Below, one piece after another: positions 1 to 64,000 of a stretch of 64,000 bases of DNA. The notes beneath the pieces are model-generated. The model was not told the origin of the DNA, made no database searches, and worked only from the letters and a program-made list of their open reading frames with translations. The DNA comes from Siniperca chuatsi (lineage: Eukaryota > Chordata > Actinopteri > Centrarchiformes > Sinipercidae), in the NCBI RefSeq assembly GCF_020085105.1, contig NC_058046.1, positions 17,694,675-17,758,674 of the forward strand, given 5' to 3'. A program made the translations under genes and the position numbers. Numbering within the stretch: the stretch's first letter is position 1; each line of letters begins with the position of its first letter.

Positions 1-1216
1 CTGTATGTGGACCAGGGAGAGGAGCGTTAAGGGGACCTCTAATGGTGCAGCACAGCAGAGTCTTGTCAGAGGAGTGGTAATGTAATGTAGGACGCATTCC
101 TATATCTCTGTAGCATGCAGATTATCACAAAATCTGAGACTTAGAAATGGCTGCTTTTGTAAAAGATTAAAACTTTGCCAACTCATCTCATGATGAAATG
201 TCACACTGTCCAAGTGTAGTGACCCAAAAAGCAACTTTAAAATGGCACAAGCAATTAAATTCCATACCAATAAAAATAACTTAATCCCATCATAAAGCTT
301 CACATCTAATGTCATTTATCAAGATCCAGTGCACTTTAAACAACACAACATCATTACTGAGCAGAATTCTCGACCATGACACTTAAAATTTTATTTTAGA
401 CAGACTGTATCACTGTGGTTTATATCACAAGTGTCAAGGCTGCACCTCCAGTCACCGGTGGTCATAAAAAAATATTCCAACATCAACAGCTGACTCTGCT
501 GGCTTAGGTTCCCCTAAGTAGGCGCCACTGCTTCAAACATTCCTTTGCCCCCTGTCCATTAAAGCCCTCAACACTACCTAGGCTGCAATATGTATGCCAT
601 AGCTGTCCTTTTTGTTGGTGATCAAATTCCAGTATTCCTAATCAGCTAATCACACTGCTCACCTGCCGCTCACATTTCCTCATTCAAAGACTTTCCCCAC
701 AATTCTTTGCGTATCAGTGATCAAACGTTATGTAATGTTTCATCTCACTGATGCGCAAATGTCAGATATGATGTCGAAAGAGCTGCTGAGACAGGTGACT
801 GTGACCTGCTCTGCTGATTGTGTCAACCTGACCTCTCCATTTAGCAGGGCTGCATAGTTCAAATGGTTGTTTTCAAACGGTTGGCTTCTGTGCACATCCA
901 GACCTTGTGTCACACATAACCTGAGATCCTGCGATGTGGCCTGATGCAGTGATCTTACCTGCTTTCTTACCATTTCTGCTCTTTAATCTCCTGTCATTCA
1001 AGGATGAATTTATACTGACTTCTCAAAACCCCCTACATAGGGGCTGACTACATTCTACACATGAAGATTGTAGGAGTTTGCAGATCACCTGTTGTGAGAT
1101 CGTTCTGATTTGCATTTTGCATACTGACGGCTGCATTCTCTAACAAAGAAAACCTGCTGCCGCACTTCAGCACTTCAGCACTGCAAATATGTAAAAACGC
1201 TGAGCATAAGATAGAG

Positions 1217-1395
1217 TTGTAAAGTAACTAAGTGCATTTACTCAAGTAATGCACTCAACTTCAGTTTCAAAGTATCGGTACAACTCTAAAGTATTATATT
1301 CTAAAGTAAGAAGCATTTATTTTTAGTGAGACTCAAAACTTATACTTTTACTTGGCAGATGGGACATTTTATGTTTTATGTGTCTAGAGGTTTGG
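1217..1395. repeat. fragment of the AAGTGCATTTACTCAAGTA teleost repeat family
   Basis: Contains AAGTAACTAAGTGCATTTACTCAAGTA and then alternating AGTA/TACT units. It is the same family as 43503-43800 and 46458-46878. Confidence 0.6.
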
Positions 1396-2574
1396 TTTTA
1401 TTAATGTGTTTTTAAAGAAATATCACAGAAATTATTATCTCAAGTGTCTCATCATGGCTCTGTACTCTGTTTAAATACTGTACCTCGGCTACAATGTGCT
1501 ATGAAACCTAACAAATGAAATGAAAAATGTTGGGAACAATGACAAAAGACCACAAAAAATCCAGTTTGTAACCATCATGTTCATGCCACCTTTTTTATTA
1601 CCAGCAAACAAAGACAATGTATTGGGCCCTTTGGTGTCTGTCAGGTCTCATACTGCATACAACTTTTTCACTAATCATGAGTTTGGATTACTTCTTTTAT
1701 GTCAATACAAAGCCCTCAATTGTCTTTATACATTGTGCACTTTGGTTAATTGGCCAAGAAAGAAAGTATGAGGGTGAAAATACTGGCGCTATGATGTCTT
1801 CCAGCAAACAAGTCTTCAAGGCAGAAAACACACACAAAATATACAGTTTGCCACAGTGAACAGGATTAAAATGCACAAATACCTTTTATAACTAAAGGAT
1901 TTATTTATTTATTTATTTATTTTCCTTTACAGACTTGACATAAAGTAATGCTTTCTTACTACGGCTTCAAGTGCTTTTAAATGATCATTCCCCACAACAT
2001 CTCCAGTCTGTAAGTGAATCATTTAAAGTCATTTACATCCACATCTCAAGTAGTACAATATATCCAAACAGTCTCAAACAATCTCCCATTGAAAACATGA
2101 ATGAGAGCCAGTATGCAAGTTACCAGAAGCGCTAGAAAGACCTCTGCTGGTACAACTGAGAAGCATCATGTGAAAGGCATTTCACTGTAAAACAACATTA
2201 ACCATCAACACTGTATTTAGGTACTATCCTGCCAGTAGTTGTGATTTAGGATTTGAGGTTTTGCAGCTTGATTGATATTCACAATAGATTTTTTCACGAT
2301 AGATTGTGTGAAACAATCAAAAGCTCCAGAACAGCTACTTAATGGCCCTTGTTTTGTCAACTACTGTTACCAAAGTCAAGAATAAACTTTGAGGCTGCTC
2401 TGGTGTTTCTTTGGGACTGGGTTCCTTGCACCCTGATCAATGTTCTTCTCATATATTTAGTCATTTTGTTAGGAGGCCAAGCTTTAATTAAGAATAGTCT
2501 GAGCAGCAACATGTATTTTCCACTTCTTAATAAGTGAGCCTACCTGCTTTACTGAACTTCCAGAAGTCTGTGAA

Positions 2575-2735
2575 GAGTACCCGCTCCCTCTGTAGATATA
2601 AAGGGCCTATTCTAAGTTAATGAAAACACGATTCTTATTTTACAGGTGATTATACACTAATGAAAACATACTTATAAATATTATAATCCATTTCTGCCAA
2701 TAGCTCCTCTTAAATGTTACATACTGGACCTTTAA
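2575..2735. repeat. dispersed repeat ending ...CATACTGGACCTTTAAG
   Basis: The segment runs from CTGTAGATATAAAGGGC to ATGTTACATACTGGACCTTTAA. I recognise it from many teleost introns. It is noncoding and its class is uncertain. Confidence 0.5.
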
Positions 2736-2799
2736 GTTTCCTTCATCTGTGAGACCTTGAGTAGAGTGTGCACTTCAGACTAAATGATCTCACTTTAAT

Positions 2800-3050
2800 T
2801 AAAGCTAGGGCAGGTAATGTATTTCAAAGCATTTTTTGTTATATTTGTTGAAATTCTCTTTACATCCCAACAGCAATCAATAAATCAAGTGCTCTGGAAA
2901 AAAAATCCAGGCCTGTAATAAGCCCAGCCAATGAAATGACTGGATGGCCAACCTGCCTGTCTTTCTACCTGCGTGCACTGGCCGTGCACTCATTGTGCAT
3001 GAAAATGTGTTTTAGAGGAGTAGCTTAGGAGGGAGGTAAAGTCTGGGAGT
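2800..3050. repeat. dispersed repeat with AAAGCTAGGGCAGGTAATGT start
   Basis: Starts AAAGCTAGGGCAGGTAATGT and includes CTTTACATCCCAACAGCAAT and GTGCACTCATTGTGCATG. I recognise it as a teleost interspersed repeat. No coding potential. Confidence 0.5.
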
Positions 3051-5748
3051 TGAAAACACAAAATATACTAGTGCCCTTTATATTTTAATGAAGAAGAAAA
3101 GCCAACATCTTCAGAAAACAACTTTTATTTATATTTTGTTCACATGAAGAGCAACACAGTTTCAAAAGCATCTGCAGCATTTCATCCCAGTGCAAAACTA
3201 AGACAATCTGATTGGGTTTACTGCACATGTAGTACTCTACTACAATCCTCTCATCAGACCGGCCACATCATGGATTCAACAACTTTGACTGAACCCTGTA
3301 CCTGTATAACATCAGCAACTCTTGTCTCTGAAAGCTTATTGCAACTGAGTTCACATGAATCAGTTTTCCAACCAAAACATGGTAGAAAAACAAAGCCCTA
3401 GAGCCTCAATAAAGCTGATTAATTAATCTGATTGCTGGAAGCTGGAGAAAAGAGTCCTCAACTGATGACACTTTTTCACAATAAAACAATGTGATCCACA
3501 ATTAGCCAGGACATAAAAGTATAAGATGTGTAATACATTATGACAATATCTGTGAAACTATGATGGACTGGATGGAATAAGTAAATGGCAATACTGTTGA
3601 TAAGCTCCAGACAGATCTAAACTGCAATGAGGTCCTTAAAAGTAAAGTCTGACACACTCATTACTACTTTCTTTTCTCCCCAGTTTGGAATGCACAATCC
3701 TCTGTACTGTGCTCCATTATATTGCTAACCCTCATTGTTAACCTGGGGAGGGTGTAGACAGCCATGCCTTTGATACACATGGTGTCTCTTGGTGTTTTTT
3801 CACGCGCCGGGCTTCGCTTTGTCTGGTCCCCTCCTGGATCCAACCCCTCCTTACAGCCACTTTGACCAAACAGGAATCACTAGAGCAGCAACAAACACAG
3901 GACTCCTTAAAAAAGGTTTCCCACCCAGTGCAGGGCCAATTATGTTGGAACTGGAACGCACGACCGAGCCGGGGGTAACCCAGATCTCGCGTGTCGCCTT
4001 TGTGACACACTTTGGTATTCTTTTGAACAGAAAATCCTGTGACGAAGAGGCTTCAGAAGAACATAATATGACAACCAAAAACAGAGATGCAAGTCTCATG
4101 ACGATGTTAGGGATGTCCAAAGAAAATGGCTAAATCTGCAGTATATTTACTCAGTTATCCTGAATATCATGACAGCGATGGAGTGGATAAGTAAGCAGTA
4201 CTGCTTTAAATAAAGCTCAAGATGAGTGTACAACTGTATTTAAATAAAATCTTGGAACAAAAGTTGGGGAAACATGTTTAGAAATTCTCTCAATAAATAG
4301 CTAGGCTACTCTTCATTCTCAGCAAAACGGCCAGTTAACATTTGAGTAACTTTCAACCTTCTGTATTTTTATTTGGCTGATGAGCAACAGCTTACTGGAC
4401 AGATCAGTCATGCCCAATATAGATGTTCTTCTATACACTTTGTATCTTCAATATGCATATTAGCCCTTAAAACACAACAACATTCATCAGCAAATGACCT
4501 CCCTGGGGTGGCCTAAATCAAGACATACAGTAAAAGTATTTGACCAAGACTCTTGATCAATTCTATGTATACACATTTCCTCTTTACACTCTATATACAT
4601 AACACAAAGCCAATCTTAAAATGTTAAAAGTCAAGATGTTTAAAACAGTAAATCTAAAATTTACAAACACACAAGAGTTAAAGAATGAGATTGTACAGTG
4701 ACTGCACTGCAGGCTGAAAGCTATCAAAATAAAGCTTGATCCGAGCTAAACCGGGTTTATGACTGGTAGAGAGAGAAAGAAAGAAAAAATTACATTTGGC
4801 TCCAGTGTGCACTGCCTGCTCTCACCTAAGACACATTGGTTGTTGATTTAAACCTGCACTGTTGTGCAGTACGCCATCTACTATACACAGTGGGAAGGTT
4901 TTTCAGTACATTCAATTGATGCCAACACAAGTTTGGTATTTCAAGCTATCAATCAATCAACCAATTTTCGAGCCAAACCATGACTAATATAGTAAATGTT
5001 TTAGGTTGCATGAGTAACTGGAGCTCAGAATGGCAGACAGCTATTGTTCCTACACAGAAATAGGTTAGTTTTAACCTGGGAACCAGACGAATCTGCCAAG
5101 CTCACGTTTCATCTGCTCTGGCAGATATAATACGCATTTGCGAATTAGTCTGGGTTAGTTTAATGCTAAGAATAAATCCATCTCTCTAGTACCTGTAATT
5201 TCAACGTCTCTTCGCTGAGGAATCCCTGACAGCTGCATCTACATAATTATATCCGATTGTTTAGAGAAAGTCTAGGAATGACTGACAGTACATAAATAGA
5301 ATGTTATGTTGACATTCTTCATACCTGCTCTTTCGAAGTGGCCATTACACAGGTCATACAGTTAAGCGCCTGAGAGCAGGCTGAGCGAAAGGAGTGTGGG
5401 AGAAGCATGATTGTCTGCTCAGGCATGAGGTTTAGATGAGAGCTGCAGAGGAGAGGTTTGGTCGACAGCATTAAGTGTGAGGAGTGTGTGTTTGCATCTG
5501 ACAACTCCCTGTCAGACACACAATCAGAGCCACCCTGAGCTAGCAAATACAACTCACAGGACCGATCTCAGAAAATCAAACACCTTGTCCACCCAGGTAG
5601 AGCACAACCTCTGGCTTTGATTATTGCTCTGGCCTGGATAAAGGGAGTTGGAGAGACACAGTCCTACAATAGTGCAAACACTGCTGTTGTCTTGACGACA
5701 CGCCCCGGTTGCCTGTTAGTGGGGCGGAGACTGGATGGAGCGCCTGTA

Positions 5749-8700
5749 TTAGAGCCATTTTCGGAGTGTAGACAGGTTCTTGTCCATCCAGCGCTGGTTC
5801 AACCTGATGGTTTCCAAAGCTTCCTGCACGCTTCTCATCTGGGAGCCGCGCTCCTTCAGACCGGAGAAGAAACCCTGCACCTGCACAACACACACAAACA
5901 CACATTGTGGTGTTGGCCAGATCAGACAACACACTAAAAGCATTGTGTAAACAGTTAACATATCCACACAAACAAGTGCACAGACCCTCAAATACGCTGC
6001 AGCATAAATGTATTCTGTTAGAAATAAAAGCATTAACAACATACTTGATCAAGGTGTGCCTGTGTGGAGAACTGGGAGGTGGCAGACTTGATGATTGTCT
6101 GGATGGCAAAGGAGCCCACAGGGAACCTACAGCCAAAAACACAAAAGCACAGATATTGTTTCATCTTTTCATTTTTATGTGAAATAATCTTAATATGTAT
6201 TCTCAGTGATAACATGTTTGAAGCTGACAGGTACCACTTACTTATCTATGAGGCGGTCCCAGTTCTCTTGTATAAAATCCCAGACAAACAGGTAGCCAGC
6301 GAAGCCTTTACATACAGTGCTGATGACCAAAGGCAACTCCTGTGTCTGGATGATGTCCCCCTTCAGACCTGCCTTCAGAATCCTAGACAGACCGTGATAA
6401 GTGTTCTGTTTAAATGCTGTTTAGTGCATAAACAACATAACACTCACTTTGTCACTTCCATACAGCATGAGAGTTATGGCAAGAAAACAGTGCCGATTTA
6501 GTAACTGAAGCTCTCGACTGTAATCACAGTAACCAAGATGAATAAAACAATATTAACTGAATACTAAACATGGTAATGGTAACACATTTTTTTCTATGTA
6601 CAATACAGTAATATGATGAGGATGGCACCAAAGCATATGAAATCATGACGTATTGGAGTAGGAGAAAATTTCTCAATTATGGGGGAAAATGTGTCTTTGT
6701 GATCTCTATGAGTTAACATGGGCCAGTTCGGGAGCCATACATCAAAAATGTATTATTTCTTTTACATAATGACACATTTTGGTGGTCACTGAAAAACAGA
6801 CAAAAACAGGTGCAACACTGTTGATTCTGCAAATTGTATCTGTTGCACAAAATGATCTGCGACTTGACTCAAACCGACGGGATCAGACCGGAGAAGAAAC
6901 CCTGCACCTGCACAACACACACAAACACACATTGTGGTGTTGGCCAGATCAGACAACACACTAAAAGCATTGTGTAAACAGTTAACATATCCACACAAAC
7001 AAGTGCACAGACCCTCAAATACGCTGCAGCATAAATGTATTCTGTTAGAAATAAAAGCATTAACAACATACTTGATCAAGGTGTGCCTGTGTGGAGAACT
7101 GGGAGGTGGCAGACTTGATGATTGTCTGGATGGCAAAGGAGCCATCTTTGTCACCTCAAGATGAGTCCATGTTTGGTTATTTTCAAGTGTAATGTATTAA
7201 TTAATTATTAATGTATTGGTTGGATTTTGCCTCTCAGTGGACTTCACCTGAGAGCAAAATGCTTTGAACGCTTAAAACATCGCTGCTGTGTTCCGCATTG
7301 GTTTCAAGTCATGTTTCAATAAAAGTTATTTTACTTAGCACAAGTGCATTGGATTCTCCTCTCTTTCAGCTTTTAAAATGAAATTGACGTGATCAGTTGA
7401 ATATATGCTTAACAAATCATCAGTGGGGAAGGAAAGACAGTGATGCTTGATCCTAGCCAGAAGCAAACACAAACACTTACCATACTATACGCCGTGCGTC
7501 CTGAGTGGATGCTAGGCCCTGTAGCATTTTTCGTTTGTCTGCATCATAGGTGGCATTTCTGTACATGTTGAGCAAAGTCAACCAGTCTTCGGTTGACTGA
7601 GCAGCCACAGTGAATACAACTTTCTGCAGATCGCCTGAGATCCTACAGAAATATATAAAGACACAAAGTCTTTATATATGCACCAAATTTCAGTTTACTT
7701 TCTACAACTCAAATGTCAGATACCAGTTCAATCAAGTCACATTCCCCCATCCCTAAATTTGCTATCTCTAAAAAGCCAAAAAAATATACGCTATACGTAC
7801 CCTAAGGTCCCATTGGCATACTGTTTGAACAGGGCTTTTGCTTGCTGAGTGCAGTTTTCTTCATTCAGGCTACAGGCCGTCCCCAGCAGGGCTGAGCGCA
7901 GCTCCTGTTTCGACACACTCTCTTCCTCTTCCCATGTTTGTTTGTCCATCAGAGAACCAAATTGATGCAGAATATAATTCTGTCATATGCAAGAAAAATA
8001 ATCATGATTATATTAGTACACAGAAACACTACACTCAGTTAAACAGGTCACAAGAATACTTAATCTTACAAAATGACTTGAATTTTTCACAGACTTAGGA
8101 TGTTAGCTTGTATCTTAGATACCCTGATGCAACAATAACTTGTAACTAAAACGCACCAACATTTTAACTTCTTGATAAAAAATTGTAATTTCATGTGTTT
8201 TTGTTGAACATATGAAGTATTAGTGTGCATTTTGTGATTTTGTGAAATTGATGTATTTTTAATAGTGTAGTTGATTTAAAGATAGATTATACATGTAGGT
8301 AAGGTGTGAGTCTGTGATCAGTAATGGGAAAAGAATCGCTTTAGCTTTAAATTTAAGGACTTCTGAGTCAAGGTTGTGTCTGGTAAAATTCAAGAACTCA
8401 AAATTGGCATATTTGAAATGTAATTATTACTTACTGACTTTATGTTACTGTTAAATGTACCACCTTATCATAATTCCCGCATCTAAAGCATGCTGACAAA
8501 TTTCAGCAATATAAATTAAGCACTTTATAGTGCACATTGATTTTTAAAAACTTATTTTTTACTTTTGCTGATTTTCAAGACTATAGATATTATGGATGTG
8601 TTTCTGTGTATGTGTATCTTTATTCACAAAATTTATCGTGACCTAAATTTCTTAACCGAAGTGAGTGAGTGTGTGTATGTTTATGTACCTTCATGCGGGC

Positions 8701-11700
8701 CACAAGACTGTGCTCCTGTCTTTTGTCGAGCAGTCGGTAGATATCATTGAGCTGTAACAAGGCCTCTGTCACAGGAGAAGTCTCAGTTTCACTGGACATG
8801 TACTTCAACAGGTTGAAGACTTGAAGGAAGGACACACGTCCCAGTCTGTTGACAATAGAGGACAGTGAGGGAAAGGACAGAAAGGCAGAGAATGAAAGCA
8901 TTTTAAAAGTTAAATACAGGAATTGGAAAATACTCCTCTACTTCTGTTTCTCCTGTCACTGAATTAAAAAAACAACTATTTATGTTGCGCGCTATACCTG
9001 GAGAGTGCAAAGATGTTGTGTATGAGCGAGGCACGGTCCTCATGTGTAAGAACACTGACATTGCTGGACAAAGCATTTATAAGAGCAGCCCAGCCCTTGT
9101 CTCCGTAGTGGACGATGTAGAAGCCTGTGTTTCTGTAGTTCAACTTCAGCCACTTTACACTTTCTGGCAGCTTAAGAGTCTCTGAAAACACACACAAACA
9201 CATGCAGACACACACAAACATTTACCGTTTGACACAGTACCAGAGACTCTTGAGACTTGATGTTTGCAGGTTAATACTTTGTATTTTACCTGACTTGGTC
9301 TTCAGAGTGAACACCTGTTTGCACTCAGGGGCCAAACTACAGCTGTCGTTCACGTACGTCACTGGAATATTCCACAAGCTAAAGAGAGCACAAAATACAG
9401 TTAGGGTTGTGGTGTATTTCTATGGTCTCTGTGTGTAGTAATGTAACCCACCTGGAAGTACGCGTGGCATTGTCAGTCGTAAGCAGGAAGTGTTCCTGTG
9501 TGAAGGTCACCTGTTCTCCATTGCGGCTTACAGTGACCAATGGGAAGCCTTTCTGTGACGTCCATGAGCTCATCATCTCTGACACATTCTGGTGCTGCAT
9601 CGAGACTTCGACCTGAAGACAGGAAGAGAAATACAGAGTCTGTGCAGTCCAATGCTATGTTCATTGATTTTTTTAATATATGAAGATAATTGTGGGAGTG
9701 GTCTGAAACTTTGCAGCTATATTCTGAAGATTTGTGGTATAATCCAAACCCAAAGGGGAAATTAACAGAGGCAAAAAAACAAACACGTGGGATAAGCTCA
9801 AAAGGTTTACACAACTCACAGATTCCATCTAGACAATGTCTTTTATTGAATATGCCAAACCTCAACAGTCCCTATGAATTCTTATTAGCTTTTGATGTCC
9901 GCAAAATCCACTTTTCTTATTTTGCCATTTAATTAACTTTTTAATACTAACAGACTTTTGGGATTGGTAGCATTGTGGCAGACTTCCAGATGACCTGTGT
10001 GAGACTAAGCAGGTAAAAAATCAACAGGGGGAAGTAATGAGTTGGCAGACTGCCGTTAAACTGAGGGCACTGGATTCAAGCCCTTTTGACAGTAATAATG
10101 TACTGTCTGTCTGGAAAGCCAGATGGCTGACAGATTACAGAGGGAAGTTAAGTGTTAAATGTAGCCAAAGTGATAAACTACTGACATGTGCTGGCCATAG
10201 AACCAAAAAACAAAAAGGCACACACACACACACACACACACCTGTGTAAGGCTGTTCCAGAGGTCATCCGTGTCCGTGTTTAATCCACTGAACTGATTTA
10301 GGTATTGAATGATACCCTTTCTGAACTGTTGGTCGCCTGGCAGGGAGGCATTTAGCATCAGGAGTATGGACGCACCCTGGAAGACAGAGCACAAAGCACC
10401 TGTGATCAGACCCAAAACAGCACTAACTACAGTTATAACTGAGTGTAAGGTCCTGTGGAGATAAACAGCACTATATGGAAATTAAGTGAATCAATGAACA
10501 TTGCATCTATTTGTCTACATATATGTTATATATAGAAGTGTACCTTTTCATAGGAGACAGAGTCAAACATCTCTTCCACCTGTTCCGGTGTATTAACCTC
10601 TGTCGACACAGCGTGGGAGGAGTTTAGTGCATCTTTGTCCAAGGCTCTGAACCGCACAGCCAGGAACAAATTACCCTGCAAACAAACACAGGACTTACTG
10701 CTAAGGCACATAGTGAGGCACACAACTTTATATGCCTCAAAATATGTAAGGATTAATTTATGAGCCAGATGTGTGAACTTACAATGTCCAGCTGGGGCAA
10801 CACTGTCTGCAGTGACATATACTGCATGTAAGTGGCAAAGCCTTCGTTGAGCCACAGGTCATTCCACCAGCTCATAGTTACCAGGTTTCCAAACCACTGC
10901 AAACACAACATCAGAGGTAGATTAGGACCTGACTTGAGGAGCATATTTACTGTCTATGTTCCTTTCACAAACACACAGGCAAATACAACTACCTGATGAG
11001 CGAGCTCATGCGCTATGACAGAGGCAACTACTTGTTTTTCCAGAGGACAGGACTGTTTGCCCACCAGCAGGCTGGTCTCTCTGAAAGTGATGAGTCCCCA
11101 GTTCTCCATGGCTCCTGCCAGAAAGTCCGGGATAGCTACCAAGTCTGACAAAAGAGAGAGGGAGCATATCGGTATGTGTAAAAAGGGGAGAAAAGAAAGA
11201 ACAATTGGAGGAGGATAAAATAAGTGCCTGTGTGTTCTCACCTAGTTTTTTGAGGGGGTAGTTAATTTCAAAGAAGTTATTGTAAAACTCCAGCAGTTTG
11301 GAGGCTGTGTCCAGAGCATAGTCAGTGTGCTCCTTCTTCTCTGGCACAGAGTACACAGAGACCTAAAACACACAGACACAGATATAGTTATACACACATC
11401 AAGACGGTTTATCAGCAACAACACAACCTCACTGAATACTACATTTAAAAAAATGCAAGTACAGCCTGCACTGAGAGCAAAAAGGAGTCATATCTGTGCC
11501 AGACCTACCAGAGTTTCTGAGACATTTTTGCTGATGGGGGTGAAGTTAGCGACGATGAAGGCCACCAGGTAGGTGCTCATGTTGACACTGGTCTTTTCAA
11601 ACTCATCTTGCATGAAGCCATTGGGAAGTAGTGTGGTTTTAGCCTGAAACACAGCATAAGGACAATATGCTCCATACTCCAAACTAAATCCACTTTGGCA

Positions 11701-14700
11701 TCTTCTCAGACTGCTATGAAATACAGCGCTGCAAGCAAAAACCAATACATGGTCTGTTAGCTTAATTGTGCCCACGCTAAGAGCTTGTGAGTCACAGTGG
11801 GAACAGGAATGACCCTCAAGTTCCTCATAATACAGAGTGAGTGACATGACAATGTCTAGGTGGCACACATGATATTATTGGTCAGCTGCAGTTGAGAGAG
11901 CAGAGGATGAGGCTGTGCACAATGACAAAGACAAAACTCTTTTTAGGTCATAAACCTGCCATTTTGCCAGTGAACATGCCAAATTATATTTATTATATTT
12001 AATTTGGTATGTACTACCAGCCTGATGCTAATAACAACTGGCATCACGTTGAGCCTGTCAATACTCAACATCTGTGCTAACCTAGTGACGCTGAGCACAG
12101 ACACTGATAGATCCTGTTTCTAGCTTACTAAATGAAAATGATTCAATTATTATTTAACGTCCATTTACATTTTTGGTATGTTCAAAAAGAATATTTTAAA
12201 GTTTAACTTGCACTTAGAAAATAATCTGTGTCACAATACTAAAACCAACTGTAATTCAAAACTGGAATCACATCAGTGTTTTAGTTTTAAATCTCAAATT
12301 TACCTGTTAAACAATGCCAGCCCTTATATCAAATTCTCTGTAAATGCTAAAGTGGAAAAATTATGTCAACCAAATATACATTGATGGAGCCATTTAGCAC
12401 ACTAAGTGGGATGTTTCAACACTTGTTACCATACTGTAAAAATAACCCAGACTTAACTAATGTTACAGTACCTTAGGCATGTTGGAAAGAGTCATGTAGT
12501 TTGGTTTTCTGCTGATTTTAATCAGAAAGGTGGCTTTGAAAGCTGGTTCATCAAAGCAAGGAAAGGCTTTCCTAGCTGACAGTGGCTCAAACTGGGTTGC
12601 AGCTAGGACACTGGGGACAAGAGGGAGATGGGCATGATCATACTGAAATAGCAAATTAGATAAATGTTGTAAAATCAATAACAGCCTCCAATTTCAGTTT
12701 TTAATTGTTATTATTACGGCACTGCTAGTGTCTGGTCATGAGTTGAGCCAAAGGTCACAAGAATAGCTGTGAAGATACATAATCCTCTCCATACAGGCTT
12801 TTTATAAAGTCCTTACTCTGCAGCATATCTTTGAGTGCAGCCAATTAGTCAAGTGTACCTTCTCTTTCCATCTTTATCTGTGTATGAGCTGTTGTAGAAA
12901 CCATCATAGGTGTGTGAGAAGTTGGCAGAGTAATCCAGAGTCAAAACACAGTACTGGCCAGCCTTCAGCTCGTCAGAGAACTTAATAGCTATCTGCTGTG
13001 TGGGTTTGTACTCCAATACAGTCACATCACTGGCCTCCCCATCACCCAACTGGAAGAGAGAAAGCATTAGTTAACAACTAGCAGACAAGATAACAAAAGC
13101 AAAAAGTTTGAATCAATTATTTTGTTCAGGCACAAATTAAATCTTTGTATACAGTTCTGTACATCAAGGCAGGCAGGCTTTGCACATCACAGAATGTCAA
13201 TTAAATCATCTAAACTCTGTCATTACACCTTATCATTAGCACACAAGCCCCTTCCAATCCCACCTTGACGGTAGCTTTGGTAATGTTGAGATTAGCACTG
13301 TGCAGGACAATGCGCTTGGTGTTGTGAAGCACAGACATGCTGATAACAGTGCGGCCGGTGAAGGTCATATTGTCAAAGTCAGGGTTCAGGGTGAGGTCAT
13401 AGCTGAGAGGACGTATGCTACGAGGCAGCCGGAGCTGTGCCCATGGAAACAGTTCACCATTTGTGGACACAGGGTAGACTGGCTCAAAGGGAGCGGTCTG
13501 GTTCGGCTTAGGACAACCCATCTGCAGAAGGATGGAGGATTGGGGGCAGCCAGGAAAAAGGATATGACAGAGAAAAGGTAAATAATCTGACAAAAGATAT
13601 AGACATAATGTGTTGAAAGAGTCATGTTTAGCTATCTACACATGTTCACAAAACCTACCTTAACAGAAATAGTGAACATTTTTCTTACCTTGGTAAAATT
13701 GCATCCAGGTACGAAGTACAGTACCATGGTCATAGAGGCCACTATCACCAGGAACAACACACATACAACCATGGTACGCACTGAGGGTCGTGAACATGAC
13801 CTGAGACCAAAAAGAGTTTAACATTAGTTATGTTGACTAATTTACAAATACAGGGTGAAAAGGGGACAGAGGCTACGAACATAAAGCTTCAACTTTGTAC
13901 TCTGTTGCAGTACTTCTTTATCGGCATCATGCAGAAACTGAAGCTTGACTATATTTTCTGTGTAAGACTTGAGCAGGAAGTAAACTGCCATCTAAACAGT
14001 CAATGGGATAAACTGCAGCTAGTGTGAAAAAAGCCAGATCTTTTCGGAATTGTCATATAAACGGAGAACAAAATCAACCTGTTTTTTTTCTGAGTCTGAG
14101 AAAACACTCCCTTGCCTTGATTAATTGTGATGTTGCAGGTTCTATGCGAGAAAAGTCAAAGTACTATGAGGCAGGGGTGCACAATTATATTAAACAATTA
14201 TTTTGTCTAATATTGTGACAACATTTAATGGTTGCTTTTGTTGATCTGTTAATACCACTGAAAGGTTCCCTGAACAGTATTGTCGCTACGATGACTGGTT
14301 GAGTGCTTCAAAGGATTTGTCATATTACATTGAGGTGCATTAACTCCTTTCACTCCTATTCATGCTTCATTGACATTATCTGATCAGTAACCCATGATGA
14401 TTGTGCCTCTAACAATTTTTAGCATCTTACTTAACATGGATTTGCTTCTTTACTGTAGCCACAATGTTTCCGACAGGACTTCGAATGTAGCTGCAGTTTT
14501 CAGGAAATGCTTCTTTACAAATCTAAGTGCAAGCCGTTCACAAAAACCACCACAGGTTGTTTTATGATTCAATGTAAATCTTTGTCAAAGATGAGGTCAT
14601 GGAAGAAATAGATTTTTACTGAGCCCACAGAGATTACCCATGGTGCTGTACTTGCTACCATGTGTTTATTACTTCCATCTATACTTACTGGCTCAGTAAA

Positions 14701-17700
14701 GCTTAACTATCTCAAAATGTGTTTCCCAAAAATAACAAAAGTTCTTCAGTATTTAGTTCATATGGAAGTTTTAGAAACTTAGTTAAAGTGTCAAAATACA
14801 TTCACCTTGTATATCACCAGACTCCATAAAAATAATAATCACAGAAGCTATTACATATGATAATACATGATTACTTATGCAGCACTGCTTTGAGACAGAA
14901 ATGCCACAAGGCATACCACACTAGAAAAAGATACATATAAGACAACATACTGCACAGCATCCCAAATGATGACCTTTTCAGTGCATTACCTGGGTGGAGC
15001 CTGTCTGGTATAAGGAGAAGAGCTGGATCTGTGAGCAGAGCTACGGTTCATGAAGGACATGCCCAGCAGACGGGCTGAAGACTCGCAGTCCTCCTCATCC
15101 TCGTCTATGTCATTCTCTCCCAGGCCTCGCACAAGCAACCGTGAGCTACGAGGCTCATACACTACCTCATCTGGGTCAAGAGCAGGAAACGTCTGGAGAG
15201 AGCATGTACAGTACACTCTGTTATTCCTCAGTTAAGCTGTGCAGTGTTTCTCATATAATGTTAATAACTGGATTGCCTTCTCAGGTAAAATAATTAGCAC
15301 AGGGTAAGATGTCATATGTGGAGGCGATGAGGAGAGTGAGGACAGAGACAAGAATAATGGAAAATAATCAGGACAGAGAAGAGTCTGTCAACAAAGAACA
15401 GGGCACAGATGGCAGTGAATCATAATGATCTGAGTGTCAGAGAGTGAGGGTGAAAGGTAATGAGGACTGGGGGACAAACTTAAGGTCTATAAGACTTTGT
15501 TTACGAGGCTTTATGATACAGTATGTCTTTCTCACAGAAGCTGAATGTGGAAAAAGGGTCATTGTAGCTCTGAAGAGAAGGATTTTGATACCATTAATAC
15601 ACCAAAGACACATCATCATCATCATGCTAAAATTAAGTTCCTTTTTGCTAGAAGTAATTCTCACCATGTTGACTATAGATAGTTGCAGTTGGCATTTACA
15701 GATGAAAGCACTTGTGAGAAATGTGATCAGTAGTGCAAATATGCATTTTGATATATGCAAATTATTGAGCCAGGCTGGTCCTTGAAATAAAGGCATACAT
15801 AGCATGCATGGCATAAGATGACATGAGCATACCGGAAATGCAGTGGAGTCTTTGGCCAAATCCACAACATCAGGCTCTTCTTCAAACATGCTGTTCTCAA
15901 TCATGTTCCTCGGCAGGTTGGCACGCTCTACGACACACAGAGGAAGAGAAATCAGACAGGATTGTCAAAATGGGATATAAAAGAGGTGAGAGAGAGAACA
16001 GAATCCAAATGGTTGTATACATTGACACACACACACACACACACACAGTACAGTATGTTAACATATGCGCTTTGTTTTTGTAGTTTCAGAGCTTAGTGGA
16101 GAGTAGTGGCAACAAGCCATTTTTCAACACAAAGCCTTGTTATGCTTGTTATTGTCACCTAATGTGCAAGCAATATGAAGCCTCGTTTAATAAAGCACTG
16201 CCTGAGTTACTTCAGTTTCCTGTTACTAAACCTCCTACAGTATTTCCTAGTACTTTGACCTACATAGAACGGGTTCATCAGGCCAGTGAAACAGCTACCT
16301 TAAAGCACTGGTATTACGAAAAGATAGGAATCGCTGTATTTCCTTCACAGTTTATTCATTTAACTGCAGTGTCAAAAAACAACTGACAAAGTGCCCTCAA
16401 AACTAAGAAAAAGCAAATACAATGAATATTCATCATCTGGCCATGTCACATGCTACTGCAGTTTACAAAAGCCTGCATTTCCACAAACTAACCTGCGTCT
16501 TCAGCATCATGAGAAGAGTTATGCCTTGTCTTACAAAATCCATGTGATTTTATGGCAGCCGGATTCTCCCCTCAGTAATTCTTGAAACAATCAGAGGCAT
16601 GTTCAACTTCCTAATTCAATAATAACGAAAGTAGTAAAACACAGTGCAATGCAAGTCTCCCGTTTTGCCTCACGTTCCGGTCATGCTTTTACAGGCTAAA
16701 GACAATGCCTTTTCAGTCTCAGTTGGTGATGGATTTGAGTGGAAAGCACCGAAAGACAGTAAACACCTACAGAAAACACAGAGTTCATACAGAAACAATG
16801 ACACCAAACAAAGGTAAGCTTTAGCTCCCCAAAAGGAAGAAAAGAGTCCAGAAATGCACAAGGTGAATTTAGTTACTTATCTGTCCTGTACAGTGTTTTT
16901 GATATAACTGTATGGGCTGTCACTGTGTCTCTGTCTGGACCACATTGCTGTGATATGAATGTCTATTAATAGGCAAAGAGCTAAGTAGTAGGTAATGTGT
17001 AATGTGCAGAGGAGGATATGATAAAAATAAGACCCACAAAAAACACATCACACTTGACTGATAATGATTGCCTTCTAACAGCTGTGGGATATTAAGTTAT
17101 TTCATCTGCGCAGGATGACAGATAAGAGAGGCAGTTGATGTGATGGTTATTATCTAGACTACAATTAGAAAACACAGCAAGCAAATGTAAATAACCAACA
17201 ACTCTAGCACTTTCGTCAAGCTTGTATGTAAATACAGCAGTAAGGCATGTTATCAGCTGACTGCTCTCTTCCTGTTTACGCAAAACATTTATCAACCCTA
17301 CTTTAGAGTCATAGAAATATAGTTAAGTGTATGTGTCTGACTTTAAAAGGTGTGTTCATTAATTCAACCCAGGTAAGAACAGACAACAGACCCACTATTT
17401 AGAAGAAGAACTGAGCTGCAATACTGTTATTGGTTGGTTGGTCACTAAAAACAAATGGGAAGGAACCCTCTGCTAATGTTGTCTCATCATTATCTGATCA
17501 AAATATGATTGTGAAATGTGACTTAAAAAATCACTATGTCACAACAAACAAGCGCACACACACAAAAAACAGGAAGTCTAACTGCTGTGATTTGGTGATC
17601 ACTTCTTCCAGGTTGAGACCATAACATCGACCGAGGAGAGACTCAGCTTTCCTGAGAGCTGTTATAGTGTGTGAATTGGCCATTTTGTTTGTTTTAATAA

Positions 17701-18320
17701 AGCCCTGCACGAAATGGGATCATAGCAGAAGTTATAAAGCAGCTGGCTGCTGGTTGCCTGAGCTGAGCATGACTTATCAGCTCTCCACACCAAGATCAAA
17801 CACAGATATTATCAAACAGTGCTGCTGTGTTTTAACAGACAACTTGAGTCTCAACGGTGGCATACTATGCTTCTGTCAAGAGTCTCAAAACGGCCATTGT
17901 CTAAGCTGTTAGAAATGTGTTATTGACTTTGTTCAGGTCAAATAAAATCAAAACGTTACATAATTAAACAGCTCATTCTGAGTTGTGCTTATGGGGAAGA
18001 GATAGTCATGTGCAGTAAAATGTTATCATCCCACTGCAGGACCGTCAACATACATTGCATTTAAGTTAGCTTCTTCTCTTCCCTCAACTGTAAAAAAAAA
18101 GAGACCAGTCACTCAGAAAGCGTAAAGGTAGCTTTCATTTAGCTTGTCAAAAGTGAAACCCACCCCTCTCAAAATATGCCCTCGGGTGAATGTCACTCCC
18201 AGTGAACTTGCTGCTAATATCCCGTTATTTATTAGCTGGCCTGCTGCGGTTAGCTTGCTGTTACTGTAACGTCTACTATCTTCCTTTCTTACCTGTATTG
18301 TTACTGTCAAAGGGATCCAT
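5749..18320 (-). CDS. lnpep: leucyl-cystinyl aminopeptidase (IRAP/oxytocinase), complete, 22 coding exons
   Basis: Type II membrane zinc aminopeptidase of family M1. It cleaves peptide hormones (oxytocin, vasopressin), trims endosomal antigenic peptides and traffics with GLUT4 vesicles in mammals. Coding exons, 5' to 3': 18320-18293, 15927-15833, 15192-14990, 13800-13689, 13521-13264, 13049-12859, 12610-12472, 11643-11509, 11362-11242, 11144-10993, 10896-10783, 10675-10544, 10376-10242, 9612-9452, 9378-9290, 9181-8998, 8845-8689, 7979-7801, 7642-7481, 6382-6242, 6126-6045, 5880-5749. The phases join into 1033 aa (human 1025). The start MDPF resembles human MEPF. The cytosolic tail keeps the block [20 protein letters not shown], dileucines at 60-61 and 83-84 and an acidic cluster between them. 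The membrane segment is about 119-139. Catalytic features are GAMEN 438-442, HELAH 473-477, third zinc ligand Glu496 and Tyr558. The C-terminal helical domain ends in RKWL-stop. Nothing is broken. Exon 1 carries only 28 coding bases, so the start exon is the least certain part. Identity is secure from near-colinearity with human LNPEP. Confidence 0.97.
6883..7143 (-). pseudogene. 261-bp duplicate of lnpep exons 21-22 inside the intron between exons 19 and 20
   Basis: Bases 6883-7143 read identically to 5856-6116, in the same orientation and offset by 1027 bp. The copy carries 72 of the 82 bases of exon 21 (its acceptor and first 10 bases are missing), the whole intron between exons 21 and 22, the exon 22 acceptor and the first 25 bases of exon 22. 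It breaks off before the rest of exon 22, so it cannot encode the normal C-terminus. I saw no mismatch, which points to a very recent event or an assembly artefact. The retained exon 22 acceptor could in principle be used as a cryptic splice site in lnpep pre-mRNA. Confidence 0.9.
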
Positions 18321-18439
18321 GGTAGGATATCTCAAACAACTCCTCGCCTCCAAAACAAGGGAACCTCTACAGCAGCTCGACAGACGTGATGTTTTTCTCG
18401 CTGGCCACAGCCCACCGCAGGCTATCAGACGCTCACAAT

Positions 18440-18560
18440 AAATAACGTTAGCAGCCTATCCCCACTGCACTAACGTTAGCTACGTAGTTGCTAGCTTGGA
18501 ACTAGCCAACTTCTGACAATTGTAACTGACTGAAAGACATTCAGTTTGCTAACGTTAGCT
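18440..18560. promoter_or_regulatory. cluster of palindromic GCTAACGTTAGC motifs upstream of lnpep
   Basis: TAACGTTAGC occurs at 18443-18452 and 18471-18480, and the full 12-base palindrome GCTAACGTTAGC at 18548-18559. All lie within 240 bases upstream of the lnpep start codon. The repetition is seen directly; a promoter role is inferred. Confidence 0.45.
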
Positions 18561-18837
18561 GATTTGCATAACTTTATCGATCATAGCTGTCTTGCGGACT
18601 AAAACGTGAGTACGGTGGAATTATCTAAAAATCGGACCTTACGCTAAAAATATGTAAACAAATCTTACTCTAAATGCCCGGTGAACTAACGAACGAGCAA
18701 ATGAGACTTTCCTTCCTCCCTGACCAGTTGTTGACAACCTCCCATCAATTTACAATACTGGCATCCTATTGGATGTTACCACCGGGGGGCGGGGCCAGGG
18801 CACATGATAGGCACATCAACACACACATGCATGTTTC

Positions 18838-19172
18838 TCACTATACATGTGAGGACATTGTATTTTTTTTACAGTCATACCATGGCGGTCAAACCTAACC
18901 GTAATATGCTTAACCTTAACCCTTACCCTAAACTCAACCTATTTACGGTTCTTACCTTAACCCTGAAATCAAGTCTGACCCCTCAAGTAAATGGTTAAAA
19001 TTACGAATATCACACACACTTTTTTTTTACTATACTTGTGAGGATATTTCATAGTTTTATATTCATTCCATGGAGGCCAACCCCAACCTTAACTCCAAAC
19101 GTTACATGTATAACCTTAACCTTAACCTATTCATAGCTCTTACCCGGGTCTTAACCCTAAAATAAATAGTAA
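18838..19172. repeat. two diverged copies of a GTGAGGAC / TTAACCC-rich dispersed repeat
   Basis: Copy one (about 18840-18985) and copy two (about 19030-19172) both start CTATAC(A/T)TGTGAGGA, share a CATTCCATGG-like middle and run into CCTTAACCCTA-rich sequence. It is the same family as 47862-48047. The telomere-like TTAACCC units belong to the repeat, not to a telomere. Confidence 0.65.
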
Positions 19173-19655
19173 ATATGATGAATACCAAGCACACACACAC
19201 ATGCACACGCAAGCGTTGAATAGACGAAATGGTTGTACTTAACACAAGGAGTTTCAGTTAAAACAACACACACAAAGGTGCCAGGAGGTACAATGAACCC
19301 TTTAATTGCCTATTTAAGAATCAGTTTACACAGCATTTGTGTGTCACTTTGGAATGAATCTCTCTCTCACACACACACGCGCACACACATAGCGAGAGAC
19401 AACACAATATTCTTGGTACACACACAGCTCCTCACACACACCCTACTACTGCTCAGCTGCCAGTTCTACCAATAACATTTTTTTTTGTCTAACAAATAAG
19501 TCCCCTGAAAATAAAATAAAAACGCTCTTTTAAATACAAAACTATCATCTTTTCAGTGATGTCATGCACATTATAATTTGCAAATAAAAACACATATTCA
19601 AAAAACCTTTCAAACATCCCCTATGTGGTGTCACCACCTCTCTTTCTGCTGCCTT

Positions 19656-22600
19656 TCATTTAATTTGCTTGTTCAGCCAGTTTCTCAGAGTCTCTAGATT
19701 CCTCTGAACCCAGCGAACATTTTTCTGCACGTTGTCCAGGGCAACCTGAGTAGCTCTCAGCTGAGACGCCTGTTCTTTGATAGACTCAAAGAACATCTGC
19801 ACCTGGGGGTCAAACACACATATGTTTACAAAAACATCATACAACTGAAAATTTGACCCAAAAAAATGTAAATTCACAGACATTTCCTCTTTCAGTTGAA
19901 GTCACAGTTAGATTTGCAACAAGGTTAGCACACATTTGTTAATGCTTAGGGTTTTACAGATATGTCTTTTTAGGTCAGTACAACACTATTGTACAATTGA
20001 AAACAATTTTGTAAGGGTCTTACAACAAATGCAGGTGCAAAACAGGTTAGGTTTCTCAGACATGTCATTTTAAAGTGTTTTAGGACCACAGTACTCTGAT
20101 TTATCACTAATTATCATCTCAATCACTAATATTGCTGATATTGCCAATACCAGCCAATGCAAATAGCATGTTGAAATACTGGTGCATCTCTAAATTGCCT
20201 TGTAGAATATAGATGAGTTCAAGATATAAGAGCACATTTACTTCAGTGAGTTCCTCTGGAGATGAAAACTGGCCTGTGGTGCCAATGATGATGTTTCTAA
20301 TACAAAATGAGCCCAACTGGAACCTGCAGAGCAGAAAGACAACAGAGAGGACAGTCACAGACTAATATCTCTTCCTACATATGCACTCACTGATATTTAG
20401 GGCTTTCATAGGTGTGGCATAAACTACCTAATGTGTTGCTTGTGGTATAATCAGGTTAAAAACCTGTTCCACTTTTTATTGAATGGCACGGAAACCACTA
20501 AAAAGGCATCCAACTCACAAGACCAGCTTGATTTGAGTATATATACTTGTTAAGACATTATTATGTTTTAAAAAGGTAAGGAAAACTGCATTTCCATAGC
20601 ATCACATGGTTTTACAGTATTATGTCATTCACAATGTCTCCATTATGTTGTACTAACTTTTGAACTAGTGTGTCCCAGTTCTTTTTGACAAAGTTCCAGG
20701 CAAGGTGATGTCCCCGCGGGTTCCTGGCCACCATCAGGATAAGAGAGGACAGGTCCTGGGATCGAATCATCTTCCCTTCCAGACCTAGCTCCAGCAGTCT
20801 GCAATGTAAACACACACAATATATAACTGCCATCATTTGAAGAGCCTCCAGTGAAAGTTTAGCTTATCTGTAATATAGACATAAATATTGGATATCGGTT
20901 GGCAGCAGTGCTGTGATACAATACCCCATGTTTGCCACATGGTGGCAGCATTAACTGTGTGAAAAATGTAATATGGAGAAAATGCACCTATGTAGTTTGT
21001 TTGTGTCTCTCGTGCAGGTCAAGGCAAACAGGATTTTGCTTTTTTGTGCTGCAGAGAGGGAGATGTTGTATGTGTGTAAGAGCGAGGCCCAGCCGTGGTC
21101 TTCCTGAGCTCCAACTGAATACACTGTCGTTGCCACGTCAGTGGGCAAGCTAGGGTAAACGCAAGCAGAGATGTGCATATTAGGGACGTGATGAAATATA
21201 CAATTATATGGTCCAGCCTAGCACAGGGAATAGCTGCTGTTTATGTAAATCATATTGGTGGTTGTTGACTCATAACATACATCATTACCAGTCAACAACT
21301 GCCAATTTAATTTAAAATATAATTTAGACAGACATACTTGAGTGTACCGTTGGACTGAAGCCAGTCTTTGAAGCTCTGACGTGCCCGCTGCAGACAGGGA
21401 GGGTCATCCAGGTGGCAAGCCAGTGACAGGACCTCTGACCTCAGCCGTCGCTCGGACACAGAGCCACTGTCGCTCCACGTCTGCTGGTCAATGACAGCAC
21501 GGAAAAATCGCAGGATGTACATCTGCACCAAAGCACACAGAGAAAAAGCATCTCACATGAACTCTCAGCATTTCATACTGACATTGGAATAAATATGATA
21601 CTAAATGTGTACTCTTGTCTTCTTACGCCAAGATTGCTTGTTAGATCAAACTCATTCCTTTTCTCAATCAACTGATAAAAGCCCTCCAGATAGCCCAGGC
21701 CTTGGAGGAGAGGCACAGTGTGTGTCTCCAATCGCAGGTAACCAATCAGGTCTAAGCCTTTAGTGAGCGGCAGATGACCTGCCCTTTGGAGACATACAAG
21801 AATATTTGAAAGGTTAGGTGCTATTTCAGGTGGGAGGTTGTGTTGCTGTTATGTGTAACTACAGACATGCAGAAAAAAAACACTGTCTCTTGTTCTCTCA
21901 CACAGATCCACAAACACATAAACACACATATCTGCTTACGTGACTAATTGAAAGACATTGTGTATCAAGTGAGTCCTGTCTTTGTAGCTCAGAGCAGTGT
22001 GGTTTTCCAAAAGTATTTTGGTCATCTCGTCCCAACCACCGTCCTCGTAATGAACCACATAATAGCCTGTCATGTCAGTGTTTACTTTCAGCCAGCTGAC
22101 TTCCTCTCCTATATGTATACTGTCTAAATGAGACATAAATAGCAAAAGAGTGAATAGAAAACAATATTATGGCAAAGCAAAAGATATGTATGAATTATAT
22201 TTGGCATATTCTCTCTTCCCTGTTACCTGTGCGTGTTGTCATCAGGTGTCTGTGGATGGTGCTGGAAGCATCTGTCTTGTATGTCAGAGGGATATGCCAA
22301 AGGAAACTATACAAGAGAAGGGTATCATTTTAAAAATGTAAAACCTACTGCTCAAACCTGAGAGTTATTTAAAATCACAATAGTCTTGGAAATAACAGAT
22401 GAGTAGCTGCAAGAGTAAAAAAAAAACAGAGTAGAAGAGCAAGGCACAGTGTGAAAAAAAAAGTAAATTAAATAAAAAAAAACTGTACAAGTGCATGTAC
22501 ATGCTCACCCCTGTTGCAATGTGGACCAGAGAGGGTCTGAAGGCAGCATTGTCCTCAGGAACCTGTCCTGTCTAAGCAACAGACGAGGCCCCTTCCTAGT

Positions 22601-25600
22601 TACAGTTACCAAAGGAATACCTTTCTGCAGAGTCCAAGTGTTCATCATGGCTGTCAGGTTCAGGTGTTCCCCTGCAAACAGGTACTGTAGGAGACAATCG
22701 GAGATCAATACATGCAACCACACCATGTCACAAAGTAAAAAAATAATCCTCTAAACGGTGTGAAACATTTTAAGAGAAAACCCATGTAGAGGGGTCAGTG
22801 AGATGTTTAAATGTTACTCACTGCATTCTTGGAGGCCTGGCTGCTGCTGTAACAGTGTTTTCCTGAGATGAAGTCCTCCTCTGAGCATGTCTGAGAAACA
22901 AAATAAAATAGAACATTTCATTTTTTCCCCAAGATAAATTTCTATTAAAGGATCATAAACATTATTTGCAAATCACATCTACCTTACGTTGCTGCTGACC
23001 ATAGTACAAGATAGTGTTTAAGAATTTGAATGTGATCTTTCTACCTTCATGGCAGCTGTTGGTTCCAATTCAATTCTGTACAGTAAGAAAATTAACATGC
23101 TTGAGATTGGTAATGCATCAAAATGAACACCATGTCTGCTTTTATTTTTGTCAATGTTTTGTTATTGATGCATGGCAAGGCGGTGAATTCTTTTAAAATC
23201 ACTTACAATTGCATTACTGGGCAAAGATAACTTTGATGGCAATAAAAACAGACATAAAGTTCACTTTGATTCATTACCTACTTTAAGCAACTATGAAGTC
23301 TCAGCAACTTGATTTATGCACCACAATGAAATGAATGGGAAACAGTGACTGTCTGGAAGGAGGGAAAACACAAATCAAAAATCTAAAACACTACAGTGTG
23401 CAAATATACCAGATTTATAATATATGGGCTAAACCTTTTTAAAAAGACCTTTAAAGAACACCCAGACAGAAAAATATGAAATGTATGATTTCTGTAAATG
23501 GATCATTCACTCTCTGTTCTTTGATGATAATTCCAAGATTGTAAAAAGGTAAGAGGATAACATATCTCAACAGGTGCAAGCTTCTTGCTCTATTGTGATC
23601 AAGCAATGAAGTTACAGACCAAATTCAAATTCAAATACAATTCTGTCAGGTTGTCCCTTTTTGATTTACAGGAATATGACAAAGGACTACACAGTGAATT
23701 TCACAATTAACAAAATTAATTTGTGTTTGTACATTGGCAAGACTGTCCCACAGGTCCTGGTTGCGTGCATTTCTGTAGCTGTATTTGCGGAGGTATCGTA
23801 CTATACCACTCTGGAACACGTCATCTGTCAGAAAATGTCGCAGCATGTGCAGGACACATGCTCCCTGGTGGGTGAGAGAGAAATGTTTATTTAACCAATG
23901 GGCCACAACAGGTTATGCTGTAGGTTGGTGTCGAAGCAGTTTGAATGTTGTTAGTCATAAATGTGAAAAAGATTAGATTTGCTGTTACAATATCAATATA
24001 GAGATCAATAGTTATACAGTCACAAGTGTGTGTTTGGAGGCTATTTTCCTACTATTTCAAACATGACCAGGCCAACTGTTTAAAAAAACAGAAATATCTT
24101 CTTTTTTTTTACATTGACAATGTCTGTTTTATTCATCCCTGATTTTGCAGATAATAAATTTGCACATATTATATACTCATAATGAATTGCCATTATCAGT
24201 TGTGTAACCCTCTTTGTCACTAGGCACAACACATGTACTGTATGAGACTGAAAGCATACTTTGTCATAGGAGACTGTGTCAAACATCTGTTTGATCTGTG
24301 TGGGGTTCTCTGCTGGGCTGGATATTGGCCGAGAAGAGTTCAACGAATCATGACCAACTGCTGCAAAACAGGTGTACAGTAGATATTCCTCCTGCAAGAT
24401 TGTGCACAGAACAAGATCATCAGTACTCTCTCCCAGGCTTAATATTAATCTACCATTATTAATCCATTAAGTCGATTCTCAGACTAAACAAAGCTCATAC
24501 CACTTTGAGGTCGGGGTAGGTGGCCTCGACTGAAATGTACTCCATGTATCTGGCAAATCCTTCATTCAGCCAGATATCGTTCCACCACTCCATTGTCACC
24601 AAGTTACCAAACCACTGCAGGCAAGATAGATTTAGAATTTCAAAATTCACTAACTACTACTAAAGATAAACAAACATTTAATCCTGTATGCCATTAAAGT
24701 GCAGACACAGTGTCCCACTCTCACCTGATGGGCAAGCTCATGGCCGATCACCATAGTAACCCAGAGTTTATCAGAAACGGAGGAAGTGAGGGGATCAAAG
24801 AGAAGGCTGGTCTCTCTATAGGTGGTCAGACCCCAGTTCTCCATCGCACCAGACTGGAAGTCTGGGATGGCTATCAGATCTGAGAGAGGGAAAACATAGG
24901 GCAGGGAACAGGAAGTGACGGGTAAAGAGGGGGAAATGACAGACACTCTGTGACAAAAATCTGAAAAACTGAACAAAGGATACCTTGTTTGGGTAGAGGA
25001 TAGTGGATGTTGAAATACTCCTCATAGAAGTCTAGCATTTTGACAGCAACCTCCAGTGCATAGCGGGTTTGCAGCCACTTCTCTGGGGTGGCATAGATGG
25101 ACACCTACAGATACACACAAGTGCATGAAACACAAAAAAATTTGTCTTTGAGAAAGTAATATTGTTGGCAAGAAATGAAAGAAATTAAAATATTGTCAGG
25201 AAACCACACCTGCACCCCAGAAGATGTTGTTGCAGTGACAGATTTGAAGTCACAGATGACAAAAGCTACGAGGTACGTGCTCATCTTTACACTTGCATCA
25301 AACTGGTCCTCAAGCAGGCCATTGTTTACTTCAACTGTCTTGACCTGAAATACACAAACAATTCAATGCAGCCATTTTTCACACACATTAGAACATGTGT
25401 GATAATTATAATAATAATAAAACTATATTTATAGAGCACTTATCAAAACAAAGTACAAAGTGCTTCACAACAAGAGAAATAAAATACCACAGTGAATGAC
25501 GAAATATTAAGAAATAAAATACATAAAATACACAAAAGCAATAAAATAAACAATAAAATAAACAGCCAGTTCAGGTAAAATCAGGATATGCTTTCAGATA

Positions 25601-28277
25601 AAAATGTGTTTTTAGAAGAGACTTAAACAAAGACACTGACTCAGACAACCTAATTTCTTCGGGCAAGTTGTTCCAGAGCCTCGGGGCCCTGATAGCAAAA
25701 GCTCTGTCCCCCTTAGTTTTCATCCTGGACTCAGGAACAGACAGGAGACCCCTGCCCGAAGATCTCAAACTACGTGAAGGTTCATAAGGATTACAAGGTC
25801 TAAAATATAGTCTGGAGCCAGGCCATGAAGAGCCTTAAAAGTAATCAATAAGATCTTAAAATCAATCCTAAAACAAACAGGGAGCCATTGTAAAGAGGAT
25901 AAAACAGGTGTGATGTGGTTGTACCTCTTGGTCCTGGCTAACAGCCTAGCAGCTGAGTTCTGTACAGTCTGCAGTCGTGTCAAAGTTTTTTGATTGAGAC
26001 AAGTGAACAGGCTGTTACAATAATCAAGGCGCTAGGAGATAAAAGCATGCACAATAGTTTCTGCATCACTAAAATTTTAAATAGATCATATTTTTGCAAT
26101 ATTTCTGAGGTGATAAAAACATGATTGGACAAGCTTAGTAATATGTTGCTCAAAACATAAATTGCTATCAAACAGGACACCAAGATTTCTTGCAACAGGC
26201 TTGATATGTTGTGACAGGTTACCAGTAGATGGCAGTATTTGTTTAGTGATGTGTTGGGGCCCAATAACAAGGATTTCAGTTTTATTTGAGTTGAGCTGAA
26301 GAAAATTTATCGACATCCAATTTTTTATGTTAGACAGGCAGTCCTGCAGAGAACTAAGCGTACTAAGGTCAGTGGGCTTGACAGGGAGGTACAACTGTGT
26401 GTCATCCGCATAACAATGAAAAGAAATACCATGTCTGCGGATGACATCACCCAAGGAAAGCATGTATAAGGAGAACAATATTGGTCCCAGAATTGAACCT
26501 TGAGGCACACTATACTTGATATGGGAAAAGGATGACATGAAGTTATTAATGCTGACACAGAATTTCCTATTGGACAGATAAGATGAGAACCAGTCTAGTG
26601 CAGTGCCAGATATGCTCACCCAGTGCCTTAGTCTATCTAAAAGAATGCCATGTCCAACAGCACAAGAACTGATCACATATCTGTGTCTGCATTCATTAAA
26701 AGGTCATTGGTGACTTTGAGAAGGGCTGTCTCAGAGCTGTGGTGTTGACGAAAGCCAGATTGGAACTTTTCTAAGCTATTATTGTTTTCCGCAGCAGCAA
26801 GAAGCTGTTTAGATACAAGTTTTTTGAGATTCTTCAAAATAAAAGGCAATTTGGAGATTGGGCGATAGTTCTCCAGGAGGGTGGGATCAAGCCCAGGTTT
26901 TTTTAGGACTGGCTGGACACAAGCTGTTTTAAAGTAATCTGGGAAGCAGCCAGTAGGGGGTTAGGGGGGCAATAAATAATTGCAAATATGACCGGGAGGG
27001 GGCCACCAAGTTTAAACATGAGCACTTCAAAGGAGGAAAAATCATTGCAAGCTATGAGGTTACACTTTAAATGCTTCCTATAGACAGTAACAAGGCCCCC
27101 ACCTCGACCACAGACCCTAGGGCGACTAAAGCAGTCAAAATCAGGATCACAATTCAGCTAGCTGACTGTGCTGCTTCAGATTTGAGGTTGAGAGTGGAGG
27201 TAAGGTTCTGCATATATGCAACACTCACCACAGGCATGTTGGACAAAGAAATGTACTCTGGACTCCTCCTGATCCGTACAGAGAAATTGGCTTTGAAGTT
27301 TGGCTCATCGAAACAAGGGAATGCCATCCGAGCACTTGTGGGCTCAAAGTGAGTTGAAGCTAAGGTTCTGAAAAGAGACATTAGCAGATACTTTTTATTG
27401 TATTGTATTGCCAATGGACTAGTTGGAACCTCCCTGTATATGTAGGATATTTTACTAAGCTTGCTGTGAAACAGTCTATCTGGTCTTACTTAGTCTCTCC
27501 TGTGCTGGTTCTGTAGGTGCTTTTATAGAACCCATAGAAGCCTTCTGCAAGTTCTGCCCCAAATTCAATATACAGAAAGTATTTGTGCCCACTGCTGAGC
27601 ACTCTGGGAGAGAAAATGCCAATCTGCTCATGGGAAGGGTTATGAAGAACTGGAAGAACCTATGAAGAGAAAAGCAGGATATATTTAAATATTTCCATTT
27701 TTTATTCATTCATTATTCATTTAATGCTAAGTGAATAAGAAATGAAGAGAGCATGGGTCCAATGTAAGAAACAATGATAAATAACCTGTAGCTCAGCTAC
27801 CTGGTCAGACAGATGTGCGCGATCCTGGTCCAATATGGTGGCCTTGGAGATCTGCAGACCCTTGCTGTGTAATACAACCCAGTTTGTATTGTTCTGGACA
27901 TCAATCTGTATCTGTACTGAGCCAGTGAAACTGAGACTTGTGAGGTTGGGGTGCAGGAGTAGGTGGTAGTGAAGAGGAATGATGTACCTAAGATAAAGAA
28001 ATACGTCTTGTTTATTAATCAGCGACTGAAAAACAGAGGTCCACCAATTTTCATGTCAATTTCCTGTATGTGGGTATAGTGTAAAACAAAACTAGTGTGA
28101 AGGGTACCTTGGCAGGCGAAGACGGCTCCAAGGGAAGGACAGATTACCAGTATCCAAAAAAGACTGTGCTCCTGCGGGGTGAGGAGGGCTTGACGCTGGT
28201 TGTGAACTCTGAGTGGGCTGAGACCCAACCAGAGACATGTGCAATAGAGACAGCACTAACAGCCTCACTAAGACCAT
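19656..28277 (-). CDS. erap2: endoplasmic reticulum aminopeptidase 2-like, complete, 20 coding exons
   Basis: M1 zinc aminopeptidase that trims N-terminally extended peptides in the ER before MHC class I loading. Coding exons: 28277-28108, 27987-27801, 27659-27490, 27367-27229, 25344-25210, 25104-24984, 24879-24725, 24614-24501, 24391-24260, 23864-23733, 22890-22822, 22684-22509, 22306-22227, 22123-21940, 21783-21627, 21522-21338, 21149-20988, 20798-20658, 20323-20242, 19802-19656. Phases join into 945 aa (human ERAP2 960). A hydrophobic leader spans 1-19. GAMEN is 318-322, HELAH 354-358, Glu377 the third zinc ligand and Tyr439 the catalytic Tyr; all sit 16 residues before the human ERAP2 positions. 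ERAP2 rather than ERAP1 is favoured by the ETSLLFDP..SSxSDKLWVT block, the LNSSRPIS block and the C-x10-C loop at 487-498. A 5' noncoding segment begins at 28301 after an acceptor. Head-to-tail with lnpep downstream, as in mammals. An erap1-type paralogue assignment is possible but less likely. Confidence 0.93.
25400..27140 (-). mobile_element. 5'-truncated, internally deleted LINE (CR1/L2/Rex1-like) in erap2 intron 4
   Basis: Reading the minus strand gives a small piece of endonuclease near 27,100, then a jump straight into reverse transcriptase (the block PISKLP, then [13 protein letters not shown] and the catalytic YADD at 26401-26412), then the C-terminal region ending with [18 protein letters not shown] near 25,650. 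A 3' tail resembling other fish LINE tails ends in an (ATA)n-type microsatellite at about 25,403-25,420. Frameshifts and stops break the frame and most of the endonuclease is missing, so it is dead. It is inserted in the same orientation as erap2. Confidence 0.85.
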
Positions 28278-28301
28278 TGTAGAGGAAATGTCCTTCAACC
28301 A
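28278..28301 (-). other. erap2 5' untranslated part of first coding exon
   Basis: A pyrimidine-rich acceptor ending at 28302 precedes the 24 bases before the erap2 ATG. An intron in the 5' UTR is therefore likely, and I do not extend the protein into the in-frame ATG near 28440. Possible donors of an upstream noncoding exon on the minus strand are GTAAGTAT with the exon ending at 29129, GTAAAG with the exon ending at 29199 and GTGAGA near 28627. I could not decide between them from sequence alone. Confidence 0.55.
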
Positions 28302-28449
28302 CTGAATTGAAAAAAAAGCAAACAAACGTGTGACAGGCTGACAGCTAGTATTGAACTTCACATCCCAAACATGAGGAGCGATGAAGGACCACCTGATGTG
28401 AGTGTTGAATGCCTGCCCGGATGATCTGTCCAGATGTCGCACATCAGAA

Positions 28450-29680
28450 TATGGCTCATGAATCTAAAATGTCTCAGGACCTTTCTTCTTAAACCTGCAA
28501 GATATTAGAGCAGGATTAAAAACACACCACATACAGTACATCTCTTCATAATACAACATTTATACCACTGTTCTTCCTGTGTTCTAGTAGTCCAATCAAA
28601 AATGTTAAAATTTACTGTGTCTCACCTATAGAGAACTAATCCGGCCAGGTTTATGGTTGTGGTTATGGTTTCAGTTAATATTTCAACAAAATCACTCATA
28701 TAGCTCATAATGTAGCAAACTCCATCTTATTTCACCTGTTTATATCTACGAGGTAAAGGTGTTTATGTTTGCAAGGTGACAGTTTTGGACTTTGCAAGCA
28801 TCACACATGAATACTGTTGAGTGAGCAGTTCATTCTGGCAAACTGAGCTGTGTTTAAGGGCCTCAACCACGACACATCTCAGCCTGAAGGAGACACAAAC
28901 ATGTGACAAGCAACCCACATGATTTTCCATGCGGACAAAACAAGATGAGGACACAGCTATAACTGTAAGGTGACAACAGCTGCATGAGCATAACTGCAGT
29001 TCAAATCAGGCTGCATAGGCACAAGGCAGTAGTTGTACTGTGCCATGCTGATTATGTTAGTGACAACAATCCGCAAGTTCACCAGTAATGGAACTAATTG
29101 TTATAAAGATTGCAGGAGTAATACTTACTTGTCTTGTATCTGCTTTAGAGTCATGTTTTAACAGAAATAAATTAGCCGCAAATGCCAAAAAGCTTTACCT
29201 CGATCATTTAGGCTTCATCATACTTCCTTCATGTCCCTGCTGTTGAGTTTCACTTTCTCTTTTAAGCTCCCGCCCACTGCTGAGGCAAAAAACCCAATTG
29301 TCTTTGTGTGTGTGTGTGCGTGTGTGTGTGTGCGTGTGTGTGTGTGTGTGAGTGAGAGAGAGAGCGAGAGAGAGAGAGACAATGTAGCCTCACATGTTAA
29401 CTATGATAAATTATGTCTTATGTAATGTCTCTTTAGTGTATATGCGTGTGTGTGTGTGTGCAGGTGTTTAATGTTGTTGGTGTCTAATGTTCTGGTTGTG
29501 TTGATATCATCAGTTTCTTACCTCAGATCTAACAGCCGTAACAGGTGTTTCTCCAGTTGTTCAAATTAGTTTTCACTGACTTTTTTTTCACGACTGTCCA
29601 CATTACTGTCCAGTCCTCACTTTTCTTCCTCTTTAGAAATGCAGATAAAGCCTCATTTGTGCAAGAGCTCACACTGTCCC
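28450..29680. other. intergenic and 5' UTR region between erap2 and the divergent pTalpha-like gene
   Basis: No coding exon was found. The segment contains candidate erap2 leader exons, the ISRE promoter block, and a compound microsatellite of (GT)n followed by (GA)n at about 29305-29375, with a second short GT run at 29443-29460. Confidence 0.5.
29240..29280 (-). promoter_or_regulatory. putative erap2 core promoter with ISRE
   Basis: AGTTTCACTTTCTC at 29246-29259 fits the interferon-stimulated response element consensus AGTTTCNNTTTCNY. Next to it, on the minus strand, are a TATA-like CTTAAAAG (about 29259-29266) and a GC box GGGCGGG (about 29267-29276). They lie upstream of the candidate erap2 5' UTR donors. 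Mammalian ERAP genes are interferon-inducible, so the position makes sense. The consensus match is seen directly; promoter function is inferred. Confidence 0.6.
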
Positions 29681-29689
29681 CCTCACACT

Positions 29690-29765
29690 GGTGTGTTGGG
29701 GTCGCGGTAAGGGGGCGATCCATTGTTAATATAAGGTCACAACAATGAGACATGTCAATCCCCCA
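29690..29765 (+). promoter_or_regulatory. possible promoter of the pTalpha-like gene
   Basis: A GC-rich stretch (29698-29720) is followed by TATAAGG at 29730-29736, roughly 180 bases before the chosen start codon. If transcription begins near 29760, the in-frame ATG at 29768 would be only a few bases from the cap and would be skipped. That favours the ATG at 29909. No experimental support; low certainty. Confidence 0.35.
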
Positions 29766-29908
29766 CAATGCAGTGCTCCTGGCATAGCCAAATGGAATGC
29801 CCCCATTTCACACACTCATATCTACACAAGGTGCACAAACTCACACACACACAAACAAGGCAGCAATCACTGAAACTACTGTTTACTACTACTGAAACTA
29901 AAGCAGAC

Positions 29909-31501
29909 ATGACGGAGCCATCCAGGGGTCTATTTTACCTTCCTATCATTTATTTATGGACAGGTAAGAGCTTTTAATTTCTAATACATGATTATGATGT
30001 AGCGTATATTGTGAATCAATAGGAAAGAAAATTCAACATCACTGTTTGGTGAAAATCATAAGTGTCTAAAATGTCAACTTTTCAGAGGGACTATTCGGTT
30101 TTGTTTAGTGCCTGACCACCATTTTTGAATTTAATCAGTGGCTGTTGAAAGTCAAGTAAAGTCAAGTTGATATTATTTTAATAGCCCAAAATCACAGATT
30201 TGCCTCAAAGAGCTTTGAAATCTGTACAACATACTAACCCTCTCTTTAGGTTTGTATATTATCAATGGTGGCAGCCTGTAAATGAGTACTGACCCCGTCT
30301 ACTGGAGTTACTACATCAAAATCACAACGATTGATTAGTTTTTTAAGCACAAAAACAAATGGTTGACATATTTGGAGTTGTATCTGGCAATAATGTTAAA
30401 TGCATTAAGGATTTTATAAACTGTTATATGTATTTAATTTGATGTCCCAATTCTGTCCTTACAGGCTAAACAGCAAACATGTAATTTTTTAAAACAAAAT
30501 GCCTCATATTTACAACTACTATATACATTTTCTGTACTTCATTGCATTATTGTGTTTGAACCAGTGCATAGCCTCATGTTAGAGAGCCGCAGACCAAGAT
30601 TTCTGCCCATCTTAAATTTACATCTTCTCTCTTTGTTAAAATGTAATCCTCCTCATGTTGTCCTCCATCATCTTTTAGGAGGGGTAGAGGGTGATGTGCT
30701 CGCATCTCTGGCCCCTCCAGTCCACCTGTCAGGGGAAAGGCTGGGCTGGACCCTGCTGGTCTGTATGGTAAGTGACTTCAGAAGAGGGCACCTAGAGGTC
30801 AGCTGGAGGTCACCATCAGAAGGCCCCATGTCCAGCTCTCCATACAGCATTGCTGTAAATAGGAAGCATCGTGGCCATGGCGCTGTGGCAATCATCACAG
30901 TGGCGACTAGTGACTGGCCGTCGTACAGTTGTTCTGTGAGTCACAGAAGACACCCAAAAGTCATCAGGAGACACCTCACCACCTCACCAGGTAGACCTGT
31001 AGCTGATCATGATACCAGAATCTTGAATTTGGTTTCTGTTATTTCTACTCACAAATAGAGGTAACTTACTTTTTATCTTACACTTTTAATACATTTGTAT
31101 AATTTCAGATCATCAAGACAACATCTGCAATGGATATGAACAGATAGAAGGTACATTTTAATTGTTTATAAACAATTAAAAAATCCCTGTGGTTCATACA
31201 GATGTTGTTCCTTATGTTGCTCTGTGTGGTTTGATCTCCAGATGTTGATGTATGGACAAACACAGTGGTTGTTCTGGTTATGAGGCTGCTTCTCATGAAG
31301 ATCATCGTCTTTAACACTTTGATGACCACTTACGTTGTTATTAAGTGGTAAGAGGATGAGTCTGTGTGCCTTATTTGGAATGAAGTGTCATCAATGAGAA
31401 AATAACCAGGTTTTCACTCACCTTCATTGTGTGTCTAACAGTGTGAAAATGTGTTTTACCTAATATATTGTGGTTGTAACAGTGTATTTTGACCTTTCAG
31501 A
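29909..31501 (+). CDS. ptcra: pre-T-cell receptor alpha-like protein (leader, Ig C1 domain, connecting peptide, TCR-alpha-type transmembrane helix)
   Basis: Coding exons are 29909-29963, 30679-30990, 31109-31150, 31242-31347 and base 31501, which completes a TGA stop across the last junction; 171 aa. Exon 1 encodes a short hydrophobic leader. Exon 2 is one C1-set Ig domain: Cys47, Trp61 in VSW, and YSCSVSH (101-107, the YxCxVxH signature) with Cys103 pairing Cys47. It begins with a SLAPP motif (28-32) that I recall at the start of mammalian pTalpha. Exon 3 is a 14-residue connecting peptide with one Cys (129), suited to an interchain disulphide. Exon 4 is a membrane helix with Arg151-LLLM-Lys156-IIVFN, the same Arg-x4-Lys spacing as TCR alpha and pTalpha. 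There is no V or J segment and essentially no cytoplasmic tail. Leader, Ig, short Cys peptide, then TM is the PTCRA exon plan. Alternatives are a stand-alone TRAC-like constant gene or a new CD3-associated IgSF receptor. That it is a gene is well supported; the symbol is an inference. Confidence 0.8.
30160..30245. repeat. short retroelement 3'-end fragment in intron 1 of the pTalpha-like gene
   Basis: AAGTCAAGTTGATATTAT followed by TAGCCCAAAATCACAGATTT and AAATCTGTACAACAT resembles the 3' end common to fish LINE/SINE families. It is only about 85 bp long and so inert. Confidence 0.5.
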
Positions 31502-32165
31502 TGGTTGGAAACGGAGGGCTTCTGATGCACCATGTGCCCTTGAAAAGAAAACGAACCCAGAGAGGGGAACTCTTTCTTCTCTGAAGTCTACACAGTGAGG
31601 ATTTCTGCACTGGAAGAAGCTGAGCGTAGTACATGCTTGTGGTTGGCTTTATGATAATGGTTTTACACTGAGTTTTGGATTGGAATCTCATGGATTCAGT
31701 GGGAAATGATCTACTGTCAGGATCACAGGAGTAACAGGTCTCAAATGCTACAAATCTTGAGTCGCGCCTTTTTCAGCCGTTTGTCATTTGACATCCCAGG
31801 TGTTGCCGACTGTGGCAGTTGAAGACAGATTGTGTTTGTGAGGCCAAACCTGGTATCTGATTGAAACCTAACCTCAGACAGATGGGTTAGTGCACATATT
31901 GTTGTATATGTGTTTGTGTATGTTTGTGAGAAGATCTGTGTGTATTCTTACTCATCTTTAATTTTTAATTCCTTGAATTACTAAAAAGATTGTGGGGGAA
32001 ATTTAGCTTAATGTTTTTGGAAGCTTACACATAAACATAATTTCACATTTTTAGTATCTTGTTTTGCTTTTTTATAAGCCTGTGAATGTGACATTAGTAA
32101 ACAGGAAGTAAGCTTGGACCATTTTGACTTTATTGTTTTTAAAATAAAACACTTGCACACAGATT
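31502..32165 (+). other. 3' untranslated exon and polyA signal of the pTalpha-like gene
   Basis: An acceptor at 31499-31500 opens a final exon that is noncoding after its first base. AATAAA at 32143-32148 is the first good polyadenylation signal. A last exon made almost entirely of 3' UTR is also the arrangement of the mammalian TRAC gene. Confidence 0.6.
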
Positions 32166-33802
32166 TTTCCTCATGTTATTTTTTTTAGCGCCTTGAGTAA
32201 CACACTGACATAGCAACAGAGCACCACTAGGTGGCAGTACAATCACATTTGACATTTTTTAAAATTATTATCCAACAGCAAGAATATGGAGCTTAACCTT
32301 CTCTACAGGACACTACGTTCATAAATAAGTTAAGTATTTCAACATTGACCAGCCACTCTTCACCAAACTGACACTCACACATGATGTAAGAGATCACAAT
32401 GCCAAAAACTGAGATTAAGTTTACATGGCCAACCAAATGGGGCATAATTATATAGAATGTTACATGTTAAAAAGGTTCATAGTCTTAAGTGTTGGCATTT
32501 CTATCAGCTATCAAATGGCATACATTTCCCACAACACACTGCTGAAGCACATATCTCAGCAGACAGTGTGGTAAAGTTTTCTCAGTGATTTGCAGTGTTT
32601 TGTCTACACTCCAGTATCTTACACGTATCCCAGTTAAGGAGCAGCTCATCAATTCTGGCAGTAAGAGTAAAACAGTCTACAGTAGCAACTTTAAAAACAG
32701 GGGAGAGAGTGTGAGGAGGAGAAGGGTGCTGGTTTGGTGGTGAGTTATGATTTCCTTTGTACATGAAAACCATACATTATCTGTCTTTGGCTCAAATTAA
32801 CACAACAAAGAATACGGTGAGCAACATACATGAGCCGGTATTGTCACAGCCTCTTGGCAAAAAGGTGGGAATACCTCCGACATGATTCTCAGAGGAAATT
32901 AAAAAACCCATCCAAGCATGTCAGCAACTGGTAAAAAAACAAACAAAAAACACTGACACAGCCACACACATTTTCACATACACTCACACTCACACATATT
33001 TGAAATCAGGACTGAGGAAAAACAACAAATTCATACAGCAACAAAATAGTACTGATGACATTTGCTGTGACAATATTCATAATACATTCAAAAGAGAACA
33101 ACTCACATTAACTGACTTAAAATGACACGCTGAGTCAAATCAGCTACTGGAAGAATGATGCATTTTAACAAAAATGGCTCCTTGTATTCAACAGACCTTT
33201 ACTTTGAATGATTAAAAAAATCTAATTATAGATGGTCTTCAAAATGTGAGCTTTTGGAGACTGTGGTGGAGAACAGTAAGTAAGAGGAAGAAACACTGAT
33301 GTGGATTTGTTAAAAAAAAATCTAAATAAAGTGCTTCTGTTAAAACAAACATCCTCTGTCTGAGGTATTAAAGAAAAATCACATCAAATGACACAAAAAA
33401 AAACTCTACGCCATTACACTGTGCACTTAAGACAAGCTATTTACAGTTTGGAGTGTATATCCATGCACTCAGTTCACCCACACAAGTACATTTGTGTCAT
33501 TGTTAAGTGTCCTATCCAAAGATGAAGACAGATTGCGAAAGCCATCATCACATCTCCTGTGTTATTCCCCAGAGGGCTGATTCTGCCAGGTAAGATGCAG
33601 GTAGTGTTGCCAGTATCTCCTGTGCCTGCTGGGAGGTCTGCCACCTCTTCTACAAAAACACTAGTTCCCAGTAACTGTCCAGCCTGCTGTTTCCTCTCTA
33701 CATGAGAGGAATCAGTGCTCAGTATCAGTGCTCAGCAAAAAAATCTCCCAAAACTCTCTTTCTAGTGCACACACATACACACAAAGACCCCCACTCCCGC
33801 TC
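32125..33802 (-). other. rgmb 3' UTR (probable)
   Basis: No coding sequence follows the rgmb stop. The minus-strand AATAAA at 32129-32134 is the most plausible polyadenylation signal, giving a 3' UTR of about 1.65 kb. It lies within 15 bases of the plus-strand signal of the pTalpha-like gene. Confidence 0.45.
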
Positions 33803-35564
33803 TTACATCAATGCCACGCTCAGAGCACACAGCAGGAGCAGAGCGAGCCGTTTGATAGGTTGAGAATTAGAGTGTAAGGTGGATGTGGCAGAGCCGCGGG
33901 GGTAGATCCTCCATCTATCCCGGTGTGGGTGGAGGCTCTCCATGTCTTTCAGGGCGCTGTATGCTGCCACTGTGAAGTTAGCATCCCCGGTGGTCAGGAG
34001 ATCAAACACGCAAGAGTGGAAGTAAATGTCCTGCACCTCCAGCTGATCCCTGCAGCGTTCCTTCGCCCCCTCCACGCCGAAAACCTGCATGGCAGCGTAG
34101 GGGGATGCTTGTGTCTGTGAAGAGTAGCTGGGCCGACGTAGCTGCTGGAGCTGTAGGCCAAGCGCAGGAGGGGAGAGGGGCAGGGGAAGATACCCTGCTT
34201 GGTCAATGCGTTCTCCGCTCGGGCAGCCGTTCAGACAGAGCTGCAGGTCCTGGGTGGCATCGTAGGCCTGAGCCAGCTCTTCTGGGATCCGCACTGCCAG
34301 GGTCAGGTAGCGGCCCAGCTGGCGAACGATTACAGTTACACCAATGTAGCCAGCATGCAGCTCCACGTGGCGCCCCGGGCTGCGCTCAGAGATCCACAGA
34401 GCCCGGACCTTCCCAGTTGCACCGTCTGCACCAGCAGAAATGTGGATGGGGTCTCCACTGCTCACGGTTCCATCATCAAAGGCAGCAGGGAGGTTGTCTG
34501 TGACGGCCTGGTAGACCCTCTGGTCTGTACAACCCTCATAGGGCTTGAAGATGATGGTGATCTACAGAGAGGGAAAGACGGAGCATAATGGAGAGACATT
34601 TTAAGTTTAAAGTGTGTACAATGAATGACAATTTCAAAATGCAAGTATTGATATACAGTTTACAGTTACAGTAGTCAATTCAATAGATATAGGACAAACA
34701 ACTTTCATCAAGGAAATGAGTAGAGCTGTAACAATAAATCGATTAATAATTAGTCAATTGAAAGAAAATGAATCTGCAACTATTCAGCCACTAAAGTGTG
34801 ATGATTTGCTGCTTTTCTTTGTCATATATGATAGTCAATGAAATATATTTCACTTTGGGCTCTGAGAAATTGTGATGGTCACAATTGTTTCACATTTTAC
34901 AAACTAACGGATTAATCAATTAATTGAAAAAATAATCAGCAAATTAATCGCTAATGAAAATAATCTGTAGTTGCAGTCCCAATCAATTTATTAGTTGATC
35001 AACAGAAATAAATTGGCAGCTACTTTGATAACCGATTTTCAATCAAAAAAATTCTCTGGTGAACATTTGCTGCTTTTCTGTTGTTGCAAATTTTGAATCT
35101 TTTTGTTGGATAAAATTGAAAAATGCACTTTCACTATTTTCTGACGTTTTATAGACTAGACCATTAATCAATTAATCAAGAAAAAAATTACCAGTTTAGT
35201 TGATAAGGAAAATTATCAATGGTTGCAGCCCTAGATATAAGGCAAAAAGGTCTCTCTCTCACACAAACACTCACAAATATTAACATTCACCCATTACACA
35301 GGTTATTGACTCTCATCACACTACATTTGCAAAATGACTAAATGAGTTTTTAACAAGTTGTAATTTGACACAGCTATGCAAACATACTGACACACACACA
35401 CACACACAGGGCTCCAGTGGTGAGTGGACGCAGTGCTGGATACAGGGTGTGGTGTGAGCATTACGGTTAGCACTAGCATCATAGTTCCGGTGAAAGACTG
35501 CTTTGTTCACATGACAGCCATGAGGAATGAGGCCTGGCAGGCCATTAAGCCTGGAGGGCTGTTA

Positions 35565-35634
<70 letters not shown>

Positions 35635-35735
35635 GAGTGTGTGTGTCCCTAATAATCGTGACTAATAACTTGCCCCACCTCTGACACAAGGTCAAACCTT
35701 CAACTCCACAGTGTAGCAACCCTACTGTTTGCTTA

Positions 35736-35775
<40 letters not shown>

Positions 35776-38700
35776 TTCTGCCAGCGTGTGTATGACTAAG
35801 TGTATGCATGGGTGTGTATGTGTTTTAATAATTAAAGCTATTGACTAAGCTAGAAATGGCAGATCATCGGGGGAAACACCAGCATAGCTTCTTTAACAAC
35901 ACAAAGATCACCTTGTGTGGTTCGTCATCCATTCAGTGGTGTGTGTGCGTGTGTCTTTTTTTGTCATTAAGGGATAAGGACCATTAACACACATAGTGCT
36001 TTAAGCTGAGTGCCATTTATGAGACACACACGTGCACACAAATACTTGCAAACACACACATAAGTAAACAGTGGGTCCTTTCACACATCTCACTCCATGT
36101 TATTAAAGAGAGCGAAAAGTAGAGCAAGTAGAGCAAGGGTCTTTTCCAGCCTCACACTGATAAGATTTCTTACTCTGAGGCACAGAAAAGCAACTTACAC
36201 ACTCAAACTCTCCAGCACACACACATAAATAAACTAGATTACACCAGCTGCTCTCACTTAGGAAACTCTTTCAGCCTTAATAACAGCAATTAAGAAAAGC
36301 CCATTTTTCTCTGCTCCCCCCTTTATAACAGTTCTTTTCTCACCTTATTGGTTGCTGTGGCACTGGAGCCTGGTACCACGGGAACATTAGTGACCTGTAC
36401 TGACAGATAATCATTATCGATGAGAGGCCACGCCCCCTCCACCTTACAAGTCTGGAAGCTGTCCTTAAATGTCCTCAGGTGTGGGTCCCCGAACAGCCCA
36501 CAGAACAGGTACGCAGGCCGGGAGTGGCTGTGGCTGTGAGTGTGAGAGTGTGTGTGTGCGTGCACGTGGGAGTGTGTGTGGGCGTGCTGGGTGCGACTGT
36601 GGTAGTTACAGGGCTCGTGGACCACCTCGGGGTGCGTGGAGGAAGTGGGCCCGTCTCTGGAGCAATTCCTCTGGCTCATGAGATCGGAGATGCCCAGCAC
36701 AGCCGAGTGGAAGACCAGGTTCCCCCGGCAGGACTTGGCCGTCCTCTGGGTGCAGGCCGAGTACGCACGTAAAGCCTTGCAAAACTCAGTGTGAAAGCCA
36801 TCCACGGCCGGCGTCAGGTGGGAAGTCAGGGAGACAAAGTCGGTGGTGCACTTCTGGATACGGCACTGAGGGGTGGCCACCTGGCACTGACCTGGAGAGG
36901 ACAGAAAGAGAGAGATGCAGAAATATTGTTAGCAAAGTGATATTATTACAGGAACAGTAATAGTGATAGGTGACCAGCTATAACAGCCTTAAATATTATC
37001 ACACGTCTGATAATGTAGGTATGTACTACACTGAGAGTTGGCTTTAACACACAGAAGACAGAAGGTTACTGTTTGTAGGCAGCTTTGAACTTAAACACAC
37101 AATGCTACCAGCCTGTTACAATCCAACCTAATAAAATTGGAAAAAGAACCAGCCGCTGGTTGAAAGTCTTGATCAATCAGCAGTGCCGCTCTGCAAGTGT
37201 AATAAACCAAAGAGCAGCCAGAGAGAAAAGATAAAGAGCGTTTTCCCACAAGGAGTGAGATAATACTGCTTATATAGCCAGGGAGCACATAACACATAGA
37301 GTATTATAGACAAAGAGCGCAAGACAATACAAGGTGTGCTATGCATATAAACACACTACCGTGACTTTGTGAAGCTTCTAATGAAACTCTGTGGTCATTT
37401 ACAAGGGCATTTGTGATCTTGTGTAGCTTTAGCAGAGAGAATACACAATCAAAAATGTACAATTATTAAATATAACTTTATTGTTTGTTTACAGCTATAA
37501 CTATGAGCACCAGAGGAAATGCATTCAGAAGACTGATTATTCTGTCTTGTATACCCATTAGGAACAAATTTCTTGGTCAGAAATTGTCCCTGATGTTTTA
37601 TCTATTGCTACATTTTCTGAATGTAACAAGGGTCAAACCGGCCTTTTATATCATAGATCATCAGAGAGAGAGGGAGTTAGAGCGAGAGAGAGATTAGAGA
37701 CCAGACCTAATGCATCAGTCACATCATGCTCCTATTAGATTAGGCCAGAAAGAGGCTCTGCAGTGTATGGGCAGCTGCACACACACACACAAACACAAAT
37801 AGCTGTCTCAGAAAGAATGCTGGTTGTACTTCTGTTAAATGCACACAGTCAGTGATCTTCAGTTGGTGGTATGATCTCCCAAAAAGCCAAGCAAAAGCAG
37901 AAAGTACATGTTTCTTACTGAAATCAGCAGATTCCTTTAATGTGACACCAACACTAAACAACCATAAGTTGCCACTAACACAATAACACACACAAGCAAA
38001 CAGCACATTCCAGCTCTTCTGTGTACGTTTATGTGATTTTGGGGCATGAAGGAGTCAGGCATCACCATTTGGGGGCAGTAGTGCTCTGAGTTTTATAAAT
38101 CAGTGTGCAGGTACAGACCCCCACTCACACCGCGCTTCAGAATCTCTCTCCTGCCTGTTAAATACTGACACCAACCCACAGACACACACACACAGGCTGC
38201 CTTCCATGCCAACCACCACTGTACAGACGGTTTGAGTACTGAGGACACATTGTGTCTTTGCACCAACAGCCTCCTTCTCTCCCTCCTATCTGCCCTGCAG
38301 TACCTAAATGCTGCTCTCAATCTAATCAGAGTGGGTTTATTCTCTTTCGAAGGATATCAGAATCATGAGCTGCTCTAAAAAAACACACAAAAGCACTCAT
38401 TCACTCACATTTTCCCAGCAGGGTGACGCAGCGAGAAGGGAGTCGACCCTGTAACTGAAGGACTCAGGTTCAAACCACTGACTTATATAAAGCTTAAAAT
38501 CTTTCTAACAACAAGCTACTTCTAAAGTTTCACACCAGTTCCCATTGTGTTGCTCTATAGCTGACCCTGCACTCTTCCCTCCCTGTGAATGAATCAATAT
38601 TAAAGCACAATTTTGATATTTTGGTTGTTCAATGCTCCCCTTTTGTGCAGCCGTCCTCTTAAGGGTGCCTCTCTAAGCATGCATAGCTGTACATTCAAAA

Positions 38701-40923
38701 GGGAATCCAATCTATGCACATAAATAAGCAATTTGTGCTAAGTCGAGCCGAGGTAATGAATATTGCTATATTGCTAAGAAGAGAGAATAAAAAACTCCTC
38801 ATGTGAGTAACTGATGCAAGAGGGCCATTCAACACATCCAGAGTCTGGTTTGTTTCATCCCCTGGGGTAAGTATCTAATATAGACACAATAAAAGAGCTA
38901 GCGATGCCCACACCACTCCATGTCTCACCACAATAAAAAAAAACTCTCTTTTCACTCCATCCACTTCTCCCTGCTGCCTTTATCATCTCACAGGAATCAT
39001 CTCTTCTTTTCTCTCAAGCCTCATCTGCTCTTTTTTCCCCCAGCTCAAATAATTTCACTCCATCAGCACTATTCTGATATATCACTACCCCTTTCTGTTT
39101 TCAGCCCTCTCAGTCTGATTCCCTGGCCGGTCTCCTTACCCCCTGGTCATCTCTCTTCTCTGCATCCCAAGGCACCCTCTCTACCATCAGACAGAGGTCA
39201 AAAGATCCACCAGCTGAATCGCTCAGGCTTGGTTTAGCGATTCTTTGTCTCCCTAGCCGACAGCCTCCAACTTCTCTGATCTCCGGAGATCAGAAAAGGA
39301 TCTATTGGGATCATCTCTCAACCGAGGGAATGGCTTGTGAAGTGCTTATTGATCACCTTGTTGTGTGCACTCTCTCACACACTGAGCTCAAATCACACAA
39401 ACAGCCCTCCAAGCTTAGAGATACAAAGCTTTACAGGAGCTCACTACAGCATGCACTCTTTCTCTCTCTCGACTAGACACTCAGGAGGGAGAACAATAGT
39501 CAACAATTCAGACGTTCCTGCCTCTAAGCAGACACATGGAGCTGACGGAGCGACGATGAAATAATTCCAAATACCTTGAAATGTACAACTTATAACAAAT
39601 AAAACATTGTTTGGCTAAACAGACTAAATAATACACATTCTTTCCAGGTGACACACGTGTAGCAGAAGGTGCCAAGAGGGTCTTTAATGTGAACTGGGTC
39701 GCTCTGTTCCTACCAGGCTACGCGCAGAGGCAGTTTCGTCCCGCTGCCTGAGCCGTGTTAAACTAATTACTGGAGGTGTGACTGCTCAACAGACAGCTGC
39801 CACAACAGCCGACCCCCTGCACACACAGCAACACACACAGACTTGGCCAAAAAAAGCTAGTTTCTGGAAAGAGGATATTATGCTGCTTTTTTGCACCAAA
39901 TGAAAAATGCATCTGTGTCTCTACCAAACTTAACCAAATGAATTTAAAACCAACAAGCCATGTAAAAGTGGTCAAATTATGTTTTTGTATCAATAATCCT
40001 TACAAACACCTTATTATCCTTTCAGTGAACATACTCTTCTTTTGTTGAATTCTTTGTTTTCCTTTCTGTACAGCCTTTGGCTTAGGGGTGTGTTAGTTTC
40101 TGCTTTTGGTGCTTATTAGAAGACAAACAACCACAAATACAAGAAATTGGCTTTCAGACAAGGATCGCTTTATGTTTTTTTCCTTTAAAGAGTCTATCCT
40201 GTGTAACTTTAATCACTTTGATACTATTTCTTATGATGCATTTTATTAATTTGCATCATACAGCTTAACATAAACTGCATTCCACAATAGGTTTAGTCAG
40301 ATTTACAACACAGTACAGCCTTGATCCTAACTTTATATGATCAGATTTACACAGATTCGGTTATTTGTTTCGATATTGCTCTCTGTGTAAAGCTGTAATT
40401 TGTTATATATGGACACCAGGAGAGGTAGCCACCCTCTCTGCCCTTCTCTTCCCTCCTCCATGAGCCATTAAGGGGCAGACAGGAGAATGACGGCCCAGGA
40501 GAGAGGAGGAGAAACTCGATCCGTGCTCTGACTGCTGCACTGCCGCTGGAGAGAGCCATTGTCAGGCAGCACTGGGCCCAACACAAGGATCGGCCACACA
40601 ATGATTACAAACGCTTAATAACTAATAAAGTATCTCTGATGACTGCTAAATGTAACAGACAGAAAAGAAATGTTGTTAATAGTTGTAGTTGGTTCAGCGC
40701 ACAGCTAATAGTGCGAAATTGGATAACAAGAGCCTAAAATTACAGATTAGTTGCGATTATGACGGAGAGACCGACTAGTTGTTGCAGCGTGGAAGTGTAG
40801 GTTACCTATGTGAGCACCGAAGCAGAGGGCGATGATCAGCAGCAGCAGCGGCCGGAAGCGGCGCACCAGAGACGGGGAGGCGAGGCGCTCAGCCCCGCGG
40901 CAACGGCATCCGGCTCTCCCCAT
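33803..40923 (-). CDS. rgmb: repulsive guidance molecule B, complete, 3 coding exons
   Basis: GPI-anchored neuronal guidance protein, BMP co-receptor and neogenin ligand. Coding exons 40923-40806, 36891-36344 and 34561-33803 join in phase into 474 aa (human about 478). The start MGRAG is preceded by an in-frame stop. The residues just upstream (PAWTG) resemble a human coding segment, so human uses an earlier start. Signal peptide hydrophobic core is 26-36. The Cys-rich RGM N-terminal domain starts QCRIQKC (48-54). The partial vWF type D region has the autocleavage site GDPH at 174-177, followed by an exceptionally conserved stretch from 168 to 222. The C-terminus is a hydrophobic GPI-attachment tail ending in ALM. 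A His-rich alternating tract (142-162) lies just before the GDPH region and is not in human RGMB as I recall it. Identity over RGMA/HJV is clear from the SQRNCSxDGPTSST block. Confidence 0.97.
34721..35234. mobile_element. non-autonomous DNA element pair in rgmb intron 2 (termini TAGRGCTGYAAC)
   Basis: The left end TAGAGCTGTAAC and right end GTTGCAGCCCTA are inverted repeats. The interior is rich in ATTAATCGATTA-type motifs and appears twice, meeting near 34975. I recognise this as a very common teleost dispersed repeat, probably a MITE of a DNA transposon. No transposase is present. Confidence 0.7.
35566..35629. repeat. (GT)n microsatellite, about 64 bp
   Basis: Near-perfect dinucleotide run in rgmb intron 2. 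A second run of about 34 bp follows at about 35738-35771. Confidence 0.95.
36524..36586 (-). repeat. coding simple repeat in rgmb (alternating His)
   Basis: A CAC-based imperfect repeat on the minus strand encodes residues 142-162 of Rgmb, where His alternates with Ala, Thr, Ser or Val (eleven His here, twelve counting His137). On the plus strand it reads as an imperfect GT-rich microsatellite, so it probably arose by slippage in frame. Confidence 0.85.
36900..40800. other. rgmb intron 1
   Basis: No additional coding exon was recognised. The segment at 38418-38480 has a tRNA-like B box (GGTTCAAACC) and resembles a decayed tRNA-derived SINE, which is weak evidence. The stretch 38930-39240 is pyrimidine-rich. 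The rest is AT-rich intron with short CA runs. Confidence 0.4.
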
Positions 40924-41500
40924 CCCCGTCCATGCAGGGCCAGGAGGGGAGAGTGGACAGACCTCCAAAGGGCGAGGAGGCGTGGTGTCCAGGCCTTCTC
41001 ACTTCTTCGTCTGCCTCTTCTTCCTCACTCTTCTCTCCTTCCTCTCCTCCTCGGGTGCGCAGGGGCATTAAAACACAGCTGCTCCACGGAATGCAGGGCG
41101 GAGGGGGTGGAAAGGCAAAGAGAGGAGGAAAACAAAGTAAGAGCAGAAGTCACTCCGACGACACTTTTACTTTTCCCCTATACAAATCCACATCCCACGT
41201 GATTGAAGTGCGCTCCCTCCGCGGTCGGACTTTTGCCTTGATTGTGATCACTCTGTCCTCTCCTCTCCTGTCCCAAACACGCACAATCACATCTCTCTCC
41301 TGCCTACCAGGCCGGGCTTTCTCCTCCACTCCTCCCCTTTCACTTTCTCCTCCTCCTCCTCCTCCTCTTCTGTCCCTCCAACAAATCAATAGAGAATCAA
41401 CCAAACCCTGCTGGCGGAAAACCCGCCTACCGCGACTCACACACGCACAGAGAGAGCGTGAGAGCAGTCTACAAAATAATGAAGAGGCCGGAGATAAAAG
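40924..41500 (-). promoter_or_regulatory. rgmb 5' UTR and CpG-rich promoter region
   Basis: The rgmb start codon is preceded by a GC-rich, CpG-containing stretch unlike the AT-rich flanks, with a pyrimidine-rich (TCC)n run near 41345-41370. This is typical of a developmental-gene CpG promoter. No TATA box was identified and the transcription start is not fixed. Confidence 0.45.
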
Positions 41501-43502
41501 TTGTAAAACGTTGGTAAGATGCCATTAAATCATTGCGCATTCGTTTTTTCTCTTGTTTTCATTCCTACAGTACAATAATAATAGTAATAATAATAATAAT
41601 CCCTCCACCTGAAGAGTTGTTATAGAGAAAAGGGTGCGGTGAGAACCTGCGGTGGGTATAAATTAGTTTTGCAAGCTGTAATAGTTGTTATAATGGCATC
41701 CATTCCCAGAGAGATAAATAAATACCTAAATAGTCACGAATCTGTTTATTGTGAATTAGTTTGTCAGAGAGAAATAAAAGCATATCTGCATATCGCCTAC
41801 CAATAAAATCATGTTTTATGTCCAGAGCAGATCGGCATACATGATTTATATTTGACTGTGTGACGATGAAGTTTGGTCTGATAGTATGTAATGCAGTCCA
41901 GCATTGTAAATCTATGTTTAATATAAAGCTGTGTTTTAACAGTGTTTTCTGCAGAAACAAGCCAAGGAACACATACAGGTGTATCAGAACTCTTAATTTA
42001 GCCTGTAAGAGTAAATTATGTAAATTAAACGCATTTTTGTATCTTTTTCAGATGCCATCCATGCACATTTTAAGCTTGAAATGATCATACCAAAAAATAT
42101 AAACATATTAAACCCAAAATCATACCAAAATCTGAAGAGTTTATGTTGACTTGCAACTCTCCATACTCGTCATAACTTTTAATGCAGGACGGTTCCCCGT
42201 TTTCCTCACTGCTAAGATAGTAATCTGCTGTATCAAGCCTTTGATTTCTTTGATCCACTGACCAAATGAGCTGAATATTTTGTAGGAGAAACGTTACTAA
42301 TATGTGGGTATTCACTATCAAGTGGCTAACTCAATCTTTGACTTCTTGTTTTCTGATGAAAACCTTGCGGAACTAAACATCACACTTTTAACTTAATTCC
42401 AAATAATTATGCTGCGGTTGGAAGGATTTGTGCACCAACCATCGTGGTTGGACATCTGTGGATGTCTTTAAATAAGTTTGTACCTCTGCCCACTTTCTTG
42501 GCAAAAAGCACAGAGGAGATCAGAAACATAACAGAGCACAATGTGAAGGGAGTGCCTCTGTGACACAAATCAGTCCAAACATAACAACACACCAGACACC
42601 AAACTGTTCACACTGTAACAGTTGTAAATCTGTAGAGTCAGAAGAACAAAAGTACAGAAGGTACAAGGTGAGCAGACAGTGTAAACACCCCCCAGCCATA
42701 ATGACACTGAACACTGCATACACAGCTATATATGCAAAACAGCTTGTACCTTTGTTCTCTCCACCTACAGCTATAACTCATAAATGAATAACTTCTCACC
42801 CACTTTCTGGAAGGTGTAGCATTTTAAAATGTTTTATTACAAAGAAGTTGAGCCTGATCCAAACTCCCCATTTCACCTAAAGGTTATGGAGCTGGACAGG
42901 TTTGGACACCCTGGCTTAACTTGTTTGCATGTGTATGTGCATATGTGTGAATATATGTGTGTGTGTGTGTGTCTCCATATGTTTGACCAAACAGAGCTTC
43001 TCTGTGGCTGATATTTTATGTGCTGTGTGTCATAGCCGGGTAGTTTCACTCTAACATGACAGTATGTACACTCACATCACTGCCAGGCCATAACTTTGGT
43101 CATGGCCAATTGTGTCAGTAAAATAAACACACACAGTCACTACGAAGCTCATGAGGATTTGACAGTAAGTTTGGCCAGAGGAGATGATGTGTGCAACTCA
43201 AACAGGCTCTGATATTAGATTATATTAGCTTCCTGTTTGTGCCAGAAGCCTCTGATCTCACCAGTGAGAAAGCCTGCATGTGTGTGTGTGTGTGTGTGTG
43301 TGTGATGAGTCAGGAAATCTTGTCAGATGTTGTATTGTAGTGTATTTGTATAGTGTGTATATAGTTTGTGCCTTTAGAGTAGGCCTGAAAGAGGTAAACA
43401 TACAGACAGGTGAGAAATTAAAGGAAACAGCTGAATAAATTAATGCAGAAACAAAACAAATGCAGATGCTGCTGTACAGGGACTCTGAATGGTTTGATTA
43501 TC

Positions 43503-43840
43503 AGTGGACTAAAGTAACTATGTGCATTTAAATGAGTACTGTTTTAAGGTATTTGCACAACTAAAGTATTTCCATTTGATGCTACTTTATATTTCCACTC
43601 CACTACATTTTAAATGCTAGAATATTTATACAAATATTGCACTTTCTACTTCATTACATTTATTTGACAGCTGTAGATACTTTTCAGATTAAACCCACGA
43701 TCAATTCATGAAATACAATGCATTGTTTTAGATTTATTCCCAACTGTACAAAAAGTAGTTAAAACTATCTCCACCTCGACCAGCTGTGTGTTGCATACAT
43801 GTTATTGCATCAGTAATACTACATCAATACTTTTGTATAT
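43503..43840. repeat. AAGTGCATTTA-type dispersed repeat
   Basis: Contains CTATGTGCATTTAAATGAGT, then TTTCCATTTGATGCTACTTT and CCACTACATTT. This is the same order of motifs as the copy at 46458-46700. Confidence 0.6.
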
Positions 43841-43974
43841 GTTTGTATATATATATATATACTGTATATACACACACACTTATATAACAAAAGACACAGA
43901 ATGCCCCAAAAACTTATTTTTTAAAAAGTACATTTTCCCCCACTGTTGACTATAAAAATTATGTGAATCATATG

Positions 43975-44215
43975 ATCAAGGTTTCACAGTCACCAGATCT
44001 CAAGATTAAACACCTGTGAGAGATTTTGGACCAACGTGTTAAACAGTGTCTCCACCACCATCATCAAAACACCAAATGAGGAAATATCTTTTAGAAGAAT
44101 GTAGAAGTCCTGAGAAGGCTGAAGAGCATTGAAGCTGTCCTGGTGGCTTGTGGTGGCCCAACGCCTTTCTAAGACATTTTATGCATGTTTTTTGTTCTTA
44201 ATTTGCCACGCAGCT
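43975..44215 (+). pseudogene. decayed Tc1-like transposase 3' fragment
   Basis: The plus strand reads as the C-terminal end of a Tc1/mariner transposase, starting at the S-P-D-L block of the DDE domain and ending near a G-G-P-T-P block. Several stops and small deletions destroy the frame. No upstream transposase domain or matching terminal repeat is present, so this is a molecular fossil. Confidence 0.75.
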
Positions 44216-44917
44216 GAACATCCTGGACACCAAATATTAGGGCGGGAATTAAACAAGCAGCGGTTTAACAGTTAAAACAGCTCCTTTAACCAAACTGCCA
44301 CCCCTCTGCAGGATGAAGAACAAGAGGAGAACATTTAATTTATGCTAACACTCAGAACATGTAATTGAATTAATTACATGTGTGCATGTGGTGCTATTTA
44401 TCATGACTAATTTCATATTTAATTCTAATCACACATCCGCCTGCATAGACACACAAACGCAAATCTAGACAACATATGACCCTATTCATGGAGTTTAATT
44501 CTATATTTCATACAAATTTATTTAATCAATTACACCACAGCTGAGACCTGGGGACGCTGAAACTAACTCACCATCCTCCACTCACACACACACCTCTACA
44601 GAGCTGCTCTGCCTAGTTACACATGCATTCACTCACTGCGCCTCAGGCACAAAGACAGTCTGTTTCTGAACGTCCAGCTTGTCTTCACCTCCACACCTTT
44701 GCCTCCCTTCTCCACTTATACCTCTCTTCACCTCCCCCTCTCCCCAACCCAACTCCAAACAGCCCGTCATTCAACAAATTGCTCTCGCAACTCCATGTAC
44801 ACCTGTGTTTGCGTGTGTGCCAAAGTGTGTAAGTGTTGAGAGTTTGCATTGTTGCAAACATGTCAAAGGCTGTGCTTCTTATCTGAAAGATAAGATGTTG
44901 CAATGAATCTCTAATAA

Positions 44918-44948
<31 letters not shown>

Positions 44949-44950
44949 AG

Positions 44951-45678
44951 GTGGTGGAAGAAGTACAAAATCTGTACCTAAGTAAAAATAGTAGTAGAAC
45001 AATGTTAAAATACTTTGTAAAATTTACTTAAAGTATCAAAAGTAAAAGTACAGAATGACTCATAGTGTTATGGATTATATTATTGGATTATTAATGTGTA
45101 AGTAGTATTTTACAAAAAAAAACACAATTCTGGATATAATTGAGTCTTAAAACCCTTATTTTATTAAAACAAAACCTGTAACTGTAGTATGAGTGTTTAA
45201 GCCTGTTTTTAATTCTAAAGAACTTGTTAAAAGAACTGATTGTAATTTAAAACAAGTAAAGCGCATTGCAGCACTAGAATTATGAAAAATCAAACTTAAT
45301 TTTAGAAAATACTTGAAACAAATTGGATTTCAGTGAAAACAGGCTAGAATATTCTTACTGCAGTGGTAGATTTTTTTTCACATGTTTTGAGAAAATAAGG
45401 GGTGAGGAGCCAATTACAGACTCAAATGACTTGATAAGAAAGAGATTTTTGTAGAGAACAAATGCATCATAATTCAAAAGGGGATCATATTTTGTACAAA
45501 AAATCTTACAGTAATTGGTAAATTAACTAAAGCTTTTAAAAAGCTGTAGCAATATTTCCCTCTGAAATCATAGTGGAGTAGAACTATAAAGGAGAATGAA
45601 ATGGAAAATAAAGTACAAGTACCTCAAATTTGTACTTAAGCACAGTACTTGAGTGTACTTGGTTACATTCCACAACTG
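44951..45678. mobile_element. MITE-like element with GTGGTGGAAGAAGTAC / GTACTTGGTTACATTCCAC ends
   Basis: The two ends form an imperfect inverted repeat, GTGG(T)GGAAGAAGTAC against the reverse complement of GTACTTGGTTACATTCCAC. The interior is AT-rich with AGTAAAAGTAC units and no coding capacity. About 728 bp; a common teleost non-autonomous element. Confidence 0.65.
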
Positions 45679-46457
45679 CACACATATCAAGTTATTCTCT
45701 CTCACTCATTCTTAGTGCCAGCCACCACAACACACACACACACACACACAATTCTTGACTCACAGATGGGTGGTAAAGGTAAGTGGAGACTGCAGGTGTG
45801 TGTGTGTGTGTCTTTATATTCCTGATGTGAGGTGATAACATAAAAGATAAAATCCAGGTATCAAAGCCTCTTGTAATGCGTGTGGAAACCCAATACTATA
45901 ATAGCCTGTTTGATAGCTGTTTCTCTCCCCGGCCAAACTCATGTTGTGTTTTACTTGAGTTGGCCTTATCAGACCTCCTGTGTCTGCACATTCACTTCAC
46001 TGTTACAAAGAGAAGAGAGAGACTGAAGCTGGTTTCAGGTGCTTCTGTGCAAAAAGCGTCAGAGTGAGAAAGCGAGAGCGCTCATCTTGGGGTCAGTTTA
46101 TCTTTTGAAATGCTGAAGAGAAACATAGCTCAGATCAGTAGGAGAGGATTTCTTTAACGCAGGCCACAGAAGCAGATTATCACATTGATCCTTCTCTTCT
46201 TACACCCTCAACCCCAGTCTCTTTTTTCCCAGAGCAGCCCATTGATGTGCATTGATTGACTGGTACTGACGCAAACCCAAAATACTATCACGACACTACA
46301 GTTTAAAATAGAAACAGAGGAGAGAAAATAGAACACATAATTGTGATAGTGCTTTCTGTTCTGGTTCTCCAAACACATTTCTGCCACCCTACTTCCTTTC
46401 TTCTGTCTAATAGTGCTCTTCTTCCTGCCCTCATTACCACTGCTTGTTTTATACATT

Positions 46458-46878
46458 AGTGAAAGTAAACTAAGTGCATTTACTCAAGTACTGTATTTTT
46501 TGAGGTATTTCCATTTCATGCTACTTTATATCTCCTCTTCTACTACATTTAAGAGGGAAATATGTACTTTTTATTCCACTACATTTATTAGACAGTTTTA
46601 ATAACTGGTTACCTCACAGATTAAATTTTACGTACAAATCTATGATCAGCCAATAAAATATGTTGCATTGTTATTGATTAAACAACTCAACAATATACAC
46701 TCACTTGCCAGTTTATTCGGTACACCTAGCTAAAAGTAATGCAGTTTAATTCAACAGCCCTGCAATAAATCCTTCCTTCATGAATGTTTTTAGAGAGGTG
46801 TTGATTCAAGTTTATGTACTTTTACATAAGTAAGACTTACGTAGGGAGTAAAGGATATGAATACTTCTTCCACCACTG
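46458..46878. mobile_element. second MITE-like copy with nested Tc1-type terminal sequence
   Basis: The outer element runs from AGTAAACTAAGTGCATTTAC to TACTTCTTCCACCACTG. Within it, around 46697-46790, lies ACTCACTTGCCAGTTTATTC followed by GGTACACCTAGCTAAAA. That resembles the terminal inverted repeat of a Tc1/mariner element, so one element appears to have inserted into another. Confidence 0.6.
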
Positions 46879-47861
46879 TATTTATATATACACAGAATAA
46901 GTTTCTATTTAGAGTGTCTTCATTAAAACACAAACCAGGATATCTTTAAAATCTGAACTGTTTTTTAGTTGCAGTTGCTAGTTTTTCAAAGATCAAATCA
47001 AAACCTGACACACGATATGCAGAATATCTCCAGAAAGTAACACACCTTTCATCTGAGGTGTGACTGGTCCACAGGGACACCTTCCTGTTTTAGCTGGACA
47101 AGGTATCATTGCTTGGGGAAAAAACACATACATAGGGAATTATTTGCCACAGAGGCTGTGACAAGTCAAGTGTGAAGAAATCTGAAGTAAACACACACAA
47201 CACATTTGACAAATTTATAAATTATTTTTCTACTATCTCTTCATCGTCTTTGTCTTTACATTCTTCCTCTCCCTGTTCATTTCCTTCATCTCTCATTTCA
47301 TCCTTTGTGTAAAAACATCTGAAGTACACACAGCTGCATCAGACAGCGCGCAGTGACAACGAAGCCTCTGTTTTCTCCGGGCAAACACACGCACACACAC
47401 ATTTGCACACACACAGCAGTAAGCAGTAAGAAGGAAACAGCTGAAGGATGTAATAGGGCAGATGAGGATCATGGGGTTGCAGTTTGGTTTGGGTCAGGGT
47501 GTTTGGCAGCTTTGAGACAAAGACACGCTATTAAAACGGCTCCCTTCTCGCCTCCAGCTCTCTCTGCTGTGAAACTTATTTTGTCAGTCAGTTTGCCAGC
47601 TAACATCGACTTGTGATTCTACCAACTCATTTTGGTGATAAGAGGCATCTTTTTGTGTAGACATAAGTGCATTACTTCCAGAAACTGGGACTTTTTCAAG
47701 CCTGTAGATCTGATCATGAAGGCAGCGCAGGTGATAATTGTTCATCTAGTTTAACGCTGCTTTCTCTGCATCTACTGTGATCGCATTACACACACAGACG
47801 TCTACCTTTCTCTTTCTCTCTGTCTCTGTCTCTCTCTCACACACTTCCTTGTACTTCTATC

Positions 47862-48047
47862 TTTGTGAGGACTGTCATTGACATAATGCATTCCCTAGCC
47901 CCTTACCATAACCTTAAACAACAAAACTAAATACCTAACCTTTACGCTCACCCTAACCATAACCTAATTCTAACCTAACCCTTAAAACCCAGTCTTAACC
48001 TTCAAACAGCCCTTTGAAGTTGTGAGGACCAGCCAAAGTGTCCTCAC
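47862..48047. repeat. GTGAGGAC-type dispersed repeat, fuller copy
   Basis: It begins TTGTGAGGAC and ends GTCCTCAC, giving short inverted ends. The interior is a run of CCCTAACCTTAACC-like units. I recognise it as a widespread teleost repeat. No coding potential. Confidence 0.7.
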
Positions 48048-48270
48048 TTAGTAGGTAAAAAAGCATGTTTCAGTCCACATTATGTAGCAAGTACAAGTAC
48101 ACACACACACACACACACATGCAGGTTGCTTTGCTGATGTGCTGTGTTTTCCACACATGCTTCCACACACTGAAGCTTCACAGATATTTTGAGTCTTGCG
48201 GCTACAGATGGTCAGCTTCCATCTCCTGCTGGGACATCCACATCCTCCAGTGGTAAACACATACCCCCTC

Positions 48271-48307
<37 letters not shown>

Positions 48308-48851
48308 AGAAAAGGTATGGGCATCTATAAATCACTCATACCTGTCTGTGAGGAAGAAGCCCAAACACAGGTGAGCCCCTCACATTCCAGCAACCTGACA
48401 GATATACAGATGGAGAGAGAGAGGGGGGAGAGAGGGAGAGAGGGAGAGAGAAAGCTCACCGCCCCTCTCTCTCCTGCATCCAGCTGTGAGTGCCTCCCTC
48501 TCTTTTCCTCCCCCTCCCCTCCCATCTCTTCCCCTTGGGATAGAGTGCTCACAGAGTGGCAGATGGGTGGAATGCATAATACATAGACTATTCGGGGGGC
48601 TGGGAGAGTGGTGCATGTGTGTGTGTATGTGTGTGGGTTGTCAGTCCATGGGGAGTAGGCTGTGGAGTCATTATAGATCTAATGGTTGTGTTTTAGACGC
48701 TGCACCGTGCCAATCTCATTTGAAGTGCAAAAGCCAAATGAGTGTGAAGCGTTTCATTACTCATGCTCTGTGTGTGCACGCTCCCCTTCAGTTCATGCGA
48801 GGCAACAGATCAGTGATGCAGTCACAACTTTCTAACTGACATGTAAGATAC

Positions 48852-48882
<31 letters not shown>

Positions 48883-50822
48883 CATTCAAGCATTTGTATT
48901 TTGAAGGACATTTAAGGTGGATGCTAGGCTGACTGAATTTGAATCTTTTGTTCTCCGGAGTCATGGTTCTTCTGTCTCCCTGCTCATGTAGACCGACTTT
49001 ATTTTCTTAATTACTGTGATTACAGCAAGATGAGGCCTATGTATCATAATGTTGTGTAATTAGCAGTCAATTGTGGACTAACAAGGCCTCCTCAGGCATA
49101 GGTAATGGATTTTGGATAGACAAGCCGAGCTGAGGCATGACTAATGCAGCATGGGTAAGTATAATTAAAGCCTCCTCTCTGGAAGGAGGTTCCCTCTCAC
49201 ACACAGCAGAAGTTTGAGCAACAATGCATCAATCAGCATAGTAGAGAAGTTCATCTAATCCACATCATGAATAACAGCAAGGTCTCTCTCGGACTTCCTT
49301 GGGGGTTAATGGGGATGTGTAAGATGTGTACCCAGAACAGATAAAGGAAGCTTGTTAGCTGATAGAGGCAAAACCCACCGCGCTGACAGAGGCAGCATCG
49401 GTTTAGGCAGACAAACGGCAAGGGGGGAAGAGCGGGAGGAAAGAAAACAAGAAGGAGAAAACAGAGTGAGAGAACAATGAAGACAAGACAGAACAGGAGA
49501 GAGCTGGCAGGTAGCAGTTCTCTGGAGATTCATTAGGCTTGTCAGAAATGCTGGCTGTGAATATGCTTGCACAGCAAGCTCCTTAGTGGGCCCACGCAAA
49601 CATACACACACCAACTCAGGTTGCTGCAGGTGTATAGAGCTCTCATCTGCTGACAGGTAGGGATGAAAGCGCGATAGGGACAGTGGGATTTGGAGTCACA
49701 CTGTGAAGACAGCAGGCTGCGTTTCTCCAAATGGCTGCTGCGGGAATTAACATATTCTGACTGGCATTAAGTCCTTTGCTTAGTGGCACACAACATCTCA
49801 GCTGATGAGTGAAAAATTTATTTTGTGTAAATGTGACCGAAAGCTTGATTCATCTTTAAATTTCAGTGAGTTTTTTTGTACTGTAAACACAGCAGCATAG
49901 CTTCCTAGTTGTTACAACACTTCAACAATCTGTCCTGTGACAGTTAAGGGGAACTAAAGTGTCACATCGCCTCTTCGTGCTTTGTGCATCTCAACATGCT
50001 GTATACTCATTTAACTAGACAGCCCCCATTGAGAATGTACACAATATCTGTGTGTTCCTGCTTATGGAAGAAAGAATCAGTGCTGAGTTTGTCATTTTGT
50101 CTGGTTAAATAGGGCTTAAAATGCTGCTGAGTAAGTGTAATGTACTGAAACAGTAGGAAGCATATTATATCAAAAGTATGCTGCTTGAAAATGAACCAAT
50201 TTGTACACAAGAGACTCTCTTTCTCTTCTTCCTCTTCTTTCCCTTTCTGCATATATCAATGAGTGTATTATGGTTGTTTGTTTAAGGTGAAGAGCTTCTG
50301 ATGAAAAATGACTAACAGATGATGAAATGACCTGAAATGTATGATGCAATCTGTGCAAGTGGAAGAGTCCTTTGTGTGTATGTGTGCATGATTGCATGCA
50401 TATGCATGTTCGTCTTGGCAGGGGAGTGCCGTGTGTCTGGGCTTTGGGCTAGTGTGTAAATCCCAACATTTAGGTGGAAGAGAGAATCACCGTCTGATTC
50501 CCCAGCTATCCTCGCGGCCGTTTCTCTGCCTCGACAGCCTGACCGCTCACAAAGAAATGTTTACTGTACACACACAAACAAACACACACACACACATGCA
50601 GACAATACATGTGGCGAGCTTACTGGCAGTGAGTTTTTCTTTGCAGACAAGTGTCCAGTGAGTGAAGTGCCAGCCCCCAAATGCAGCCTCTCATCACAGA
50701 GAGGACCTCAGTGGGAGATGGAGAGAAACTCCACACCAGCAGCTGGAAGCTAGATGACTGTTCCATGTGTTCATGTCTCACTGGAGATCCATAAAGCCTG
50801 ACCGACACAGCCTGGGACCCAT

Positions 50823-50824
<2 letters not shown>

Positions 50825-50867
<43 letters not shown>
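50825..50867. repeat. (TG)n followed by GA-rich microsatellite
   Basis: Perfect TG run followed by an (AGAGAC)-like purine stretch to about 50905. Confidence 0.95.
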
Positions 50868-50870
<3 letters not shown>

Positions 50871-52419
50871 AAAGAGAGAGACAGACAGAGAGAGAAAGAC
50901 AGAGCCAGAGAACCGACTGTATGTATTCATCACTTCCAGGCAAGTATTGTATTTCATCTACACCCTACTGGCAGAATACACTACATAACATTTTATATCA
51001 TTTTTGTGGCCCCTGTCTCACTGCTAGTGGTCACATAAAAACAGTCTCTCTCTCGCTAGGAAGACATCTTTTTCTTATGCACATTTTGACTTGGAGTGAC
51101 AGTGTTTACTCTCACCTCATTTTCTTGTGGAAATGATCAGGCTGGTACACTGCATCTCTTTCTCTCTTTTCTTCCTGGGACTCAGCTGTGGGCTTGGGAT
51201 CATGGGACTATGTTTCCGTGACAACCAGATATCACCGCCGAATGCTGACACTAAAATAACAGACTGAATAATTTAGACAGATCCATTTTTAAACAGTATG
51301 TCAATTCACATCACTGGCCACAGACACCGTGCTTGGCACCCTGCTGAAAGGCCCACCCAGGCCGGGTGAAGGGTGGGATGCAGTGTCCAAGACTCATTTA
51401 ACAACAGTCTGGCTGTTAGAGTTAGAAATATCCTGAAAAAACTGTGGAAATGAAAGTAGTTGTATAATCTAGGCCAATGTTCCCTCTTGAGATAAAAAAA
51501 ACACTCAAAATGTTTAAAATTAATATTTGCATAATAAAAAATACATTGTGATACAGTAAAAACTGGTTCAGCAGCAGAATATGGAAAGACAGGAATGAAA
51601 TCTACACAAATAACTGGTCAGCAGTGACAGTGTGGGACCCCAAGTCATAACATTTTGAACTGAAATGCTTGTTTGGTGTTTATGTCATGAGAGATGAGCC
51701 CAGAGCAGCCCAGTTTAATGACAGCAGCACATGGTTCCACGATCAAAGTTCAAAAGAAATCATCCATCAGGGATAATTTTCATGTCTGATTTTCTCATTT
51801 TAAAAAAGACCACAGAAATTAGCATTGATGACTGACCATTTATCAGCATGAAGCATTAGTGCAATATGATAATAAGAACTAATTAATTGAGATAGATTTG
51901 TAATGCACGTTATATCAAGAAGTAAAATATGGGCCAGATGAAAGTTTAACAGCTAGGTCAACAGCAGATTTAGCAAAGAAACTTCAGTTTTATTTCATGT
52001 ATTTTTTATAAAACAGGCATAATTTGCATATTTTTATGTTGTTTCACACCACGTATTATTAAATGTTATCATTTATTCCAGCTGAAATGACAAGCTAACT
52101 GACAGCACACACTCCCTCCTTTCGTTTCCCTCAGGTTTCTTAAAAGCTGCTAAATTTTAAGAGGATCTTTTCTATGTTTTATGACAAGCTCGGTGAAAAA
52201 CATAAGCTTAGGGCTGCAGTTCATGTATCTGCACAAATAAAACAAGACACAAAGAAAAAACAGACCCATACATGTTCACATGTCACACACAGATCCAACT
52301 GATGGCTTATTCAGATGGAACCTCGGGCTGCGAATCAAATATTTGCACACATGATATATCCTGCTTTCCTCAAGGCCTGAGTGTTGAGAAATATTCAGAC
52401 ACCATTGTGTCTGCATGTG

Positions 52420-52422
<3 letters not shown>

Positions 52423-52490
<68 letters not shown>
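52423..52490. repeat. (TG)n microsatellite, 68 bp
   Basis: Uninterrupted TG dinucleotide run, among the longest in the window. Confidence 0.95.
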
Positions 52491-52491
<1 letters not shown>

Positions 52492-54949
52492 AGCTGCTCT
52501 CCTGTTATTTTACAAGCTCGTATTCACACCCACACACGCCCAATCACCAGAGGGCTAAACGGAATAACGGAGAAGGGGAGGTAAACGGCCTCGCAGGTGT
52601 CTCCCTACTCTGTCGCACTCACTTTGTCTCATTTAAATAGTGTCTCATTATCCTCTCTAACTTTCTCTTTAGTTCTGCTTTTATACAATTGTTGAGCACA
52701 TTTTATGGAAATTGTTTTGAAATCATTAAAAAAAGATACATATCAGCAAAAGCAGAGCCATGTCTTGAAAGCAAGGGTTTACAAAATGTTCCTTTAAGCC
52801 TAAATATGTAGCTCTGTACAAATTCAAGGTTTAGCAAGAGTCAGACCCACACACAGGGTTTTATAGTTGTATTCAGAAAAAACACTGTTTAATATTTGAT
52901 TCACGTTGCATCTGTGCAAAAAACCGCAGTAAGTGACAAACATTTCAGCCCCTGTAGACAGTCAATTCCTGGGCCCCTCTCTTGCTGATCCATAAAAACA
53001 AATAAAAATAAAATACAAGTCAGATGCATTTTCTAAACTTGTGTTGCGCCAAGTAAATACACAATAAATATTCTTCCTGAGGACAGAGCTACCCCAATAA
53101 CGCACAATGCAAAGAGTCTTTATGCAATGCTATTGTCAATGTATGTCCATCACATCAACAAAAACTCAGTACAGTTTTTGTGCTATTAAGAGAACTTTAC
53201 TGAAATTTGCAGTTTTAATTCTACATTTCTAATTCAGTGGAAGATCATAATTTACATAAAAATACCTTCCAGCTCTCTTTCTTCCTCCTTTTGTCCCCCT
53301 CACAATATTTTGAATTTGACCTTATTTCGTGTTCTGGGATTTTGGGAGAAGAATCCTCCTGATACACCCTGTCATCCCTTCACACACACACACACGCACA
53401 CGCACACACACACACACACACACACCCTCCTCTCACCCCACCAACCTTCAGGCAGTGCACCTGGGTACAACTCTTAAACATGCACACACACAGATATACA
53501 CACATACACAAATGTGTGTATAGACACATTCCCCAACACTTACATATGCACAACTCACAAGTACAGAAAACACACAAATGCACGCTCACACAGACACACA
53601 AACTATATGTGTCCAGTCTCCAACAGCCAATCAGATTGTGTTCCAAACCCAGTGTTTGGACAGATTGTAGCTCCTGACAGCTGTCATCAGGAGGTCTCCC
53701 ATTAGGTCCTATAACAGCTACAACAGTATGACCACTTGGGAAATGACACACATACATACACAGAGTGTGAAAACCACTGAGAGACACACAGCAGGATTGA
53801 TCTCCCTCAATGGTATTGATTAGCCTACCCCCAACTCAGATCAGAAGATACCAGCTGTGTCAAGCTATTTGCTTCCTGAAGCACTCTGTCTCCTGCACAG
53901 AAGATGAAAATAATGACGCTGCGAGCGTCTTCTCGCAGAGAAATTCTGCTGGCTGCAAAAGGGCAGGAAGTCCACAGGGAAACAGTTACCTCAGATGAAG
54001 GTCGCTCCAAGCCATTTGTTTTGACCTCTGCCCTGGTCCTACTGAATGTGTTTGTGTTTATTTGTGTATGTGTATGTGTGTGTGTGTGTGTGTGTGATAT
54101 ACTATGTATAACTACTCCTTGGGCTCATGTGGTTGGTATGTGAGTGTATGTGTTATGTGATCAGCTAGTCAGTAAGAACGCAACCAACTGTGTGTCTCAT
54201 GTGTTAGTCTTTCTGTAACTTTGCATTTGGCATTTACACACTCACATACAAAGACACACAGTAAAACACTAAAATGCATAGCTGGGAGTAACATCAAGGG
54301 AATTCTATTTAAATTGTAGTTTCACAGTATTTTATTCTCCTAGAACAGGGCAGTTATTTTATATTATTAATAAAAGCATGAATACGTTTCTTTTCCAAAG
54401 CCACAAAGACCATATGATAATATCATGATGTAAGATTTACTAAGCTTAGCATAGTTTAATGAGCTGCTCTATTTGAGTTGTCACTTCCAGATACTCCCTA
54501 TTTTTATTACTATTCTGTCTGTGTTTTGAAACAAAATATCAGAAACTATCTATCTGAAACTTTTTGTTTTCTTTAAAATCCAAATCAATCCAAAGGTTTG
54601 TGACACTGCAGCTGAAATCAGGATAAAATAAGACTAGATTGTCCTACAGAGTGAATTATGAAGACTCAAATCCAGTGGTATTCCTGTTCAAAACCAAAAT
54701 TACTATTAGTATTATTTCCTCATGAAAATACTTGCATCACTGCTAAAACAGTTGTGAATTATACCACTAGTTGGGGGGAAAAGCAGTTGTTGGAGCTGAG
54801 TGTGATGAGGAGCTCCAACTGTTGTTGCTGATTACTGTCAGTGTTGCAGATTTTAGAGTCTTGCATTCAGTTATGACATAAAAAAACTAAACAGCATCCT
54901 CTCTGACAGATGAGCAAAACTTAAAAAAAACAGAATGGTGAAAAATATG

Positions 54950-55470
54950 AGTTAGTAAAGTATGTATAATAAACTACTCACTGGCAAAACCACATTACTA
55001 AGTAAAGTGTTGCAATTGTAATTTGATCAGTTTTTTCAGTAACAAGTAGTATATGGGATTACAATTTGAAATACATCAATTGCATTGTTCAAAGTTGGAG
55101 GGTGTGCGAACAGCGCTATTTCACTGTGGGGATGGGACTTCTGTTGTAGCCATGGCTAACGTAAGGCTAAATCTTAATGGTCAGTAAATACCTCCAAAAT
55201 GTAGGCTGGCTGTTAAACCATAGTGACTTTTTTCTGTTTCTACATGTGTTACAGAAGCTGTGACCTGTGGTTGTGGATGACTCAGAGTTGTTGTTGTTGT
55301 TGCACCTTTGATGGAACTGGGTTGACTAATGAAAGTAATGTAATGTAACAAATTACTTTTGCTTTTGAGTAATTAGTAAAGTAATGCAATTACTTTTTCA
55401 AAAGACAATATGCGGCGAGTAATTTATTACATACATTTGTCATTACACATTTACATTTGTCAAGTAACTT
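54950..55470. mobile_element. non-autonomous element with GTAATGTAATGTAACAAATTAC-type end
   Basis: The right part carries repeated AAGTAATGTAATGTAACAA and AATTACTTTT units and the left part ATTACTAAGTAAAGTGTTGC. It contains a (GTT)n run near 55288. This resembles a common hAT-like teleost repeat and has no transposase. Confidence 0.5.
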
Positions 55471-57365
55471 GCTAAATACTGCTCTCCCCCCTTATTCACA
55501 ACAGGATCAGTTTTGAGTTCTTGAAAACAAAAATGTTCCCTGTAAAATATTCATTTTACTGAAATACTTTAAATAGCCCCATGTGTAGAAACTTAAAAAC
55601 TGGCAAATATTCTGCAGGACAGTAAGAACTTCTCTGAAGGTCCAGCTCCTGCGAACCAGCTTCAGTTTGGGATTAACTGCACATAAACACATGCATTTCA
55701 GAAGGGAGTATGTAGAGTAAATCACATGGTCACCTGTGGCCTTGCAAGAAAGTGTGTCTATTAGGTGAGCATACATGACAATCTGGAAACCAATTTCTCC
55801 TTGGAAAGAAAGAAATATGACAAACATGAACAACATCAACGTGATTCTTCGAGTGTCTTTGAATAGTTTGATGTTTTATTGTTGTGTGATGCTTGAAGTA
55901 CTATTTGGTAGAAATTTTGGTGGTTTTTATGTACAGGTGAGGCTTCCTGCCTGGCACCTCAGTTCTTCAAACATCCCCCTGATCTGACAGACTGCTGTTT
56001 AGATTCGAGACAGCCGTCCATCTCCCTCCTCTCCAACTTAAAATGTCTGTCTTTGGCTCTGTGGTCTCTCCTACTCCCCTCCCTTTTTTCCCCTCTTTGC
56101 CCTCTCTGTATTTTTGACAAGCTGGCACACTCAAAGGGCATTGTCAAAACGTCAAACTTTATAAAATATAGATATAGAAAGAGATGTACAAAGGCTGAGG
56201 AAAACGGAAAAGAAGATGAATGGGAGAAATGTGAGAGTGTAAAAAAAAAGGAAGACAGAGTGAGAGAGTGAGAAAAGGGATATGAGCTCTCTGTGGTAAA
56301 AGACAATAAAGTGTGAAAGGTTTTTCCTTTGTTTGATGTCCTCCCCTGAGGGGCTCTGTGACAGAGACCGCTGCAGAGCCCCAGTTAAAAGAGGAAAAAT
56401 GACAGGAGCCATTTCTCTCTTTTTCTCTCTATGGCCCTTCAGGATGAGGATTGTCTGTGTTTGTGAGTGTGTGTGTGTGTCAGAGACTGAGAGAGAGAAA
56501 GAGGGAGCGTATGAGACAGAAAGAGAAAGCAAGAGACAGGGAGAGAGAGCCCTTGGGGTCTAATAAATCAGGCCTGCATTGACTGGGAGGTTTCTGGAGG
56601 ATCTCGTGTGGGAAGACAGGTGTCCATAGCATTCTGGGGCAGAGGTTATGGTCAGACACATCAGTCATTTCACAAAACACACACACACATGCAGAGACAC
56701 ATGTAGGGCTGAAATCACCCAGAGACAAAACCCATTTCCTCCTATTGTACCTCATTACCATGTCACAGCCCTCTGCTTCATATTTGGTTTCATTTTAAAT
56801 GTGAAATACTGCTGTGATCAAATAATGAGAGCGAACGGCAACGCAAGCCGCTTTTGTAAACAGTTTACCATTGATTATTCCGCTGCTTATTGTGTTTCAC
56901 TGTGTTTTCCTTTCAGTTTATAAAAAAGCAAGGCTGGCACCTTAGCGCACAGCAGCGGTGGCTCCTCGGCTACATTAGCATAATGATAATTCACAGGCTG
57001 GAGTTATGGAAATGAAATAAAATATTGTTCTTTTATTCTGCAGCACGCAGCAGTACTCCGCTAAGACATCCAGTTATTATACATGACAAATATGAATTAA
57101 AGTCAAGAGTTTGAGCTGGAAGGAAGGTCTGTGAGCGTGGAAGGAATCGCACCTTTCACGCCGCCTCTCTGCTGTCTGTGTGTGAATGACAGTGTGTATG
57201 CAAGAGGTGTGTTTGTGTATGTGTATGTATATGTGAGACATGTGTGTTTGTGTAATTTGTATGTGTGTGCATGCCTCAGGGTTACAGTTAGGGGAATATT
57301 GCATGCCTCTTTTCTCTGTCCTCCTTTTCACCCTTACAGATGGAGAAAAATTAAACTCCTACATG

Positions 57366-57405
<40 letters not shown>

Positions 57406-58321
57406 CCACAAATACACACATGTACACACGTACACACGTGCAGACAGTCAAAGAGTGAAGGGTCCCGCAGAGTTCATAAGCTAGTGAATAACAAAAGCTC
57501 CACACTGGACTGGGCTGTCTGTCTGTTGTAAAAATGGCCTGTCTGTGACATGAATATGATTTTTGTTGTGCACATGCAGATGTGTGTGTGTGTGTGAGAG
57601 ACAGAGAGAGAGAGAGTGAGTGTGCTCTATGGTAACTAGATGAATTATTCACTATTTACTGATGAGGATGCATTTAGGCTCCCAGGAGTGGTGCTCAGAA
57701 GCAGGCCTCACCTCTCTCCTCTTGCCCTCTTCGTCTTTATCGTTCTCTTCTGCTCCTTTCCTCTTTCCCACTCGCCCCTATCACACTTTCATCATCTCTC
57801 TGCATTACTGGAGCTGTTGGTTCTAACATCATGCCTTTGTGGGATAACAGCGCTGTTGCCTTTAGCTCCAAATCTCTGCCTGTCTGATCCTGCTGACCTA
57901 GTTGGGAAACAATGTTCTGATGGTAAAATCTCTGTTATGATGAGCACAGTAGTAACCCATTTGCATGTATTAAGTAGAGGGATGGGCTACGGCTCTTCCT
58001 CTTTGGGGCTGCCTTAGCTGAATTAGCATCACCTCACTGACTAGACTCAGACATACTGATATACCCACATACAAGTAAGCACAAATCAGTGGAAGCCAAG
58101 TTTAATCTTTATCTTACACACACACAGAAGTCGGTACACACAAATGCACACACACATATTCACATAGGCTAAAACACAGTTAATACACCCACTAATCAAG
58201 CTCCTATTACCAGGAGGAGGCTTTCACACATGGGGACCAAACTCCCTTCATCTAATTGGTCCGCTGAGAAAATCACTAAGCTGTTCACATCTGCAGGGAT
58301 ACATACACACATATATGCACG

Positions 58322-58359
<38 letters not shown>

Positions 58360-58536
58360 TGCGTACACACACATGCAGTCACTCTTAGCCAATCAGTGCA
58401 GAGCTCCTTGGGCAATGTGCACAGTTCCATCCTTTCTTTTATCCATCCTTTATCCTCTGGTTCATCCCTTGCTTTCAGCTCTATCGGTCCCATTACCACA
58501 GCCAGGGACCCCAATCCCTGGAACAGAACCTCAACA

Positions 58537-58576
<40 letters not shown>

Positions 58577-58952
58577 TACAGCGCACTTAACCACAACCCA
58601 GCTTCCACCGTAACAAAACCAAGGGTCCAAGCTTTTTTAGCCTATTGGTATCTTTCCTGTGTGTTTGTGGTGTTTTTGTATGTGTGTGTGTGTGTGTGCG
58701 TGTTTGGAGTTGGGTGGTTTCCCATCCGGAGCAGCCGTTGTGCTGCTTATTAAACAAAGCCTGTCTAAAGCTGTCTTAATCCTTTCCCATAGCTATCCCT
58801 GACTACACATATAGACACACACACACACAGATTTCCGCACAGTTGCTGAAGTCCAGCGCTCAGCAACACATTCTGTCCTCTGTCAACCCCAGCAGAGAGA
58901 GGGAGAAAGAGAGAGAGAGAGATGGAGGGAAAAGAAAACTTAGCTATGCACA

Positions 58953-58993
<41 letters not shown>

Positions 58994-60713
58994 GTATTCT
59001 TTAGGGTCTGGCAGCTAGTCGCCCATCTGGGACTGAAGATAACCCTCGCTACCCACTAGTGTACGCAGCAGTGTGCAGGGTGTGTGTGTGTGAGGCTGAT
59101 TATATGTGCTTTAGAACCCCCTGCACCCCGTAGCACCAAACCAGCACCCAACACTCTTCATCATTTAATAAATAGAAGTTTTCTGAAGCATAAATTCATC
59201 TCAGTATGAAGGTAAAAGAAACCTGCAGAGTTCTCTTGGCTTTATTTCAAAAATAATATGGACAAATAACAGTGCTGATAGACGGGGGTGGATGAAGAAC
59301 TGCCTTTGGACTCACAACACAAGGGGGAGTCCATCAAATAGTCGACTTCAGCTCATTTCAGCAGCAGTGTAACAGTTTTAAGGGATTGGCCTAGAGGAAA
59401 TCTTGGCTGGTGAGGCAAACACTGAAATTACTTTACTAATCTTTGTGAACTGAACTGAAAGTCAGGCAGTCTAAAACAGTGAAATATATACGAAATAGGA
59501 TACAAGAATACTGTACTGCTCAATAAGCAAGATGCTTTCTAGCCTATTAAGCCAGACAAGTTGTGCAGGTTGATCAAACTGTGAAATGCATCATAGAGTT
59601 CCCTCATAGAGTGTAGATGATCACTGATTCTACGATCTATCATTCAGTAAAAAAATGTTTAGGAGCTACAGATAAAACCAAAATATTGCAAAACAATAGC
59701 CTTGGATGATGCCCAAGTCATTATCAACACCAAGCTGCACAGCAGTGACTCCAAGTTTGATCTGTGCTCTGGGCTCTCCCTATAGTTCAAACTGCTGAAT
59801 CCAACAGGAAAAGCGTAACATCATGGTCAACTCCAATCAAAAGTTATGATTTCAGTGTGTTACAGGTTCATTACATCTCAGCTGTGCCCCATTGCTGCCT
59901 TGGATCAGCTTCAACAGAAGCTGCAACAGACCCATCCAGTTCTGCCTTATCAGTATATGAAAGGTGTCAGACTTATGAGGCCTTATTGTTTCAAAGGCAG
60001 GTGAAAGGAGATAGACACTAAAAGTCTCCCAGTGCAGGAAATTAATACACAGTTCTGTATGTGTCTATTTTATCAGTATTAACAATATATCATTACCAAG
60101 TCAGTTTACAGGCCATATAGCATAATAAAGCAATTTGTATCTTAAGATAACCGTAAAAATTATATTGGTATTAGATTATAAATGGCTGCATTTTAGTAAC
60201 TTGACATACCCTGGGGGCAAGTATGCCTGAGAAGACAAGCTCTGGGAAATTCAAGTCTGTGAAACTGGTAAGCTTTCTTCCTGGTTGACTGTTGTTGAAA
60301 AGTGAAAAATTGAAATCTCACATAAAGTACAGAGACTGGATGAATTTGTGGGTAATTCAGTCACAAATTCCTGAAGGGACTGACTCAATAGACAGTAATA
60401 ACAAGCGACACATGAGTAACCACATACGGAGGATTTTGGTCTTCACACCTTTAAAATTTAACCACTAAGTTCATGAAGCGGCTATACCAAAACTATTTTA
60501 TCTATTTCACAAATTCACTTGCTAACGTTAGTTTTTTTTTTTTTTTTGCTTTTTTGTTTAACAATGCTCGTTCAACTGTTTTACAGAAACAAGAATCTTT
60601 ATTTTGATTTTATTCATATTGTTTCACCTTGACAGAGTGGAGAGTCTGTGGACTGCCTGACGCCTGATAAGCAAGTCATATCTGACGTTACATATAACCT
60701 TATTTACTTTACT

Positions 60714-60714
<1 letters not shown>

Positions 60715-60752
<38 letters not shown>
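60715..60752. repeat. (GT)n microsatellite
   Basis: Perfect GT run. A similar run lies at about 60978-61010, and a poly-T/T-rich tract at 60532-60555. Confidence 0.95.
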
Positions 60753-60755
<3 letters not shown>

Positions 60756-60967
60756 CGTCTGCAAATGCATGTGTGTAATGAGGCTTGTGTGTTTGTGGCT
60801 GTTCACTCACTAAATGTGTGAATGAGACTGGAAGTGTGTCCACATTTCTGTTTGTCCACAGCTGTTTGCTGTGATATTTCCAGCTCTGGTTTGTGTGAGC
60901 ACAGCGCACTGTGACTTTGGTGATAATTGAAGCACATATACCCACCCCCATGGATGTGTGTGTCTGT

Positions 60968-61016
<49 letters not shown>

Positions 61017-61138
61017 CTAAGGCACATTGACCAATAGAGATAATTACCTAAAAATGTGTCTGCACTCTGAAGTCATCACTTATGGAGATTACATCCCCGG
61101 ACTAGTTTCATGAATTAATACACATACACATACACACC

Positions 61139-61174
<36 letters not shown>

Positions 61175-62913
61175 TGCACACACACACACTAGAGCAGGGG
61201 TGATTTGACAAGGGCTGGGGCTGTTTGAAGAGCCGCTTCAGACACAAGCATCCCAAATAATTTCAATGCATCTCAATGAAGAGTTGACGCAGCTGTCAAA
61301 AACACATACACACATATTACACACTCTCACACTCAGAGCTGTCTCTTCAATAAGTGTGCATTATGTGTGTGACCGAGAAGAGCATGGCCACAAGCACCTC
61401 TTTGTTTCAAGACAAAGAGCAGGTCAAAAACATCATTAGTCTGAGGCTGCAGGACACACACACCCACACTGTTTTCCAGATGCTAATACTATTGCCAGTA
61501 GGGGTTCTGGGCCCCAGTGAGACTCCGAGGCAATCACTGAACACACAGTAGGAAGAACATCACTTCACTCTCACACACATGCGCACACATAGCAGCAACA
61601 TTTTTTCCCAAAAGAAGGATATTGAATTTTTATAAAAGTGGCAAAATAAAAAGCCGAAGCAAGGTGAGATGTGGAGTGGAGAAAAAGAAAGAGAGAGAAA
61701 AATTGTGTACACATCTATTGTCCAGCTTGTACAAAGCCACAAAAGGGAGCTCTCTCAGTAACCTTGTCCTTGTGAGTCAAGGCATAAATCACTGTAAATT
61801 GTGTTTGTTCACACTAATCCAACCCATGGTGTGGCATGAAACAGTGCAGTCAGCAACTATGTGCACATAACCTCTCAAACACACACACACACACACACAT
61901 ACACACTCACATGGTAACCTGACCTGTGTCCTCTCTAAACTCCTCTGAACTTACATCAGCTTCACGTAAAGCTCTGACATCAGCTTTTAGAGTCCAGAAT
62001 ATCTAATGAAACCACTTTTGTGTCTGGTTAAAAACATTTAATAGAGTTAGAATATTTGCTCTTCTGCCTCAGCTGTTATTGATGTGATGCACTTGCAGCA
62101 TCACCACATTGCAGCCAGTAAAAAGACTCACACGCACTGATTAAACTCTCCTCTCTCACACTTTTCTTTATTCTGTCTTTCCCTCTCTCTGCATGACTGC
62201 ATGGTGTAATCCCAGTCAGGTAAGAGGAATGTTCCAGTGTTGTTCGGGTGTCTGAGCCTGTATACACACACACACACACCGCACATGGAAAGCAAAGGAC
62301 AGCAGCTCCTGCACATGCACACAAAGCGAGGTTGTGCTACTATAAGTACCGCAGAGCAGAGCGTCAGGGCCGAGTGGAAAACCACAGGAGAGGGGTGATG
62401 ACAAAGAGATGTTACACCTCTCCGTTCCTCCTCCTCCGACTCACCTCCCTTCCCCCATCGTTCATTCCCAGGCATCAAGGTCGGACTGTTTTACAAATGA
62501 AGCACTGCTCCACCCCCTCTTCCATCCACTCTACAACACACACACACACACACACAGCGGATGAACGCCCGCTGCTGTAACTCACTTCTTGCTGTGACAT
62601 CATTAATACGACATACTGTCCACAGTGACATCATTAATAAGAGCCGGGGTGCTGACTCTTCCTTAATGGCTCTCTAAATATGACAGGTCTGACATATTGT
62701 CCATGTGGTGTTCCTGTGCGTGTGTGTGTGTGTCTAGCAGAGAGGCCTGTGCATACACTGGTGCCTGATTTACACTGCAGGCTGCTGTTTGCAGGGTGGA
62801 AGCAAATGTCAGCAAGAGCAGGCTCCCTGTCTTTTTTAAGCAATTAGGGAAACAGTTTCTGTCCCACCCTGCGACACATCCTCACAAACCTAGACACAAA
62901 CACAGACAGAAGA

Positions 62914-62915
<2 letters not shown>

Positions 62916-62953
<38 letters not shown>
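62916..62953. repeat. (AC)n microsatellite
   Basis: Perfect AC run continuing as imperfect CA to about 62968. Confidence 0.95.
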
Positions 62954-62958
<5 letters not shown>

Positions 62959-64000
62959 ACACACACTCCTAGTTTCCTGGTTGAGGGCCTACACTGAGCA
63001 GAAGATGGATTCTGAATAATTAGGGAGATAATTGCCGAGGCAGGGGGAGAAAGAGAAGATCAATGGCTGATCTTAAAACGAGTTTATGTGTGTTCTTGTG
63101 TGTGTGGGGAGGGGTGGAAGTGGGAGGGCAAATATATGTGTCGACTATCTATATGTTTAGTTTAGGTGTTGCTGTTTTAGGTAGAAATGTCAAGAAGAAG
63201 CCAGCACAACCTTGCATTGTTAAAACAATCCGACTTAGTTATATCATAAAATGTAGCACAAACACTACGACAGTGCCCTACATAAGAATATATATAAATA
63301 GAATAAATATATGGCAGTAAAAATGATAGTTAGTGATGGGGGTGACACTGAAGTAAAAATTTGTTTTGAAGTAGTGTGTACATAAAAGGCAATGCTACAA
63401 TGGAAGAGTGTTTCATCCTGTGTCTTTGTTCAGTGTGACATCAGTAGAAACAGACTTCTCTGTCTTTGTTTGGCAGAGGGGAGAGATGGAATAAAAAAAA
63501 CATAGAGATGCAGGTGGGGGGAGAGTGTGGCAGGTCAGACTGCACCTGCTAAGCAACGGATATATTGTCATGGCAAGGCTTCTTCCCCTTGTTCTGTCTG
63601 ACACACACACACATCTCTGATAAAAGCTTGATCAGAGCCTCCTGCATCCTCTTAAACTTCTTCCAAATCCTTGTCTAGCTCACACTCCCACTGTGCTCCT
63701 TCTGCGCTCCTCCTCTCCCCTCCTTCCTCCCTTCTTCTCCCTCAGACAAAGGTGAGCACACGTCAGACTGACAATCAGACTGGAGCTCAGAGCATGCATA
63801 TAATTAACACACAACCATACACGCACAGACACTGACATACATGATGAGTTGCCTACAGCTCCCATGGCAGCCAAACAATGAGCCTCACTGACATTCATCT
63901 CCATCATATTTATCTGCTGGCAGACTAGAAAAACGCGGTGGCCCCTGTTATCTGAGCTCTTTTCTTCTCATTTTCTCTGTTCCATGCATTTACATTTCAG

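Follow-up and report, generated by a model that had tools for sequence, protein, structure and literature searches.

The pre-T-cell receptor alpha chain (pTalpha) of mammals is encoded by PTCRA, which has the plan leader, Ig domain, connecting peptide of ~15 residues with a Cys, and transmembrane (TM) segment, and whose Ig domain begins with a SLAPP motif. Passages in the literature state that fish or teleosts have no known pTalpha (PMC3570791, PMC6747487, PMC8559430, PMC10464911, and PMC11759298 of January 2025), that PTCRA arose in amniotes (PMC9614664), and that Xenopus, zebrafish, and axolotl lack pTalpha, which is called an amniote innovation (PMC12529555, September 2025). For medaka, the corresponding passage of PMC11759298 describes the timing of beta-selection as not completely identified and remarks that teleosts are not known to have the gene. 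The pre-TCR comes up in the matching passages of PMC7824517 and PMC5339814 without a fish pTalpha. No announcement of a fish pTalpha was found among the titles and abstract openings of the matches listed, in a collection that leaves preprints and most subscription papers outside its coverage. As far as these passages of 2013–2025 go, they agree with the original prediction in that fish were held to lack pTalpha.

Here we describe a gene of this plan in a fish genome of 718.8 Mb. It lies on contig C5, in the window, by which we mean the whole 64-kb stretch of DNA that was analysed (Table 1). The gene is real as described: its reading frame, splice sites, and exon map confirm the predicted complete gene with a leader, a 312-bp Ig exon, a 42-bp exon with one Cys, and a TM exon. 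GT–AG borders were found on all four introns, introns 1–3 are in phase 1, and the joined exons encode 171 aa with no stop inside the frame, ending in a TGA stop codon that is split over the exon 4/5 junction and takes its final base from exon 5. The role of exon 1 as a signal peptide was assigned by eye. The SLAPP motif, claimed for the start of the Ig domain, lies close to the beginning of the Ig exon; the predicted gene end at 32150 is right because AATAAA lies at 32143. In the TM helix, the Arg and Lys are five residues apart and are followed by FNTLMT; there is almost no cytoplasmic tail, and no N-glycosylation motif was found in the 171-aa protein. Over the 2 kb preceding the ATG (27909–29908), there are five E-box-like sites (28390, 28733, 28977, 29461, and 29542), which we do not use as evidence, and TGGGAA does not occur.

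Table 1. Features of the candidate gene, its surroundings, and the TRAC gene of the same genome (window positions unless another locus is named)
Feature	Position	Strand	Description
Two tandem M1 aminopeptidase genes	about 5600–28463	−	GAMENWG, HELAHQ-type, PCFDEP, and LRLPR motifs twice each
Frames with a common stretch	5624–6160 and 6789–7196	−	common stretch of ~100 residues; local duplication close to where one aminopeptidase gene ends
Reverse-transcriptase frame	26089–26703	−	RVT_1, 55.3 bits; flanked by aminopeptidase exons; probable LINE-type element
Candidate exon 1	29909–29963	+	55 bp; ATG and leader MTEPSRGLFYLPIIYLWT, then split Gly codon; donor GTAAGA, phase 1
Candidate exon 2	30679–30990	+	312 bp; single C1-set Ig domain; Cys 47 and Cys 103 with a Trp between
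SLAPP motif	30705–30719	+	close to the Ig exon start; also in human pTalpha
Candidate exon 3	31109–31150	+	42 bp; connecting peptide with one Cys (Cys 129, codon 31126–31128)
Candidate exon 4	31242–31347	+	106 bp; transmembrane helix VVVLVMRLLLMKIIVFNTLMTTYVVIK; Arg 31283–31285, Lys 31298–31300; stop codon starts at exon end
Candidate exon 5	31501–32165	+	last base of stop, 3′ UTR, AATAAA at 32143; 3′ end approximate, inferred
RGM-family gene	33806–36928	−	right of candidate; Pfam RGM_N and RGM_C
RIOK2	about +82 to +85 kb		right of candidate, beyond the RGM-family gene
TRAC of the same genome	L016, about 3350–4250 (G000 C13)	−	Ig exon strongly reduced, 201 bp, no Trp

To place the candidate among known families, we compared it with profiles, single sequences, and a tree. 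The Pfam C1-set family scores 24.8 bits with the full protein (cut-off 21) and 26.5 bits with the Ig exon alone, lower than with any of the nine control domains that match C1-set (31.4–109.4). With Pfam PF15028 PTCRA, the Ig exon alone reaches 12.9 bits (E 0.096, residues 1–47 on profile positions 1–48) and misses the cut-off of 23.1; the full protein brings up no PTCRA match in Pfam, and human PTCRA scores 237.3. None of the 10 control constant domains (IGLC2, IGKC, IgG CH1, three from the IgH cluster of the same genome, TRBC, TRGC, TRDC, and the same genome's TRAC) lists PF15028 at E ≤ 10. The connecting peptide and TM alone list no Pfam family. The search of the genome with PF15028 gave no match, a null that is uninformative because the control genomes also gave 0/14. 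An HMM of human and mouse pTalpha (the human sequence checked against PDB 3of6_D) ranks the candidate first of 14 proteins with 14.7 bits, followed by IGLC2 with 11.9, and its match covers positions 2–150. BLASTP of the N-terminal part against human pTalpha gives 13/32 identical residues, with an E of 0.004 for that single comparison. The candidate was not listed when human pTalpha was searched against the genome (six candidates scored), which returned three other places with an IgM-type exon first (E 1.81). The best tree groups the candidate with pTalpha at a support of 80/69, with long branches, and grouping it with TRAC/TRDC instead costs only 0.58 log-likelihood and is not rejected (p 0.287). 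The tree does not settle orthology because this support is too weak.

The C-terminal part of the candidate is closer to TRAC. At the 25 aligned TM positions, the candidate is identical to the same genome's TRAC in 15, to human TRAC in 10, to human pTalpha in 9, to human TRDC in 8, and to mouse pTalpha in 7, and a TRAC HMM on the connecting peptide and TM gives 25.1 bits for the candidate and 4.2 for human pTalpha. The same genome's TRAC, whose TM exon was located using a human TRDC sequence as the query, lies on contig C13 with exons of 201, 63, and 108 bp. The candidate has no listed match to the TRAC Ig family PF09291 at E ≤ 10, which is a weak test because the Ig part of the genome's TRAC also lists no family; searching the genome with PF09291 gave no convincing TRAC (best E 3.99). 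The Ig domain of the candidate has its highest pairwise scores with IGLC2 (90) and the same genome's IgM (89), followed by IgG CH1 (65), IgK (62), IgE (57), pTalpha (49–51), and TRBC (49), and scores only 21 (Z −0.3) with the Ig part of the genome's TRAC.

The candidate lies between the M1 aminopeptidase genes, which show Pfam M1 in two of their frames and are ERAP/LNPEP-like by eye, and the RGM-family gene. We take the aminopeptidase–RGM–RIOK2 block to be the counterpart of the human 5q15 neighbourhood (ERAP/LNPEP, RIOK2, and RGMB). A passage in PMC9614664 places amniote PTCRA between RPL7L1 or POLR1B on one side and CNPY3 on the other. A search of the 264 kb surrounding the candidate gave no match at E ≤ 1 to CNPY3, RPL7L1, or human PTCRA, and one 29-residue match to GNMT (E 0.051). 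The best CNPY3 match in the genome is on a different contig, C22, and no pTalpha was found in the ~4 kb upstream of its first exon in a partial test (TM and LAPP motifs, long frames by eye), which returned one chance motif match. Synteny does not support orthology to amniote PTCRA, while relocation of the gene remains compatible with these data.

Recombination signals were scanned over the whole 64-kb window, with shuffled sequence as the chance level and a 50-kb part of the TRA locus in this genome as a comparison. Five weak places in the window gave 6 rows, where shuffled sequence averaged 0.9. None of these rows lies within 29–33 kb around the candidate, compared to 25 rows in the 50 kb of the TRA locus, in line with the prediction of a gene with no V or J segment. 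A search of the genome with the candidate protein (12 candidates scored) listed 10 places, of which the strong matches are the candidate's own four exons. The six others, five on C21 and one on C32 (27–29% identity, E 0.048–2.55), resemble IgH constant exons, C-mu and then C-delta-like, as named by eye, an arrangement in keeping with a teleost genome. No near copy is among the listed matches, and only near copies are excluded thereby because the TRAC TM exon was missing from the same listing. The genome contains TRBC-like genes, the best two on C15 at 43% identity, and the candidate is absent from the best 80 places of that TRBC search. No relative was confirmed in one scan each of viral_contigs and genome_contigs, which are not collections of fish, and NCBIfam, a library for bacterial and archaeal proteins, gave no match.

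Taken together, the candidate is most probably the fish pTalpha. What stands of the original identification is the anatomy, the SLAPP motif, the weak but specific PTCRA signal in Pfam, and the best tree. Orthology is not shown: the Pfam cut-off is missed, the TRAC/TRDC grouping is not rejected, the TM is nearer to TRAC, the Ig domain is nearer to IgL and IgM, and CNPY3 is elsewhere. Of the checks that had been proposed, the pTalpha HMM puts the candidate first, the TRAC HMM recognizes its connecting peptide and TM, and the tree joins it to pTalpha without rejecting the alternative. Whether the gene is a true ortholog of amniote PTCRA in a ray-finned fish is, in our view, evenly poised. A convergent fish invention, in which a duplicated TRAC-type connecting-peptide/TM cassette was combined with an IgL/IgM-like C1 exon and a leader, would produce a similar gene that is not a PTCRA ortholog. 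The TM identity, the TRAC HMM score, the Ig scores with IGLC2 and IgM, the neighbourhood unlike that of amniote PTCRA, and the small cost of the TRAC/TRDC grouping all point in this direction, and we consider such an origin a distinct possibility, somewhat short of an even chance. Against it are the SLAPP motif near the Ig exon start, the PTCRA signal missing from all 10 controls, and the first rank with the pTalpha HMM. Moreover, human pTalpha itself shows the same mixture, its Ig domain scoring 61 with IGLC2, 53 with the fish IgM, 49 with the candidate, and 33 with TRAC. Convergence is a rival to kinship and not to mechanism, because its product would serve as a surrogate alpha chain all the same.

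An Arg/Lys TM suits any alpha/delta-type partner of CD3, and is therefore compatible with a TCR-alpha-like chain that has another partner or job (another TCR chain, or mature T cells) and no role in beta-selection. We regard this as unlikely, as a single C1 domain without V and with a free Cys is the pTalpha plan, and TRBC-like partner genes are present in the genome. The exon plan and phase also resemble those of TRAC, as would be expected if it were a displaced or decayed TRAC constant gene with splicing to V-J, or a non-functional remnant. TRAC consists of constant exons spliced to a rearranged V-J inside the TRA locus, and this is not the arrangement found here: the candidate has its own leader exon and start codon, a full C1 domain compared to the reduced one of the genome's TRAC, and no recombination signal nearby, while that TRAC sits on C13. 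As the splice sites and frame are intact, with neither a broken site nor an internal stop, and no recombination signal is near, a pseudogene or displaced TRAC is improbable and holds only a very small share of our expectation.

The reading of the candidate as a pTalpha also suggests a function. Judged by its sequence, the intact gene probably encodes a surrogate chain of TCR-alpha type that does not rearrange and functions in the manner of pTalpha. Such a chain would be expressed in thymocytes in which TCR beta is rearranged and TCR alpha is not yet. Its Ig domain would pack on C-beta, Cys 129 could make the interchain disulfide with TCR beta, and the Arg and Lys of the TM would bring in the dimers of CD3 and zeta. 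This receptor without a V domain may then give the beta-selection signal, leading to proliferation and the start of TCR-alpha rearrangement, as with amniote pTalpha. If the gene is a true ortholog, the pre-TCR checkpoint would be older than the divergence between ray-finned fish and tetrapods, and the reported absence of pTalpha in amphibians and fish would reflect loss, relocation, or missed detection and not an amniote invention. Either the pre-TCR would date back to bony vertebrates, or the candidate would reveal a second invention of the same device. An intact surrogate alpha-chain gene in a fish offers a testable candidate and marker for the timing of beta-selection, not completely identified according to the medaka passage noted above (PMC11759298).

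Among the known systems, the candidate has the plan of pTalpha, which is non-rearranging and consists of a leader, one Ig domain, a short Cys peptide, and an alpha-type TM. The candidate and human pTalpha are 25% identical over the alignment and have the V-C-x-V, W-x-S, and R-L-L-L-x-K positions in common. The human pTalpha TM has FD-x-LLT, whereas the candidate has FN-x-LMT, like TRAC, and the candidate differs from amniote PTCRA in its neighbourhood and in being almost without a cytoplasmic tail. The genome's TRAC has a TM exon of 108 bp compared to 106 bp in the candidate, with the same entry phase, but its Ig exon is reduced to 201 bp and lacks the Trp, and it sits amid many recombination signals, in contrast to the candidate with its full C1 domain and own leader exon. 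The C1 domains of IGLC and IgM are the closest pairwise relatives of the candidate Ig domain, but they come without a TCR-type TM.
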